From NCBI GenBank assembly GCA_016790075.1, contig JAEUPP010000070.1, positions 1 to 64,000 on the forward strand: 64,000 nt of DNA, in the 5' to 3' direction. Positions 1 through 64,000 of this stretch are shown here, one piece after another (the stretch's first letter is position 1; each line of letters opens with the position of its first letter). This stretch comes from Rhodanobacteraceae bacterium. GTDB lineage: Bacteria; Pseudomonadota; Gammaproteobacteria; Xanthomonadales; Rhodanobacteraceae. The translations under genes were made by a program, and so were the position numbers. The notes beneath the pieces are model-generated. The model had not been told where the DNA came from and did not search any database. It was given only the letters and a program-made list of their open reading frames with translations.

Positions 1-191
1 ACATTACGGCGGCGAACCCGGTCTGGAATTATTTCCAGGGTCTGCCGCGCGCGATGATCTGGGATCTGGTCGTCGATCGCGGCCTGACCACGCTGGCGGC
101 GTTCACGCGCTCGCGCGGCGCCTGGGCCTGGCCGTTGCCGAGGGGCGGCACCATCGACCGGATTTTTGGAAACGGGTTCCAGTCGCCCTGA
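1..191 (+). CDS. C-terminal end of a probable secreted protein (partial)
   Basis: The third reading frame is open from the window edge to a TGA at 189-191, giving about 62 residues with no start inside the window. The visible part has no recognisable catalytic motif. It ends in DRIFGNGFQSP, matching a short signature ([LI]Fx[DN]G[FY]) seen at the ends of two other exported-protein genes in this window (11902-13107 and 55145-55807). On that basis I infer an exported protein, but the N-terminus is missing so a signal peptide cannot be checked. The gene is followed by about 265 bases with no convincing gene and then by the convergent M23 peptidase gene. Confidence 0.55.
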   Translation, partial: ITAANPVWNYFQGLPRAMIWDLVVDRGLTTLAAFTRSRGAWAWPLPRGGTIDRIFGNGFQSP

Positions 192-457
192 GTCATTGCA
201 ACGGCCGGGTGCAGCGCGACCCGGCCGTTGCGGCGGAGACCGCGCCAGGCTTGCCCGAACAGGCGAAACGGCTGCTGGTCGTGGCGCAGGGCGAATTCAT
301 TGACGTTATCCCGGTCGGATACCGGGCCAATACTGTCATCGACGAGCAGGCCGGATGCTTGCCTGGCTGCTACGCAATATCGCCGGCTGAACGCAAGGTC
401 ACCTGGGTCGCGACTGCACGAGAGGGCACTAGCCTGCTGAAGGCTGGGCAGTGCGGA

Positions 458-1363
458 TCAGGGGCGCGGGGCCAATGTCAGCGGGCCGGTGGAGTCCCGC
501 ATGCGGAACGGTACCGAGACCAGGCGCATGCCGCGATTGACCTGCACGCAGAAGTGCAGATGTGGCCCCGTCGAGAAGCCGGTATTGCCGGACTCGCCGA
601 TCTTTTGCCCCACATAGACGTGCCTCCCGGCCTGCACACCGACACTTTCAGGCTGCAGATGCGCGTATACGGCCATGCTGCCATCGCGATGCAGAATGCG
701 TACGACGTTGGCCCGGCTGGCGAATTTCTCCTTGTCCAGGCCTGCGCCGTAGTAGTCGTCCTGCACCTCCATGACAACGCCTTCGCGCGCGGCCAGCACC
801 GGTGTGCCCAGGTCGGCGGCGGCGTCGATCGCATAACGCGACTCCTCGCCGGTATGGCTGAAGGCCCCATCGAAACCCTGATGAATGCGTACGGGATAGT
901 CGCCCAGGGGCCAGCGGTACTCCGTGTCGTCGTGCCGCGCGTCCGGGTTGCCGGGAATCGCGCGCAGCGCGAGTTCAAAGCTGGCGGGCTGTGCAAGGTC
1001 TGTCTGCTGCAGGTTAGCGAGCACGCGCTCTTCACGTGAGCGTAGAACCACGGTCAGCGGCAGCGGCGGATCGGTCGCGATGTTGCGTACGTCGCCCACG
1101 CTGAGCTCGACCTGAGCCGGGCCGGCGAAATGGTTGAAAACCCGGGCCTGGCGCCGACTGTCATGCCCCTCGATGCGCAGCTGCACCATGGGAGTCGGTT
1201 CTATGCGGACGGTCGTTTCCTGTACCGGGCGGTCGGTCCTGGGTGGCTTGTCGGTGAAATGGGTGACGCCGGCCGCGTCCGTGTATTTGTATATTTTCTT
1301 TGCATGCGGCGCGGTTGCGACGAGCAGCAGCAGGGCAGCGATGAGGCGGGCGGGAACGGTCAT
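458..1363 (-). CDS. M23 family metallopeptidase with N-terminal DUF4124 domain
   Basis: The 301-residue protein begins with a signal peptide (about residues 1-21). A DUF4124-type segment with the typical KIYKYTDAAGVTHFTDKPP pattern follows, and the C-terminal half is an M23 (LytM) domain. The zinc-site motifs visible are H-x(n)-YAID near residue 180 and GPHLHF near residue 268. The family cleaves peptide cross-links of peptidoglycan, so the protein most likely acts in the periplasm on cell-wall turnover, or it could be a secreted endopeptidase. The first metal motif has the spaced form used by one M23 subgroup (His several residues before YAxD), not the compact HxGxD. It is transcribed away from the methionine operon, with which it shares a 515-base intergenic region. 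Confidence 0.85.
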   Translation of the reverse strand: MTVPARLIAALLLLVATAPHAKKIYKYTDAAGVTHFTDKPPRTDRPVQETTVRIEPTPMVQLRIEGHDSRRQARVFNHFAGPAQVELSVGDVRNIATDPPLPLTVVLRSREERVLANLQQTDLAQPASFELALRAIPGNPDARHDDTEYRWPLGDYPVRIHQGFDGAFSHTGEESRYAIDAAADLGTPVLAAREGVVMEVQDDYYGAGLDKEKFASRANVVRILHRDGSMAVYAHLQPESVGVQAGRHVYVGQKIGESGNTGFSTGPHLHFCVQVNRGMRLVSVPFRMRDSTGPLTLAPRP

Positions 1364-1613
1364 TGGGGGATTGTAGAGCCTGCCGGTGCGGCTGGGCTGT
1401 TCTTGCCGCCCCGCCGGGGGGGCGCGGCTGGGCGAGTCCAGTGCGCTGCTTCATTCGCCGCTACGTACACACAACCGGTGCGCCCAGGGTTTTTGAGCGT
1501 GCCAGTGACCGGACAAATATGGGATTGGCATGCATGGTCGGCTTGGGTGAGGCCTGTTTCGCCGTAAGGTCTGCGTCGCCAGCTGCAGGCATGTGCTTAG
1601 TCAATTTGATTAT

Positions 1614-1641
1614 ATGGACGTTTAGACGTCTAAACGTCCAT
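1614..1641. promoter_or_regulatory. Met-box-like operator: perfect 28-bp palindrome
   Basis: Positions 1614-1641 form a perfect palindrome. Read as consecutive 8-mers it is GGACGTTT, AGACGTCT, AAACGTCC. The centre copy equals the MetJ met-box consensus AGACGTCT and the flanking copies match 6 of 8 bases. It abuts the -35 hexamer of the metX promoter, where a repressor or activator could sit. On the minus strand a TATAAT lies right beside it (1609-1614), so a divergent transcript is possible. Whether this genome has MetJ, or another methionine regulator uses the site, cannot be told from the window. Confidence 0.7.
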
Positions 1642-1669
1642 TGACTAACGCCTGCTTCGCCTCTACAGT
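1641..1669 (+). promoter_or_regulatory. Sigma70-type promoter of the methionine operon
   Basis: TTGACT (1641-1646) and TACAGT (1664-1669) are separated by exactly 17 bases, a near-consensus housekeeping promoter. Transcription would start near 1675, just before the riboswitch P1 helix at 1681. The palindromic operator touches the -35 element. Confidence 0.7.
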
Positions 1670-1680
1670 CCCGCCCCACG

Positions 1681-1790
1681 ATCCATCGAGACCGGCTGAG
1701 GGAAAGGCCCTTGGAAGCCGGGGCAACCGACGGGAAACCGCACGGTGCCAACTCCTACGGAGGCGCAATGCGCCATGCCGAGAGATGGGT
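1681..1790 (+). promoter_or_regulatory. SAM-I (S-box) riboswitch upstream of metX
   Basis: The stretch carries the hallmark conserved blocks of the SAM-I aptamer in the right order: GAGACCGGCTGAGGGAAAGG, GGCCC, GCCGGGGCAACC, CGGTGCCAACTCC, and the closing GAGAGATGGGT. The P1 helix is visible as seven base pairs between 1681-1687 and 1784-1790, including one G-U pair. Downstream, 1801-1819 forms a 7-bp hairpin but lacks a T run. The platform therefore does not look like a classical intrinsic terminator, and translational control of the GGAG ribosome site at 1869-1872 is possible. SAM-I elements before methionine genes are known in Xanthomonadales. Confidence 0.93.
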
Positions 1791-1878
1791 AGCCGTGTTC
1801 CGTCCGCGTTGAGCGGGCGTGATCACTGCGACCTTCGCCGGCTAGCCGAGGAGCTCGAACCAGAGCCCGGAGAGCCGC

Positions 1879-2910
1879 ATGAGTCTTGTCAGTGCCAGTT
1901 CCTTCGCCGCGTTCGATGCGGCTCATTTCGCCTACGAATCCGCGGTATTCCTGCAGCCTGCGCCGCCACCGGTGCGCAGCGAAGCGCTAGTGCAGATTGC
2001 GCCGAAGTATGGCCGCAGTCCGGTTGCCGTCAGCCTGCGCTATCTTTGGGCCGGCGCCCCTGACGCACCGACTGTTATCGTGCAGGGCGGTATTTCGGCG
2101 AGCCGCGATGTCTGCTGCATCAACGGGGATGCGGGCTGGTGGGATGAGCTGGTCGGCGCCGGTTGCGCGGTTGATCTGAAGCGCTGTCGCGTACTCAGCA
2201 TCGACTGGCTGGCTGCGGGTGACCTTGGCGATGTCAGTGCGGTGTCCAGCGAGGATCAGGCTGACGCCATCGCGGCGCTGCTCGATGCGCTGGATATTGC
2301 CCAGGTCAAGGCGTTTGTCGGCGCGTCCTACGGCGCCATGGTCGGCCTCGCATTCGCAGCGCGGCATGGCGCGCGGCTGGGCCGCCTGATTGCGATCAGC
2401 GGCGCACATCGCGCACACCCGCTGGCCACCGCGCTGCGGGCGATCCAGCGTGAGATCGTGCGTGGCGGCATCGCCAACGGCGATATTGGCAGCGCGTTGA
2501 GTCTGGCGCGCCAGCTTGCGATGACGACGTATCGTGGCGCCGAGGAATTCGCCGAACGCTTCGACGCAGAACCCGAATTCCGCGACGGCCGCTTTCATTT
2601 CCCGGTCGAGGACTATCTCGGCGCTGCGGGCCGCAAATTCGTCGCGCGTTTCGACGCCGCGCGCTATCTGAGCCTGTCCGAGTCGATCGACCTGCATCGT
2701 GTTGATGCGGCCAGCGTGCGCGTGCCCTGCGACATCGTCGCGGTCAGCAGCGACCGGTTGGTGCCGGCGGCGGATCTGCGTGCGCTGGCCGACAGCGTCG
2801 GCGCGTCCGCGCGCTATCACGAGATCGAGTCGCGCTACGGACACGATGCATTTCTGAAAGAAACCGGGCGCATTTCCGCGCTGGTTGCCACTGCCCTTTC
2901 CTGTTGTTGA
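1879..2910 (+). CDS. metX: Homoserine O-acyltransferase (MetX family)
   Basis: The enzyme activates homoserine by acylating its hydroxyl, the committed step to methionine. The 343-residue protein has the alpha/beta-hydrolase fold of MetX with nucleophile Ser150 in GASYG, Asp292 in SSDRLVP and His322 in YGHDAF. In this lineage MetX-type enzymes often use succinyl-CoA instead of acetyl-CoA. Pairing with a MetB-type lyase fits O-succinylhomoserine, but donor specificity is inferred. The ATG at 1879 has GGAG seven bases upstream. The gene is first in a metX-metB-hom operon and lies behind a SAM-I riboswitch and a met-box-like operator, so high SAM should shut it down. Confidence 0.88.
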   Translation: MSLVSASSFAAFDAAHFAYESAVFLQPAPPPVRSEALVQIAPKYGRSPVAVSLRYLWAGAPDAPTVIVQGGISASRDVCCINGDAGWWDELVGAGCAVDLKRCRVLSIDWLAAGDLGDVSAVSSEDQADAIAALLDALDIAQVKAFVGASYGAMVGLAFAARHGARLGRLIAISGAHRAHPLATALRAIQREIVRGGIANGDIGSALSLARQLAMTTYRGAEEFAERFDAEPEFRDGRFHFPVEDYLGAAGRKFVARFDAARYLSLSESIDLHRVDAASVRVPCDIVAVSSDRLVPAADLRALADSVGASARYHEIESRYGHDAFLKETGRISALVATALSCC

Positions 2911-2927
2911 ACGCAAGGACCGACCCC

Positions 2928-4115
2928 ATGAGCGAACTGACCGCCACGACCCGCGCTGTCCGCGCCGGCATCGAATCCGACACGCAGCATGGCGCCGTGG
3001 TACCGGCCCTGCATTTGTCGACGAACTACACCTTTGCGGGCTTTGGCCAGAAGCGCGCCTACGACTATTCGCGCAGCGGCAATCCGACGCGTGATCTGCT
3101 GGGCAACGCGCTTGCGGAACTCGAACAGGGAGCGGGTGCGGTCGTCACAGCCAGCGGCATGGCGGCTGTCGCCCTGGTGCTGGAGCTGGTGCCGGCGGGC
3201 GCCACCGTAGTCGCTGCGCACGATTGCTACGGCGGTACCTGGCGGTTGCTTGATGCCTGGCAGAAAAAGGGCAGGTTCCAGGTGCGCTTCGTCAACCTGA
3301 CCGATCCGTTGGCGCTGGCGGAGGCGTTAGCCGACAAGCCCGCGCTGGTCTGGGTTGAAACGCCGTCCAATCCGTTGCTGCGCATTACGGATGTGCGTCA
3401 TGTGGCGCAGGCGGCGCATGCCGCTGGCGCACTCGTCGTCGTCGACAATACTTTCCTGTCGCCGGCGTTGCAGCAGCCGATCACGCTGGGCGCCGACATC
3501 GTGGTGCATTCGACGACCAAGTACATCAACGGCCATAGCGACGTGGTCGGTGGTGCGGTGATCGCCAAAGACGCGGCGCTTGCGCAGCAGCTGACCTGGT
3601 GGGCCAATTGCATAGGGCTGACGGGCGCGCCGTTCGACAGTTTCCTGACCCTGCGTGGACTGCGCACGCTAGGTCCGCGTCTGCGTGCACATCAGGAGAA
3701 CGCGCAGGCGCTGGCTGAGTTGCTGAGCACCCATCCGGTAGTGGCCCAGGTCTACTATCCGGGCCTTGAGTCCCATCCGGGCCACGCACTCGCTGCGCGC
3801 CAGCAAAGCGGGTTCGGTGCCATGCTGAGTTTTGAACTCGCGACGGACAACGACGGCATTGTTGCCTTTCTGGACGGTCTCACCTGTTTCTCGCTCGCCG
3901 AATCGCTGGGCGGCGTAGAAAGTCTCGTCGCGCATCCGGCTTCGATGACGCATGCGGCCATGGCGGTGGAAGCGCGGCGTGCTGCCGGCATCGCCGACAA
4001 CCTGCTGCGCCTTTCGGTCGGCATCGAGGATGCGATCGATCTCGTCGCCGACGTGCGTGCTGGCCTCGCCCGTGCCGAAGCCGTCAATGCCGCCAAACAG
4101 AGGATCCGTGCATGA
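2928..4115 (+). CDS. metB: Cystathionine gamma-synthase / O-succinylhomoserine (thiol)-lyase
   Basis: This is a PLP enzyme of the Cys/Met metabolism family, 395 residues long. The cofactor lysine is Lys198 in HSTTKYINGHSD, and the YSRSGNPTR and TASGMAA segments are typical of MetB. It joins acylhomoserine with cysteine to cystathionine, or with sulfide to homocysteine; the two activities are not separable by motif alone. I chose ATG 2928 because AAGGA lies eight bases upstream. A TTG at 2904 would extend the frame into the end of metX and has no ribosome site. The gene sits 17 bases after metX and overlaps hom by four bases (ATGA), so the three are translationally linked. Confidence 0.9.
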   Translation: MSELTATTRAVRAGIESDTQHGAVVPALHLSTNYTFAGFGQKRAYDYSRSGNPTRDLLGNALAELEQGAGAVVTASGMAAVALVLELVPAGATVVAAHDCYGGTWRLLDAWQKKGRFQVRFVNLTDPLALAEALADKPALVWVETPSNPLLRITDVRHVAQAAHAAGALVVVDNTFLSPALQQPITLGADIVVHSTTKYINGHSDVVGGAVIAKDAALAQQLTWWANCIGLTGAPFDSFLTLRGLRTLGPRLRAHQENAQALAELLSTHPVVAQVYYPGLESHPGHALAARQQSGFGAMLSFELATDNDGIVAFLDGLTCFSLAESLGGVESLVAHPASMTHAAMAVEARRAAGIADNLLRLSVGIEDAIDLVADVRAGLARAEAVNAAKQRIRA

Positions 4116-5206
4116 GTGCGCTCGCCCTTGCGGTGTCCAATCCTGCGCCGCGCGTGCGTACTGAGCAGGATGATGTTGCGGTGGTCGTGCTCGGCACGGG
4201 GTTGGTAGGCGGTACGTTGCTGCGTCTGCTGGAGGAGACCGCCGGCCGGCGTCGAGGCTTGCGTCTGGTCGGCATTGCGAATTCGCGTCACAGCCTGCTC
4301 GACAGCAGCGGACTCACGCCGCCGCTGATCGAAAAGCTCGAGCAGGCGCCAGGTTGCGACCTGGATGCGGTTGCCGCCGTGCTGTTCGCCAGCGAAGCGC
4401 GCGTGCGTATCGTCATCGATGCAACGCCTGCGGCCGTAGTTGCGCAGCGCCATGCGCGCTGGCTCGCCCAGGGCATACATGTCGTCACGGCCAACAAGAT
4501 CGCCCAGGGCGGCAGTCTCAAGGACTGGCAGGACTTGCAGCAGGCGCGGCACAGCGGCGGCACGCACTATGGCGACAGTGCGACTGTGGGTGCCGGCTTG
4601 CCGGCGCTGGCTAGCCTGCGCCGGCTGCGCCGCTGCGGAGATCGTCTTGCTGCGCTGGACGGCGTGCTCTCGGGGTCGTTGTCGTTCCTGTTCAACCGTT
4701 ACGACGGCACACGGCCGTTCTCTGCATTGCTGCAGGAGGCGCGCGAGCGTGGTTATACCGAGCCCGATCCGCGTGCGGACCTGTCCGGTACCGACGTGGC
4801 GCGCAAGCTGCTGATCCTTGCGCGCACAGCCGGTGTGGAGCTGGCTGAATCCGCGATCGAGGTCGAGGGCCTGGTGCCTGCACATCTTGCGGCGTTGAGC
4901 AGCACGGAATTTGCGGGCCGGCTAGGCGAGATAGACGCCTTTGTTGATGCACGCTTCCGCGCGGCGCAGGCCGAAGGCAAGGTGTTGCGCTATCTCGCCT
5001 CTCTCGACAGTGACGGTTCGGCTCGTGTCGGCCTGCGTGCTGTTGCCGCGAACCATCCGTGTGCGGCGCTGAGCGGTGCCGACAATCTGTTCGCGTTTAC
5101 GACCGAGCGTTACCGCGAGCGCCCGTTGGTTGTCGTTGGTCCCGGCGCAGGGGCCGAGGTTACGGCGCAAGGCCTGCTCGCGGATGCCCTGGAAATTGCT
5201 GGATGA
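4112..5206 (+). CDS. hom: Homoserine dehydrogenase (monofunctional)
   Basis: The protein (364 residues) reduces aspartate semialdehyde to homoserine. The nucleotide site is GTGLVGG at residues 28-34, VTANK ends at Lys129, and the catalytic segment PDPRADLSGTDVARK follows near residue 212. It resembles the C-terminal dehydrogenase half of ThrA/MetL proteins rather than the ACT-containing monofunctional Hom, and it carries no kinase domain. Its start overlaps the metB stop (ATGA). Placement behind the SAM riboswitch suggests a methionine-dedicated supply of homoserine, while aspartate kinase activity comes from the separate lysAC gene at 13297. A hairpin at 5212-5245 follows. Confidence 0.9.
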   Translation: MSALALAVSNPAPRVRTEQDDVAVVVLGTGLVGGTLLRLLEETAGRRRGLRLVGIANSRHSLLDSSGLTPPLIEKLEQAPGCDLDAVAAVLFASEARVRIVIDATPAAVVAQRHARWLAQGIHVVTANKIAQGGSLKDWQDLQQARHSGGTHYGDSATVGAGLPALASLRRLRRCGDRLAALDGVLSGSLSFLFNRYDGTRPFSALLQEARERGYTEPDPRADLSGTDVARKLLILARTAGVELAESAIEVEGLVPAHLAALSSTEFAGRLGEIDAFVDARFRAAQAEGKVLRYLASLDSDGSARVGLRAVAANHPCAALSGADNLFAFTTERYRERPLVVVGPGAGAEVTAQGLLADALEIAG

Positions 5207-5211
5207 CGAAT

Positions 5212-5245
5212 CGGCACAGGTTGCAGCTTGCTGCCGCCTGTGCCG
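5212..5245. terminator. Hairpin between convergent hom and VOC genes
   Basis: CGGCACAGG (5212-5220) pairs with CCTGTGCCG (5237-5245), with an inner GCAG/CTGC stem and a CTTG loop. No T run follows on either strand. The position between convergent genes makes a bidirectional terminator likely. Confidence 0.5.
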
Positions 5246-5269
5246 CCGGACGGGTGCTGGGTCGGCGGT

Positions 5270-5653
5270 CTAGCCGCGTTCAAACTGCGCCAGCGTCACG
5301 TGATGGCCGCCAGGTTCGATGACGCCGACTTCTGTTGCGCCGTAGAACGTTCGCCGCCGTGGCAGGAACACGGGCGCATCGCCAAGCGCGGCCAGGGCTG
5401 CATCGAGATCGGAAACCTCGACAAAAAGCGCCGTATCGCGCCCTAAGGTCAGCGTGGTGCCGAGATCGTCGCGGATCGAAGCATGGCTTTGCACCATGAT
5501 TTCGACGCCTGCAGCGGCAAGGATGGCAAAGCCGAGGCCATCGCCGTGCGGCACGCTCACGGTGATGGCCAGGCCCAGTTTCTCGAAGAAAGTGCACGTC
5601 GGTTCGACAGCAGCGACGGCGAGCACCGGCGTGGAACGGCAGATCAGGCTCAC
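5270..5653 (-). CDS. VOC (glyoxalase/bleomycin resistance) fold protein
   Basis: The 127-residue protein has the paired beta-alpha-beta-beta-beta pattern of the vicinal oxygen chelate superfamily. One module covers STPVLAVAAVEPTCTFFEKLGLAITVSV and the other DTALFVEVSDLDAALAALGD, followed by GVIEPGGHHVTLAQF. Members bind metals or small toxic compounds, and the reaction cannot be assigned. The start is GTG at 5653, with GGAGG seven bases upstream. It stands alone between the convergent hom gene and a molybdenum hydroxylase operon on the same strand. Confidence 0.75.
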   Translation of the reverse strand: MSLICRSTPVLAVAAVEPTCTFFEKLGLAITVSVPHGDGLGFAILAAAGVEIMVQSHASIRDDLGTTLTLGRDTALFVEVSDLDAALAALGDAPVFLPRRRTFYGATEVGVIEPGGHHVTLAQFERG

Positions 5654-5754
5654 AGCAGACCTCCGAATTAATGCGAACGAGTCCGCGATGCCGTGCCGGG
5701 GCGGCTGCGTGGGGTTCGACTACCTTGCGCTCCCGCGGTTTCGATCAGGTTTGC

Positions 5755-8004
5755 TCACAGCAGCCGATTCAGCTCCGGCAGTATAGGCAGCTTGCGTACA
5801 CGTACCGTGGTCGCAGCAAAGATGGCATTCGTGAGCGCAGGCGCGACGCTGGGGATGCCCATTTCGCCGGCACCGACGGGCTCCTTCTCGCTGTCCATGA
5901 TGATGACTTCGACCTCATGGGGCATTTGCGCCATGCGGCCTATGGCGTAGTCGCCAAAGCTGGATTGCTGCACCTGGCCGTCCTTGACCGTGATGGCGAG
6001 ATTGAGCGCCGTCGACAGGCCGTCGATAGTGCCGCCGACCATCATGGCGTCTACGCCGAGGGGGTTGACGACACGGCCGACGTCGACAACGCAGATAGCG
6101 CGGTGGATATGCAGGTCGCGGCCGTCGACCGACACCTCGAAGGCGTGCGCGGTGTAGCCGCCAAAGGTGAAGTGACACGCGATTCCTATGCCGCGGCCGT
6201 CGTTACGTTTGCGCTTCCATTCGATGGCTTCGGCACAGCGATTGAGCACCGCGGCAAGACGGCCAGTGTCGAATTTCGGGCCGCCATGGCCAGAGTAGTC
6301 AAGTTCCCGGGCAGCGCCGAGCAGCTTGAGGCGCAGTTGGACCGCATCCTGCCCGGTCTCGTGTGCAATCTCATCAATGAAACTCTGCACGGCGAAAGCA
6401 TGGAACGTATGCAGCGGCGCGCGCCAGTAGCCACGCGGCATGCCGGACTGGAGCGAGAAGAAGCGTTTGTCCAGATTGGGCAGCAGGGCGGCAGGAAAAT
6501 CATCGGCTTCCAGGCAGGCGGTTCCCGGAGGGCTTTCCTGATCGTCGCGGGGGACGCGATAGACTTTCGATGTCGCCGCGCAGAGATGGGAAAAGCCCGT
6601 GAGCTGGTTCTTGCGGTCAAGGGTTGCCGCAAGCTGATGCACGCCGTAAGGGCGGTAGAAGTCGTGACGCAGATCGTCGTCGCGCGTCCACAGCAGCTTG
6701 ATTGGCTTGCCGGCTTTTTTCGCGATCATGACCGCTTCAGCGACATAGTCATTCGTGAGCCTGCGGCCGAAGCCGCCACCGGCGCGCGTCATGCGGATTT
6801 CGATCTTTTCGCGCGCGAGTCCGGTCAGGTTGGCGATCAGGCGGGAAGCCCCGCCGGGGCTTTGCAGCGAGCCTATGAGCAGCGCGCGGTCCGGCTCTAC
6901 CGTGACCAGCGCATGCGGCGGTTCCATCGTCGCGTGGGCGAGGAACGGCACGTGGTATTTCGCTTCCAGCGTGCGCTTGGCGGCTTTGCGCGCGGCCGCC
7001 ATGTCGCCGTCGCGGCGCACGACGGTACCTTCACCCTTGAGTGCTTCGAGTGCCTGGGTCTCCAGAGACGTGCTGGATTCCTGCGTCCACGGACCTGGTT
7101 TCCAGACGACCTTGAGTGCGCTGCGACCCTTGAGCGCGGCCCAGGTGTTGTCGGCGACGACGGCAACTCCCGCCGCGAGATTGGTCTCCAGCGGCGAGCC
7201 AGGCACAGGGCCGTCGATCAGGAATACATCCCGCACGCCGGCAATCTTGCGCGTCTCGCTGTCGTCGACCGATTCGACGCTGCCGTCCAGATGGGGGCAG
7301 CGCAGCATGACCGCAGTCAATGCGCCGCCCAGATAGCAGTCGATGCCGAACACGGCGCGGCCGGTGACGATGGCGCGTGCGTCTACCGTCTTGGCGGGCT
7401 TGCCGATGATGCGGAACTGCTCGGGTTTCTTGAGCGCGACCGGTTCGGTCGGTGGGAGTATGGCCGCCGCGCGCTCGACGAGCTCGGCGTAGGGCAGGCG
7501 CGTGCCGTCGGGGTGTACGACATGGCCGGCGTCGGTTTCAAGACGCTCGTGCGGCAGCTGCCAGTGCTGCGCTGCTGCCTCGACCAGCAGCCAGCGCGCC
7601 GTGGCACCGGCCTGGCGCAGATCCTTCCACCCATCAGGGATGCTGGTGCTGCCGCCGGCGCCCTGTGCGCCGTAGCGATTGGTCGGGCCGTCTGGTCCGA
7701 TTTCGTAACCGTATGGCAATTGCTCGACGCGGACGCGGGTCCAGTCGGCATCGAGTTCTTCGGCGATCAGCATGGGCAGCGAGGTGATGACGCCCTGGCC
7801 GATCTCGCAGCCGCGCGCACCGATCACGATGCGGTTGTTGCGCTCTATGCGTACGAAGGCGCCGAGCGAGGTCAGCGGCTCGCCCAGAAGGTCCATAGGT
7901 ACCTTGGGTTCGATCGCTGCGCTGCTGCTACGGACGCCGACGAGCAATGCGCCGCTTGCGCTCAGCATCACGCTGATGAACTGGCGACGGGTCAGGCGGC
8001 TCAT
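5755..8004 (-). CDS. Molybdopterin-binding large subunit, xanthine dehydrogenase family (isoquinoline 1-oxidoreductase beta type)
   Basis: This is the catalytic subunit of a periplasmic molybdenum hydroxylase, 749 residues. It begins with a twin-arginine signal ([20 protein letters not shown]), so it is probably exported folded with its cofactor. The body contains paired aldehyde oxidase/xanthine dehydrogenase molybdopterin-binding regions, including [17 protein letters not shown] and [14 protein letters not shown] start it at ATG 8004, which overlaps the stop of the small subunit (ATGA); a longer open frame to 8247 would run through the small-subunit gene in another frame. Such two-subunit enzymes oxidise N-heterocycles or aldehydes, but the substrate here cannot be read from sequence. 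Confidence 0.85.
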
Positions 8005-8567
8005 GGCTTGACCTCGTTGGCTTTGGCATCGTCGGCTTTGGCTTCGGCCGCGCGCGCGTCCGCCATAAGTTGTGCCGCACGTTTTACCGCCTTGCGAATG
8101 CGCGGATAGGTGCCGCAGCGGCACAGGTTGGTGAGCTGGCTGATGTCGGCATCGCTGGGCTGTGCCTTGCGCTTGAGCAGGTCGATCGTGGCCATGATCT
8201 GGCCGGCCTGGCAATAGCCGCATTGCGGTACGTCTTCTTCTATCCATGCCTGCTGCACGGCGTGCAGATCATCGCCGCTGGCGATTCCTTCAATGGTCGT
8301 GATCGACTGGCCGGCCAGCGCACTGACCGGCAGCAGGCAGGAACGCTGTGCCTTGCCGGCTACGTGCACGGTGCAGGCGCCGCACTGGCCGACCCCACAT
8401 CCGAACTTGCTGCCGGTCAGGCGCAATACGTCGCGCAAATACCAGAGCAGCGGCATGTCGGGAGCGCCGGTATGGCGGAACAGCTCACCGTTGATCGTAA
8501 GCTCGATGGAACCCGGACTTGCAGGGCTGCTGGTGTCGGGGTCGACCTTGGCAGGGGCGTCGCGCAT
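8001..8567 (-). CDS. [2Fe-2S] small subunit of molybdenum hydroxylase
   Basis: The protein (188 residues) carries the two iron-sulfur clusters that pass electrons from the molybdenum subunit. A plant-ferredoxin-like cluster uses Cys57, Cys62, Cys65 and Cys77 (CGVGQCGAC). An all-helical cluster uses Cys116, Cys119, Cys149 and Cys151 (QCGYC and CRC). ATG 8567 is preferred because GGAGAG lies upstream; the frame could open earlier at 8744 but that part looks noncoding and has no ribosome site. It lacks a clear Tat signal and may be co-exported with its partner. Residues after about 160 are Ala/Lys-rich. Confidence 0.87.
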
Positions 8568-8688
8568 GAAACTCTCCGCAGTGCAGGGCCGGATTGTCGC
8601 AGCAGCGGCCAGGAGCGAACAGGGGCCTGCTGCACTGCTGGCCGCGCCGGGCTGGGGGTTGGGCGCGAGTCGTATTCGTTCCGGCGCT

Positions 8689-9996
8689 TCAGCGAGGCGG
8701 GTAGATACGGCGCCAGAAATAGTAGGCCGGAATGCCCGCCACAATAATGCCCAGGCCTATCAGGGTCTGGCGTGGCTGGGCCAGTGCGCTGGAGATCACG
8801 ACGAATACGACGGCGGCGATAAATGCGAGTGGCAGCAGCGGATGCAACGGGGCACGGAACACCTGCGCGGCGCCTTCCCGCGAGCGGTAGTAAAACAGTG
8901 TCGCGGCGACCATGGCGCTGCCTATCCAGTCGCCTACCGTCGAGTAGTCCAGCAGCTCGCCATAGTTGCCGAGAATCACCAACAATGCTGCCCATAGCGC
9001 CAGCGCCGCGAGAGCAACATCAGGCGAACGATAGGTGGGATGCAGATGGGCTGCGGCACGGAAAAAGACCCCATCGGCGCCCATCACCTGGAACAGGCGC
9101 GAGCCGCCCAGTATGGCGATGTTGCAAAAGCCAAATGTCGATACAGCGATGCCGGCGCCGATCAGTACCGCGCCGGTATCGCCGAATGCGCGCTGCATCA
9201 GGGCCGCGGCCGGTGCGGTGCTTGTCGCAAGCCCGCCGTGGCCCAGCACGTGCAGGTAGGCATAGTTCGCCAGCAGGTAGCAGGCGGTACAGGTCAGCAT
9301 ACCCAGCACCAGTGCGCGCGGGATATTGCGCTGAGGGTCGCGGACTTCACCCGCAATATTGTTGATGTAGAACCAGCCGCTATAGGCGAACAGCACTGGC
9401 AGCAGTGCGCTGCCGAAACTGCTGGCGGGGAGATTCGCTGGCGGCGCCTGCGCGGCTAGGCCACTGAATGCGAGTCCGGCGACGACGACAGCGACGACGG
9501 CCAGCAGTTTCAATGTGGTCGCCAGGTTCTGCACCAGGGCTCCGGCGCGGATGCCGAAGAAGTTGATGCCTGCCAGCAACAGAATCGCGCCGACGGCGAC
9601 GGGTTTGATCAGGCGCGGGGCCAGGCCTGCGACCTGGCAAAAATACGTTGCGAAGGTTGTCGCTACCGCTGCGATGGAGCCGGAGTAATTGACCAGCAGC
9701 ATGATCCATCCAAACAGGAATGCGACCAGCGGCCCATAGGATTCGCGCAGATAGACATAACCGCCCCCGGCCTGTGGCCGGCGCGCGCCGAGCTCGGCAT
9801 AGATGAAGGCCCCGGTCAACGCGAACACACCGCCCAGGGTCCAGGCCAGCATGATCATGCTGGGCGACTCGCTGCGCTGCGCGACCACGGCGGGGTTCAG
9901 GAAAATGCCGGAGCCGATAATGCCGCCGACGACGACCATGGTCGCGTCGAGTACGCCGAGCCGGCGCGCGTAGCCGGGACTGCTGGGTTCGGACAT
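8689..9996 (-). CDS. APC-family amino acid permease
   Basis: The 435-residue integral membrane protein has about twelve hydrophobic segments. It opens with the APC signature in TM1 ([15 protein letters not shown]), followed by GALSYAELG-like [16 protein letters not shown]. The family exchanges or takes up amino acids or polyamines across the inner membrane, and the substrate is not predictable here. The start at ATG 9996 has AGGGGGA upstream. It lies head-to-head with the amidohydrolase at 10131; the two may share a regulatory region of about 134 bases. Confidence 0.85.
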
Positions 9997-10130
9997 CGGC
10001 AATTCCCCCTGGACTGGGGCTGAGCATGGGCGAGCCGGATGAGCTTGGCAATCCTGCTGCCCGTCCATTGGCTTGCGTATACGGCGTGTGCTCGCCACAG
10101 TGTGTTGATCATCGGGACATGGAGAAGCGG

Positions 10131-11825
10131 ATGCGAAGGCTGAAACTACTGCTGGCTACGCTGCTGTCGATGCTGGGAGGTACGGCCACCGCAACGACCA
10201 CGGTGCTGCTCAATGCGCGTGTACACACTCCTGATGCCGCCGCCGAGGCCGTAGCCTGGAACGATGCAGGCCGTATCGTCGCGGTTGGTAGCAGCGCCGA
10301 TCTCAAGCAACAATTTCCCAATGCCGTGCTGCTGGATGCCGGCCATGCGGCCGTATTGCCCGGCCTGGTCGATGCACACGGTCACGTGCTCGGGCTGGGG
10401 CTGTCTCTGCTTGATGTGGACCTGCGTGGTACGGCCTCAACGTCGCAGGTTCTGGACCGGCTGCGCGCGCACGCGGCGAAGCTGCCGCGTGATGCCTGGC
10501 TGGTCGGACGTGGCTGGGATCAGAACGATTGGCCAGAGAAGAAATTTCCGGTGGCCGCAGATCTTGATGCCGCGTTTCCGGATCGACCGGTCTATCTGCA
10601 GCGTATCGACGGACATGCGGCCTGGGCGAATTCGGCGGCGCTGAAGCTGGCTACGCGCGATCTGGCCGGCGACTGGCAGCCTGAAGGCGGTCGTATCGAA
10701 CGCGTCGACGGCAAGCCCACCGGCGTGCTCGTCGATGCAGCCATGGACCTGCTCGACAAGGCCATGCCCAAGCCGGATGTCGCACTGAAGCGACGCGCCT
10801 ACCGGCTTGCCTTTGAAACGCTGCTCGCGAATGGCCTGACCGGCGTGCATGATGCCGGGGTCAGTCGCGATGACCTTGCCCTGCTGCGTGAGATCGCTGA
10901 TGCCGGTGAGTTGCCCCTGCGCATCTATGCCATGGCTGATGGCGACGGCGCTGCGTTGGATGCACTATGCCGCGACGGCCTGTATGCACATGCTGGCGGA
11001 CGCCTGCAGATGCGAGCGGTCAAACTCTATATTGATGGTGCGTTAGGTAGCCGCGGTGCGGCGCTGAAGGCGGACTACAGCGACGACCCGGGCAACCGTG
11101 GGCTGCTCGTGACCGCGCCGGATGAATTCCGCCGCATCGTCGCCAAGGCAAAACAGTGCGGTGTGCAGGTGGCGACGCATGCGATCGGCGATCGCGGCGC
11201 GCGTCTCGTGCTCGATACCTATGCGGAGGTGCTCGGCGACGCCGCGGGTGGTGATCATCGCTGGCGGGTGGAACACGCGCAGATCGTGGACGTCGCCGAC
11301 ATTCCGCGTTTTGCCCAGCTGCATCTGATTGCCTCGATGCAGCCCACACATGCGACCAGCGACATGCCCTGGGCTCAGGCACGCATCGGTGCGGAACGCC
11401 TGGCCGGCGCGTACGCCTGGCGACGTTTCACCGAGGCCAAGGTGCCGCTGGCGCTGGGCTCTGATTTTCCCGTCGAGCAGGTCAGCCCGTTGCTGGGCCT
11501 CTATGCCGCGGTGACCCGCCAGGATCTTAGCGGCAAGCCCGCCCAGGGCTGGTTGCCGGGCCAGCGTCTGTCGTTGGCTGAAGCGGTGCGCGGCTTCTCC
11601 GTGGGGGCTGCATACGCGGCGTTTGCCGAAAGCGAGCGCGGTTCGATAGCGGTGGGCAAGAAAGCCGATTTCACCCTGCTGCAAGCCGACCCGTTCGGGG
11701 CCAGTGCGAAGCGAATTCCGCGTACACCCGTTGTTGGCACGGTTGTCGACGGCAACCTGGTTTATGGCCAGCTGCGCCGCATTGCCGAGAAGCTTCCTGC
11801 GCAGGCAGCGGACAGGAGCAAATAG
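10131..11825 (+). CDS. Secreted amidohydrolase, YtcJ-like (Amidohydro_3)
   Basis: The protein is 564 residues from ATG 10131, which has GGAGA five bases upstream; ATG 10119 is an alternative giving four more residues. A signal peptide (MRRLKLLLATLLSMLGGTATA) is followed by the metal-binding VDAHGH motif, a YLQRIDGHAAWANS segment, the metal-bridging lysine region MRAVKLYIDGALGSRGA, then THAIGD and the C-terminal LGSDFPVE metal aspartate. YtcJ-type enzymes hydrolyse C-N bonds of uncertain natural substrates, here presumably in the periplasm. It converges on the metzincin gene, with a strong hairpin between them. Confidence 0.83.
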   Translation: MRRLKLLLATLLSMLGGTATATTTVLLNARVHTPDAAAEAVAWNDAGRIVAVGSSADLKQQFPNAVLLDAGHAAVLPGLVDAHGHVLGLGLSLLDVDLRGTASTSQVLDRLRAHAAKLPRDAWLVGRGWDQNDWPEKKFPVAADLDAAFPDRPVYLQRIDGHAAWANSAALKLATRDLAGDWQPEGGRIERVDGKPTGVLVDAAMDLLDKAMPKPDVALKRRAYRLAFETLLANGLTGVHDAGVSRDDLALLREIADAGELPLRIYAMADGDGAALDALCRDGLYAHAGGRLQMRAVKLYIDGALGSRGAALKADYSDDPGNRGLLVTAPDEFRRIVAKAKQCGVQVATHAIGDRGARLVLDTYAEVLGDAAGGDHRWRVEHAQIVDVADIPRFAQLHLIASMQPTHATSDMPWAQARIGAERLAGAYAWRRFTEAKVPLALGSDFPVEQVSPLLGLYAAVTRQDLSGKPAQGWLPGQRLSLAEAVRGFSVGAAYAAFAESERGSIAVGKKADFTLLQADPFGASAKRIPRTPVVGTVVDGNLVYGQLRRIAEKLPAQAADRSK

Positions 11826-11860
11826 CCGGCCTGACGTCCACCGCTTCTGCACTCAAGTGA

Positions 11861-11898
11861 CGCAGCCGGCAGGCCGCGAGTGGATCTTGCCGGCTGCG
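11861..11898. terminator. Bidirectional terminator-like hairpin
   Basis: CGCAGCCGGCA (11861-11871) pairs perfectly with TGCCGGCTGCG (11888-11898) across a 16-base loop. It lies between the convergent amidohydrolase and metzincin genes. No T run is present. Confidence 0.5.
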
Positions 11899-11901
11899 GA
11901 T

Positions 11902-13107
11902 TCAGAGGCTGGGCTGGTAGCCGTCGCGGAAAATGATCTCACTGGTGCGGAAGTTGGCGGTGAAATCCGCGGTCTGGTTGCCCGTGCGGTGATTGTCACG
12001 CTGATCCGCAATGCCGGTGGGATTGCCGCTGTAAGTCACGGCTGGATTCGAGAAGTACGGACGCCGCGTGCAGCCGCCAACGCAGTTGGAGCTATATGCC
12101 ATGACGGTACGGAAGGAGCCGTTGACGAAATGTCCATTTGAATAATTGTAGGCACCGTTGCCGTTGCCTGGGTCGTGGCCCATGCCCATATTGTGGCCAT
12201 GCTCGTGCACATAGCTCAGGTTGCCGACCGCACAGCCGCGCGCGGTGACCTGGTAGGCCGAAGCGGCAAAGCTTGCACCGGGCGACGATTGCAAATAACC
12301 GCGACCGCAGGCATCGCTCATCTGGTCGGTCACCATCGATACCAGATCGGCGCCGACGGTGTTGCGCCAGCCTGCCACTTCTGGGTCGTTGCGCACCCAG
12401 CTCAGGTCGTCACTGCTGTTTCCCGCTTCATTGCGCGTCGTGATGCGGAAGCCAGCGAGGCGGAAGCGCGTCACCATGTCGCTGTTGCGGAACGCGGTAT
12501 TCGCGCTGTCCACCATGGATTGAGCAAAGGCCTGGGTCTGGGCGACAGTACCGCCGAGTGCGGTATGGGCTTGTGGTGAAAACACGATAAGCACATCCGT
12601 GCGGCTCGGCGGGTCGGCCAGCAGCGTCGCGGGTGTGACGGGTGTCGGCAGCGGGGCTGCCGCTACCTGTTCACGCTCGCCGGTCGCGCATTCGGGAAAT
12701 CCATCCTGGTTCAGCGCCATGACGATCTGGCTGCCGTCGGCGGCCGTCGTGACCTCATAGTTCCCTTCGGGGGCGCTGATCAGACCGCCGAGGTAGTTGC
12801 CGGTCAGGCTGAGGCTGACCTCGGCGGCCGGTTCGCCGCCAAGCCGTCCGAGCAACCAGACATCACCACCCGAGCGAACTTCCCTTGCGCTCACTTCAAC
12901 GCGGTGATGGCGCCCGCCCGGCAGCGCCAGGTCGAGTTCGCCAGCCTCACGCACCGCCTGCGTGTTGACACGAATGCGCTGCGCTTGAATGGCAGCAGGG
13001 TTGCGTAACGTGAACAGTGCGGGTGCGTCCAGCGTCTGCCAAGCCGCCATCGGCGCCGCCATAGCGGGTGTGGCAGCGAGTGAGATCAGTGCGAAAGCGA
13101 GTCTCAT
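11902..13107 (-). CDS. Secreted metzincin zinc metalloprotease
   Basis: The protein has 401 residues with a signal peptide (MRLAFALISLAATPAMA), a propeptide-like region to about residue 165 and a reprolysin-like catalytic domain. The full metzincin zinc motif HEHGHNMGMGHD spans residues 301-312 and the Met-turn is TVMAYS with Met336. Several cysteines (140, 267, 292, 342, 346) could form disulfides, fitting an extracellular enzyme. It ends in EIIFRDGYQPSL, one of the recurring C-terminal signatures of this window. The likely role is degradation of host or environmental protein. It is monocistronic and diverges from lysAC. Confidence 0.88.
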   Translation of the reverse strand: MRLAFALISLAATPAMAAPMAAWQTLDAPALFTLRNPAAIQAQRIRVNTQAVREAGELDLALPGGRHHRVEVSAREVRSGGDVWLLGRLGGEPAAEVSLSLTGNYLGGLISAPEGNYEVTTAADGSQIVMALNQDGFPECATGEREQVAAAPLPTPVTPATLLADPPSRTDVLIVFSPQAHTALGGTVAQTQAFAQSMVDSANTAFRNSDMVTRFRLAGFRITTRNEAGNSSDDLSWVRNDPEVAGWRNTVGADLVSMVTDQMSDACGRGYLQSSPGASFAASAYQVTARGCAVGNLSYVHEHGHNMGMGHDPGNGNGAYNYSNGHFVNGSFRTVMAYSSNCVGGCTRRPYFSNPAVTYSGNPTGIADQRDNHRTGNQTADFTANFRTSEIIFRDGYQPSL

Positions 13108-13296
13108 ACGGGTACTCCAGTCGTGCGCGCCTATCCTAGGAGGCTCATTCGCAGGTATCCGTGCCGAATTGGCATTCCACGCATTTCGCCCTTATTCCGC
13201 CTCGCCATGGCCATTTCATTGCGTTCTGCTGCGGCCGCGGAAAGAATCAGCCGCGCCGCGGTTCTGCGGCATTCCCCGAACAAGAAAAGGAAAGGC

Positions 13297-15897
13297 GTGA
13301 ACTCCCTCGACTCTGCGCCGCGCGCGCATGCCGGCTGGATCGTCATCAAATTTGGCGGTACCAGCGTCTCTACACGTCCCCGCTGGGACACGATTTGCCG
13401 CATCGCCCGCGACTGGCATGCGCAAGGCAAACGCGTGCTTATCGTCGTGTCGGCATTGTCGGGGATTACGGACAAACTCAAAGCTGTCGCTGAAGCCGCT
13501 GGCGACCGGGTGCGGCGGGAAGCCTTGCAGGTGGAAATCCATGCGCGGCATGAGGCGATGTTCACGGAATTGGGCCTCGCCGATCGCGCCACGCTCGACT
13601 ACTGGCTGAGCCGTCTGGCCGCGCTGGCAGTCGACGCGCGGGCAGAGACCAGCCAGCTTGCATGGCAGGCTGAAGTGCTGGCCCTGGGCGAACAATTGTC
13701 ATCAACGCTGGGCCAGGCCTATCTCAGCGCCCAGGGCCTGGCTACGCGTTGGCTGGATGCGCGCGAGCACCTGCTGGCCCAGGCCCTGCCGAACCAGAAT
13801 GCCTGGGGGTGTTACCTCTCCGCTTCGGTACCAACGGCGCCCGATGCCGCGCTCGCCGCCGCGCTGGCGAAGCAGGGCGAGGTATTCATCACGCAGGGCT
13901 TCATGGCCCGCAACACGGCGGGTGAAACGGTGATTCTGGGGCGCGGCGGTTCGGATACGTCGGCGGCCTATTTCGGCGCATTGCTCAAGGCAGAAAAAGT
14001 AGAAATATGGACCGATGTCGCTGGCATGTTCTCGGCCAATCCGCGCATAGTCCCGGCGGCACGGCTGCTGTCGCGCCTTGACTACGAGGAGGCACAGGAA
14101 ATTGCGACTACCGGTGCCAAGGTCTTGCATCCGCGTTGCCTCAATCCGGTACGCGAGGCGTCGGTACCGCTGGCCGTACGGGATACCAACCGGCCAGAAC
14201 TGGCCGGTACCGAAATCGGCGCATCGGTCGCTGCGGCCGCACCCAGCGTAAAAGCGGTCAGCGAACGCCGCGGCATCACGTTGATTTCGATGGAATCCAT
14301 AGGCATGTGGCAGCAGGTCGGCTTCCTCGCCGATGTGTTCGAGCGTTTCAAGCGCCACGGCCTTTCGATCGACCTGATCAGCTCAGCCGAAACCAATGTG
14401 ACAGTGTCGCTGGACCCGTCGGAAAACCTGGTCAATTCCGATGTGCTCTCGGCGCTGGCCGCGGACCTGGCTGAAGTCTGCCGGGTCAAGGTCATTGCGC
14501 CTTGCACCGCGGTCACCCTGGTCGGTCGCGGCATGCGTTCGCTGCTGCCGCGACTGGCCGGCGTGCTCGCCGAATTCGACCTGTTGCGTGTGCATCTGGT
14601 CTCGCAGTCCTCGAACAATCTCAACCTCACCATCGTCGTCGACGAAGCGGCAGCGACGGGGCTGGTGCCGACCCTGCATGCGGCGCTGATCAAGACCGAA
14701 GCGCTGCGCGCTGAGGATCCGGCGGTGTTCGGCCCGGCCTGGAGCGAGCTCTATGCCGCGGCGACGCACAATACCGAACCGCCGTGGTGGCTCACGCGCC
14801 GCGAGGAGCTGCTTGAGCTCGGGGCGCAGGCGACACCGCGCTATGTCTACGATCTGGCGACCGTACGCGAGCGTGCCCGGCGCCTGCGGGCACTCAGCGC
14901 GCCGGATCGCTGGTTCTATGCGCTCAAGGCCAACAGCCAGCGCGATGTGCTCCAGGTTATCGCCGCACAGGGATTTGGCCTCGAATGCGTTTCGCCGGGC
15001 GAGCTGGATATCGCGGCCGAACTGGTGCCGGCCGAGCGCCTGCTGTTCACGCCGAATTTTGCGGCGCAACCGGAATATGCCGCAGCGCTGGCTCGCGGTG
15101 CCCGGGTCACGCTGGACAATCTGCATCCGTTGCAGCACTGGGGGGAAACCTTCCGTGGCCACGAGGTAATCCTGCGTGTGGATCTGGGTGCCGGCCGCGG
15201 CCATCATGACAAGGTGCGCACCGGCGGCGCAGGTTCCAAGTTCGGCCTCAGCCTTGACCAGATCGAGGAATTCCGCCAGCTCGCCCGGCGCCACGATGTC
15301 GCCGTCATCGGCCTGCATGCCCATCTGGGTTCAGGCATTCTCGATGTGGGGCACTGGCGCGAGGTCTATTCCCAGCTGGCCGCGCTGGCGCAGCGCTTCA
15401 CGCGCATCGAGGCGATCAACATAGGCGGTGGGCTGGGCGTGCCTTCCCGTGCCGACGAGGCGCAGCTGGATCTCGACGCGCTCGACGCCTGCCTTGCCGA
15501 GATCAAGCAAGCCTATCCACAGTTCCAGTTGTGGATGGAGCCGGGGCGCTACCTTGTCGCGGAGGCCGGCGTGCTGCTCGCCCGCGTGAATCAGGTCAAG
15601 CGCAAGGGCGAGTACTGCTATGCCGGTGTCGATACGGGAATGAATTCACTGATACGGCCTGCGCTTTACGACGCCTGGCACGAGATCGTCAACCTGAGCC
15701 GCTACGGCGAACCGGCCGACACGCTGTACCAGATCGTCGGTCCTATCTGCGAGTCGGGCGATGTGCTTGGCTCGAACCGGAGGCTGCCGGAATGCCGTGA
15801 GGGCGACCTGCTGCTGATTGCCCAGGCCGGCGCCTACGGGGCAACCATGGCTTCACAGTACAATCTGCGCATTCCGGCCGGGGAGTCCGTGGTTTGA
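13297..15897 (+). CDS. lysAC: Bifunctional aspartate kinase / diaminopimelate decarboxylase
   Basis: This fusion of 866 residues holds the first and last enzymes of the lysine route. The N-terminal kinase starts with IKFGGTSV (residues 17-24) and includes RGGSDTSAAYF. ACT regulatory domains follow at about residues 325-460. The decarboxylase part (about 480-866) binds PLP at Lys544 in YALKANS and has HLGSGI and the catalytic Cys818 in CESGD. I take GTG 13297 as start because AAAGGAAAGG lies just upstream; the frame could open at 13123, but the added segment is Arg-rich and unlike a protein. Fusions of this type are known in Xanthomonadales. It overlaps the next gene by four bases, starting a four-gene operon with murL and murD2. 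Confidence 0.9.
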   Translation: MNSLDSAPRAHAGWIVIKFGGTSVSTRPRWDTICRIARDWHAQGKRVLIVVSALSGITDKLKAVAEAAGDRVRREALQVEIHARHEAMFTELGLADRATLDYWLSRLAALAVDARAETSQLAWQAEVLALGEQLSSTLGQAYLSAQGLATRWLDAREHLLAQALPNQNAWGCYLSASVPTAPDAALAAALAKQGEVFITQGFMARNTAGETVILGRGGSDTSAAYFGALLKAEKVEIWTDVAGMFSANPRIVPAARLLSRLDYEEAQEIATTGAKVLHPRCLNPVREASVPLAVRDTNRPELAGTEIGASVAAAAPSVKAVSERRGITLISMESIGMWQQVGFLADVFERFKRHGLSIDLISSAETNVTVSLDPSENLVNSDVLSALAADLAEVCRVKVIAPCTAVTLVGRGMRSLLPRLAGVLAEFDLLRVHLVSQSSNNLNLTIVVDEAAATGLVPTLHAALIKTEALRAEDPAVFGPAWSELYAAATHNTEPPWWLTRREELLELGAQATPRYVYDLATVRERARRLRALSAPDRWFYALKANSQRDVLQVIAAQGFGLECVSPGELDIAAELVPAERLLFTPNFAAQPEYAAALARGARVTLDNLHPLQHWGETFRGHEVILRVDLGAGRGHHDKVRTGGAGSKFGLSLDQIEEFRQLARRHDVAVIGLHAHLGSGILDVGHWREVYSQLAALAQRFTRIEAINIGGGLGVPSRADEAQLDLDALDACLAEIKQAYPQFQLWMEPGRYLVAEAGVLLARVNQVKRKGEYCYAGVDTGMNSLIRPALYDAWHEIVNLSRYGEPADTLYQIVGPICESGDVLGSNRRLPECREGDLLLIAQAGAYGATMASQYNLRIPAGESVV

Positions 15898-16322
15898 TTT
15901 CATCACGTGCAGTGCTGCATGGGGCGGCGCTGATCCTGCCGCTTGCCGCCGTAGCTGGACTGATGCTGGCTGCCCGCGGCTTTTTGCGTGAAGCGGTGCC
16001 ACTCATCATCGCCTCCGTGCTGGCGGCCCAGTGCGCGGCTCTTGGTGGGAGAGTGCTGCTCGCGCGCAGCGCACAGTCCCACTGGATGGCAGCGCTGCTG
16101 ATTGGACTGGGCATGGCCCTGCTTACCCATGCGCTGTTTGGGCGGATGTATGCACTTTGGAGTTCGATCTTTAGTGAGCGGGGCGATCTGCTGCTTACAG
16201 CACTGGTGTTCTCCTGGGGCTCTTTCATCCTCGCCGGTTTTGCTACGTTGCCGCTGACCATGGCGGTGTGCGTCGTTGTCCACCACCTGCATCGCAAGGA
16301 GCTTGCACGTGCCGCTGTCTGA
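15894..16322 (+). CDS. Small membrane protein of unknown function between lysAC and murL
   Basis: I do not recognise this 142-residue protein. It has four hydrophobic segments (about residues 8-27, 33-52, 65-83 and 101-128), a short basic N-terminus and a His/Lys-rich C-terminus (VVHHLHRKE). The start is a TTG overlapping the lysAC stop (TTGA), with GGGAG eight bases before it; this is plausible but unusual. Its last 14 bases overlap murL. Being locked between genes for lysine and peptidoglycan precursor synthesis suggests co-expression. A role in envelope synthesis or amino acid handling is only a guess. Confidence 0.7.
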   Translation: MISSRAVLHGAALILPLAAVAGLMLAARGFLREAVPLIIASVLAAQCAALGGRVLLARSAQSHWMAALLIGLGMALLTHALFGRMYALWSSIFSERGDLLLTALVFSWGSFILAGFATLPLTMAVCVVVHHLHRKELARAAV

Positions 16323-17652
16323 TCCGCGCAAAGCCGAGGTATTCCGTTTTGTCCGTGCCGACTATGCCGACGGAGAAGCACGTCTCGTCTATGCGTTCGA
16401 TGATGATCTGGAGCTGGTTGAGCGCATTGTGTTTCCACAGGCGCCAGCGCTGCTGCCGGAGCGCGCAGCGGCCTTTACCACAGCCCTGAAGCTGCTGCAT
16501 CTCATTGCCGGCGTCAGCTACTACAAGGCCGGAGTACCCCGGCAAATTCGCATCGACCACGGCGCGCTGGATGCGCAAACCGCCGAGCTGCTCGATGCGT
16601 TGTATCTGCATGGTCTCGGCGAATTCGCGTACCAGAACGGCCTGGATCTGAGTGAATGTATCCATTTTCCGCGTGCGGGTACGGCCGCACCGGCGCCTGC
16701 ACCGGTGCTCGGTCTGCCGACGCGTAGCCTGCTGCCAGTCGGTGGGGGCAAGGATTCGCTGGTTTCGGCGGAGCTGCTCAAGCAGCACGGTGAAAACACC
16801 ACGGCGGTATGGGTCGGCAATTCGCCGCTGATCGCAGCCTGCGTCGCCGCGACCGGGCTGCCTGGCCTCAACATTACACGCCAGCTCGCGCCGGAGCTGT
16901 TCGAGTACAACAAGGCGGGGGCGTGGAACGGGCATATCCCGGTTACCGCGATCAATTCCGCAATACTCGTCGTGGCAGCGCTGCTTTACGGTTATGACAC
17001 CGTCGTGTTTTCCAACGAGCGCTCGGCTTCGAGCGCGACGCTGGAATACGACGGCCGTGCCGTCAATCACCAATGGAGCAAGGGCTGGGAATTCGAGCAG
17101 ATGCTTGCCGCCTGGGTGCGCGCCCAGGTGGCGGCGGATCTGAACTACTGCTCGCTGCTGCGGCCATTGTCAGAGCTTGCCGTCACCCGGCTGTTCGCTC
17201 GCGAGTTGCGCTACGACGCCGTGTTTTCCAGCTGCAACCGCAATTTCCGTATCCTTGGACCCCGTCCGGTGGATCGTTGGTGCGGGCAATGTCCAAAGTG
17301 CCATTTTGTATTTCTAGCGCTTGCGCCGTTTGTTCCGAAGCCCAGGCTGCTGAATATCTTCGGGCGCAACCTGCTCGACGACGAATCGCAGCAGCAAGGC
17401 TTCGATGCGCTGCTTGAATTCCGTGAGCACAAGCCGTTTGAATGTGTTGGCGAGGGACGCGAGTCGCGTGCGGCGCTGCAGGCGCTGAGCCAGCGTCCCG
17501 AGTGGCGCGAGGATGCACTTGTCGCACGCTTCCGCAGTGTCGTACTGCCGCAGCTTGATGCGACTGAACTCGCGCTGGAGCCGCTGTTGCAACCCGCAGG
17601 ACCGCACGCTGTGCCGCCGCGTCTGGCCGGAATCCTCGATGCGTATCGCTGA
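16309..17652 (+). CDS. murL: UDP-MurNAc-L-alanyl-L-glutamate epimerase (MurL)
   Basis: MurL inverts the glutamate of UDP-MurNAc-L-Ala-L-Glu to the D form using ATP, which replaces glutamate racemase in Xanthomonas-type bacteria. The 447-residue protein has a PP-loop-like nucleotide motif VGGGKDS at residues 144-150, a conserved SNERSASSATLEYDGRAVNH region, and a cysteine cluster WCGQCPKC in the C-terminal third. GTG 16309 is chosen because AAGGAG lies seven bases upstream; the frame is open back to 16276. It overlaps the preceding membrane gene by 14 bases and murD2 by 14 bases. Identification rests on family resemblance plus the adjacent MurD-type ligase. Confidence 0.87.
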   Translation: MPLSDPRKAEVFRFVRADYADGEARLVYAFDDDLELVERIVFPQAPALLPERAAAFTTALKLLHLIAGVSYYKAGVPRQIRIDHGALDAQTAELLDALYLHGLGEFAYQNGLDLSECIHFPRAGTAAPAPAPVLGLPTRSLLPVGGGKDSLVSAELLKQHGENTTAVWVGNSPLIAACVAATGLPGLNITRQLAPELFEYNKAGAWNGHIPVTAINSAILVVAALLYGYDTVVFSNERSASSATLEYDGRAVNHQWSKGWEFEQMLAAWVRAQVAADLNYCSLLRPLSELAVTRLFARELRYDAVFSSCNRNFRILGPRPVDRWCGQCPKCHFVFLALAPFVPKPRLLNIFGRNLLDDESQQQGFDALLEFREHKPFECVGEGRESRAALQALSQRPEWREDALVARFRSVVLPQLDATELALEPLLQPAGPHAVPPRLAGILDAYR

Positions 17653-19006
17653 TCTGGCAGGCAAGCGGGTCGCGGTCTGGGGTTACGGCCGGGAAGGCAG
17701 CGCGACACTGGCGGCTCTGCGCCGGCGCCTGCCGGGGCAGCGCCTGAGCCTGATCTGCAGTGCCGCTGAAGCGGAGCTGGCGCGCGGTCTCCATCATGAC
17801 GCACTCGACTACGTGACGGTCGAGCCCTACGCCGGCCTGCTCTGGGGATTCGATGTCGTGGTCAAGTCACCGGGCATCAGCCGGTACCTGCCGGCCATCG
17901 TCGATGCCCTTGCTGCAGGTGTGTGCTTCACCTCGGCCACGGCGCTGTGGTTTGGCGAGAACCCGCTGGCGACCACCGCCGGCGTCACAGGCACCAAAGG
18001 CAAAAGCACGGTAAGTGCCCTGATCACGCATTTGCTGCGCAGCCTGGGTCAACGCGTCGCCCTCGCCGGCAATATCGGCCTGCCCCTGCTTGAGCTGCTC
18101 GATACGCCGGAACCGGTGGATTGCTGGGTTGTGGAATTGTCCAGCTTTCAGACGGCCGATGCCGAGCGCGTCGATGTTGGCCTGGTCAACAACATCTATG
18201 AAGAGCACCTGGACTGGCATGGCTCGCGCGAGCGCTACGTCAGCGACAAGCTTGCCCTGGTCGAGCACTCGACTACGCTGGTCGTCAATGGGCTGCAGCC
18301 TGAGCTTGTAGCCCGTACGGCGACGCATCCACATCGGCGCGTGTTCGGCGATGTAGCGGGCTGGCACCTGGCTGAGGGCATGATCATGCACGGCCACGAG
18401 CACTGCCTGGACCTGCGCCAGTTGCCGCTCGCGGGCGAACACAACGCGCTGAACCTTTGTGCCGCGCTGACCGTGGTCGACGCACTTGGCTTTGATGCGC
18501 ACGCCGCGTTGCCGGCGGTGGCGACGTTCCGTCCGCTTCCACACCGGTTGCAGGCCCTGGGCGAGCAGGGCGGGCTGACCTGGATCAACGACAGCATCTC
18601 GACCACGCCGCAGGCAACAATAGAAGCCTTGCGCAGCCTTGAAGGACGGGCGGTCAGCGTGCTCGTCGGCGGTTTCGACCGCGGTCTGGACTGGGGTGAA
18701 TTTCAGCGCTACGTCGCCTCGCGGCCGCCGGCCGCGGTGATCTGTCTCGGTGCCAGCGGCGCACGCATCGCGCGCCAGCTCGGCGCGGCGGCGCCGGCCT
18801 ATCGGTTAGGTCAATGCGTGTCGCTGGCCGAGGCCGTGGCGCACGCGCGCAGCTGGACACCCGGCGGCGGCGTAGTCCTGCTGTCGCCGGGAGCGCCGAG
18901 TTTCGATCAATTTCGCGACTATGCCGATCGCGGCCGCGCCTTTACCCAGCTCGCCGGTTTCGATCCGCAGTCGATCGTGGCCATAGCCGGCGTCGGCATT
19001 GCCTGA
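17639..19006 (+). CDS. murD2: UDP-MurNAc-L-alanine--L-glutamate ligase (MurD2)
   Basis: This Mur ligase of 455 residues adds glutamate to UDP-MurNAc-L-Ala in the cytoplasm. The ATP P-loop is GVTGTKGKST at about residues 115-124, and the middle domain shows VELSSFQ and NNIYEEHLDWHGS. The C-terminal domain contains INDSISTTPQAT and LVGGFDRGLDWGEF. In the MurD2-MurL pathway the ligase accepts L-Glu, and MurL then epimerises the product. The neighbourhood, not a diagnostic residue, is the reason for calling it MurD2 instead of MurD. ATG 17639 lies inside the end of murL. It is the last gene of the lysAC operon and converges with the fmdB-like gene. Confidence 0.87.
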   Translation: MRIADLAGKRVAVWGYGREGSATLAALRRRLPGQRLSLICSAAEAELARGLHHDALDYVTVEPYAGLLWGFDVVVKSPGISRYLPAIVDALAAGVCFTSATALWFGENPLATTAGVTGTKGKSTVSALITHLLRSLGQRVALAGNIGLPLLELLDTPEPVDCWVVELSSFQTADAERVDVGLVNNIYEEHLDWHGSRERYVSDKLALVEHSTTLVVNGLQPELVARTATHPHRRVFGDVAGWHLAEGMIMHGHEHCLDLRQLPLAGEHNALNLCAALTVVDALGFDAHAALPAVATFRPLPHRLQALGEQGGLTWINDSISTTPQATIEALRSLEGRAVSVLVGGFDRGLDWGEFQRYVASRPPAAVICLGASGARIARQLGAAAPAYRLGQCVSLAEAVAHARSWTPGGGVVLLSPGAPSFDQFRDYADRGRAFTQLAGFDPQSIVAIAGVGIA

Positions 19007-19021
19007 AGCGGGCAGCTATCT

Positions 19022-19303
19022 TCAGTCGCCGCTGATGAAGTCCGGGCCCTTGCCGGCGGTCTTTTCGTAGACGCCGCCCCCGGCCCGCCGGTACTGGGTG
19101 AAGCCATGTTTGGCAACGTGGCTTTCACTGGTCAGATGACTGTTGCCGATCAGTGTGTTCGGGGCCGAGATCTTGCGGCGCAGCGGAGCGCCGCAGTCCG
19201 GGCAGGTCTGGAGTTCTGCATCGCTGAGTCTCTGCAGATGGTCGAAACCGGGGCCGCAGCGCGCGCACCCTTGTTCCTGCGCTATGTATTCGTAGATCGG
19301 CAT
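19022..19303 (-). CDS. FmdB family zinc-ribbon protein
   Basis: The 93-residue protein starts MPIYEYIAQ and has two CxxC knuckles (CARC near residue 13, CPDC near residue 34), the zinc-ribbon pattern of FmdB-type putative regulatory proteins. The first knuckle is preceded by an unusual EQG insertion. The Gly-rich tail GGGVYEKTAGKGPDF is common in the family. Function is unknown. No good ribosome site is seen before ATG 19303. It ends 16 bases from the convergent murD2 and lies 40 bases after the RNase T gene on the same strand. Confidence 0.8.
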   Translation of the reverse strand: MPIYEYIAQEQGCARCGPGFDHLQRLSDAELQTCPDCGAPLRRKISAPNTLIGNSHLTSESHVAKHGFTQYRRAGGGVYEKTAGKGPDFISGD

Positions 19304-19343
19304 GGTGGTGAAAGACAGATGTCCAGACGAGGGCTGCGCGGGC

Positions 19344-20003
19344 TCAGGCAGCGACGCCGGCGTTCGCTTCCGCGCTGCGCCGGTAGAGATCGTCCATGGC
19401 CTTCCAGCGGTTGACGATGCTGCAGAACAGGCGTGCCGTCTGCTCGGTATCGTAAACGGCCGAATGTGCTTCGCTGGAATCCCACTCGAATCCCGCAGCC
19501 GCCACTGCTTTCGACAGCACGGTCTGGCCATAAGCGAGACCGGCCAGCGTGGCCGTGTCAAAGCAGCTGAACAAATGGAAGGGGCTGCGCTTGTGTCCGG
19601 TTCGGCGAATTGCGGCGTTCAGGAAACCGAGATCGAACGAGGCGTTGTGACCGACCAGAATCGCGCGCTGGCAATCGGCTGCGCGCATGGCTTTGCGCAC
19701 CGGGCGGAAGATGTGATCCAGAGCTTCCCGTTCATCCAGCGCAGCGCGGAATGGGTGCGTTGGATCTATGCCGGTGATTTCCAGCGCGCGTGGATCGATA
19801 TTGGCGCCGGGAAACGGCACTACATGCGTCGACACGACGGGCGCGGGATGCACCCAGCCGGCGTCGTCCATGCGGATGACGACGGCGGCGATCTCGAGCA
19901 GAGCGTCGCGTTCTGAATCAAATCCGCCAGTTTCGACGTCAACGACGACAGGCAGAAAACCGCGAAAACGCTGAGCGAAACTGACGGGGGCGGACTCGGA
20001 CAT
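19344..20003 (-). CDS. rnt: Ribonuclease T
   Basis: This DEDDh 3'-5' exonuclease trims the CCA end of tRNA and matures other small RNAs. The protein has 219 residues from ATG 20003. Exo I is [10 protein letters not shown] with Asp22 and Glu24, Exo II is [13 protein letters not shown], and Exo III is [11 protein letters not shown]. The segment [21 protein letters not shown] is characteristic of RNase T as opposed to DNA polymerase III epsilon. An upstream extension to 20039 adds residues without motif support. Confidence 0.9.
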
Positions 20004-20058
20004 GGGCGCAGGATACCGGATGCGGCCGACCGCGCCCATTACTACCGGATGGCGGTGC

Positions 20059-20721
20059 TCAACGGCCTAGCCAGCGCGTGGCTAGGCCCAGCCCTGCGGC
20101 GAGGGCCAGAAGGATTATGCCCAGCGCCGGGATCAGCATCAGGAATGGCAGGCCGAGCACGGCGGTGGCCAGCGCCGCGCTCCAAAGATCAGCATGGGCC
20201 GGGACAGGGTATGCCGCGCCGGCGATACGTGACACCAGATGGTCAAGGCTCAGTTTGCCAGCGCCACTGAAGATCAGTGGCAGCAACATGACGACAAACA
20301 GCAAAGGCAGCTTGAAGTTGCCGTGGCCGCTATTGCTGATCGAATAGCCGGCGAGCAGGTCGCTCCACATCGTCCACATGCTGGGCCAATGCACCGCGGC
20401 GGTAGCGACGAAGGTCAGAAACATCAGCGAGAACGCGAAGAAGCGCGTACCGAGGCCGAGCCACAGCATTACTCCGCCTATCAGCTCAAACCAGGTCGCG
20501 ATGCCCCAGGACAGGTCGACCGGTACGATGTCGAACGGCCAGGGAAATTTCTGCTGTATATCCGCAAACCAGTTCTCGCCCTGCAGTTTCTCCCTGCCGG
20601 ATTCCCAGAACTCCCAGCCCATGATCAGGCGCAGCACGGCCGGCGGAATCACTTCAGCGGCGGCCTGCAGGCGAGTGGTGAGCGCATCCCAGGCGGTGAC
20701 CAGGCGTGCTGCGGCGATCAT
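20059..20721 (-). CDS. hvfX: DoxX-like membrane protein, probable HvfX
   Basis: The protein of 220 residues is a DoxX-type inner-membrane protein with about five hydrophobic segments, including [20 protein letters not shown] and [20 protein letters not shown]. DoxX-like HvfX proteins accompany hvfABC operons that make copper-binding modified peptides, and this gene follows hvfC on the same strand. The gap to hvfC is 257 bases without a convincing gene, which is longer than usual for one operon, so it may have its own promoter. ATG 20721 is taken as the start; the frame continues upstream to 20889 but that part reads as noncoding. Confidence 0.78.
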
Positions 20722-20978
20722 GGTGTTGGTCCTTGGCGAAGAATGCTTCACGGGACCGGGTGTCGCGCCATTCGCTTTCGTGCCCGCCCTTGCTAAGGCC
20801 CCGAAAAACCCGAAAGCCTTGCATAGGCAAGGCCTCAATCCACCGTCTCGAAGTATCGATGATCGCCACGCAATACCCGCAACGGCCATGGCCGCACGGC
20901 CAACTACCGTGACGGCGGGCTAAAGCTCACCCTATGGAGCTGAATAAGGTGGCAGCTGCAGCTTTCCCTGCTGGTTAT

Positions 20979-21764
20979 TCAGGCCGGTCGCGTGCCCAGC
21001 AGCGCCTGGCGTGTGTGCAGGTTGCGCAATATGTCGCAGCCTGCTTGCTGCAGTGCTGCGGCGTTGGCCGGCGCGACGTCGCGCAGCAGGCCAGCTACGA
21101 CGTCGGCACCGGTTGCGTCGGTATTGGCCTGCAGGCGTTCGATCAGCGCCGCTGTCAGTGCATTGATTTCGAGAAAGCTGACCTGGTCGCGGCGATCACG
21201 CACCAGCAGCAATAGCGTCGGGTCGGCCGGTGTCTCGGCAGGTCGGTACGCAGCCGAAACGCGCTGGACTGGGAAGCGGTAGCCCAGCACCCATGCCAGC
21301 GGCGAGACAACAGGCACGCCGGCGACGATATCGCCATCGGGATCGTGCGGCAGTGTTGAGATCTCGTGCTCATCGAGGGAAAGGGCGAGCTCAGCCCATT
21401 CGTAGTGGGCGAGTTCGAGCAGGAATGGTTCGTCGCCGCAGCCGTCCTGCTGGCGCTGTTCCAGCCAGCGCAGGAATTCGCGGCCGATTTCGGGAAACAG
21501 CGGCGTCTGGGCACGGTGGCCGCGCAGGAAGGCAGCAATCAATGCGTTCCACGCAGTATCGTCATACAGTGTGCGGATGACGGGAAAATTGCTAGAAAGC
21601 AAACCTTCCACGTTGTTGAAAAATAGCTCGCGATAGACCTGCATGCGCCGGGCGGCGACACCGAGCGGCAATTCGGTACGTTCGGGTTCGCGGATACAGG
21701 CGGCGAAGTCGCGCTGCAGCGCGTGCAGCTCAGCCGCGGGCGATGTGGCGTTTGAGGTCGGCAT
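20979..21764 (-). CDS. hvfC: HvfC family RiPP maturation partner (DUF2063)
   Basis: The 261-residue protein begins with a DNA-binding-like DUF2063 domain ([36 protein letters not shown]). Proteins of this family bind the MNIO enzyme HvfB and help it recognise the precursor peptide. ATG 21764 gives MPTSNATSP and overlaps the hvfB end by 35 bases; an in-frame ATG 21794 is less likely. Just past the stop, CTGAATAA (20940-20947) and TTATTCAG (20975-20982) form an inverted repeat that may end the transcript. The hvfA-hvfB-hvfC order is the standard one. Confidence 0.88.
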
Positions 21765-22605
21765 GGCGCCCCTGCAGATCGCGGATATGGTCAAGTTCGG
21801 CGACGAGCTCGGTCAGCGGCGGAAAATTGAAGTCGCGTTCGAGCAAGGTCGGGCGTACGCCCAGGTGGGTGTAGGCGCGTTCGAGAAGACTCCATACAGG
21901 ATCGATGACGGCCGCGCCGTGGGTGTCGACCTTGAGCCCGGGTTCCTCGTCATAATGGCCTGCGACGTGGTAGTAGGCGATGCGTTCGGCCGGCATGGCA
22001 TCAAGGAACGCGGCCGCGTCGTAGCCGTGATTCACGCTGTTGACATGAATGTTGTTGATGTCGAGCAGCAAATCGCAGTCGGCTGCTGCGATGATTTCGC
22101 GCACGAAGTCGACTTCGTCCATTTCCCGGCCTGGGGCGGCGTAATACGACACGTTTTCCACCGCTATGCGTCGGCCGAGCAGGTCCTGGGTGCGGCGTAT
22201 GCGTGCAGCGACCCAATCGACGGCGGCGCGCGTAAACGGAACAGGCATCAGATCGTAGAGGTGACCGTCGTCGCTGCAGTAGGACAGATGCTCGCTGTAC
22301 AGTGCGACACCGTGTGTGTCGAGCAGACGGCGGATCTTCGCGATCAGGGTCTCATCCAGCGGCTCGGGTCCACCCAGGCTGAGACTTAACCCGTGGCAGA
22401 CGAATGCATGGCGCTCGGTGTAGCTGCGTAACTGACGCCCTAGCGCGCCACCGACGTTGATCCAGTTTTCCGGCGCGATCTCAAAGAAGTCGATGGCCGC
22501 CGCGGGCATGCCCGTTGTGGCGGGGTAACCGTGCTCGGCAAGCGGGCCCAGCAGGGCCCGCCGCAGGCCTAGGCCCGCGCCGATGGGAGCGTAGCGCGGG
22601 CTCAT
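21730..22605 (-). CDS. hvfB: HvfB, MNIO-type RiPP maturase (DUF692)
   Basis: HvfB is a multinuclear iron-dependent oxidative enzyme of the DUF692 family. Characterised homologues convert cysteines of EGKCG motifs to oxazolone/thioamide copper ligands. The 291-residue TIM-barrel protein shows the expected metal-binding segments: [38 protein letters not shown] and HVAGHYDE with DTHG. ATG 22605 has GGAG five bases upstream and lies 11 bases after the hvfA stop, so the enzyme and its likely substrate are co-expressed. It overlaps hvfC. Confidence 0.92.
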
Positions 22606-22616
22606 ACGGGCTCCGC

Positions 22617-23111
22617 TTAGGACGGCTGGCCGCCGCAGGAACCTTCCTTGCCCTTCTTGTCGCCGCCGCAGGAGCCTTCCTTGCCCTTCTTGTCGCCGCC
22701 GCAGGAACCTTCCTTGCCCTTCTTGTCGCCGCCGCAGGAACCTTCCGCGCCCTTCTTGTCGCCGCCGCACTTGCCTTCGCCGCACTTGCCTTCCTTGCCC
22801 TTGTGCGCGGCATCTACTTCGGCCTTGCTCAGCGAGCCGTTCTTGTCGGTGTCGACCTTGTCGAAGTGCGCGCCCTTCGCCGCGTCGTATTCGGCCTTGG
22901 AGACGGAACCGTCCTTGTTCGTGTCCATCTTGTCCATGCCGCACTTGCCTTCACCACACTTGCCCTCGCCGAAGCCGGTGACCATATAGCCGCTGGCCAG
23001 CTGGTTGAGCTGGAACGCCGTGTCGGCGCTGGCCATCTGCGCCAGCGAGAGGGAACCGATGAAAGCCGTGCCAAGTGCGAGCGTCAGCGGTTTTACGATC
23101 TTCGTGGACAT
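22617..23111 (-). CDS. hvfA: HvfA-like copper-binding RiPP precursor with EF-hand pair
   Basis: The 164-residue exported peptide is the probable substrate of HvfB. Residues 1-29 form a signal peptide ending ASA. All eight cysteines after it sit in EG[KS]CG motifs at Cys52, 57, 110, 115, 126, 137, 148 and 159. Two EF-hand-like loops, [12 protein letters not shown] (about 63-74) and [12 protein letters not shown] (about 88-99), separate the first motif pair from the rest, so the protein looks fit to bind calcium as well as copper. The C-terminus is built of near-identical 11-residue repeats ([11 protein letters not shown]). It is first in the operon. Copper storage or buffering is the inferred role; modification of the EGSCG variants is unproven. 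Confidence 0.88.
22632..22763. repeat. Four tandem 33-bp repeats inside hvfA
   Basis: Units at 22632-22664, 22665-22697, 22698-22730 and 22731-22763 are nearly identical; they differ at an A/G in the second unit and at two bases in the fourth. Each encodes 11 residues of the EGSCG-containing tail. The unit length keeps the reading frame, so copy number could vary between strains without breaking the gene. Confidence 0.9.
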
Positions 23112-23586
23112 TGCAAGTTCTCCGTGGATTGACGGGCCCAGGCCCGCAGGGGTAACTGCTGCTGATGCAGCGATAACACACCACGCGGTGGAGAACCTGC
23201 CAAATCAGCGGGGTTCTGCCCTCCGTACGCGAGGTGCGCTGTCTTATACGCTGATTGCTGCAGTTCGGATGCATGTTGCACTGCAGCGCGTCAGCTTGGA
23301 CAACCAGACCGGAGCGTTACGTGAAATCTTTCGTGCCTGCACGGTGCGCAAGGATATACGTAGCTTCTGATGCTGGACCAGTCGTATACCTGAGGCGAGG
23401 GCCAAGGCCTTCGGTTCGGCGATTGACGATCTCGGCTTAGCGCAAGAAGGATCGTTGCTGCGTGTTTGTGCAACACCGTGGGCGAAGATGCCCACTTTCT
23501 CGCCCGATGATGACAGTGTGATGATGCTGCGGGGATGGAGGGCTGATGCCACGAGCGCGCAGTATGCGCAACGTTCGCGGCAGAAT
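23112..23586. other. Intergenic region upstream of hvfA, no gene seen
   Basis: About 475 bases separate hvfA from the porin terminator. Short open frames exist in several phases but none has a ribosome site, codon pattern or recognisable motif. The region must hold the hvfA promoter; a TATAAG on the minus strand near 23240 is one candidate -10 without a clear -35. No tRNA or known RNA element was recognised. Confidence 0.5.
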
Positions 23587-23611
23587 GCGCTGCCCCGTTG
23601 CGGGGCAGCGC
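23587..23611 (-). terminator. Terminator-like hairpin after the porin gene
   Basis: GCGCTGCCCCG and CGGGGCAGCGC form an 11-bp perfect stem with a 3-base loop, 11 bases past the porin stop codon. No strong T run follows on the minus strand. Confidence 0.6.
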
Positions 23612-23621
23612 CAGATTTAAG

Positions 23622-24800
23622 TCAGAAGTGGATCTGTGCGCGAAGTTCGGTGACTTTCGGGTCCAGCGCCAGCGTGCCCCTGTTGCTGAAGGCGCGGACG
23701 TAGTTTGCCTGAAGCTTGAAATGCTGGCCCAGGTACCAGTTCAGGCCCAGGGTCCAGTCATGTTGCTTGCCGCCGGCGATGACACCATCGTTGAGATCCA
23801 GCGTGGAATAGCGCAGGCCGACTTCGACGGCGCCGGCTTTGTTCCTGGGTTTGACATTGCCGAACGCGCCGCTCTTGTAGGGGCGTGCCTCACCGGTGAG
23901 CACCCAGCTTGCCGAGAGATAGGCGCCTTCGCCGGTGAAATCGCGTGCGGTGCGGCGTGATGCATTGATGGTCAGAAATTCGCCTTGCAGCAGCAAAGGT
24001 CCCCGCAGCCACGCCGCTTCCAGGCCGGTCCGTGTGATCTGGTCGGTGCCGCTGAGGTTGCCGGTATCGACCAGACGCACCGACGTGAGATTGGCTTCAG
24101 GGCGCGCGCGTATGCGTGCAACCTCGTCGTCACGCTGTTCGACGGATCCGGCGAGGCCGAGATGCACCACGGCGGTATCGTTCTTGACCGGATTGAACAC
24201 GGCGCGCGCCGCCCAGGTTGTGCCGTCGTTGTCGCCGTTGAGGTCGCCGCCGCTGAACAGCGCGGCGTTGAGCAGCCAGCCCGGCGCTTGCTCGTAGGTC
24301 CAGTCCAGTCCTACGCGGCGGCCCTGATTCACCGCCTGCACCGGCAGTGCGCGCTCCATGAACGTCGTCGCGCCGGAACCGACTGCGCCTTCCTCGAAGC
24401 CGACCGGAGTCTTGAACTGGCCTACGCGAAAATCGCCAATGTTCTTGCTGAACAGGCGGAAGTAGGCATCGACCCAGAGATGGGAATGGAAGTCATAGCC
24501 GGCGGCGAGTTCCCAGGCGCCGCTCTTGCGTGCATACAGATAAGTTTCCTTGCGCCGCCAGGTTTCGAGGTCGGCGAAGCGCGGCTGGCCATTCGGTAAG
24601 CGATCACCGGAGAAGTGGTTGAGGTCGTACTGGATCGTGCCGCGTGTGCCGTATTCGATACCCGAGCCGCTCTTGAACTTGGTTGGCCAGTCACCCAGCA
24701 AGTCGTAGGCCAGTGCCGGTTTGGCCGGTGCAGTGGTGCTTGCAATACCAAGCAGGAGCAGGGCAGGGAATGGCGCGGTAGCGTAGTTGCGAGATTTCAT
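23622..24800 (-). CDS. Phosphate-selective porin O/P-like outer membrane protein
   Basis: The 392-residue protein has a signal peptide and the alternating beta-strand pattern of the OprO/OprP family. Evidence includes FKSGSGIEYGTRGTIQYDLN, the motif FRVGQFKTPVGFE, FMERALPVQAV, and a C-terminal strand ending in Phe (ELRAQIHF) as required for outer-membrane insertion. ATG 24800 has GGAG upstream; an extension to 24848 is less likely. Homologues pass phosphate or polyphosphate, but many family members have other substrates and the specific lysines cannot be confirmed here. It is monocistronic between the hvf operon and nth. Confidence 0.85.
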   Translation of the reverse strand: MKSRNYATAPFPALLLLGIASTTAPAKPALAYDLLGDWPTKFKSGSGIEYGTRGTIQYDLNHFSGDRLPNGQPRFADLETWRRKETYLYARKSGAWELAAGYDFHSHLWVDAYFRLFSKNIGDFRVGQFKTPVGFEEGAVGSGATTFMERALPVQAVNQGRRVGLDWTYEQAPGWLLNAALFSGGDLNGDNDGTTWAARAVFNPVKNDTAVVHLGLAGSVEQRDDEVARIRARPEANLTSVRLVDTGNLSGTDQITRTGLEAAWLRGPLLLQGEFLTINASRRTARDFTGEGAYLSASWVLTGEARPYKSGAFGNVKPRNKAGAVEVGLRYSTLDLNDGVIAGGKQHDWTLGLNWYLGQHFKLQANYVRAFSNRGTLALDPKVTELRAQIHF

Positions 24801-24876
24801 TACAGACTCCAAAACGATGTGAAAACCATCGTACGGCTGCCGTTCCACGCTCGTGAAAAGGCATTTTGGGCGCGGC

Positions 24877-25524
24877 TTATTCCTTGTTCGTTACCGCCGT
24901 CTTGTCCTTGTGCTCGCAGAGATCGCGTATGGCACAGCTGGCGCAGTCGGGTTTGCGCGCCTTGCAGACATAGCGGCCGTGCAGGATCAGCCAGTGGTGG
25001 GCGTCCTGCCGGAATTCGGCCGGCACCGTTTTTTCGAGCCGGTCCTCCACGGCGCGTACGGTGCTGCCCTTGGCCAGGCCGGTGCGGTTGGCGACGCGGA
25101 AGATGTGCGTGTCGACGGCGATCGTAGGTTCGCCGAAGGCCGTATTGAGCACGACGTTGGCGGTCTTGCGGCCAACTCCGGGCAAGGCTTCCAGCGCCTC
25201 GCGTGTCCGCGGCACTTCGCTGTTGTAGTTCTCAACAAGGATGCGGCAGGTGGCGATGACGTTTTTGGCCTTGGCGTTGTACAGGCCTATGCTAGAAATA
25301 TACTTTTTCAGTCCATCCTCGCCCAGCGCGAGGATCGCGGCAGGCGTGTTGGCTGCCGGAAACAGCTTGCGTGTCGCCTTGTTGACGCCGACGTCGGTGG
25401 CCTGGGCCGACAAGGTCACAGCGACGAGCAGCTCAAACGGTGTCGTGTAGTCGAGCTCGGTGGTCGGTTTCGGATTGAGCTCGCGCAGGCGGCGGAAAAT
25501 GTCGAGGCGCTGGGCGTTGTTCAT
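24877..25524 (-). CDS. nth: Endonuclease III (DNA glycosylase/AP lyase)
   Basis: Nth removes oxidised pyrimidines from DNA and nicks at the abasic site. The 215-residue protein has the helix-hairpin-helix LPGVGRKTANVV with its catalytic lysine, the catalytic aspartate in VDTHIFRVANR, and the C-terminal 4Fe-4S loop CKARKPDCASCAIRDLC. The start overlaps the rnfE stop by four bases. Downstream linkage to rnf genes is the classical arrangement in gammaproteobacteria. Confidence 0.95.
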   Translation of the reverse strand: MNNAQRLDIFRRLRELNPKPTTELDYTTPFELLVAVTLSAQATDVGVNKATRKLFPAANTPAAILALGEDGLKKYISSIGLYNAKAKNVIATCRILVENYNSEVPRTREALEALPGVGRKTANVVLNTAFGEPTIAVDTHIFRVANRTGLAKGSTVRAVEDRLEKTVPAEFRQDAHHWLILHGRYVCKARKPDCASCAIRDLCEHKDKTAVTNKE

Positions 25525-26090
25525 CGACGTGGCGGATCCTGTGCCGGAAATGGGTTCGACCGCTGGGCAAAGGTCTGAAAAACAGCAGCCGTGATGGCAG
25601 CGAGTAGCAACAGCCCACCCGCTGAGGTCAGCCAGGCGAGCAGTTCCCCCAGCGGCGCGTAGGCCAGGCCGTGCTGGGCTGCACCGGTCGCGGAACGAAG
25701 CGCGCCGACCAGCACTGGCGCAAAAACCAGCGTTGTGGCCAGTCCCAGCGCCGCCTTGCCGCGAGCGGCCTGTTGCCAGCAGGCCGCATTGGCTGCAGCC
25801 AGCGGAAGCACGCTGCGGATGTCGGCAGCGGGTGTGATCCAGGCGGCAACAAACCAGGTCGAGACGGCGGCGGCCACGCTGCTGCAGAGCGTGATGCTCA
25901 AGGCGCGCGGTGCCCGCACCCGGGTCAGCGACAAGGTTGTTGCGAGCATGGCCAGCGCCAGCAGGCTACCGCAGCCAAGTGCCAGGCCGCTGCGCAGGTC
26001 GGTGGCGGCAAGCAGTAGCGGTGCGTGTCCCAGTAGCGCCGCAGCTAGCGACGTCGGCGCGGCGGTTCTCGCAGTCGGCACCGGAATCAT
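25521..26090 (-). CDS. rnfE: RnfE/RsxE-like membrane subunit
   Basis: The 189-residue protein has about six hydrophobic stretches and occupies the rnfE slot between rnfG and nth. Rnf couples electron transfer between ferredoxin and NADH to ion movement, and in relatives (Rsx) it keeps SoxR reduced. The sequence is poorly conserved and I see no diagnostic RnfE motif beyond hydrophobicity; position is the main evidence. It overlaps rnfG by four bases and nth by four bases. Confidence 0.65.
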   Translation of the reverse strand: MIPVPTARTAAPTSLAAALLGHAPLLLAATDLRSGLALGCGSLLALAMLATTLSLTRVRAPRALSITLCSSVAAAVSTWFVAAWITPAADIRSVLPLAAANAACWQQAARGKAALGLATTLVFAPVLVGALRSATGAAQHGLAYAPLGELLAWLTSAGGLLLLAAITAAVFQTFAQRSNPFPAQDPPRR

Positions 26091-26704
26091 GCTGCCGGCG
26101 CCAAGGTGAGCCAGCGGTCGCGCTGTATCGAATAGGCCAGGAGCACGGCCTTCACGCGCGCGAGGATTGCTCGCGGTGTCACCGTGGCGTGGCTGAACTG
26201 GTCGAACTCACCGCCGTCGCGGCGTAGTGCCCAGCGCGAATCCGGCGGGTCGGCGAGTGAGCGCCCGGCGAGCTGTGTCAGCCAGCGGCCGTCGTCGTGC
26301 TCGAAGGCGTCGCCCAGGCCGCGTGTCTCGCGATGTTCGATCACCCGTGTACCGAGCAAGGTGCCGTCTGGCGCGAGGCCGATACGCAGCCGCAGTGGAC
26401 CGCCGTAGCCCGATGCGATGGCGTCGATCACGAGCGCGCAGATTTCACCGCCGCGGCGCACGCGCCAGAGCGGCATCGGCGCCTCGCTGCCGAGTGCGGC
26501 AGGGTCGCTGATCTCGACGCGCTCGGCGACCATATCGCTGCCGCAATAGGAAGCGGGCAGCACACTCGCAAAGGCTGCCAATGCACTCGTAGTGGCCTGC
26601 GCTTGCAGCGGGCCGCGAGTAGCCGCCGCGGCAAGCGCGAGCAGTAGGAGCGCGAACACGATCTGCATCAGCGGCGGCCAGGGGCGGGGTGAGGATTCAG
26701 GCAT
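26087..26704 (-). CDS. rnfG: RnfG, FMN-binding subunit of the Rnf complex
   Basis: The 205-residue protein has one N-terminal membrane helix (about residues 12-30) and a periplasmic FMN-binding domain. The covalent flavin site matches Dxx(S/T)xAT in DQFSHATVTP; the residue normally Gly is His. The RETRGLGDAFE segment is typical of RnfG. Flavinylation would need ApbE, which is not in this window. It overlaps rnfD by eight bases. Confidence 0.83.
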   Translation of the reverse strand: MPESSPRPWPPLMQIVFALLLLALAAAATRGPLQAQATTSALAAFASVLPASYCGSDMVAERVEISDPAALGSEAPMPLWRVRRGGEICALVIDAIASGYGGPLRLRIGLAPDGTLLGTRVIEHRETRGLGDAFEHDDGRWLTQLAGRSLADPPDSRWALRRDGGEFDQFSHATVTPRAILARVKAVLLAYSIQRDRWLTLAPAA

Positions 26705-27707
26705 GGTTGCGGCCGTAGATGCGTGGTCGCGTAGCGCGATCGATCAGCGGCGCCAGCGCATTCATCAGTAGCACCGCGAACGCGACACCGTCCGGGAAAG
26801 TGCCCCAGCGCCGGATTATCAATGTAAGAACGGCGACGCCAGCACCGAAAATCAGGCGGCCACGCGGTGAGGTGCAGCCGCTGACCGGATCGGTTGCGAC
26901 AAACCAGGCGGCGAGCATGAGGCCGCCGCTGCCTAGCTGTTGCAGCGGCGAAGCATGGCGCTCCGCGTCGAGCAGCCAGAACGGCAGGGTCATCAGCACC
27001 GTGCCCGCGATCACGCCAACCGGTGCTTGCCAGCCTATGATCCGGCGCCAGAGCAGGTACAACCCGCCCAGGGTATAGGCCAGCGCGATCCAGGGCCCGG
27101 CCCCGGCGCGGCTGTCTGCATACAGGGGGCTGCTGTAAATCTCCGGCATGCGCAGACCCTGCGCGCCGAGTTGCCGTGCGACATCGAGCGGGGTTGCCGA
27201 GGACAGGGTGTCCCAGGTTATGCCTGGCCCTGCCAGGAATATGGCGCCGGCTGTTTCGGCCAGGCCAAGTGTGTAGGCAGGCCAGGTCGTCGCGGCATGC
27301 GGAAACGCCACCAGCACGAACGCGCAGCCAACCATTGCGGGATTGAACAGATTGGCGCCGAGGCCGCCGTAGGCATGCTTGGCGACGCCCAGGGCGACGA
27401 ACATGCCGAACGCGGACACCCACCAGGGCGCGAGAGGCGCCAGGCTCAACGCAAACAGTGCCGCGGTGACGGCTGCGCTGAAATCGCCGGCGGGGTTGAG
27501 TGGGGCAGGGCGCAGCCGCGACAGGGCGGTCTCCAGTGCAAGACCGAAGACGAGGGCAAGCACAAGCTGGAATGCGTGACCTGGGCCGTACGTCCAGAGT
27601 TGCAATGCAGCGCCTGGCAGCAGTGCCAGCAGTACCTCGGCCATGACGCGCTGCACGCGGCGGGGTGTGCTGATATGCGGCGCCAGCGCCGTCGCGAAGG
27701 TCTTCAC
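26697..27707 (-). CDS. rnfD: RnfD, integral membrane flavoprotein subunit
   Basis: The 336-residue protein is a polytopic RnfD/NqrB homologue with about nine membrane segments. The covalent FMN threonine lies in DTLSSATPLD. NPAMVGCAFVLVAFP and VATDPVSGCTSPRGR are family landmarks. The GTG start at 27707 overlaps the rnfC stop (GTGA), with AGGGGAGA upstream. A longer open frame back to about 28094 runs through rnfC in another phase and is not real. Confidence 0.88.
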   Translation of the reverse strand: MKTFATALAPHISTPRRVQRVMAEVLLALLPGAALQLWTYGPGHAFQLVLALVFGLALETALSRLRPAPLNPAGDFSAAVTAALFALSLAPLAPWWVSAFGMFVALGVAKHAYGGLGANLFNPAMVGCAFVLVAFPHAATTWPAYTLGLAETAGAIFLAGPGITWDTLSSATPLDVARQLGAQGLRMPEIYSSPLYADSRAGAGPWIALAYTLGGLYLLWRRIIGWQAPVGVIAGTVLMTLPFWLLDAERHASPLQQLGSGGLMLAAWFVATDPVSGCTSPRGRLIFGAGVAVLTLIIRRWGTFPDGVAFAVLLMNALAPLIDRATRPRIYGRNHA

Positions 27708-29302
27708 GAGGTCTCCCCTGGCGACTGTGGAGCGCCGGCCCTCGGCCCGTTGGCGTTTGTGCGCTTGGCCTTGCCGCGGGCGATGGCGGCAAGCACGGCG
27801 GACTTGTCCATGCGTGCGGCCGGGACAGGAGCCGCGTCGGCCGTTGCCGGTGTGGGCAGGTTTGCAGCGGCCTGTTCCTGTGCCAATGCATCGCGGCGTG
27901 CGGCGACGCGTGCGACTTTCTCCGCCTGCTCGCGCGCCAGGCGCTGGCCGCGGGCGCGATAGCGTTCGCGCGCCTGGTCGGCGCGCGTGCGCGCGGTCCG
28001 GGCAATGGCCTGTGCGGTCTTGGCCTGGCGATAGATATCCACGAGTGGAATCTGCGCAGGGCAGACGAAGGCGCAGCAGCCGCATTCGATGCATTCGGCG
28101 AGGCCGAGATCTGCAGCGCCTTCGGCATCATCAGCGCGCAGCAGGCGCAGCAGTTCCTGCGGCTGCAAACGTACCGGGCAGGCAGTGGCGCAGTCTCCGC
28201 AGCGGATGCAGGCCTGCTCCGGCGCGGGCGGGCGCAGCTCGGCGGCAGCAAGTACCAGAATCGCGTTGCTGGTGCGCGTCAGCGCGACCTCGTCATGGGG
28301 CAGCGAGATACCCATTAGCGGGCCGCCAAGAACCAGACGGGCTGCATCGGGCGCATAACCGCCCGCGGCTTCGATCAGGGTGGCTATGGTCGCACCGATA
28401 CGAACCTCGAATACCCCGCCGCTGACCACACCACGGCCCGCCAGGCTGATCAGCCGCGTGGTCATTGCCTCGCCTAGCGCAACAGCGCGCCAGGCGGCGG
28501 CGGCGGTAGCGACGTTCTGCACGGCAATGCCTATATCGACGGGCCAACTGCCGGCTGGCACTTCGCGCCCACAGAGCACCTCGATCAACTGCCGCTCGCC
28601 GCCTTGCGGATAGACGGTTGGTACCTGCGCCAGGGTGATCCCCGGGACGTTTACCAAGGCGGCGCGCAGGGCGTCAGCGGCAGCCAGCATGCGGTCCTGC
28701 AGCGCGATGATGATCTGGCGCGCACCGGCTATGCGGGCGAGCAGGCCGGCTCCTGCCACGACGTCCGCAGCGCGTTCTTGCAGCAGGGCCTGGTCACAGC
28801 TGATGTAAGGCTCACATTCGGCGCCGTTGAGTATCAGAGTCGATACCGGCCTGGCCAGTTTCTGCGCAGTGGCAAAACCTGCCCCACCCAGGCCGATGAC
28901 GCCGGCCTCAGCCAGCCGCCGGCGCAACTGCTGCGGGTCGGCCTGCGCCCAGTCGGCCATTGGCGGCAGCAGCAACGGCTCGTCGCGGCCATCGGGTTCG
29001 AGCACCAGATGAGGGGCAAGGCTGCCATCGCTCCTTGCCAGGGCATGGTCCTGGATTGCCACGATACAGCCGGATGTAGGCGCCGGAAGTATGGTCGCTA
29101 GCGCATCGGCAGCGTGGGCCAGCGCCTCGCCGCGGCGCACCTGTTGTCCCGGACTCACGCGGCAGTACAACGGGCCGCCGTCGGTTTCGGTCAGCGGCAG
29201 GTATAGCCGCCTGGGCAGCGGGCAGGGGCGTACAGCGGCCGGTTCACCCGCGTGCGGCAGCGCCGCCGCCGCGAGGCCGCCGTGGATGCGGTGCAGTGAC
29301 AT
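27704..29302 (-). CDS. rnfC: RnfC, FMN/NADH-binding iron-sulfur subunit
   Basis: RnfC is the cytoplasmic subunit thought to exchange electrons with NADH. The 532-residue protein has an N-terminal barrel-like domain, a flavin/NADH-binding GLGGAGFATAQK followed by LNGAECEPYISCD, an SLBB-like region, and two 4Fe-4S motifs, CIRCGDCATACP and CIECGCCAFVCP, near residues 370-420. The C-terminal Ala/Arg/Lys-rich tail is common in proteobacterial RnfC. ATG 29302 is the start; the same frame stays open across the antisense of secD, which I regard as chance. rnfA and rnfB, usually upstream, are not here. Confidence 0.9.
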   Translation of the reverse strand: MSLHRIHGGLAAAALPHAGEPAAVRPCPLPRRLYLPLTETDGGPLYCRVSPGQQVRRGEALAHAADALATILPAPTSGCIVAIQDHALARSDGSLAPHLVLEPDGRDEPLLLPPMADWAQADPQQLRRRLAEAGVIGLGGAGFATAQKLARPVSTLILNGAECEPYISCDQALLQERAADVVAGAGLLARIAGARQIIIALQDRMLAAADALRAALVNVPGITLAQVPTVYPQGGERQLIEVLCGREVPAGSWPVDIGIAVQNVATAAAAWRAVALGEAMTTRLISLAGRGVVSGGVFEVRIGATIATLIEAAGGYAPDAARLVLGGPLMGISLPHDEVALTRTSNAILVLAAAELRPPAPEQACIRCGDCATACPVRLQPQELLRLLRADDAEGAADLGLAECIECGCCAFVCPAQIPLVDIYRQAKTAQAIARTARTRADQARERYRARGQRLAREQAEKVARVAARRDALAQEQAAANLPTPATADAAPVPAARMDKSAVLAAIARGKAKRTNANGPRAGAPQSPGETS

Positions 29303-29455
29303 AGCCCGGGATTGTAGGCGGTTGCGGCCCCGGCCTTGAACCGGGTCGGTCCTGCCACTATGCCCTTGCGGTGCGCGGGGTCGGGCTGCGTGGCATACTG
29401 CGCGACTTTGCAAGACTGGGCAGATCTCGGCCCGGTTCCAACCAGCGAGAACACC

Positions 29456-29791
29456 ATGGATTTTCTGATTTCGACGGCACAGGCCCAGGCCGCGCCTGGC
29501 GCGCCGCCCGCAGGCGGCGGGATGAGCTCCATTCTGATGATGGTCGCGATGTTCGCGATCTTCTATTTCATGCTGATCCGCCCGCAGATGAAGCGCGCCA
29601 AGGAACAACGCGCCATGGTTGCTGCGCTGGCCAAGGGCGACGAGGTCGCGACCTCGACCGGCATGCTGGGAACGATCACCGACATCAGCGAGTCCTACGT
29701 CAGCGTCGAAATCGCGCCCGATGTGGTGGTCAAGCTGCAGAAACAGGCGATCACGGCCGTGTTGCCGAAGGGTACGCTGAAATCTGTTTGA
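29456..29791 (+). CDS. yajC: Preprotein translocase subunit YajC
   Basis: YajC joins SecD and SecF in the accessory complex of the Sec translocon. The 111-residue protein has one membrane helix (ILMMVAMFAIFYFMLIRPQ) and the following KRAKEQRAMVAALAKGDEV and GTITDISE segments typical of the family. ATG 29456 is preceded by a weak GCGAGA. It is the first gene of yajC-secD-secF and diverges from rnfC across 153 bases. Confidence 0.93.
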   Translation: MDFLISTAQAQAAPGAPPAGGGMSSILMMVAMFAIFYFMLIRPQMKRAKEQRAMVAALAKGDEVATSTGMLGTITDISESYVSVEIAPDVVVKLQKQAITAVLPKGTLKSV

Positions 29792-29890
29792 TCTTGCTGC
29801 GCCGGTGAACCCGGCGCAGTTCGTTTTCCGATACGTCGACACGTGTGCGGCGCTAGGTCCGCTACGTTGGATCAACCTGGGATTCAAGGC

Positions 29891-31753
29891 ATGAACGAGT
29901 TCCCCCGCTGGAAGTACGCGCTGGTTGCGGTAGCGCTGCTGTTCGGATTCCTTTACGCGCTGCCCAACCTGTTCCCCAAGGAACCGGCCGTGCAGATTTC
30001 GGCCAACCGCGGCTTTACGGTCGATACGGCGCTGAAGGAGAAGGCACAGGGCATACTCGAAACGCAGAAGATCGGTTTCGAGTCGCTGAGCATCGAAGGG
30101 GAGCGTCTGCTTGTGCGCTTTCCCGATACCACGGTTCAGGCCAAGGGCTCCGATGCGTTGCGCGCCCAGCTTGGCGACAACTATGTGGTCGCGCTGAATC
30201 TTGCCTCCACCGTGCCGGCCTGGCTTGAGTCGATCTACGCGCGCTCCATGCCGCTGGGTCTCGATCTGCAAGGCGGCGTGCACTTCCTGCTTGAGGTCGA
30301 CCAGAAGGCGGTACTGGAAAAGCAGGAAACGCACTATGCCGAAGAAATCCGCGGCATAGCGCGCGAGAAGAAGATCCCGGGCGTCACCGCAAACCGCAGC
30401 GCGCAGGGCATAGTCGCGATCACACGCAGTGCCGAAGACCGCGATCGCCTCGCGGCTGAATTGGGCCGGGCCGTGCCTGAGCTGCAGTTCACGAACGGCA
30501 CCGAAAGTGACAGCGGCTATTCGCTGATTGCAAAGGTCAGCGAGGCCAAGATCCGCGAAATTTCGACCAACACGATCAAGCAGAACCTCGGCACTCTGCG
30601 CAATCGCGTGAACGAGCTGGGGGTGGCCGAGCCGGTCGTCGCGCAGCAGGGCGAATCGCGCATCGTCATCGAACTGCCGGGTGTGCAGGACACGGCCGCA
30701 GCGAAGAAAGTCATAGGCGCAACGGCGACGCTGGAATACCGCGCCGTGGATACGAGTGTCGATGCCTTGCAGTTGACGCCGAACAGCCCGGTGCCGCCGG
30801 ACTCCAAGATCTACTACCGCCGCGATAGCGGCGCACCGGTGCTGCTCAAGAAGAAGGTCATCGCCAGCGGCGCTGACCTCGTGAACGCAGCGGCGATTCC
30901 CGATCCGCAGAGCGGCACGCCGGCGGTCTCGATCAAGCTCAACACGGCTGGCGGGAAGCGCATGCTCGATTTCACCATGCAAAGCGTCGGCAAGCCCATG
31001 GCCGTGGTCTATACCGAGCGCATTCCCGAAGTGAAGATCGTCGACGGCAAGGAAGTGCGCAGCGCCAAGACCAAGGAAGAAGTCATCAATGTGGCGACGA
31101 TCCAGGGCGTGTTCGGCCCGCAGTTCCAGACCACGGGTCTGGACAGCATGAAAGAGGCTAACGAACTCGCACTGTTCCTGCGCGCCGGTTCGCTGGCGGC
31201 GCCGGTCGATATCGTCGAGGAACGCGTCATCGGCCCCAGCCTGGGCCAGGACAACATCGCCAAGGGCATACTTGCCGTGATTATCGGCGTGACTCTGGTG
31301 GTGGTCTTCGTCGGCCTGTACTACAGGCTGTTTGGCCTGATTGCGGATGCAGCGCTGCTGCTTAACCTGGTGCTGCTGGTCGCCATTCTGTCGTTGCTGC
31401 AGGCCACGCTGACCTTGCCCGCGATCGCCGGCATCGTGCTGACATTGGGTATGGCGATCGATGCCAACGTACTGATCTGCGAACGCATACGCGAGGAGCT
31501 ACGTAACGGCTCCACGCCCATGGCGGCCATTAGCCGGGGCTATGACAAGGCCTGGGCAACGATTCTCGACGCGAACGTGACTCATCTGATCGCCGCGTTC
31601 GGCCTGATGGCGTTCGGCTCCGGCCCTATCCGCGGCTTTGCCTTCACCCTCGCGATCGGTATTGCGACGTCGATGTTCACCTCGGTCATGGTGACTCATG
31701 TGCTCGTCGGCCTCATTTTCAACGGCCGTCGCCTCAAGACGCTGTCGGTCTGA
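29891..31753 (+). CDS. secD: Protein translocase subunit SecD
   Basis: SecD uses the proton-motive force to help pull exported proteins into the periplasm. The 620-residue protein has an N-terminal helix, the conserved LGLDLQGGVHFLLEVD, a large periplasmic domain and a C-terminal membrane bundle containing GPSLGQDNIAKGI and GMAIDANVLICERIREEL. ATG 29891 follows CAAGG by three bases. The downstream gene secF begins 17 bases later. Confidence 0.95.
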   Translation: MNEFPRWKYALVAVALLFGFLYALPNLFPKEPAVQISANRGFTVDTALKEKAQGILETQKIGFESLSIEGERLLVRFPDTTVQAKGSDALRAQLGDNYVVALNLASTVPAWLESIYARSMPLGLDLQGGVHFLLEVDQKAVLEKQETHYAEEIRGIAREKKIPGVTANRSAQGIVAITRSAEDRDRLAAELGRAVPELQFTNGTESDSGYSLIAKVSEAKIREISTNTIKQNLGTLRNRVNELGVAEPVVAQQGESRIVIELPGVQDTAAAKKVIGATATLEYRAVDTSVDALQLTPNSPVPPDSKIYYRRDSGAPVLLKKKVIASGADLVNAAAIPDPQSGTPAVSIKLNTAGGKRMLDFTMQSVGKPMAVVYTERIPEVKIVDGKEVRSAKTKEEVINVATIQGVFGPQFQTTGLDSMKEANELALFLRAGSLAAPVDIVEERVIGPSLGQDNIAKGILAVIIGVTLVVVFVGLYYRLFGLIADAALLLNLVLLVAILSLLQATLTLPAIAGIVLTLGMAIDANVLICERIREELRNGSTPMAAISRGYDKAWATILDANVTHLIAAFGLMAFGSGPIRGFAFTLAIGIATSMFTSVMVTHVLVGLIFNGRRLKTLSV

Positions 31754-31770
31754 TCCAGGAGTTCGTCACC

Positions 31771-32775
31771 ATGGAACTGTTCAAGTCCGAATCCAATTTC
31801 GACTTCATGGCCTGGCGCAAGCTGAGCCTGACCCTGTCGGCGATCCTCTGTGTGTTGTCGGCGGCCATCATCTTCGTGCGCGGCCTGGATTACGGCCTCG
31901 ACTTCGAGGGCGGCGCCATGATCGAAGTGAAGTACGAGCAGGCGGCTGAAATCGCCGACATTCGTGCAGCGCTGCAAAAAGCCGGTTTTGCGAACGCGGT
32001 CGTGCAGGGGCTGGGCACGACGACGGAATATGCGATCCGCATCAAGCCCAGCGAGGCGCACGCCGAGGAGGCCAAGCCGGAGCCGGTTGCGCAAGATGGC
32101 GACAAAACTGCCACCGGAATCAGCAAGGCACAGACCGACAAGATTGCCGCCGACGTGCTCAAGGCGCTAACCGTGACGCGTGCCGATGTCAGTGTGACGC
32201 GCAGCGATTTCGTAGGCTCCAGCGTCGGTGAAGAGCTCCGCGAACAGGGGCTGGTTGCCGTGCTGTTCGTGATTCTTGGCATCATGGTCTACCTCTGGCT
32301 GCGCTTTGAATGGCGCTTTGCGGTTGCCGCCGTAGCCAGTGAAATTCACGATACCTTGATCACGGTCGGCATTTTTGCGCTGACCAGCCGTGAGTTCGAC
32401 TTGCCGGCGCTGGCCGCAGTACTGTCCGTCGTTGGCTATTCAATCAACGACAAGGTCGTCGTATTCGACCGTGTGCGCGAAATTTTCCGCTCTTCACGCA
32501 AGGGCGAGCCCTATGAAATCCTGAACCGGTCGATCAACTCGACCATGTCGCGCACCATCATGACCGGCCTGACCACGAGCCTTGCGGTCGGCACGCTGTA
32601 TTTTGTCGGCGGCCCGGCGCTGGAGAACTTCGGCCTTATCATGCTGATCGGTATCCTGGTCGGCACGCTGTCGTCGGTGTTCTTCGCGAACCCCATTCTG
32701 CTCTGGCTGGGCGTGTCCAAGCAGGATCTGATGCCCAGGACCAAGGAAGACCCGGAACTCGCCGCGCGGCCGTAA
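31771..32775 (+). CDS. secF: Protein translocase subunit SecF
   Basis: SecF pairs with SecD. The 334-residue protein has the GLDYGLDFEGGAMIEV signature, the DFVGSSVGEEL segment and the membrane motif VVGYSINDKVVVFDRVRE. A hydrophilic Glu/Lys/Ala-rich stretch near residues 92-115 of the periplasmic domain looks like a lineage-specific insertion. AGGAG precedes ATG 31771, and a strong terminator follows at 32799-32826. Confidence 0.95.
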   Translation: MELFKSESNFDFMAWRKLSLTLSAILCVLSAAIIFVRGLDYGLDFEGGAMIEVKYEQAAEIADIRAALQKAGFANAVVQGLGTTTEYAIRIKPSEAHAEEAKPEPVAQDGDKTATGISKAQTDKIAADVLKALTVTRADVSVTRSDFVGSSVGEELREQGLVAVLFVILGIMVYLWLRFEWRFAVAAVASEIHDTLITVGIFALTSREFDLPALAAVLSVVGYSINDKVVVFDRVREIFRSSRKGEPYEILNRSINSTMSRTIMTGLTTSLAVGTLYFVGGPALENFGLIMLIGILVGTLSSVFFANPILLWLGVSKQDLMPRTKEDPELAARP

Positions 32776-32798
32776 CACTTGCCTGGCTTCTTCCCTGG

Positions 32799-32826
32799 AA
32801 AACGGCCCGTGCAACCGGGCCGTTTT
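32799..32826 (+). terminator. Intrinsic terminator after secF
   Basis: AAAACGGCCCG pairs with CGGGCCGTTTT, an 11-bp stem with a 6-base loop whose 3' arm ends in TTTT. It sits 23 bases after the secF stop and, being symmetric, could also act on the other strand. Confidence 0.85.
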
Positions 32827-32920
32827 CGTTGGTGCTCTCACTGGGCTGAATGACCCAATCGTCAACCCCGCCTTCATTGCCACGCCGTTGACCGCGATTC
32901 CCTGGCGCAGGAGTACCGTC

Positions 32921-33571
32921 ATGCCGCGTTTGTTCACCCTGATTCCCCTGTTGTTCGCCGCTCCACTGCAGGCTGCTGATGGTCTAGGCATGACATTTGG
33001 CAATAACAGTAACGAATCCACCGGCGATGGGGTCGTCTTCGTGACTTGCCACGGGTTACCGCGGACTGAAGGCGGCAGCTGCAATCCTTATTCTGGCGAT
33101 ACCTCGTGTGCGACGCGTTTGCCACTCCTGTGCCTTGAGGTCGATGGCCGGCCGCGCCCGCCCGGACTGCTACTGCCTCCGGCCGGCAGCGCTGCGGCGA
33201 TGCCGAGCAACTTCTATGCGGGCTGGGCTGCGGGACGTGTCGCCGCGACTTCGCCGATTGCCGGCCACGATCTGCGCTCGGCGCAAGCAGCTGACACGAT
33301 CTGCCGCAACAAATTCGGCCATGGCTGGCGCATGGCCGAGTTTCATGACGGGATTGTCGACGCGGCAGGCAACCATGGTGGTTGGGCCTGGTATGCCCAC
33401 GGTCAGCTCGATACCTCGACCCGTTACTGGGTTCGCATCAACGATCAGCCGGGGAATTGCTGGGATGGTGTCGAAGATGGCGGTTTGCAGGCCGGCCGCG
33501 GCACGCGGCCGAAAAAAAGCGATGGCAAGCAGCCGGTGCACAAGATCGCCGTGCCGGAAAAGGTCGATTGA
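32921..33571 (+). CDS. Secreted protein of unknown function, Cys- and Trp-containing
   Basis: I do not recognise the family. The 216-residue protein has a signal peptide (MPRLFTLIPLLFAAPLQA) and six cysteines in the first half and middle (CHG, SCNP, SCAT, LCLE, ICRN, NCWD), suggesting disulfides. A distinctive region CRNKFGHGWRMAEFHDG followed by GGWAWYAHGQLD and RYWVRIND looks like a compact extracellular domain in which a Trp-rich core is surrounded by acidic and amide residues. The tail is Lys-rich. AGGAG lies eight bases before ATG 32921. It is monocistronic, following the secF terminator. Confidence 0.72.
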   Translation: MPRLFTLIPLLFAAPLQAADGLGMTFGNNSNESTGDGVVFVTCHGLPRTEGGSCNPYSGDTSCATRLPLLCLEVDGRPRPPGLLLPPAGSAAAMPSNFYAGWAAGRVAATSPIAGHDLRSAQAADTICRNKFGHGWRMAEFHDGIVDAAGNHGGWAWYAHGQLDTSTRYWVRINDQPGNCWDGVEDGGLQAGRGTRPKKSDGKQPVHKIAVPEKVD

Positions 33572-33583
33572 CTTCAAGCCGGT

Positions 33584-33691
33584 GCATCGTGCGGACGTCC
33601 TGGCCCTGAGGGGAGCAGGGGCCTGATGCGCAGGACGTCAGGGGGTAACGGCTGGGGAGGTGCCAACAATCCGGCTGCGTCCGCACGATGC
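33584..33691. repeat. 108-bp element with 13-bp perfect terminal inverted repeats
   Basis: GCATCGTGCGGAC (33584-33596) is repeated inverted at 33679-33691, and the pairing extends one further base inward (33597 with 33678). Inside, GTCCTG and CAGGAC form a second nested pairing around a GC-rich core. It fills most of the gap between the convergent secreted-protein gene and suhB. It may be a bidirectional terminator structure or a small inverted-repeat mobile element; a second copy was not seen in the window. Confidence 0.6.
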
Positions 33692-33753
33692 CTGGTAGTT
33701 GAGGCAGTGGCGGCGACTTTCCTTTCACGCCCGCGTTGCAGCAATTGCGCAGT

Positions 33754-34557
33754 TCAGCCTGCAAGCAGCTCCGGCGGCAGCAGGGGCTGGATGGTGTTGA
33801 CGATGCCGAAAGCGACCTTGTGGCCGCCGGCGACGAGGTTGCCGGATTCAGGAACGCCGTCGCGGCCAGCCATGTCGCAATAGCGACCGCCGGCTTCACG
33901 TACCAGCAGGCAGCCTGCGGCCATGTCCCAGAGTTTCAGGCCGGTCTCGTAATACCCGTCAAAACGGCCACAGGCGACATAGGCGAGATCCAGCGCGGCT
34001 GAACCGGAGCGGCGTATGTCTTCGGCGCTGGCGAGCAGGGCCTGGGTCATTTCGATCTGTGGCCGCAGGTGGCGGCGCTGGCGGTAGGGAAAGCCAGTGC
34101 AGAGCAGCGCGCCGGCCAGCCCTTCGCTGGCACTCACCCGGATGCGGCGTTCGTTGAGAAAGGCGCCGTCGCCCTTGCTGGCGGTAAAGGTCTCATTGCG
34201 CAGCGGATCGTAGATCACGCCATAGACCGGCTCACTGCCTTCCAGCATCGCGATAGACACACAGAAATGCGGGATGCCGCGCAGGAAGTTATGGGTGCCG
34301 TCAAGCGGGTCGACCACCCAGGTGTAACGAGACTTGCCGTGCTGGCCGGTTTCCTCGCCAATAAAGGCATGGGTGGGATAGGCGCGCTTGAGATCACGCA
34401 TGATCAATTGTTCCGCCATGCGATCGACTTCGGAGACGAAGTCCATGCGCTCCTTCTCATGCACGGCCAGGCCTTCAACACGATTCAGATTGCGCACGAT
34501 CAGATTACCGGCGGCACGGGCGGCACGGACCGCGACGTTGATGGCGGGTCTGGGCAT
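33754..34557 (-). CDS. suhB: Inositol-1-monophosphatase SuhB
   Basis: The 267-residue magnesium-dependent phosphatase has GEET (residues 67-70), DPLDGTHNF beginning at Asp83, and the late WDMAAG motif, which together form the metal site. In bacteria SuhB also acts in ribosomal RNA antitermination. GGAG lies before ATG 34557. It is divergent from trmJ, a pairing common in gammaproteobacteria. The preceding open stretch up to 34869 has no coding look. Confidence 0.93.
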   Translation of the reverse strand: MPRPAINVAVRAARAAGNLIVRNLNRVEGLAVHEKERMDFVSEVDRMAEQLIMRDLKRAYPTHAFIGEETGQHGKSRYTWVVDPLDGTHNFLRGIPHFCVSIAMLEGSEPVYGVIYDPLRNETFTASKGDGAFLNERRIRVSASEGLAGALLCTGFPYRQRRHLRPQIEMTQALLASAEDIRRSGSAALDLAYVACGRFDGYYETGLKLWDMAAGCLLVREAGGRYCDMAGRDGVPESGNLVAGGHKVAFGIVNTIQPLLPPELLAG

Positions 34558-34739
34558 GGAAACTCCGATCGAATGGCTTGAAGAAAGAGCGTCGCCGGCG
34601 TCGGGGCTGGCGCGGGGCGCGAAGGGTAGCAGAAGGGGGGAGGAGGAGCCAGGGAAGCTGCGCTGCAGACCCGTCGCTGCGTTGGCCTGCCGGGTCTCGG
34701 CGCGTATGCTGGCGCGCTGCTGGTTTCCTCGCTCCCACC

Positions 34740-35501
34740 ATGACTCATTTTTCCGCTCTCTCCGCGCGCCTGCGATTCGTGCTCGTGCGTACCTCTCAGC
34801 CTGGCAATATCGGTGCGGCAGCACGCGCCATTCGCACCATGGGATTTGCGCGGCTGGTGCTGGTCGCACCGCAGCGTTATCCCGATCCGGAAGCGACAGC
34901 GTTCGCGGCAGGTGCCAGTGGCGTACTCGCCGATGCGGTTGTGGTGCCGGACCTGCGCAGCGCGATCGGTGATTGCCAGGCTGTCTACGGCGCGACGGCG
35001 CGTCAGCGCGCGGTGGCGCTGCAGGAGTTCACGCCGCGCGAGGTCGTAATGCCCGTGCAGACAGCGGCGCAGTCAGGCGGCGAGGTCGCCATCGTGTTCG
35101 GCAACGAACGCACGGGGCTTGAGAATGACGAGCTCGCGCTATGCCATGGTGCCGTGCATATACCGGCCGCGGCGGACTACAGCTCGTTGAATCTGGCGCA
35201 GGCCGTGCAGGTGCTGGCCTACGAGTTGCGCATGGGGTTCCTTGGCAATCCCACGGCGCCGCCGCCGCATCGCACCGATCCGCCCGCATCAGCCGAACAG
35301 ATGGAGGGTTTTTTTGCCCATTTGTATGCGGCGCTGTATGACATCGATTTCCACAAGGGAAGGTCGCCAGAGACCATCATGCTGCGCTTGCGCAAACTGT
35401 TCCTGCGGGCACAGCCCGATGAGCGCGAGCTGCGCGTCCTGCGCGGGATCCTGGCCGACGCGCAACGCATGGCGCGGTTGGCGCGTGGCGACCGGAAATA
35501 G
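34740..35501 (+). CDS. trmJ: tRNA (cytidine/uridine-2'-O-)-methyltransferase TrmJ
   Basis: TrmJ methylates the ribose at position 32 of tRNAs. The 253-residue SPOUT protein has the knot motifs NIGAAARAIRTMGF, IVFGNERTGLEN and SLNLAQAVQVLAYELR, with a C-terminal helical extension containing GRSPETIMLRLRKLFLRAQPDERELRVL. ATG 34740 is the first start consistent with the family. Its promoter lies in the 182-base divergent region shared with suhB. Confidence 0.93.
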   Translation: MTHFSALSARLRFVLVRTSQPGNIGAAARAIRTMGFARLVLVAPQRYPDPEATAFAAGASGVLADAVVVPDLRSAIGDCQAVYGATARQRAVALQEFTPREVVMPVQTAAQSGGEVAIVFGNERTGLENDELALCHGAVHIPAAADYSSLNLAQAVQVLAYELRMGFLGNPTAPPPHRTDPPASAEQMEGFFAHLYAALYDIDFHKGRSPETIMLRLRKLFLRAQPDERELRVLRGILADAQRMARLARGDRK

Positions 35502-35518
35502 GCGTTGACCCGGCGCGG

Positions 35519-36124
35519 TCAGCCGATGAAGTGCTGTACCAGCGCGACCATCGCTCGACTGAGGCTGCCGACCATGGCGGCGGAGGCGATAGTCGCGCCC
35601 CAGGTCAACGACAGCAGCCCGCCGTCGCGTTCGATCAATGCGACGCCGAAGCCCATGATCAGCAGGCCAAACGGGTAGTTCGTGAACGGGATGGGCAGGG
35701 CGAGCAGGATCCCGAGCAGTATCAGCACCAGGCCGCTGAAATGGCTCCAGGGCTTGCGTGTGATCTGTTCCAGGCGAGGCCGGCAGACGCGTTCGAGCCG
35801 GTTGAACATCGGCGCCATGTGGGCGACAAAGGTTTCCACGGAGCGGCGCGGAAAGCCATGCTGGCGTGCGAACTGAGGCAGCCAGGGACGTGGCATGCCC
35901 CAGAGCATCTGTGCGCCGATAAGCACCAGCAAGGTGCCGCAGATTCCGCCTACACCCATCGGAATCGGAATAAAGTTCGGCAGCGACAGCAGTACGACCA
36001 GAAAGCCGTAGGCGCGGGTCTCCAGTGGTGCGATGAACTGCTCCAGGGAGATTGTTTCGCCAGTATTCTGCTCCAGCGCCTGCTGGAACAATTCAGTAGT
36101 CCGGGGATCGTGCGGGCGCGTCAT
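35519..36124 (-). CDS. ExoD family exopolysaccharide synthesis protein
   Basis: The 201-residue membrane protein matches the ExoD pattern: ETISLEQFIAPLETRAYGFLVVLLSLPNFIPIP, then GAQMLWGMPRPWLP and LALPIPFTNYPFGLLIMGFGVALIERDG. ExoD in rhizobia affects exopolysaccharide, but the biochemical role is unknown. It converges with trmJ (17-base gap) and follows the CNNM-type gene by 21 bases on the same strand, so the two are probably co-transcribed. Confidence 0.83.
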   Translation of the reverse strand: MTRPHDPRTTELFQQALEQNTGETISLEQFIAPLETRAYGFLVVLLSLPNFIPIPMGVGGICGTLLVLIGAQMLWGMPRPWLPQFARQHGFPRRSVETFVAHMAPMFNRLERVCRPRLEQITRKPWSHFSGLVLILLGILLALPIPFTNYPFGLLIMGFGVALIERDGGLLSLTWGATIASAAMVGSLSRAMVALVQHFIG

Positions 36125-36145
36125 CCGTGAGTCTCGTCTGCCCGC

Positions 36146-37450
36146 TCAGGGGGTGGCTTCGGGGGTAGTGCGGGCGATCAGCAGCTTGTCAATGCGTGGC
36201 CCGTCGAGATCGACAACTTCAAAGCGCAGGCCGCGCCAGCGGAACGATTCACCGACTTGCGGAATGCGACCGAACTGGGCCATGACCATGCCGGCAGCAG
36301 TGCGGAAGTCGTGATCTTCCTCGTTCGGCAATTGACTGAGGTCGAGCAGTTCGCGCAGGTCGTCAGTATTCAGCGTACCGTCGACCAGGTAGCTGCCGTC
36401 ATCACGGCGCACGATGGGCGCACCTTCGGTTTCTATATTCGTGCTCGCGGTCTTGCCAAGCACGGCACCCAGCACATCGTTGAGAGTGACCAGCCCCTCG
36501 ACGTCGCCATATTCGTCGACGACGAGCGCGACGGTCGCCTCGGCCTCACGCAGTTCTTCGAGCAGGTCGAGTGCGCGTGCTGCCGAGGTCACGAACAATG
36601 GTTTGGTCAGCGCGCGGAACAGGTCGATGTTCGGCGACCCCAGCGAGTCGAGCAAGGTTTTTGTTTCCAGTATGCCGACTACATCCTGCTGATTGCCGCC
36701 GCGGTAGACCGGATAGCGTGAATAGGGCGTGGAACGCATGACCGCGAGATTGTCCGCCAGCGGTGAGGCGACGTCGAGCCAGGCGATACGCGTGCGGGGC
36801 GTCATCAGGCTCGTAATCTGCCGATCGCCGAGCCGCAGCACGCGGTTGACCATATTGTGCTCGTCGCTGTCGATGACGCCCTGCTCCGCGCTCTCGGCCA
36901 CGAGCAGGCGGATTTCTTCTTCGGTGACCGGATCGCGTGAGCCCTTGTCGAGCCGCAGCGCCCTGAGCAGGACACGCGTGCTGAATGAGAGCAGCCAGAC
37001 AAAAGGAGCCGCCACCGTGGCAAACAGACGCATGGGGTAGGCGATCCAGACCGCGAACCGCTCCGGCGCGACCAGTGCAAGCCGTTTGGGCAGTAATTCG
37101 CCGACGATGATCGAGACATAGGTGATGGCACCGACGCTGACCGCGAGACCTATACCGTTGGCCAGGTCCGCTTCGAGACCCCGGCTCTGTAACGCGGCGC
37201 CTATGCGTGCGCCTATGGACGCACCGCCATAGACCCCGGTCAGCACGCCGATCAGCGTGATGCCGACCTGCACGGTGGAAAGGAATCGCTCCGGGGATTC
37301 GGTCAGGCGCAGCGCGTTCTGGGCCCGGGTACTGGTTTCGGCCATCTGCTTGAGGCGCGATTTGCGCGCAGTCACTACGGACATCTCCGACAGAGCGAAG
37401 AAGCCGTTGAGCAGGATGAGAAGCAGGACGGCCAGAATCTCGGTCAGCAT
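36146..37450 (-). CDS. CNNM/CorC-HlyC family transporter-like protein (DUF21, CBS pair)
   Basis: The protein has 434 residues. An N-terminal DUF21 membrane domain (about 1-190; NGFFALSEMSVVTARKSRLKQ) is followed by two CBS motifs (about 205-335; SLMTPRTRIAWLDV, VALVVDEYGDVEGLVTLNDVL) and a CorC/HlyC C-terminal domain (about 350-430). Relatives export or sense magnesium or other divalent cations at the inner membrane; older annotations call them hemolysins without support. The start at 37450 faces the phosphate operon across about 206 bases. Confidence 0.88.
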   Translation of the reverse strand: MLTEILAVLLLILLNGFFALSEMSVVTARKSRLKQMAETSTRAQNALRLTESPERFLSTVQVGITLIGVLTGVYGGASIGARIGAALQSRGLEADLANGIGLAVSVGAITYVSIIVGELLPKRLALVAPERFAVWIAYPMRLFATVAAPFVWLLSFSTRVLLRALRLDKGSRDPVTEEEIRLLVAESAEQGVIDSDEHNMVNRVLRLGDRQITSLMTPRTRIAWLDVASPLADNLAVMRSTPYSRYPVYRGGNQQDVVGILETKTLLDSLGSPNIDLFRALTKPLFVTSAARALDLLEELREAEATVALVVDEYGDVEGLVTLNDVLGAVLGKTASTNIETEGAPIVRRDDGSYLVDGTLNTDDLRELLDLSQLPNEEDHDFRTAAGMVMAQFGRIPQVGESFRWRGLRFEVVDLDGPRIDKLLIARTTPEATP

Positions 37451-37547
37451 TGCGCAGTATGCAATCCCAGGCAGGCCAGTGTAGCAGCCCCGAGCGTCTC
37501 CCCCTTGAGGGCGCGTGCCGCTGGATGTGCCGGCTGCTTGGTCACTG

Positions 37548-37565
37548 CTGTAACATGAATGTCAT
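37548..37565 (+). promoter_or_regulatory. Possible Pho box upstream of the phosphate operon
   Basis: CTGTAACATGAATGTCAT at 37548-37565 matches 12 of 18 positions of the PhoB box consensus, including both direct-repeat cores CTGT and TGTCAT. A -10-like CATATT starts eight bases downstream (37574). The genes that follow encode a PhoU-like protein and a PiT phosphate transporter, which makes PhoB control plausible. Confidence 0.4.
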
Positions 37566-37656
37566 CGAAACGACATATTTTTGCCGCAAAGCTTGCGGCA
37601 GCGGTCTACGTCGCGCTTATTTTTCTTTTACATTCAAACTCTTACAGGCGGCAGCC

Positions 37657-38286
37657 ATGTTTTCTCTCCAGACCATCTTCGGCAAGGGCGACAAGTTCTA
37701 CGGACTGCTGGAGTCCAGCGCGAATGCGGCGCGACGCAGCGCCTCGGCCTTGACCGAGTTCCTGACCCAGGGCGGCGGTGCGGCCAAGTCGCTCGACGAA
37801 TTCCGCCTCGCGCGCCAGCGCGAGAAGAAACTGGCGGCCGAGATCAGCGAGGCGCTGGTCAACACCTTCGTCACGGCACTTGAGCGCGAGGACATCGAGG
37901 CGCTCTCGGGCGCGCTGTACAAGATCCCGAAAGTCATCGAGAAGTTTGCCGAGCGTTATTCGCTGATCGGCGATCGTCTGGGTGATGTCGACTTTGTCTC
38001 GCGAGCACGCATGCTGGAGAAAGCCTGCGAGGTGCTGGAGCAGATGGTCGGCCAGCTGCGCTCGATGAAACTCGATTCGATGAAAGCGCTGAACGATCAG
38101 CTTCAGGCGCTGGAAAACGAGGCTGACCGGCTTATCCTGGAGCTGTTCCGCGACATGTACCGCAACGAGAACGATCCGGTACGTTTCCTGCTGCGCAAGG
38201 ATCTGTTTGAAATCCTGGAGAAGGCCATCGACCGCTGCCGCGATGCGGGCAATGTGGTCTATGCGATCGTGCTGAAGAACTCCTGA
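37657..38286 (+). CDS. DUF47 (PhoU-like) phosphate regulatory protein
   Basis: The protein of 209 residues is all-helical with heptad-like, charged helices (LDEFRLARQREKKLAAEISEAL, MKALNDQLQALENEADRLILELFRDMY) and the EADRL pattern typical of DUF47/PhoU metal sites. DUF47 proteins are nearly always encoded with PiT transporters and are thought to modulate them. ATG 37657 is chosen over an open frame back to 37450, which has no ribosome site. The next gene starts eight bases after the stop. Confidence 0.9.
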   Translation: MFSLQTIFGKGDKFYGLLESSANAARRSASALTEFLTQGGGAAKSLDEFRLARQREKKLAAEISEALVNTFVTALEREDIEALSGALYKIPKVIEKFAERYSLIGDRLGDVDFVSRARMLEKACEVLEQMVGQLRSMKLDSMKALNDQLQALENEADRLILELFRDMYRNENDPVRFLLRKDLFEILEKAIDRCRDAGNVVYAIVLKNS

Positions 38287-38294
38287 GGCGCGCC

Positions 38295-39428
38295 GTGGAA
38301 CTGACCCTGGTTTTCAGCGTGATCGTGATCGCGCTCGTGTTCGAGTACATCAACGGCTTCCACGACACCGCCAATTCGATTGCGACGGTGGTCGCGACCA
38401 AGGTGCTCAGCCCCGGCCAGGCGGTCATGCTGGCGGCTGGCATGAATCTGCTGGGCGCCCTCTGGGGCACCGCGGTAGCGAAGACGATTGCGTCGGGCCT
38501 GATTGATACCGGCATCGTCAACGTGACATCCATGGTTTTGATCTGCGCCCTGTCCGGAGGAGTGATCTGGAATCTGATCACCTGGTGGTGGGGCTTGCCT
38601 TCGTCGTCCTCGCACGCGCTCGTCGGCGGCCTCTGTGGCGCGGCGTTCGCGGCCTCTGGCGACAACTGGCAGGCGCTGATCTGGAATGTGCCTGGGGCCG
38701 AGCACTGGTGGCAGGGCAAGGGTCTGCTGCCGAAGGTGGTGATTCCCATGGTCCTGTCGCCGCTGGCGGGCTTCATTCTCGGCATCGTCATCATGGGCGT
38801 GCTGTTCGCGCTGTTCTCGTTTCTCGCCGAGCGCAAGGGCGTGCTGCAGAAGATAGGCCGGCCGCGTTTCGCCAATGCGCTGTTCGGCAAGCTGCAGATC
38901 ATCTCGGCGAGTGCGATGGGCTGGGCACACGGCTCCAACGATGCGCAGAAGACCATGGGCATCATCGCCCTCGCGCTGGTCTCGGCCGGTGTCGCAGGAC
39001 AGCTCGACAACCTGCCGGACTGGGCGCATTTCCTGCGCATCGACGGCGACCCCAAGAAGCTCGAAATCCCGCTCTGGATCAAGCTGACCTGTGCCATCGT
39101 CATGGCCGCAGGTACGGCCGCCGGTGGCTGGCGCATCATCAAGACCCTGGGCCACAAGATGGTCAAGTTGCATCCGGTGCACGGTTTCGCTGCGGAGACG
39201 GCCTCGGCCACGATGATCCTGTCTGCCTCCAGCCTGGGTATTCCGGTTTCCACGACCCACAACATCTCCGCCGCGATCATGGGGGTCGGTACCGCCAAGC
39301 GGCTCAACGCCATCAAGTGGACCGTGGTTGAGCGCATGATCTGGGCCTGGATACTGACCCTGCCGGTGGCTGCCGGTCTGGCTTATCTGCTGGTCAAGCT
39401 CGCACACGGGGTCGGCTTGCCGATCTGA
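38295..39428 (+). CDS. pit: PiT family low-affinity inorganic phosphate transporter
   Basis: The 377-residue transporter has the PiT repeat signatures: GFHDTANSIATVVATK at residues 21-36 and GWAHGSNDAQKTMG in the second half, with VSTTHNISAAIMGVG near residue 316. About ten membrane helices are visible. It moves metal-phosphate with protons across the inner membrane. The start is GTG 38295 with GAGG upstream. It forms a two-gene operon with the DUF47 gene and is followed by a hairpin at 39436-39461. Confidence 0.93.
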   Translation: MELTLVFSVIVIALVFEYINGFHDTANSIATVVATKVLSPGQAVMLAAGMNLLGALWGTAVAKTIASGLIDTGIVNVTSMVLICALSGGVIWNLITWWWGLPSSSSHALVGGLCGAAFAASGDNWQALIWNVPGAEHWWQGKGLLPKVVIPMVLSPLAGFILGIVIMGVLFALFSFLAERKGVLQKIGRPRFANALFGKLQIISASAMGWAHGSNDAQKTMGIIALALVSAGVAGQLDNLPDWAHFLRIDGDPKKLEIPLWIKLTCAIVMAAGTAAGGWRIIKTLGHKMVKLHPVHGFAAETASATMILSASSLGIPVSTTHNISAAIMGVGTAKRLNAIKWTVVERMIWAWILTLPVAAGLAYLLVKLAHGVGLPI

Positions 39429-39435
39429 GCACTGC

Positions 39436-39461
39436 GGCCTGAGCCGCTGGCGGCTCAGGCC
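39436..39461 (+). terminator. Hairpin after pit
   Basis: GGCCTGAGCCG (39436-39446) pairs with CGGCTCAGGCC (39451-39461) around a CTGG loop, seven bases past the pit stop. No T run follows, so termination efficiency is uncertain. Confidence 0.6.
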
Positions 39462-39793
39462 GGACAGGTATTGCTACAGAAAGCGTCGCCGCAGATTTAC
39501 CCGCCCGGTCGCTCGCGTCGTGTCTGTGCATGAAGGCTGCCGCATTCACTTGCCGGGTGGCGCCTTCGTGTTCCAGCAATGCGGCTGGTGCCGCCGGGGC
39601 CCGGACCTTGCCGTTCTGATGGCTTGCCAGCAGCGCCGGCAGCGCGATAGCGGCACAGCGCAAGCGTCATACCGATGATCGATACCGGTGGCGAACTCTC
39701 GCCGGGGCCAGAGCGCCGCCGACTGAATTAGCCGACGGGCTCCGCGCAGTGCAGGTGTCGCCAGGCGGTTCGCAGCGGTGTGCGACCCTCTAC
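39462..39793. other. Intergenic region between pit and the AraC gene, no convincing gene
   Basis: About 330 bases between convergent genes. One open frame on the minus strand (39394-39663, 89 residues) starts hydrophobically (ALPALLASH) but runs through the pit hairpin and stop region, lacks a ribosome site and resembles nothing known. I see no RNA element or repeat. Confidence 0.5.
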
Positions 39794-40552
39794 TCATTCG
39801 CCGCCGGGACGCATCAGTTGCCGGTACTGGCGCGGCGCGAACCCCGTGACCTGGCGGAACTGGCGTGACAGTGCGCTCTGGTCGGAGAAGCCGGCGTGCT
39901 GCGCGATCTCTGCGATTGGCAGCGGCGTCGACGCGAGCAGGCGCGCTGCATGATCGATGCGTGCCTTGATCAGATACTGGCCCGCGGAAAGGTGGAATAT
40001 TTTTTTCATGCGGCGCTCGAACTGGGCCTGCGACAACCCGGAGCGGTGCGCGAGATCCTCCATGCGCAGCGGTTGATCGTAGTGTTCCAGCATGTAGTCG
40101 ACGGTCTCGGCAAAGCCCGTGTCGATCAGTCCGGCGCGGCTGGGTTCGATCAGGTCCTTGGAGATGCAGGCCAGCCCGACGATGCGTCCCTGCGCATCGT
40201 AGAGCGGCTCCTTGGTGGTCAGGCACCAGCCGGCGCTACCGTCGCGATAAATCGTGAGGTCGAGGTTGTCGATGATGGGGCGCCCGGTGTTGAACAGGCG
40301 TTCATCCTGGCGCGTATAGCGCTCAGCCATGGGTTGCGGAAACAGATCGAATGCAGTCTTGCCTATGGCGTCCTGCTTGCGCTTGAGCCCACAGCGCACC
40401 ACCACTGCTTCGCTCATCGATACATAACGGCCCTGTCTGTCCTTGACCGAGAAGAGAATGTCGGGCTGGCGGTCAAACAGCGTCTCGACATACCACGGTG
40501 AGGCGACCCGCCCCATAAAGGCTTCGCGCCAGCGTGCCAGTTCAGTATTCAT
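39794..40552 (-). CDS. AraC family transcriptional regulator with N-terminal PAS domain
   Basis: The 252-residue protein has a PAS/PAC-like sensory domain (about residues 28-130; QPDILFSVKDRQGRYVSMSEA, PIIDNLDLTIYRDG) and a C-terminal AraC double helix-turn-helix (about 150-248; MEDLAHRSGLSQAQFERRMKK, IAEIAQHAGFSDQSALSRQFRQVTGFAPRQYR). A PAS domain suggests sensing of a small molecule or redox state. It diverges from the collagenase gene, and AraC-type proteins control hydroxyproline catabolism in pseudomonads, so it may regulate the island at 40790-49626; that is inference. GGGGGAGA lies before ATG 40552. Confidence 0.88.
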   Translation of the reverse strand: MNTELARWREAFMGRVASPWYVETLFDRQPDILFSVKDRQGRYVSMSEAVVVRCGLKRKQDAIGKTAFDLFPQPMAERYTRQDERLFNTGRPIIDNLDLTIYRDGSAGWCLTTKEPLYDAQGRIVGLACISKDLIEPSRAGLIDTGFAETVDYMLEHYDQPLRMEDLAHRSGLSQAQFERRMKKIFHLSAGQYLIKARIDHAARLLASTPLPIAEIAQHAGFSDQSALSRQFRQVTGFAPRQYRQLMRPGGE

Positions 40553-40702
40553 TTTGCTTCTCCCCCTGGCAGATCGGGCAGCAACGGTTTTCCCTGCCTG
40601 CGCGATTTGCCGGTTTGTGCGGATTGTTGCGTCTACGTGATCGTATGCGGCTAGACCATGGTCTTGGTCGAAACCTAGCATCATCGCCCGCAGGAGTCAG
40701 TT

Positions 40703-40734
40703 GGAGGAGAACGCGTTGCAGCGCGTTCTCCTCC
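40703..40734. promoter_or_regulatory. Perfect 13-bp inverted repeat before the collagenase gene
   Basis: GGAGGAGAACGCG (40703-40715) and CGCGTTCTCCTCC (40722-40734) flank a 6-base loop TTGCAG, 55 bases before the collagenase start. It could be an operator for the divergent AraC protein, an mRNA hairpin in the collagenase leader, or an attenuator. No T run follows on the plus strand. Confidence 0.6.
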
Positions 40735-40789
40735 GTGAACACCGGCTCGTGCCGTGTTTTCACACAAGACGATGTTCGGGGAGAAACCA

Positions 40790-43120
40790 ATGTATTCGTT
40801 TGCCCGGCTGTTGCAAGCCGGCCAGGGACTGGCTGCATGCTTGTTCCTTGCCACGTTGTCCTCGGGTGCCCTGGCACGCCCATTACCATCGCAGCCTGGA
40901 CCGGCGGCAAACAGCAGTGCGGAGTCGCATCCGTCTGCGCACATTCAGACGCGGCGCATGACCTGGGATACACGCCCGCCGTTGCCCTCGAGTCGCGAAC
41001 ACTTGTTTCGTTCCTACGACGAGCCCGCGCCGGCGCGGGCGGCACTTGGCACTTGCAATATTGCTGGCTTCGCCAGCGCGAGCGGCGCCGCTCTGGTCGC
41101 GGCTGTACGCGCCGCCGACGAGTCCTGCTTCTACAGCGGAGGTTTGTTTGATGTCACCGGGACGACGGCGGGACAGATCTTTGCCGAAAGCAAGATGATC
41201 ACGATCGCGAACGCGATGCAGGCCGATGCGGCCAGTTATCCCGGCAATAACAGCAACAATATGCTCGAACTCGTGCTGTTCCTGCGCGCGGGCCTTTATG
41301 TCGAGTACTACCATCCAGCCGATGTCGGAGCCTATGGCGCTGCGCTCACGAATGCGATCCGGCCAGCGCTGAATGCCTTCGTCGCCAATGCCCACTTCCA
41401 GGATGTCAACGACGCGCATGGCGAGGTCCTTGCCGAGTTTGTCACTTTGATCGACAGCGCCGGCGAGAATGCGCAGCAACTAAATACGGTGCGCGGCATC
41501 CTCGATCGCTACGGGCCGACCTGGGCCAGCTATTTCTACATGAAGCGCGCCACGAATAACGTGTTCACGGTTCTGTTCCGTGGTCATTACGATCCGGCCT
41601 TCCAGGCGCTGGTGCAGGGCAGCGGCAGCGGCGTGCTCGATACGCTGGTGAGTTTCATCAACGACAACCGCGCCGCAGACGTAGGTAGCAATCGCGAATA
41701 CATGCTGCAGAACGCCGCTGGTGAGCTGGGCCGCTTCAGCCAGTACACGGCAAGCGGTTTCCACAATCTGGTGCATCCAAAGATCAAGTCCATTCTCGAT
41801 CAGTTCGCACTTACCGGTGCCGGCAGCGGCATCTATGTGCGTATCGCCAGCGTCACCGACTATTACGATCACGCCCACTGTTCCTACTTTGGCCTCTGCA
41901 ACTTTGTCCAGGATCTTGAGAGCACGGTGCTGCCGGCTGCCAACGCCCGCGACTGCAGCGCGACCGTGCGCGTGCGCAGCCAGGCCCTGACCTCCACCCA
42001 GCTCGATCAAGTCTGCTCGATAGTCGGCGCTGAAGAGGGCTACTTCCATACCCGCGCGCAGACCAACAACACGCCGGTGCCGAATGACTTCAATACACGG
42101 CTGGAAATGGTGATTTTCCATTCCAGCACCGACTATGAAACGTATTCAGGTGTGATTTTCGGCAACGATACCAATAACGGTGGCATCTACCTCGAGGGCG
42201 ATCCATCCGACCCGGCAAACCAGGCTCGTTTCCTGGCGTATGAAGCCGAATGGCTGCGGCCGAATTTCCAGGTCTGGAACCTGGAGCATGAGTACATTCA
42301 CTACCTCGACGGCCGCTTCAACTGGCACGGCGGTTTTGGTGCGCTGCCGCTGGATGCGCCCTATTCGACGGTTTGGTATATCGAAGGGTTTGCCGAGTAC
42401 ATGGCGTATTCCTACCGCAACCAGGCCTATACCGCAGCCATCACCGCCGCTGGCAATCCCGATACGTTCACGCTCGCGCAATTGTTTGACACCGAGTACA
42501 GCACCAACTACGCCCGCACCTATCAGTGGGGCTATCTGGCATCGCGCTTCATGTTCGAGCGCCATCGCGACAAGATCACCAGCCTGTACGCGGTATCGCG
42601 GCCCGGAAACTTCAATCCGGGATACCGCAACTGGCTCGATGCGATCCGCACCAGCTACAACGCCGAGTTCCGTGCATGGCTGGTCTGCTTCGCGGCAAAC
42701 AACGGCGATACGACGATCTGCAACGGCGGTCAGCCGGATCTGATCTTCGCGAGTACGTTCGGCACCGATCCGAGTGCGGTGCCGGAGTGCACGCTCAGCG
42801 ACGTGCGCCAGCTCGACAATGGCTGCAGACGCAGCGGTCTGGCCGCCGCTGCCGTGCAGGACCGCGTCTACCTGTTCATCAACCTGCCCGCGGGCCGCAC
42901 CAGCCTCACCCTGACGATGAGCGGTGGCAGCGGTGATGCGGACATGTACGTGCGTGCCGGTAGCTGGCCCACCGACACGGAGTTCGATCAGGCGCCCCGG
43001 CTGGTCGGCAACAATGAGGCGGTGACTGTTACCTCGCCCGCATCTGGCTGGCACTACATCATGCTGAAACCGCGCACGGCCAGCTTCAGCGGCGTGCAGG
43101 TCGCCACCGCCTGGCAGTAA
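40790..43120 (+). CDS. Secreted M9 family collagenase with C-terminal PPC domain
   Basis: The 776-residue protein has a signal peptide (about 1-29), an activator-like helical N-terminal region, and an M9 peptidase domain with the zinc motif HEYIH at residues 500-504 and the third ligand Glu532 in IEGFAEY. Conserved Y-x-x-G-GIYLEGDP precedes the zinc site. Near residue 653 lies DLIFASTFG, a variant of the [LI]Fx[DN]G[FY] signature found in other exported proteins here. The C-terminus (about 675-776) is a bacterial pre-peptidase C-terminal (PPC) domain. It should digest collagen outside the cell and feed hydroxyproline to the operon 400 bases downstream. ATG 40790 has GGGGAG upstream. Confidence 0.9.
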   Translation: MYSFARLLQAGQGLAACLFLATLSSGALARPLPSQPGPAANSSAESHPSAHIQTRRMTWDTRPPLPSSREHLFRSYDEPAPARAALGTCNIAGFASASGAALVAAVRAADESCFYSGGLFDVTGTTAGQIFAESKMITIANAMQADAASYPGNNSNNMLELVLFLRAGLYVEYYHPADVGAYGAALTNAIRPALNAFVANAHFQDVNDAHGEVLAEFVTLIDSAGENAQQLNTVRGILDRYGPTWASYFYMKRATNNVFTVLFRGHYDPAFQALVQGSGSGVLDTLVSFINDNRAADVGSNREYMLQNAAGELGRFSQYTASGFHNLVHPKIKSILDQFALTGAGSGIYVRIASVTDYYDHAHCSYFGLCNFVQDLESTVLPAANARDCSATVRVRSQALTSTQLDQVCSIVGAEEGYFHTRAQTNNTPVPNDFNTRLEMVIFHSSTDYETYSGVIFGNDTNNGGIYLEGDPSDPANQARFLAYEAEWLRPNFQVWNLEHEYIHYLDGRFNWHGGFGALPLDAPYSTVWYIEGFAEYMAYSYRNQAYTAAITAAGNPDTFTLAQLFDTEYSTNYARTYQWGYLASRFMFERHRDKITSLYAVSRPGNFNPGYRNWLDAIRTSYNAEFRAWLVCFAANNGDTTICNGGQPDLIFASTFGTDPSAVPECTLSDVRQLDNGCRRSGLAAAAVQDRVYLFINLPAGRTSLTLTMSGGSGDADMYVRAGSWPTDTEFDQAPRLVGNNEAVTVTSPASGWHYIMLKPRTASFSGVQVATAWQ

Positions 43121-43132
43121 GTCCCGTGGCAG

Positions 43133-43165
43133 GGCCTGGGCCGGTGCAGGCACCGGACTCAGGCC
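43133..43165 (+). terminator. Hairpin after the collagenase gene
   Basis: Nested stems GGCCTG/CAGGCC and CCGGTGC/GCACCGG lie 13 bases past the stop codon. There is no T run. It marks a likely end of the collagenase transcript. Confidence 0.55.
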
Positions 43166-43515
43166 GTGCTGCAAGTACGGTTTCCGGCTCTCCGCCATCG
43201 GGTGAAGCCCGGGCAGCGCCCGCGGCCTGAACCACTTCAGCCAATCGGCTTGCTTCCACCGCTTGGCCAATCAGACCCCGGTTCCGGCCTGTGCGGCGGT
43301 TTTGCCAAGAACCTCCGGGCCGGCCGGCTTCTTGCAGTTTCAGGTCTGGCCTGCGCAATGTGTGGGCGCGGTTCCGTGCCGCGCGCGGCTGCAAGGCCGG
43401 CGTTGGATGCGAAATCCACCTTTGTGCGATTTGTGGTATGGCAGCGGTGAGAAGAGCCAAGCTGTTTTCGCGCCAGTTCGTTACGATTTACCAACCTTTT
43501 TTGTCCCGTGCCTGC
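43166..43515. other. Intergenic region upstream of the hydroxyproline operon
   Basis: About 350 bases with no convincing gene. It should contain the operon promoter: AT-richer sequence occurs at 43420-43510, including a TACGAT (about 43481) as a possible -10. No known RNA element or repeat was recognised. Confidence 0.5.
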
Positions 43516-44454
43516 ATGACTTCAACTCGCGTGATTGATTCCCATACCGGCGGCGAACCTACGCGTGTTGTCATCGCCGGAGGCCCCGATCTGGTGGGAC
43601 GCGATGCGGTTTCAGCACGCGATTGGCTGCAGCGCGAACAGGATCAGTGGCGGCGCGCCATCGTCTGCGAGCCGCGCGGCAACGATGTGCTGGTCGGTGC
43701 CTACTTGCTTGCGCCGACGCGGGAGGACTGCATTGCCGGCATCGTGTTCTTCAACAACGTGGGTTATCTCGGCATGTGCGGGCACGGCACCATCGGCGTC
43801 GTCGAAACGCTGCGGCACCTGGGGCGCCTGCAGCCTGGGCGCTTCCAGATTGAAACGCCGGTCGGCGTCATCGCGGCCGAGCTTGATTCCAGCGGACGCG
43901 TCACCATCGCCAATGTGCCCAGCTATCGTCATGCGGCGCGCGTGCCGGTCAATGTTCCCGGTTATGGCCGTGTCCACGGCGACATCGCCTGGGGCGGCAA
44001 CTGGTTTTTCCTGGTCGACGACCATGGCCTGGCCATCGAGCGCGCGAACATTGCCGCGCTGATGGATTGCTCGATAGCCATTCGCCGTGCGCTTGAGCGT
44101 GAGGGTGTGCGCGGTCGTGATGGTGGTGAGATCGACCACGTGGAACTCGTTGCAGCGGCGCCCGCCGCAGGCGTGGACGCGTGCAACTTCGTGCTGTGTC
44201 CGGGGCTGGCCTACGACCGCTCGCCCTGCGGCACCGGTACCAGTGCCAAGCTTGCCTGCCTGGCGGCCGACGGCAAGTTGGCTCCTGGTGCCGTCTGGCG
44301 TCAGCAAAGTGTTATTGGCAGTGAATTTCAAGCGAGCTATACGCGCATTGACGCAGAGCGGGTGCTGCCGCTGATCAGCGGGCGCGCGCATGTCGTTGCC
44401 GAGGCGACCCTGCTGTTTGATGCCGCTGATCCTTTCGCCTGGGGCTTTGCGTGA
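43516..44454 (+). CDS. hypE: 4-hydroxyproline 2-epimerase (proline racemase family)
   Basis: The enzyme converts trans-4-hydroxy-L-proline to cis-4-hydroxy-D-proline. The 312-residue protein has the two catalytic cysteines of true hydroxyproline epimerases: Cys88 in MCGHGTIG and Cys238 in SPCGTGTSA. The start motif [15 protein letters not shown] is conserved. A cysteine in both positions distinguishes it from the dehydratase branch. ATG 43516 is chosen; the open frame to 43291 lies in intergenic sequence. It leads an operon of six genes in the order expected for hydroxyproline use and overlaps the next by four bases. Confidence 0.9.
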
Positions 44455-45581
44455 AGACGGATGTGCTCATCATCGGCGGCGGTATAGTCGGTTGCGCCAT
44501 CGCCGAACGGCTGGCGCGCGAAGGCATTGCCGCCTGCCTGGTCGAGCGTGATGTCGTCGGCGGTGCGGCGACCGCCGCGTCGATGGGGCATCTCGTCGTG
44601 CTTGACGATGATCCGGAAGAGCTGAGTTTGTCGGCCTATTCCTGCGCGCGCTGGAATGAGCTCGCGGCCTCGCTGCCGGCGGCGGCGGAATATCGCCGCA
44701 TCGGCACGCTGTGGATAGCGCGCACGGAAGCGGAGCTCGCCGAGGCGGAGCGCAAGCGCGAACGTCTCGTTGCAGCAGGTATCGCAGCGGAGCGGGTTTC
44801 GGCGGCGCAACTGCAGGTCCTGGAGCCGGCGCTGGCAGCGACGCTTGTTGGTGGGCTGCGTGTGCCCGCCGACGCGGCCATCTATCCGCCGGTTGCAGCG
44901 ATGTGGCTGGCGCAGCGTGCCATTGATGCCGGCGCGCGGCTTCGCTGCGGCGTGGCCGTTGAAGCCATAGGCGATCGTGAGGTGCTGCTGTCCGATCGCA
45001 GCCGTATCGGCGCGCGTCACATTGTCGTGGCGAACGGCTGTGCCGCACCGGCGCTGCTGCGTGGTGTTCCGGTACGCCGACGCAAGGGCCATCTGCTGAT
45101 CACGACGCGTATGCAGCCGGCGGTGCACCACCAGCTTATTGAACTCGGCTACATGCAGAGCGCACATGGCACGAACACCGAATCGGTTGCATTCAATGTG
45201 CAGCCCCGTGCGACCGGGCAATTGCTGCTCGGCTCTACGCGCCAGTTTGACGACCATGCGAGCGAGGTCACGCCACGCCTGCTGCAACGCCTGGTTGCGC
45301 GTGCTACGGAGTACTTGCCGGGTTTGACGCAAATGACGGCGCTGCGCGCCTGGGCCGGATTTCGCCCTGCCACGCCGGATCACCGCCCGCTGATAGGGCC
45401 CTGGCCGTCCTGCGACGGCGTCTGGCTGGCCTGCGGACACGAGGGGCTAGGGGTGACGACGGCGCTAGGTACGGCCGACCTGCTTGCGGCGCAATTGTTG
45501 GGCCAGGAATTGCCGTTTGATGCCGCGCCCTACGCCCCCGCTCGTTTTGCTGCAAGCAGCGAGCATTGCCATGTCGTCTGA
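44451..45581 (+). CDS. FAD-dependent D-hydroxyproline dehydrogenase, catalytic (DAO-type) subunit
   Basis: The 376-residue protein is a DadA-type D-amino acid oxidoreductase with the FAD-binding [17 protein letters not shown] at residues 9-25 and the C-terminal [15 protein letters not shown] and [18 protein letters not shown] segments. Pathway context points to oxidation of cis-4-hydroxy-D-proline to 1-pyrroline-4-hydroxy-2-carboxylate. In pseudomonads this enzyme works as a complex with small 2Fe-2S and FAD/NAD subunits, which are the next two genes. GTG start overlaps hypE (GTGA). Confidence 0.85.
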
Positions 45582-45816
45582 AGTGAGGCTGTTCATCGAC
45601 GGTGCCGAGTTCCGTGTACCGGCAGGCATTTCAGTCGCAGCTGCGCTGCGCCACGCCGGTTACGAGGCGACGCGGCGCGCATTCGACGCCAGCCCGCGTG
45701 CTGCCTTCTGCGGCATGGGGGTCTGCTTCGAGTGCCGCGTGCGTATCGATGGTTCGGAGCGACTGGGGTGCCTGGAGCGTGTTACGGACGATATGGACAT
45801 ACGCTGCGATGCCTGA
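45571..45816 (+). CDS. Small [2Fe-2S] subunit of D-hydroxyproline dehydrogenase
   Basis: The protein of 81 residues is a ferredoxin-fold electron carrier. The cluster cysteines are visible as FCGMGVCFECRV plus a later LGCLE. Similar small subunits bridge the two flavoproteins of heterotrimeric D-hydroxyproline and sarcosine-type dehydrogenases. ATG 45571 lies within the end of the preceding gene, and its stop overlaps the next start, so the three subunits are translationally coupled. Confidence 0.87.
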   Translation: MSSEVRLFIDGAEFRVPAGISVAAALRHAGYEATRRAFDASPRAAFCGMGVCFECRVRIDGSERLGCLERVTDDMDIRCDA

Positions 45817-47092
45817 ATTGCGCACGGAAATTCTTGTGATCGGCGCCGGGCCGGCCGGTATCGCCGCGGCGGTCAGCGCCGAACGGGCCGGTGCGCGGGC
45901 GCTGCTGGTCGACATGCAGGCGGAGCCGGGGGGGCAGATCTGGCGCGGGCAATGGGCACGGCCGACCTTGGCGCCGGCACGGCAGTGGCTGGACGCGCTG
46001 CGCGGTTCGCCGGTGGATGCGCGTTACGGCTTGCGCCTTGTTGATTTTGCCGAGCCCGGCCTGGCCGTATTCGACACGGCTCAGGGCGCGGTGCGCGTGC
46101 GTTGCGAGCGTCTCGTTATCGCAACGGGCGCGCGCGAACGGCAGTTGCCGTTTCCTGGTTGGACCTTGCCCGGAGTATTCGGTGCGGGCGGCCTGCAGGT
46201 GCTGGTGAAGAACGGATGGCCCGTCAAAGGTCGCCGCGTCGTCGTCGCCGGCAGCGGTCCTCTGCTGCTGGCTGCGGCTGCGACGCTGCGTGCGGCCGGG
46301 GCCGAAATCGCCTGCATTGCAGAACAGCGTCGCACGCGCGATCTGGCACGCTTCGCGCTGTCGCTGGCGCCGAACCCGGGCAAATGCCTGCAGGCCGCGA
46401 TCCTGCGCACGAAGCTGGCCGGTGTGCCGTATCGTCGCAATGCCTGGGTCGAGCGTGCCGACGGCGCTGGGCGTGTCGAAAGCATTTGCCTGCGCCGCGG
46501 CGCGCGCAGTGAGCGCATTGAATGTGATGCGCTCGCGGTCGGTTTCGGTCTGGTGCCGAATACCGAGATCGCGCGTCTGCTCGGTTGCGCACTGCACGAT
46601 GGCGCTGTCGTCGTTGACGAGCATCAGCACAGCAGTGTGCCGGGGGTCTACTGCGCGGGCGAAATCTGCGGTATCGGTGGCGTGGACCAGGCGCTGGTGC
46701 AGGGCGAGATCGCCGGGCGTGCGGCAGCCGGGGCTGCGACCGCGTCGTTCAGGTTGAACATCGCGCGTTCGCGCAGTGCCCATTTCGCCCGGGCATTGCG
46801 TGATGCATTCGTGCTGCGCGACGAGCTGCGCAACCTCGCAGGCGACGATACGCTGCTTTGCCGTTGTGAAAATGTGACATTTGCTCAGGTCCGCGGCTGC
46901 CGCAGTCAACGCGAAGCACGCCTGCATGCACGTCTGGGTATGGGCCACTGCCAGGCGCGCATCTGCGGTGCTGCCGGCGAATTCCTTTTCGGCTGGGATG
47001 CGGAGGCGACGGTGCGTCCGCCGCTTGCGCCGTCCCGGCTGTCCTGTTTCACCGTTGTCCGTTCCGAATCCACTCGACAGGAATCTCCATGA
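45809..47092 (+). CDS. FAD/NAD(P)-binding subunit of D-hydroxyproline dehydrogenase
   Basis: The 427-residue pyridine-nucleotide-disulfide-type flavoprotein has GAGPAGIAAAVSAERAG near the N-terminus, the second nucleotide fold VVVAGSGPLLLAAAATLR, and PGVYCAGEICGIGGVDQALVQG for FAD. The C-terminal part carries a BFD-like cysteine set (CRCENVT, CQARICG) that may bind a further cluster. Together with the two previous genes it forms the heterotrimeric dehydrogenase of hydroxyproline catabolism. The start overlaps the 2Fe-2S gene by eight bases, and the stop overlaps the deaminase gene by four. Confidence 0.86.
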   Translation: MPELRTEILVIGAGPAGIAAAVSAERAGARALLVDMQAEPGGQIWRGQWARPTLAPARQWLDALRGSPVDARYGLRLVDFAEPGLAVFDTAQGAVRVRCERLVIATGARERQLPFPGWTLPGVFGAGGLQVLVKNGWPVKGRRVVVAGSGPLLLAAAATLRAAGAEIACIAEQRRTRDLARFALSLAPNPGKCLQAAILRTKLAGVPYRRNAWVERADGAGRVESICLRRGARSERIECDALAVGFGLVPNTEIARLLGCALHDGAVVVDEHQHSSVPGVYCAGEICGIGGVDQALVQGEIAGRAAAGAATASFRLNIARSRSAHFARALRDAFVLRDELRNLAGDDTLLCRCENVTFAQVRGCRSQREARLHARLGMGHCQARICGAAGEFLFGWDAEATVRPPLAPSRLSCFTVVRSESTRQESP

Positions 47093-47988
47093 GCACCATC
47101 TGGCAAGGCGTATTGCCCGCCATCACTACTCCGTTTGACGCTGATCTCGCGATCGATCATGCCTTCGTGACCCGGCATGTGCGCTGGCTTATCGACCATG
47201 GCTGCATGGGCATCATTCCCTGCGGTTCGCTGGGCGAAGGCGCGACCTTGTCATTCGACGAAAAAGTGGCGCTGATCAAGACCTGCGTGGCCGCGGCTGA
47301 AGGTCGCGTGCCGGTGATTCCAGGCATAGCCGCGCTGTCGACCGACGAAGCCGTGCGCCTGGCCAAAGCCAGCGCCGAGGCGGGCTGCGGCGGTCTCATG
47401 GTGCTGCCGCCCTATGTCTATTCCAGCGACTGGCGCGAAATGAAGGCGCATGTGGCGGCAGTCATCGGCGCAACCGCACTGCCCTGCATGTTGTATAACA
47501 ATCCACCCGCCTACAAGACCGATTTCAGCGCCGCGCAAGTCGCCGAACTCGCCGCGGAACACACCAACCTGCAGGCGGTGAAGGAATCCAGCGGCGACTC
47601 GCGCCGCGTGACCGCTCTCGTGGCGCTGCTGGGTCAGCGTGTGCGTGTCGGTGTGGGCCTCGACGACATGGTCTGCGAAGGCGTGGCCGCCGGTGCGGAA
47701 TTCTGGGTCGCCGGCACGGTTAACGCGCTGCCTAAGGAATCGGTCGCGCAATTCGAGCTGGCCAAGGCCGGCCGCTGGGGCGAGGCCCAGGCGCTGTACC
47801 GCTGGCACCTGCCCCTGCTGCGTCTGGACACCGTCGTGAAGTTTGTGCAGCTGATCAAGCTGATTCAGCAGGAAGTGGGCATGGGCCATGAGCGCGTACG
47901 TGCGCCGCGCATGGAGCTGGTCGGCGCCGAGCGGGACGAAGCGCTGGCGATCATCCGTAAGGCTCTGCGCGAGCGACCGGCAGTCTGA
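47089..47988 (+). CDS. 1-pyrroline-4-hydroxy-2-carboxylate deaminase (DapA family)
   Basis: This class I aldolase-fold enzyme (299 residues) converts the dehydrogenase product to 2-oxoglutarate semialdehyde with loss of ammonia. The Schiff-base lysine is Lys165 in QAVKESSGD, and the substrate-site CGSLGEGATLS and LYNNPPAYKTD segments are visible. Sequence alone would allow another DapA-family reaction; the operon makes the assignment. The ATG overlaps the previous stop (ATGA). Confidence 0.87.
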   Translation: MSTIWQGVLPAITTPFDADLAIDHAFVTRHVRWLIDHGCMGIIPCGSLGEGATLSFDEKVALIKTCVAAAEGRVPVIPGIAALSTDEAVRLAKASAEAGCGGLMVLPPYVYSSDWREMKAHVAAVIGATALPCMLYNNPPAYKTDFSAAQVAELAAEHTNLQAVKESSGDSRRVTALVALLGQRVRVGVGLDDMVCEGVAAGAEFWVAGTVNALPKESVAQFELAKAGRWGEAQALYRWHLPLLRLDTVVKFVQLIKLIQQEVGMGHERVRAPRMELVGAERDEALAIIRKALRERPAV

Positions 47989-48042
47989 ACAAGCTGGCCG
48001 CGGCGCACCGAGAACGCGGCCTGGCCTTATCCCGAATTTCTG

Positions 48043-49626
48043 GTGGGTGTATCCGTGTATACGATTACTGGTTTTTCCCTTGTGGCCGGTGCCGCTGGTG
48101 AACGTGGCGGCGCGCTGTTCCATGGTGTCGATCCGTCGACTGGCAACGTGCTGGTGCCAGCCTTCCACAGCGCCACCGGTGCCGATATGGAACGCGCCGT
48201 GCAGCAGGCTGTTGCGGCCGCGCCGGAACTCGCGGCGCGCGGTGGTGCCGCGCGCGCGGCGCTGCTGCGCGCCATCGCCGACGAGCTTGAGCTGGCGCGA
48301 GCGGATCTGGAGCAACTGGTGCCTCTGGAGACTGCCTTGCCGGCCGCGCGCGCCAGCGGCGAGCTCGGACGAACCCTGGGCCAGTTGCGCCTGTTCGCCG
48401 ACGTGGTCGAAGAGGGAAGCTGGGTCGATGCGCGTATCGACCACGCCAATCCGCAGCGGCAGCCGCTGCCCAAGCCCGATATACGTTCGATGCGCCGGCC
48501 CCTGGGCCCCGTGGTTGTATTCGGCGCGAGCAATTTTCCGCTGGCTTTTTCGGTTGCCGGCGGCGACACCGCCAGTGCGCTTGCTGCGGGCTGCCCGGTG
48601 ATCGTCAAGGCGCATCCGGCGCATCCGGCGACGAGCGAGCGGGCAGGTGCCGCGGTTGCCGCAGCCGTTGCGCGCTGTGGCTTTCCGCCAGGAACCTTCT
48701 CGCTGCTGTTCGATGCAGGGCATGCGGTAGGTGCGGCGTTGGTGCGACATCCGGCGATTTGCGCAGCGGCCTTTACCGGGTCGACGGCCGGCGGCCGTGC
48801 GCTCATGGACCTGGCGGCGGCGCGCCCACGACCGATTCCGGTGTTTGCCGAAATGGGCAGCATCAATCCGGTATTCGTGCTGCCGGCTGCATTGGCTGCG
48901 CGCAGCAGCGCCATCGCCGAGCAACTGCATGCCTCGGTGCAACAGGGTGTCGGCCAGTTCTGCACCAGTCCTGGCGTCATCGTGGTGCCGCAGGGCAGTG
49001 ACGGCGACGCGCTGCGCGCATCGCTGCAGGAGCGGTTTGCCGCTTCTGCCGCCGCGACCATGCTGACCGCGGCCATCGCCCAGCGGCATGCAACCGGCGC
49101 GGCGCATCTGGCGCGCTGTGAAGGTGTCAGCGCATTGGTCGCGCCGGCACAGCCTGATGGCATGGCGCAGCCATGCCTGTTCGAGGTCGACGCTGCGCGC
49201 TTCATAGCGGATGCGGCGCTGCAGGAAGAAGTCTTCGGTCCCACCAGTCTGCTGGTGCGCGTGGCCGATACGGCGCAGGCGCTAGCGCTGGCCGCGGCGC
49301 TACCGGGCCAGCTGACGGCTACCTTGATCGCTGATGCCGGCGACAATGCCAGTGCCGCTGCACTGGTCGATGTGTTGTCGAATGTGGCTGGCCGCGTGCT
49401 GATGAACGGCGTGCCGACCGGAGTCGAAGTCTGTGCGGCAATGGTGCATGGTGGTCCGTATCCGGCGAGCTCTGCAGCCCAAAGCACCTCGGTCGGCACT
49501 GCTGCGATCGAACGCTTCGCGCGTCGTGTCTGCTACCAGAACCTGCCCGATGCCTTGCTGCCGCCAGCGCTGCAGGAAGCGAACCCGCTACAGATCTCGC
49601 GCCTGGTCGACGGCGTACGCCGTTGA
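48043..49626 (+). CDS. 2-oxoglutarate semialdehyde (2,5-dioxovalerate) dehydrogenase
   Basis: The last pathway enzyme oxidises the semialdehyde to 2-oxoglutarate. The 527-residue aldehyde dehydrogenase has catalytic Cys307 in GQFCTSPG, general base Glu270 in FAEMGSINP, and the FGASNFPLAFSVAGGDTASALAAG cofactor region typical of this subfamily. The GTG at 48043 is the first start in frame and has no clear ribosome site; GTG 48055 is an alternative. It lies 54 bases after the deaminase gene. Confidence 0.9.
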   Translation: MGVSVYTITGFSLVAGAAGERGGALFHGVDPSTGNVLVPAFHSATGADMERAVQQAVAAAPELAARGGAARAALLRAIADELELARADLEQLVPLETALPAARASGELGRTLGQLRLFADVVEEGSWVDARIDHANPQRQPLPKPDIRSMRRPLGPVVVFGASNFPLAFSVAGGDTASALAAGCPVIVKAHPAHPATSERAGAAVAAAVARCGFPPGTFSLLFDAGHAVGAALVRHPAICAAAFTGSTAGGRALMDLAAARPRPIPVFAEMGSINPVFVLPAALAARSSAIAEQLHASVQQGVGQFCTSPGVIVVPQGSDGDALRASLQERFAASAAATMLTAAIAQRHATGAAHLARCEGVSALVAPAQPDGMAQPCLFEVDAARFIADAALQEEVFGPTSLLVRVADTAQALALAAALPGQLTATLIADAGDNASAAALVDVLSNVAGRVLMNGVPTGVEVCAAMVHGGPYPASSAAQSTSVGTAAIERFARRVCYQNLPDALLPPALQEANPLQISRLVDGVRR

Positions 49627-49637
49627 AGTGCGAGGCG

Positions 49638-50963
49638 CTATTTCACCCGCCGCCCGTGTTTGATCACGATGTCGACGCGCTGCAGTAACGCGATATGGCG
49701 CAGCACGTCGCCCCGTACGGCGATGATGTCGGCATACTTGCCCTCGGCCACGGTGCCGTAGTTCTTGTCGGCCTTCATCGCCACCGCGGGCCAGTAGGTC
49801 GCCGCTCGGATCGCATCCATCGCGGGTACATTCAGGTGGTTCACCCAGACTTCGAGTTCGTGCCAGGTGCTGTCGCTGTGGAATTTCATCGGAATTCCGG
49901 AGTCGGTACCGACAAGCAGCAAAGCACCGCTCTCGCGCAACTGGTTGAATTTCGTCCGCAGCGTCGGCCAGCGTTGCGGTGTCTGCTGGAAATACGAGAT
50001 GCGTTCCGGCTGGGCGAGCGAACCGCGGATGTCGGCGACGATGTCGGCCGGCAACCCCTCGTGCCAGCGCGTATCGTCGATGTGCTCGTGATGCTTCACG
50101 ACGTAGGGAAAGTTGTACAGACCTTCAATCGTCGGCGTCCAGAACAGCGGGCCTGCTGCCATGTTCGCTGTGCGCTCGCGCAGTGCGGCGATGACGTCAT
50201 CGGGATAACGCGGTGCCGCGGCGAGTCCGGTATGTTCCAGGCAGTCGGCGCCATATTTGAGCGCGCGGCGGATTTCCTCGGGACGGTGTGCGTGTGCGAC
50301 TACGGGCTTGCCGCGCTTGTGCGCCTCGTCGATGACGGCGGCGACTTCTGCTTCACTCATCTGATCCTGGTCGATGAGCTTGATCACATCGACGCCAGCG
50401 TCGGCCAGACGCCTGACCTGGACGCGCGCCTCGGCCGGCGAAGCGACACCCCAACGGAACGCCTCGGTGCCCGGATAAGGCTTCTTCTGGATGAACGGGC
50501 CGGATACGAACAGCGTGGGCCCCTCGATTTCGCCACGCCGTATCGCATCCCGCACTGCAATTGAATCCGCCAGCGGTGCGCCGAGGTCGCGCGCGCCGGT
50601 AACCCCGGCATGCAACAGCTGCCGTGCCGAGGCCGGCATGATGGTGTCACGCAGACGGCCAATGTAGGTCTTGTCCCAATGCGCGTAGTCGGCGTGGCCA
50701 TTGATCATCAGATGCACGTGCATGTCCCAGAGGCCGGGAAGCACACTCATGCCTTCGGTCGAAACGATCTCGGCGTCAGCGGGTATCGTGACCTCACCCT
50801 GGCGTCCGACCCGGATTACGCGTTCCCCCTCGATGAGTACTACGCTGTCCTCTATCGGTTCGCGCAAGCTGCCGTCGATCAGCGTGCCGCCGATCAGCGC
50901 CAGTGTCGCCGCTTGAATCGGTGCAGCGGCAAGGGCGAGCAGGGCGGCAGCTAGGGCTTTCAT
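49638..50963 (-). CDS. Exported metal-dependent amidohydrolase (imidazolonepropionase/Xaa-Pro dipeptidase-like)
   Basis: The 441-residue protein has a signal peptide (MKALAAALLALAAAPIQA) and an amidohydrolase fold: metal site LWDMHVHL near residue 90, carboxylated-lysine candidate in VDVIKLIDQ, then VVAHAHRPEEI, DCLEHTG and the metal aspartate LVGTDSGIP. Relatives in this subgroup act on dipeptides or on ring amides. Sitting convergent to the hydroxyproline operon, a peptidase acting on collagen-derived peptides is attractive but unproven. GGAG precedes ATG 50963. Confidence 0.82.
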   Translation of the reverse strand: MKALAAALLALAAAPIQAATLALIGGTLIDGSLREPIEDSVVLIEGERVIRVGRQGEVTIPADAEIVSTEGMSVLPGLWDMHVHLMINGHADYAHWDKTYIGRLRDTIMPASARQLLHAGVTGARDLGAPLADSIAVRDAIRRGEIEGPTLFVSGPFIQKKPYPGTEAFRWGVASPAEARVQVRRLADAGVDVIKLIDQDQMSEAEVAAVIDEAHKRGKPVVAHAHRPEEIRRALKYGADCLEHTGLAAAPRYPDDVIAALRERTANMAAGPLFWTPTIEGLYNFPYVVKHHEHIDDTRWHEGLPADIVADIRGSLAQPERISYFQQTPQRWPTLRTKFNQLRESGALLLVGTDSGIPMKFHSDSTWHELEVWVNHLNVPAMDAIRAATYWPAVAMKADKNYGTVAEGKYADIIAVRGDVLRHIALLQRVDIVIKHGRRVK

Positions 50964-51121
50964 AGGCGGACTCCGCGCAACGGAGTCCGATTCTCTGTCG
51001 CATTGGCCGCCCGCGGCAATGCCGCGGCGGTGAGTGTGGGCCATTGTTCGCCGTGTTGCTGGTGGCGCCACTCGCGACACTGATGCGAGGTAACCTGCCA
51101 CGCCCCGCAACAGGCGTCGGT

Positions 51122-52870
51122 TCAGTTCGCGGCGTCGTAGCTCAGCAAGTCGAAACTCAACGCGTCGTCCGGATTTTGCGACAGCGAGACCTGGCGTGCG
51201 ATGAAGATGTATTGCTTTTTATCCACAAGCCTGTTGGTCATCATTGCCTCGGTTCTCGGGTCGGCGTAAACCAGAAGATTGCGGCCATCGTCGCTGACCA
51301 CGTGCATCGGCGCGCCTACGCTCTGCAGGTGTGGGTCATTGATCCATTTGGCCTGACTGCTTGCGCCCACATCGCGAGTGGCGAGCTTGCCCTTGATCTT
51401 GACGATCTTGCGCCAGGTGGGGTCATCCTCTGGCTCTATGCTGGCGCCTTCCATCTGGGCCTTTGCCGTTTCCTCAAATTTTTTCATCAGCTCAGGCAAA
51501 GACTCATAACGGATGGAAAAGTCCCAGTGCGAAGTGTTCGCGGCGATATGTTCTGCCGCGGCAAACGCCATTTCAGTCTGACTGTCGTTGCAGACACCCC
51601 TGCAGTACGGCATGCCGATCTCGATGAAGCTCATGAGTCGATCACGTTCGAGGTCGATGTAGTCGCGCATCTCGAGCCGTATGCCGGCACCCATGGCGAT
51701 ACCGACCTGCTTCTCGTTCGGCGCAATTACCAGCACCGCGCCGTTGCCCACATCGAGTTTGCCGACACGTAGCTGACGCAGCATGGCGTAGGCGTAGTCA
51801 TCACCACTGAGGCCATGCAGACTCCTGGCGATGATGGTGGTGATTTCGATCTGGTTCCTTTCGGCCAGGGCGTACATCTGTTTCTCGAAGCGGTCGCGGG
51901 TCGCGGCATCAAGCACGCCGAGTTCGTCGATCACGAATTTGCCGAACTTTGCCGGCAACGCATCTATGCTTGGTGCCGGCAAGACGTCCAGCGCTGGCCG
52001 AGCAGGGGCGGATTCGCCCGGGCTTGCTCCGCCGCCAATTGCAAGGTTGCGGACGTCGTTGCTGTTGCTGGCGGCCGGCGGCGATGCCGGCGTTGCTGCC
52101 GTAGTGGTTGTTGCCGTATCGACTGTCGCGGTCGCGGATGCCACCGGGGCTGTCGCCACCTTGCCTTTTCCGCAGTCGGCGCCTTGCTGCGCGCAGGCTT
52201 GTTCCCAGCCTTCGGCGATGGCGCGCGCACGTTTGCCGCGCCCCGGGTGTGTGGCGCCATCGGCTTCGGGGACCAGTGTATTCATCGCTTTCTGGGCATC
52301 GGCCAATGCAGCGCCCATCTTGTGCAATACGAAACCTGAGAATTTGTCGGCCTCAAGTTCGGTCGGCGGCTGGCTGCCCCCCGGTTGGATGGTGTGCCCC
52401 GAGAGATGGTGGCCGATCTCATGCGCCATGATTGAAATCGGTGCCCAGTCGTTGGCGGCAGTCGCGGATTTCACCTGGGCAAAGAACGACTCGTTGTAGG
52501 CGATCACACGATGCGGCAATTGATCCTTGCCGATCAGGATTACGGCCGCGGCATTCGGCACTTCCGCGGTGGCGATGACTTCGAAGTTTTGTGGCAGGCC
52601 GGTGTAGCGCATGATCTCCGACACGATCTGCGCACCCGCGCCGCGTTGTCGATCGGCCATGCCATGTGCATTTATTTTGACGGGGGCGCCGTCATAGGAG
52701 CAGGCCTGCAGGTTCGCGGTGATTTCGTTGATCAGTGCCTGTTCGTTCATGGGCTTGCTGTCGCTCGCCGCAACGCTGGCGGGATGCGTATCGTTGGCTG
52801 TCGAACCGCTGCAGGCCGACAAGGCGGCAGACATGGCAATTGCCAGTGCAGTGCGTAGGGGAAATTGCAT
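51122..52870 (-). CDS. Lipoprotein fusing an HExxH peptidase domain to a TPM domain
   Basis: The 582-residue protein starts with a lipoprotein signal (LSAC, Cys20). The N-terminal domain has an HEIGH zinc motif at residues 150-154 and ELEADKFSGF near 171, an M48-like pattern for a zinc peptidase. A low-complexity Ala/Thr/Pro linker (about 235-300) leads to a TPM (YgcG-type) domain (about 305-440), recognisable as DELGVLDAATRDRFEKQMYAL, TIIARSLHG and GAVLVIAPNEKQVGIAMG. A further C-terminal region of about 120 residues is unassigned. It likely sits on the periplasmic membrane face. The substrate is unknown. It is followed by no gene on its strand until 50963. Confidence 0.8.
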   Translation of the reverse strand: MQFPLRTALAIAMSAALSACSGSTANDTHPASVAASDSKPMNEQALINEITANLQACSYDGAPVKINAHGMADRQRGAGAQIVSEIMRYTGLPQNFEVIATAEVPNAAAVILIGKDQLPHRVIAYNESFFAQVKSATAANDWAPISIMAHEIGHHLSGHTIQPGGSQPPTELEADKFSGFVLHKMGAALADAQKAMNTLVPEADGATHPGRGKRARAIAEGWEQACAQQGADCGKGKVATAPVASATATVDTATTTTAATPASPPAASNSNDVRNLAIGGGASPGESAPARPALDVLPAPSIDALPAKFGKFVIDELGVLDAATRDRFEKQMYALAERNQIEITTIIARSLHGLSGDDYAYAMLRQLRVGKLDVGNGAVLVIAPNEKQVGIAMGAGIRLEMRDYIDLERDRLMSFIEIGMPYCRGVCNDSQTEMAFAAAEHIAANTSHWDFSIRYESLPELMKKFEETAKAQMEGASIEPEDDPTWRKIVKIKGKLATRDVGASSQAKWINDPHLQSVGAPMHVVSDDGRNLLVYADPRTEAMMTNRLVDKKQYIFIARQVSLSQNPDDALSFDLLSYDAAN

Positions 52871-52894
52871 GGAATTTTCCGGATGAATGTTCAG

Positions 52895-53677
52895 TCAGCC
52901 CGTGAGTTTCGCGAGCACGAGTTTGGCGATGAGCATGGCGTAGAGCCGCGTAAGCACCCATTTGACGACGACGAAGGCCGCGACGGCGACGATCAGCCGC
53001 AGCCAGCTCCGCCAGCCGGTGACCGCAAAGAACTGATGGAAGGCGAGCATGACGATGCCGGCTTCGGCCACGTCCATGTAGATCGCGGCCGAAGCCTTGT
53101 GTGTCGCGAGAAACTCCGGCGCACGCCAGACCAAGGTGGGCAGCAGGTTGACGATGCTGGCGACGATGATCAGAAAATGAGCGTAGGTCGCGAGCACCAG
53201 ATGCTCGGTAAGGTTGTAGGGCTTGCCCCAGCGCATCACGCTCATGGACGCTGCGCTGATCGCCACGATGCCCAGTGAGAACGACCAGTTGCCATAGCTC
53301 CTGATCAGGCTCATGGCCTTGGACAAGGATGCGTCCCGCGAGTCGAGGTAATTGGTCTGGGAAAGCACCAGCAGCAGAACGCCGATGGCAATCAGCAACA
53401 GCTTGAGCGGATGCTCATGCCGCTTGCGAACGCCCATGACGAAGTCGCGTGCGACATGCCCTGGATGACGCAGCAACCGCCAGGCCGCCTTGACGGCAGT
53501 GAACTCGAACAAGCGGTATTTTTGCCAAGCCTCGTTGCCGATCGCCACCACATCGAGCCGCTTCGCGCGCTGTTGACCGCAGGCGCTGCAGTAGTTGCCG
53601 GCGAGCGGCATTTGGCAGTTATGGCAAATGGCGGCGGCAAAATGCGCAGCCATAGGGTGGGCTGAGTTCGGCGGCAT
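52895..53677 (-). CDS. DUF3667-like membrane protein with N-terminal zinc ribbon
   Basis: The 260-residue protein starts with a zinc-ribbon pair (CHNCQ, CSACGQQR at about residues 18-35), then a conserved region with HPGHVARDFVMGVRKRHEHPLKLL, and about five membrane helices. This matches DUF3667, whose function is unknown. ATG 53677 and ATG 53653 are both possible starts and neither has a clear ribosome site. It lies 24 bases upstream of the fusion lipoprotein gene on the same strand and nine bases after the secreted-protein gene, suggesting a three-gene unit. Confidence 0.8.
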   Translation of the reverse strand: MPPNSAHPMAAHFAAAICHNCQMPLAGNYCSACGQQRAKRLDVVAIGNEAWQKYRLFEFTAVKAAWRLLRHPGHVARDFVMGVRKRHEHPLKLLLIAIGVLLLVLSQTNYLDSRDASLSKAMSLIRSYGNWSFSLGIVAISAASMSVMRWGKPYNLTEHLVLATYAHFLIIVASIVNLLPTLVWRAPEFLATHKASAAIYMDVAEAGIVMLAFHQFFAVTGWRSWLRLIVAVAAFVVVKWVLTRLYAMLIAKLVLAKLTG

Positions 53678-53686
53678 CGGAGATGG

Positions 53687-54304
53687 TCAATTGTCGCTGA
53701 GTCGGAAATGGTCGAAAACCGCGGACGTGCCTGCGGTCTTCTCGCCCAGGACGATCAGCCCGGATTCACCCATGGCAAAGGCCTCGTCGCTGGCGCGGCC
53801 CACTTCGCTGCCGTCCAGTTCCATGCGCAGAGAGCTACCCTGGCAGTTTCCGGTGATTTCGACATCGGCGATGTTGGGCATTGCACCGTCGAATTTTCCT
53901 CTGGCCAGCGTTGTCGCCGTGCCGGCCTGCATCTTGGAGATCGCCCAGGTGTGATTTCCGGTGACCAGGAAGGCGTAGAAGTTGTCGTTGCCTTTCTGGC
54001 GGCAGACCACACCTGCAGCGCCGACACCGACGCCGGTGGTAAGAAAAACCTTGGCGTTGACCGTGACATCGCCACCTTTGGCCTGGCGCGGCGCGGGCAG
54101 CACGCCATAAGTCGCGTCGTCGAGCGGGGTCATCTGGTACTCGCCAGAGCCGTTGTAGAGCGCAATGCCGATGGCATTGTGATCAGCAACCTGTGTGTTG
54201 GGCCAGCCCGACTGATCGTCGGAAAAGTCGTCTTCGAACACCTCGCCTGCGCTCGCCACGCCGCAACTCAGCAGGAGGCTGATCAGAAGGAACTTGGGTT
54301 TCAT
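53687..54304 (-). CDS. Secreted protein with jelly-roll-like pattern, function unknown
   Basis: The 205-residue protein has a signal peptide (MKPKFLLISLLLSCGVASA). The mature part begins EVFEDDFSDDQSGWPN and continues with beta-strand-rich sequence containing YQMTP, RQKGNDNFYAFLVTGNHTWAISKM and LRMELDGSEVGRASD. Such features occur in concanavalin-like or 3-keto-glycoside hydrolase-type (DUF1080-like) folds, so a carbohydrate-related binding role is possible, but I cannot identify catalytic residues. GGAG precedes ATG 54304. It diverges from the sigma factor gene. Confidence 0.75.
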   Translation of the reverse strand: MKPKFLLISLLLSCGVASAGEVFEDDFSDDQSGWPNTQVADHNAIGIALYNGSGEYQMTPLDDATYGVLPAPRQAKGGDVTVNAKVFLTTGVGVGAAGVVCRQKGNDNFYAFLVTGNHTWAISKMQAGTATTLARGKFDGAMPNIADVEITGNCQGSSLRMELDGSEVGRASDEAFAMGESGLIVLGEKTAGTSAVFDHFRLSDN

Positions 54305-54473
54305 GTCGGGACTCCGTGGCCACCATGGCCGGTTCCACCCCAGATACGCAGGACCGGGGCGTTTTCTCCGCCGGCCCGGCTTCGTATCCGCCAGTGGTGG
54401 GCGCCCGGTCTTTCGGCACCGGCACAGCGGGCAGGCTCGGCTAGCTGTCGACCGCGCCGGCTATACTCGGGCC

Positions 54474-55046
54474 ATGCAAGCCAATATCGACGACGTCACC
54501 GGCTGGATCCGCGACTGGCAGGAGGGTGATGCGGCCGCGCGCGATCGTGTGTTTACGCGCCTGTATGCCGAATTGAAGCGCCTTGCCGCGGCCGTGTTGC
54601 GTAGCGAGTCGGGGCACGACACGCTGCAGCCCACGGCGCTGCTCAACGATGCATTGCTCAAGCTCACGCTGGCCAAACAGGCGCCCGAAGCCGGCGATCG
54701 CAAGCATTTTGCACGTATCGTTGCCCGTGCCATGCGCCAGGTGCTGGTGGATCGAGCCCGGCGCAAGCTGGCGGACAAGCGCGGTTCGGGCGAGGCACCG
54801 CTGTCGCTGGACAACCACGATATGGCCCTGAGTGCAAACCCAGCGGAGCTCATTGCGCTGGACGACGCCCTGGCAACGCTGGCCAAGCTCGACGCGCGCG
54901 CCGCCAGCGTAGTGGAGCTGCGTGTATTTGCCGGCCTCACCATTGACGAGACCGCGCAGGCGTTGGAAATACATCCGTCCGCGGTAAACCGCGAATGGGC
55001 GCATGCGAGTGCGTGGCTGAAGCGGCAGCTGGGTGCATCTGCCTGA
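54474..55046 (+). CDS. ECF-type RNA polymerase sigma factor
   Basis: The 190-residue protein has the ECF layout: region 2 near residues 20-90 (LYAELKRLAAAVLRSESGHDTLQPTALLNDALLKL, then FARIVARAMRQVLVDRARRK) and region 4 near 125-185 (LDARAASVVELRVFAGLTIDETAQALEIHPSAVNREWAHASAWL). It belongs to the branch with the LQPTALLNDALLKL segment, usually found next to Ser/Thr kinases. No anti-sigma gene is adjacent, so the kinase at 55858 may control it. A TATACT at 54462-54467 lies only seven bases before the ATG, which suggests a very short leader. Confidence 0.87.
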   Translation: MQANIDDVTGWIRDWQEGDAAARDRVFTRLYAELKRLAAAVLRSESGHDTLQPTALLNDALLKLTLAKQAPEAGDRKHFARIVARAMRQVLVDRARRKLADKRGSGEAPLSLDNHDMALSANPAELIALDDALATLAKLDARAASVVELRVFAGLTIDETAQALEIHPSAVNREWAHASAWLKRQLGASA

Positions 55047-55144
55047 GCTGGCTCCGGCATGACGAGAAACGCCGGCCGGTGAAGAAACGGGAGCACTTCT
55101 GCGTACAGCCAGGGGCGTAATCCGCGCACACTCTTCTTGCTGCC

Positions 55145-55807
55145 ATGAAATCGCCTGCCACCGCGCTGTTGTTTGCCGTCCTGCTCGCTACCTCACTACC
55201 GTTTTTTCATGAGAGCCCACTCGATACGAGTTTTGGTGATGGCCGAATGCGCTACTTCGGTTTCCAGTCTGACGACGGCAATAACGACGACGAGGCCAGC
55301 GTGGCCTGCCCCGGGCCCGATCGCTCCCTGATGATTACGGGTAGGGCCTCCAACGGTCAGCGCATCGTCACAGCACGTTTATTATCCAGTGGCGATCCTG
55401 ATGTGAGTTCCAGCGGTGACGGCAAAGAAACCTTCAATCTGATCGGCGACGGTTTCTATCCCAAGGGAGTTTGCCAGCCCAATGGCGACATGCTGGCCGC
55501 GCGGCCCGTTGCAGCCGCAGGCGGCGAGCAGCTATTTCGTGATGGTGCACCTCGGCCTGGATTCGCTGGGAGACCCTGTTGATACGACGTTTGGTGCAGG
55601 TGGTTCGCAGATTGCCGTATTTCGTCCCGACACCAGCGCGTGCAATGCCAATCCGCTACCACAGTGGTTAAATCGCGTGACATCGTGGGCAGGACGGCTT
55701 TTTTTGTCTGCATGGAGCTGGCCGACTGCCTGGGTAACAACGATCGCAACGACTATCTGGTCGGCCGTCTGCACATTGGTCGCCTCTTTTCCGACGGCTT
55801 CAATTGA
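55145..55807 (+). pseudogene. Frameshifted secreted delta-60-repeat protein
   Basis: Coding sense continues over three segments that change frame twice. Segment one starts with a signal peptide (MKSPATALLFAVLLATS) and delta-60-like repeats (LDTSFGDGRMRYFGF). Near 55490-55535 it must shift to the next frame to give VMVHLGLDSLGDPVDTTFGAGG. Near 55650-55670 it shifts back to the first frame to give VGRTAFFVCMELADCLGN and the terminal GRLFSDGFN, which ends at the TGA 55805-55807. In the unshifted frame a TGA at 55580 truncates it at 145 residues. The final motif is the C-terminal signature of other exported proteins here. Two compensating indels or sequence errors are the likely cause. Confidence 0.72.
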
Positions 55808-55857
55808 GGGGGACTTTTGCTATTGCGCTGCTGCCGCCGGAATCTCACAGTACTGCC

Positions 55858-58284
55858 ATGACAGACTACCTGCGCCGCAAGCAGCTCTATCTCGAACTGC
55901 TCGATCTGGAGGTTTCAGCGCGTACGCAGCGCCTGGCTCAGATTGAGCTGGAAGACGTGGCGATGGCGGTAGAGTTGCGTGCGCAATTCGCTGCAGCGGA
56001 GCACGCCTTGCCGTTGCTCGATCGCATTGCGCACGAAGTTGCGCTACCGGCGCTGGCGCAGTACACGCTGCTGCACGAACTCGGTCGCGGCGGTATGGGG
56101 CGCGTATGGCTGGCTGAACGGCGCCTCGGTGACGCGGTACAGCAGGTTGCCCTGAAGCAGATCGTGCACAGCCGCTGGGACGAGGACGACCGCCGCCGCT
56201 TCGAGCGTGAGCGGCGCATCCTGGCCGGACTGGAGCATCCGCATATCGCGGCGCTGGTCGATGGCGGCAGCGATGCCAGTGGCGCACCCTATCTCGCAAC
56301 CGTATTCGTCGACGGCGAGCGGCTTGACCGCTATGTCGTGCAGCACACATTGCCACTTACCGCACGGGTCCGGCTGATCGTGCAGATCAGCGCCGCTGTC
56401 GCCTATGCGCACCGGCGTCTGGTAGTGCATCGCGACCTGAAGCCCGCCAACATCCTGGTCGATCACGAAGGCGCGCCCAAGCTGCTGGACTTCGGCGTGG
56501 CCCGGCTACTGGGCGAAGACCCCATCACCGCGACCGGCACCAGTCAGATGACGCTGCGCTATGCCGCACCCGAACAGGTGCGCGGCGACAATGTCGAGGT
56601 AGGTATCAGTGGCGATATCTATGCGCTAGGTGTGTTGCTGTACGAACTGATCACTGATGTGTCGCCGTATGGCGACACGCGCGAGCCTTCGGCGCTGATC
56701 GCCGCCATTCTGCAGCAAGATCCTCCGCCGCCTTCGTCATGCGCCAGGTTGCCCGGTGCGGATCGCGACCTTGATGCCATTGTTGGCAAGGCCCTGCGCA
56801 AGCGTGCGGACGAACGTTACAGCAGTGCTGACGCGTTCGCCGCCGACTTGCAGCATTGGTTGGCGCGCGAGCCAGTAGAGGCGCGCCGCGGCGAAAACGG
56901 TTATCGCGCACGCGTATTTTTTCGCCGGCGCTGGCCTTGGCTCGTTGCTGCTACGTTGCTGCTGGCTACTGCCATCGCATTCCTTGGGTATGCGCAGCGG
57001 CGCACGCAACAGCAGCTGGCGGCAGTCTCCGCCGAGCGCGACAAGGCGCGCGCTGTTGCGCAGTACTTCGACGAACTGTTTGCCTCGGCGACGCCAAGCG
57101 AGGTGCGCGAAGGCAAGCTCACGGCGCGCGAGCTGCTGCAGCGTAGTGTGCAGCGCCTGGCCGAAGGCGACACGGCCAACATGCCCGACGATGCCCGCGC
57201 GGCCATGTATGCCGCGGCCGCCAAGGTGATGGGACGGCAGCAGCTGCATGGCGAAGCCGCTACCATGTACGAGCGTGCGATTGCATTGTGGAAAAAGGAG
57301 CGAAGCATACCTTTGGATGATCTGACCAGCGCGTTGAATGATCGTGCCAATATCGACTATTTGCGTGGCAATTACGCTGCGGCCAAGGACTGGCAGGGCC
57401 AGGCACTGGCCCTGCGCGACAGCGTGGGCGACAAGGACAGCGCCTCGCGCGGCCATCTGCTGCAGATGATGGCGATTTACCAGGGCATCTCGGGGGAGCC
57501 TGCGGCGGCGGAACAGAGTTTGACTGAGGCGGCGAGCATCCTGCGCGCGCAGTTGCCGGAGAGCCGCCGCTATTACTGCACCGTGCTGGGCAATCTTGCT
57601 TCGTTTGCATTGCTTGATGGCCGTGCTGCAGAAGGGCTCGCCTACGCTCAGGAAGGGCTGGCACAACTAGCGCAACTCAAGCCCGAACGCGTCCACACTG
57701 TACTCAGTACGCAGCGCATCGAGGCTTCGGCGCTGCGCGAACTCGATCGTTACGACGAGGCTGAGGCAGGTTATCGGCGTGTGATCGAGCGTGCGCGGCG
57801 CGAGATTGGTGAGACCGATATCAACGTGGCCGAAGGCGAATTCGCACTGGCGCAATTGCTGATGCTGCAGCAGCGCTGGGGTGAAGCCGAAGCTGCGCTG
57901 CGTGAAGCCGAGGCGATCCAGACGCAGATGGGCGGCGAAAAACACCCGCGCGCGCTCGTGGCGCGTTCCGATCGCTCGCGCATACTGATCGCTCAGGAGA
58001 AATGGCAGGAAGCAATCAATCTGCTGGAAACGGTAGAAATGCTGCGCAAGGACAGCAGTGAGAGTCAGCGCTCGGTTGTCGCCGGCGAGCAGATGCAACT
58101 TGCCTATGCACGCTGCCGCGTCACACCCGGTAACGTGCAGGTCGATGCTCTGCGCAAGGCGCTGGAAGCCTTGCGCCAGGATCCTCCGTTGCCGCGCAGG
58201 CGCCTTGCGCAAGCCGAGCAGTGGTTCGCCGATTGCGCGCGGCAGGCGGCAGCGCCGGATACGCGGAAATCGCGCGAGCCGTAA
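55858..58284 (+). CDS. Transmembrane Ser/Thr protein kinase with C-terminal TPR-like domain
   Basis: The protein of 808 residues has a short helical N-terminus (1-68), then a Hanks-type kinase domain (69-335). The Gly loop is GRGGMGRVW (76-84), followed by Lys100, HRDLKPANIL (from 191), DFG 211-213 and APEQ 237-240. A single membrane helix lies at about 360-379. About 420 residues of TPR-like helical repeats should face the periplasm, for example LNDRANIDYLRGNYAAAKDWQGQAL. All catalytic residues are present. It follows the ECF-like sigma factor and the broken delta-60 gene on the same strand, a sigma/kinase pairing frequent in this order, so phosphorylation-based control of the sigma factor is a reasonable inference. 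Confidence 0.9.
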   Translation: MTDYLRRKQLYLELLDLEVSARTQRLAQIELEDVAMAVELRAQFAAAEHALPLLDRIAHEVALPALAQYTLLHELGRGGMGRVWLAERRLGDAVQQVALKQIVHSRWDEDDRRRFERERRILAGLEHPHIAALVDGGSDASGAPYLATVFVDGERLDRYVVQHTLPLTARVRLIVQISAAVAYAHRRLVVHRDLKPANILVDHEGAPKLLDFGVARLLGEDPITATGTSQMTLRYAAPEQVRGDNVEVGISGDIYALGVLLYELITDVSPYGDTREPSALIAAILQQDPPPPSSCARLPGADRDLDAIVGKALRKRADERYSSADAFAADLQHWLAREPVEARRGENGYRARVFFRRRWPWLVAATLLLATAIAFLGYAQRRTQQQLAAVSAERDKARAVAQYFDELFASATPSEVREGKLTARELLQRSVQRLAEGDTANMPDDARAAMYAAAAKVMGRQQLHGEAATMYERAIALWKKERSIPLDDLTSALNDRANIDYLRGNYAAAKDWQGQALALRDSVGDKDSASRGHLLQMMAIYQGISGEPAAAEQSLTEAASILRAQLPESRRYYCTVLGNLASFALLDGRAAEGLAYAQEGLAQLAQLKPERVHTVLSTQRIEASALRELDRYDEAEAGYRRVIERARREIGETDINVAEGEFALAQLLMLQQRWGEAEAALREAEAIQTQMGGEKHPRALVARSDRSRILIAQEKWQEAINLLETVEMLRKDSSESQRSVVAGEQMQLAYARCRVTPGNVQVDALRKALEALRQDPPLPRRRLAQAEQWFADCARQAAAPDTRKSREP

Positions 58285-58516
58285 ATGTGGCCATGGGTTC
58301 TCAACGCGGTTCGCGTTGCTTCCACGCTGCGATTGATGGTCGGCACTTCTGGCGAAGCACTGCTCACCCGCTCGATGAGGTCAAGACCTGATGCAAGAAG
58401 ACATTGGCGGCTTGCCGGATTCGCCGGTGAGTTGCCGGCCCATCACAGGAGTGCGCAGCCGCCTGCCAGCGTTGGCCTGGCTTGACTATTGGCGATGACG
58501 GGGCGGGTGGGACAAG

Positions 58517-58924
58517 TCAGAACGCGTCGCCGCCGGCAGAGATGGCCTGTTCCATGCGGTCGCCGAGTGGGCCCATCTCGGCGATCAGCCTGTCGATCTC
58601 CTCGACCACGAGATTTTCATAGGGGCGGTTTTCGCAGAGCTGCAGATAAGGCGAACCGTCGAGGTCGCTGACTGCGAGGTAGCCCACCCGTTGTTCCCAG
58701 TTGAAGCGCAGGCAGCGCTTGGCATCCATGCCGGTCAGCGGGCCTATGGGGGTAGAGATGCGCAGAAACTTGCGCCCGTCCTCATGGTCGAGCTCAGAAA
58801 GATACATGCCTTGATGCCGAGTGCCGCTGTCCAGTAGCAGGTCGAAGCAGATCAGATAGGGGTCGTTGATTCGTAGCTGATGATGGGCGCTAATGTGCGA
58901 GCGGATCTGCTCGAAGCTATGCAT
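58517..58924 (-). CDS. Conserved-looking small protein of unknown function
   Basis: The 135-residue soluble protein starts at ATG 58924 with GGAGAGG upstream. Its layout is an N-terminal helix, a central run of strands (YLICFDLLLDSG, KFLRISTPIGPL, VGYLAVSDLDGSPYLQLCENRPYENL) and a C-terminal helix (VEEIDRLIAEMGPLGDRMEQAI). This resembles YbjN-like or type III secretion chaperone-like folds, but I cannot choose between them and no secretion genes are nearby. It is divergent from the alkyltransferase-like gene. Confidence 0.7.
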   Translation of the reverse strand: MHSFEQIRSHISAHHQLRINDPYLICFDLLLDSGTRHQGMYLSELDHEDGRKFLRISTPIGPLTGMDAKRCLRFNWEQRVGYLAVSDLDGSPYLQLCENRPYENLVVEEIDRLIAEMGPLGDRMEQAISAGGDAF

Positions 58925-59003
58925 GAATGCCTCTCCGGGATAGGGAACGACGCGTATGCTACCGTGCCGGCAGCGGCAAAGTGGCACGAATTGGGGGTGA
59001 CAC

Positions 59004-59459
59004 TTGGTTAAACAAGACTTGACACCGAAGCCCAAGTCCTCGTTGCCCATGCCGTCTGGTGAGGCCGCCGCAGCGGCGATTCGCGCAGTTGTCGCGAGCA
59101 TCCCGCCAGGTCGGGTCAGTAGCTATGGCGAGATCGCCGCGCGCGCCGGCTTGCCTGGGCGCGCGCGGCTGACCGGCAAGGTACTTGGCAATACGCCCGA
59201 TGGTGTGGAGCTGCCCTGGTTTCGCGTGTTGCGGTCGGACGGCCGCATCGCGTTTCCGCCGCAGTCCAAGGCGTATCGTGAACAGCGCGCGCGCCTGATT
59301 GGCGAAGGCGTAAAGGTCGAGCATGGTCGCGTCGATTTGTCGCGTTTCGGCTGGGAGCGCAATCTCGACTTTTTGCTTTGGGCCCCTATTGCCTCTGCGC
59401 CCGCGGGCAAAGCAGCCACCGCGCGCAAGAGCCGTGCTGGCAAGCCGCGTACGCAGTAA
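59004..59459 (+). CDS. Alkyltransferase-like (ATL) DNA-binding protein, MGMT family
   Basis: The 151-residue protein has the helix-turn-helix and active-site region of O6-alkylguanine DNA alkyltransferases (PPGRVSSYGEIAARAGLPGRARLTGKVLGNTPDG). The usual PCHRV is PWFRV, so the acceptor cysteine is Trp and the relay histidine is Phe. It cannot accept alkyl groups and should be an ATL, a protein that marks O6-alkylguanine for nucleotide excision repair. A TTG at 59004 has GGGGGTGA upstream; ATG 59049 would give 136 residues. The Ala/Lys/Arg-rich tail (KAATARKSRAGKPRTQ) may add DNA contact. Confidence 0.85.
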   Translation: MVKQDLTPKPKSSLPMPSGEAAAAAIRAVVASIPPGRVSSYGEIAARAGLPGRARLTGKVLGNTPDGVELPWFRVLRSDGRIAFPPQSKAYREQRARLIGEGVKVEHGRVDLSRFGWERNLDFLLWAPIASAPAGKAATARKSRAGKPRTQ

Positions 59460-59602
59460 GGGCCGCAACGCCCGGTTCGCCCGCAGCACAGGCTGCCGTA
59501 GAGTGGACCATGCGGCTGGTCCGACGCGGTTTGTCGACTCGGCGGAGCGGAGTCTTAGCAGCTGCATCAGCCGCAGGTATTTGCCGTTTTGCAACGCCTG
59601 GG

Positions 59603-59631
59603 CTGTCGAAATCGCCGAACTGGCATAAAAT
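59603..59631 (+). promoter_or_regulatory. Candidate promoter of prpBC
   Basis: TAAAAT at 59626-59631 is a good -10; CTGTCG at 59603-59608 is a poor -35 at 17-base spacing, so an activator may be needed. The implied start lies about 20 bases before prpB. Confidence 0.35.
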
Positions 59632-59655
59632 CGCGCTCTTTGAGCGGAGATCACC

Positions 59656-60546
59656 ATGAGTCAGGTCCAGAGCGCCGGCACCCGCTTTCGCGCGGCCGTT
59701 GCAGCCGAGCAGCCGCTACAGGTGGTCGGCACGATCACTGCGTACGCAGCACGCATGGCCGAGCGGGTAGGCTTCAAGGCGATCTATCTTTCGGGCGGTG
59801 GCGTCGCCGCCAATTCGCTGGGCATGCCGGATCTTGGCATCAGCACGATGGAAGATGTGCTCACCGATATCCGCCGCATTACCGATGTCTGTCCGCTGCC
59901 GCTGCTGGTCGATGTCGATACGGGCTGGGGTGGAGCCTTCAGCATCGCGCGCACCGTGCGCTCACTGATCAAGGCCGGTGCCGGCGCGCTGCATATTGAA
60001 GATCAGGTGGCAGCCAAACGTTGCGGCCATCGTCCGGGCAAGGCCATCGTGCCCAAGGACGAAATGGTCGACAGGGTCAAGGCGGCCGTTGATGCACGCC
60101 ACGATCCCGGTTTTGTGATCATGGCGCGCACGGATGCGATTGCCGTCGAAGGTCTGGACAAGGCGATCGAACGCGCCCAGGCCTGCGTCGAAGCGGGCGC
60201 TGACATGATCTTCCCCGAGGCCATCTATACCTTGGAGCAATACCGTCGCTTCCGCGATGCGGTGCAGGTGCCCATACTCGCGAACATCACCGAGTTCGGC
60301 CAGACGCCGTTGTTCACGACGACCGAGCTCGGCTCTGCTGGCGTTGATATCGTGCTGTATTGCTGCGGTGCCTATCGCGCGATGAATCAGGCGGCGCTCA
60401 ACGTCTACGAGACCATCCGTCGCGATGGCACGCAGAAGGCTGCCGTGCCGACGATGCAGACGCGCGATGCGCTGTATGACTTCCTGGGATATCACAGCTA
60501 CGAACGAAAGCTCGATGAGCTGTTTGCGAGCAAGTCCGGAGACTGA
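59656..60546 (+). CDS. prpB: Methylisocitrate lyase
   Basis: PrpB splits 2-methylisocitrate into pyruvate and succinate in the methylcitrate cycle for propionate. The 296-residue protein of the isocitrate lyase/PEP mutase fold has [10 protein letters not shown] for magnesium and the catalytic loop KRCGHRPGK with its cysteine. GGAG precedes the ATG. It is followed by prpC after 108 bases. A propionyl-CoA source is consistent with amino acid use by this organism. Confidence 0.93.
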
Positions 60547-60654
60547 ACTTTTCCCGCGATGCGCAACGCCGGCGCGTTGGTGCATTGAGCAGTGTATTCA
60601 ACGATTGAAACAGGGCGTAGCGGGTTCCTCTGCTAAGCCAGCGATGGAGCATAT

Positions 60655-61809
60655 ATGAGCGAAGCGGCACAACAAGTCCTTCCCAAGGCCAAGAAATCGG
60701 TAGCGCTTTCGGGCGTCGCCGCGGGCAATACCGCGGTCTGCACCGTAGGGCGCAGCGGCAATGATCTGCACTACCGGGGTTATGACATCGCTGATCTTGC
60801 CGAAAAGGCAACTTTCGAGGAGGTTGCCTATCTGCTCGTGCATGAGCACCTGCCAACCGTTTCGGAGCTGGGAGCCTATCGTTCCAAGCTCAAACGTTTG
60901 CGCGGCTTGCCTCAACCGCTCAAGGCGGCGCTGGAACTGCTTCCGGCGTCGACGCACCCCATGGACGTGATGCGCACCGGTGCTTCGGTGCTCGGTACGG
61001 TGCTGCCGGAAAGAGAGTCGCATCCCATCGCCGAGGCGCGTGATATCGCCGACCGCCTGATGGCCTGTTTCGGCTCAATCCTGCTGTATTGGTACCACTA
61101 CAGCCACAATGGCCGCCGTATCGAGACGGAAACCGACGACGAGACCATTGCTGCACATTTTTTGCACTTGCTGCATGGCAAGCCTGCAAGCGCGCTGCAT
61201 CAGCGCGCGCTCGACCAGTCGCTGATTCTGTACGCCGAGCACGAGTTCAACGCGTCGACCTTTGCTGCACGCGTGATCGCAGGCACGAACAGCGATTTCT
61301 ATTCAGCGATTACCGGTGCAATCGGCGCGCTGCGTGGGCCCAAGCACGGGGGAGCGAACGAAGTCGCGATGGAAATCATCGCACGCTATCGCAGTGCCGA
61401 CGAGGCTGAAGCTGATATCCGTGCGCGTATGGAGCGCAAGGAGATCATCATCGGTTTCGGCCATCCGGTTTATACGATCGGTGATCCACGCAATCCGATC
61501 ATCAAGTCCATCAGCCGCCAACTGTGCGAGGCCGGCGGCAACCGCACGCTGTTTGCGGTATCCGAGCGCATCGAAACGCTGATGATGGACCTGAAGAAGA
61601 TGTTCCCCAACCTCGACTGGTACAGCGCGTCGAGCTATCACATGATGGGAGTGCCGACGGCGATGTTCACGCCGTTGTTCGTGATCGCGCGCACTTCGGG
61701 CTGGAGCGCACACATCATTGAGCAGCGTATCGACGGCAAGATCATCCGGCCGAGTGCGAACTACACCGGGCCTGAGGATCGCGAGTACGTGGCTATTGAC
61801 CAACGCTGA
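60655..61809 (+). CDS. prpC: 2-methylcitrate synthase
   Basis: PrpC condenses propionyl-CoA with oxaloacetate. The 384-residue citrate synthase-fold protein has the active-site histidine region [26 protein letters not shown] and the C-terminal [11 protein letters not shown]. The length and position after prpB favour the 2-methylcitrate rather than the Krebs cycle enzyme. GGAG precedes ATG 60655. A terminator-like hairpin at 61822-61854 follows, and prpD or acnD are not on this side. Confidence 0.92.
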
Positions 61810-61821
61810 TCCCTGACAGCT

Positions 61822-61854
61822 GCCAGAGGCTCAGGCTTGCGCCTGGCCTCTGGC
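61822..61854. terminator. Bidirectional terminator-like hairpin between prpC and fadH
   Basis: GCCAGAGGC plus CAGGC (one bulged T) pair with GCCTG plus GCCTCTGGC, a 14-bp stem with a 4-base loop, located between convergent genes. It lacks a T run. Confidence 0.6.
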
Positions 61855-61877
61855 TACGCCTTGATTGCCTCTGAGCG

Positions 61878-63992
<2,115 letters not shown>

Positions 63993-64000
63993 CTATCACG

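What the first reader, a model, noticed from the sequence alone, without database searches (positions are those of the whole stretch)
20059..23111. hvfABC-X locus encoding an EF-hand copper RiPP
The precursor has eight cysteines, all within EG[KS]CG motifs, and two EF-hand-like loops set between the first and later motifs. It is co-encoded with an MNIO (DUF692) maturase, its DUF2063 partner and a DoxX-like protein. Characterised HvfA-type peptides bind copper through oxazolone/thioamide ligands; joining this with calcium-binding loops suggests metal crosstalk or calcium-dependent folding.
Basis: partly seen in the sequence, partly recalled or inferred. Interest (0 to 1): 0.7.

Follow-up and report, generated by a model that had tools for sequence, protein, structure and literature searches.

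The report
Predicted copper RiPP with EF-hand pair
A Tahibacter-like bacterium carries a known kind of gene cluster for a predicted copper-binding modified peptide whose precursor has a calcium-type EF-hand pair between its cysteine repeats; such fusions are already described in print, but what calcium does in them is untested.

Summary
On the minus strand, 23111 to 20059, lie hvfA, hvfB, hvfC and hvfX of a Tahibacter-like genome. HvfA (164 aa) has eight Cys, all in EG[KS]CG motifs: two before and six after a pair of canonical EF-hand loops. HvfB, HvfC and HvfX exceed NCBI's curated cut-offs; AlphaFold2 predicts an EF pair (mean pLDDT 84.6) between disordered arms.

Two corrections. The modification in this family is now assigned as 5-thiooxazole, not oxazolone/thioamide. 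And EGKCG/EF-hand fusions in MNIO clusters were already described (Antoine et al. 2025).

Added here: in an HvfB-anchored, uneven sample, 55 of 236 distinct precursors have two canonical EF loops; 52 of these 55 carry Cys motifs on both sides, where the published text mentions only an N-terminal block. The last N-side motif ends 4 residues before loop 1 in 49 of 55. In the sister clade of Tahibacter (nine precursors) none keeps both loops; seven hold a Cys-pair segment instead.

Best reading: a periplasmic copper-buffering captophorin whose EF pair folds with calcium after export. The calcium role is inference. New member of a known kind; moderate interest.

The parts
22617..23111 (-). hvfA: precursor protein, 164 aa, 8 Cys, two EF-hand loops
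   Evidence: relatives
23118..23123 (-). ribosome-binding site GGAGAA of hvfA
   Evidence: sequence; present in the seven Tahibacter-genus sequences aligned
23025..23111 (-). likely Sec signal peptide, residues 1-29 (ASA|DT); judged by eye, no signal-peptide program run
   Evidence: sequence
22968..23024 (-). leader segment with the conserved F...L..GY pattern (F33, G41, Y42 invariant in 47 rows); possible HvfC recognition site (inference)
22938..22967 (-). N-side Cys block [10 protein letters not shown] (residues 49-58)
22890..22925 (-). EF loop 1 [12 protein letters not shown] (residues 63-74)
22818..22853 (-). EF loop 2 [12 protein letters not shown] (residues 87-98), starting 24 residues after loop 1
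22764..22793 (-). C-side Cys block [10 protein letters not shown] (residues 107-116)
22632..22745 (-). four EGSCG repeats, 11 residues (33 bp) apart, residues 123-160
21730..22605 (-). hvfB: MNIO (DUF692, MbnB_TglH_ChrH) maturase, 291 aa
20979..21764 (-). hvfC: DUF2063 + NGO1945_C partner protein (ATG 21764; alternative TTG 21794); its start overlaps the end of hvfB
20059..20721 (-). hvfX: DoxX-like protein, 220 aa from ATG 20721
20813..20836 (-). hairpin followed by a T-rich stretch between hvfC and hvfX (possible attenuator or terminator)
   Evidence: 7 such sites found in the region, 4.0 expected; RNA fold z-score -2.48

Best explanation
This is an HvfA/captophorin (EGKCG-type) copper-buffering locus. 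HvfA is made with a Sec signal; in the cytoplasm HvfC presents it to HvfB, which turns Cys of the EG[KS]CG motifs into 5-thiooxazoles, up to eight (about -4 Da each). After export the mature protein (about 135 residues) binds Cu(I) through its modified Cys arms. The EF-hand pair is a folded module between two flexible Cys arms; it is probably apo and loose in the low-calcium cytoplasm and folds with Ca2+ in the periplasm, where it could hold the two arms near each other and help draw the chain out. Shown here: gene set, motifs, EF-loop conservation, predicted EF fold. Taken from studied relatives: 5-thiooxazole formation and Cu(I) binding. Inferred: export, Ca2+ binding, and any effect of Ca2+ on copper binding.
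Confidence: 0.6

Rival explanations
1. The EF pair is a passive spacer or solubility module: it folds, and may bind Ca2+, but only separates two Cys arms, with no regulation.
For: In the sister clade of Tahibacter (genus g9) the slot holds another segment with two Cys in 7 of 9 precursors, one keeps only loop 2 (L032) and one has neither (L015); the C-side gap varies from 5 to 18 residues.
Against: Glu at loop position 12 is kept in 110 of 110 loops and the N-side gap is 4 in 49 of 55. A mere spacer should not need intact Ca2+ ligands (inference).
Confidence: 0.25
2. It is mainly a calcium (or lanthanide) sensing or homeostasis protein, with copper binding secondary.
For: By sequence the only solved structures matched at E up to 0.01 are lanmodulins (E about 8e-7), ungapped over the EF pair; lanmodulin is also Foldseek rank 1 for the EF model, weakly (E 0.041). 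Antoine et al. suggest a possible Ca2+ role.
Against: Eight Cys in MNIO motifs and a full maturase set; no proline at loop position 2 here (that this marks lanmodulin is recalled); lanmodulin NCBIfam model far below cut-off (26.5 of 135 bits); ordinary EF lobes fill the structural list.
Confidence: 0.1
3. Only the EGKCG pairs are modified; the EGSCG Cys stay free thiols that bind copper or form disulfides, as in a metallothionein.
For: FonBC did not modify a single isolated repeat; in this HvfA the EGSCG repeats are 11 residues apart.
Against: FonBC accepts several residues at position 3; EGSCG is common on the C side of EF-type precursors (41 EGSCG beside 138 EGKCG), so this HvfB may be adapted to it.
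Confidence: 0.25

Closest known systems
[quoted passage not shown] 2025, PMC12452194)
   Same: EGKCG block plus two EF-hand_5 domains, in clusters with MNIO, DUF2063 and DoxX genes; the N-side block is predicted unstructured
   Different: Described as EF hands fused to the C-terminus of a short EGKCG block; here six further Cys motifs, four of them EGSCG, follow the EF pair. Their supplements were not read, so such cases may be in their set
Captophorins of the EGKCG type: oxazolin (HvfA), fontiphorin (FonA), gonophorin (PMC13097082, PMC13419390), bulbicupramide (PMC12538549)
   Same: EGKCG motifs with an MNIO and a DUF2063-type partner
   Different: No EF hand or calcium in the terms found: 'ef-hand' counted 0 in all three papers, 'calcium' 0; whole texts not read
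Lanmodulin (6mi5, 8fns)
   Same: Ungapped match over the EF pair; best sequence match among solved structures
   Different: NCBIfam lanmodulin model far below cut-off; here Cys arms and a maturase set are added
Bufferins (DUF2282, Buf1)
   Same: MNIO, DUF2063 partner and DoxX-like gene; copper-related 5-thiooxazole RiPPs (PMC12452194)
   Different: Other precursor family; a separate cluster of this kind lies in the same genome (L002)

Membership tests
HvfABC-X / captophorin (EGKCG type) locus | MNIO maturase of the HvfB family | tested here: met
   NF003818 421.3 bits, cut-off 360
HvfABC-X / captophorin (EGKCG type) locus | DUF2063-type partner HvfC | tested here: met
   NF050145 284.6 bits, cut-off 142
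HvfABC-X / captophorin (EGKCG type) locus | DoxX-like HvfX (in many, not all clusters) | tested here: met
   NF050144 133.2 bits, cut-off 80
HvfABC-X / captophorin (EGKCG type) locus | Precursor with repeated EGKCG motifs | tested here: met
   NF050137 30.6 bits, cut-off 19.5
HvfABC-X / captophorin (EGKCG type) locus | 5-thiooxazole on Cys and Cu(I) binding | not testable with these tools
   needs mass spectrometry and copper titration
NCBIfam HvfA equivalog (NF050188) | Whole-length match above the curated cut-off | tested here: not met
   28.7 bits, cut-off 95
Buf_EGKCG|EF-hand_5 chimaera | Two EF hands in an EGKCG precursor | tested here: met
   PF13202 33.6 bits, cut-off 25.9; two canonical loops
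Buf_EGKCG|EF-hand_5 chimaera | EF hands at the C-terminus of a short EGKCG block, as worded in print | tested here: not met
   six Cys motifs follow the EF pair; 52 of 55 sampled EF-type precursors are alike
EF-hand domain | Ca2+ binding | not testable with these tools
   ligands and predicted fold are right; needs titration
Lanmodulin | NCBIfam lanmodulin model above cut-off | tested here: not met
   26.5 bits, cut-off 135
XopAW calcium-binding effector | NCBIfam model above cut-off | tested here: not met
   29.3 bits, cut-off 120; the aligned part is the EF region

The most novel reading that the evidence does not exclude
A two-metal RiPP: Ca2+ binding to the central EF pair acts as a switch. 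The chain is modified while unfolded in the low-calcium cytoplasm; on export Ca2+ folds the pair and brings the two thiooxazole arms together into a high-affinity Cu(I) site, so calcium gates copper buffering. A sister lineage replaced this switch by a Cys-pair segment that works by redox or by copper itself.
Probability: 0.2. Interest if true: 0.65.

Novelty: new member of a known kind. Interest (0 to 1): 0.4.

Why it matters
MNIO-made copper peptides are widespread, but why some carry calcium-type EF hands is not known. Here the EF pair sits at a nearly fixed distance from the first Cys block in many Lysobacterales precursors, and is half-decayed, absent or replaced in the sister clade of Tahibacter. 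That gives a natural comparison set for asking whether calcium controls folding, export or copper binding of a RiPP.

Tried and rejected
Plasmid origin: no match of the locus among 72,556 plasmid records at megablast sensitivity. Copper induction in a relative: the main text of PMC10924375 (Xanthomonas campestris copper transcriptome) holds none of EF-hand, DUF692, DUF2063, DoxX, hypothetical protein, calcium; no evidence either way. A Pfam identity for the Cys-pair segment: none at E up to 1 in the two precursors tested, L018 and L022. Lanmodulin membership: rejected. A consensus promoter for hvfA: none in 19000-24000, 1.0 expected by chance; the conserved upstream inverted repeat has variable spacing, so no promoter is claimed. 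Pooled pN/pS over 590 pairs: 0.71, not informative. Fold search with the whole-precursor model: no match at E <= 0.001, the 50 rows shown being mostly EF-hand proteins or their complexes; the EF segment alone also has none at E <= 0.001. Literature on the combination: (30 of 932, 30 of 857, 15 of 1,122 and 15 of 242 papers listed); among those listed only PMC12452194 holds EF-hand together with MNIO. Subscription papers and supplements were not searched.

Sampling and dropped rows. The survey left out loci with HvfB identity under 50% and duplicates, giving 264 distinct loci (the window among them); 28 had no motif-bearing ORF upstream, 10 of these with under 500 bases of upstream sequence. 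'Precursor' means the upstream ORF with most EGxC-like motifs (at least two); 202 of 236 end within 60 bp of hvfB, 47 of 55 for EF-type; starts were not curated. Of listed order- and class-level matches without a locus I fetched 140 stretches (90 order, 50 class); the rest were left unread and the lists themselves are capped, so 55 of 236 is not a frequency. The EF pattern requires D1, D/N/S at 3 and 5, G6 and a hydrophobic residue at 8; a looser pattern added only the first loop of L282. Alignment A2 leaves out 8 of the 55 (L217, L219, L224, L234, L235, L239, L243, L244); A3 holds 54 distinct EF segments. On the tree precursors with one loop were counted as EF, and L022 was labelled 'none' by my pattern although it has the Cys-pair segment.

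Full report
What is there. The locus lies on the minus strand. The genome is of the genus Tahibacter by inference: the best named hit is Tahibacter caeni (L036, 87% identity over HvfB residues 1-282), and the precursor read at L036 is the same as that of L008, from a genome listed as same genus as the window. Reading order is hvfA (23111-22617), hvfB (22605-21730), hvfC (to 20979) and hvfX (20721-20059). HvfB, HvfC and HvfX exceed NCBI's curated cut-offs, and HvfA exceeds that of the KCGExKCG domain but not that of the whole-length HvfA model.

The precursor. HvfA has a signal-peptide-like start (judged by eye), a conserved F...L..GY leader segment, two EGKCG motifs, two canonical EF loops starting 24 residues apart, two more EGKCG and four EGSCG repeats in a 33-bp tandem array. 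Composition alone does not give this: two canonical loops appeared in 0 of 200,000 shuffles.

Survey. From the loci read, 264 distinct ones at 50% HvfB identity or more were kept and 236 had a motif-bearing upstream ORF; 55 of 236 have two canonical EF loops and 3 have one. Cys motifs lie on both sides of the pair in 52 of 55; L235, L243 and L244 have them only before it, as in the published wording. Loop spacing is 24 (11), 26 (5), 27 (34), 28 (3) or 29 (2). The last N-side motif ends 4 residues before loop 1 in 49 of 55 (7 in 5, 6 in 1), while the C-side gap varies from 5 to 18. The sample was not drawn evenly, so these counts are not frequencies.

Evolution. On a quick tree of 236 HvfB proteins the EF state needs 14 changes, against 44 to 57 in 200 label shuffles. 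It therefore follows the HvfB lineage, mainly in the window's order, with separate cases elsewhere in the class (L055; L250 with L275; L289 with L282). Such counts cannot tell gain from loss. The sister clade of the seven Tahibacter loci (support 95 at their join) holds nine loci of genus g9: seven have a segment of the type KC...(K/A)DQDKC or KC...KAAQDKC in the slot, L032 keeps loop 2 while loop 1 has lost its ligands, and L015 has neither. L210 and L282 each have one non-canonical loop in which the ligand positions are kept. Within Tahibacter the EF segment has pN below pS in 21 of 21 pairs.

Mechanism. In relatives, HvfBC and FonBC turn EGKCG Cys into 5-thiooxazoles and products bind copper (passages and sections 12-13 of PMC13097082; passages of PMC13419390, and of PMC12538549). 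FonBC accepts A, R or T in place of K at position 3, which makes EGSCG plausible, but it did not modify a peptide with one repeat. The g9 motif EGSCS has Ser after Cys: among the position-5 variants only Ala was processed, though an LVHCY motif was modified once, so those Cys may or may not be modified. That cytoplasmic calcium is low and periplasmic calcium higher is general knowledge; calcium-driven folding after export follows as inference.

What is known. Antoine et al. 2025 (PMC12452194; abstract, passages and sections 15 and 20 seen, supplements not) already describe EGKCG/EF-hand chimaeras and propose a possible calcium role. The locus is therefore a member of a described kind. What the parts I saw do not mention is the second Cys arm after the EF pair, the near-fixed junction with the first arm, and the decay or replacement of the pair in a sister clade.

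Rest of the genome. A second MNIO cluster, with a DUF2282 precursor (93.4 bits, cut-off 22.4), MNIO, DUF2063 and DoxX genes, lies on another contig (L002). With the window's HvfX as query, a match was found in 5 of 15 other loci examined (Tahibacter-genus L036, L037, L038; Mizugakiibacter L054; Lysobacter antibioticus L096) and not in the Dokdonella, Pseudoxanthomonas and other loci of that list; a more distant HvfX could have been missed.

Noticed in passing
window 23192-23217 (-): Upstream of hvfA, five of the seven Tahibacter-genus sequences share an inverted repeat AGAACC...GGTTCT with 11-14 bases between, and six of seven a GC-rich inverted repeat (GCGGGC...GCCCG) just before the ribosome-binding site. 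Possible regulator site; unexplained.
   Followed up: partly
window 20813-20836 (-): Hairpin with a T-rich tail in the 257-bp gap between hvfC and hvfX; hvfX may be expressed separately or at a lower level.
   Followed up: partly
L002 (G000:C77:31239-35033): Second MNIO cluster of the genome: DUF2282 precursor, MNIO, DUF2063 partner and DoxX-like gene.
   Followed up: partly
L017, L018, L020, L021, L022, L024, L025 (genus g9): EF pair replaced by a short segment with two Cys, followed by EGSCS-type repeats (EGACS in L025); no Pfam match in the two tested.
   Followed up: partly
window 23622-24848 (-): Phosphate-selective porin O/P-like gene directly upstream of hvfA on the same strand; no known link.
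   Followed up: no
L300 (G000:C70, about 199.5 kb): Another EF-hand protein with a signal-peptide-like start in the same genome, without EGKCG motifs.
   Followed up: no
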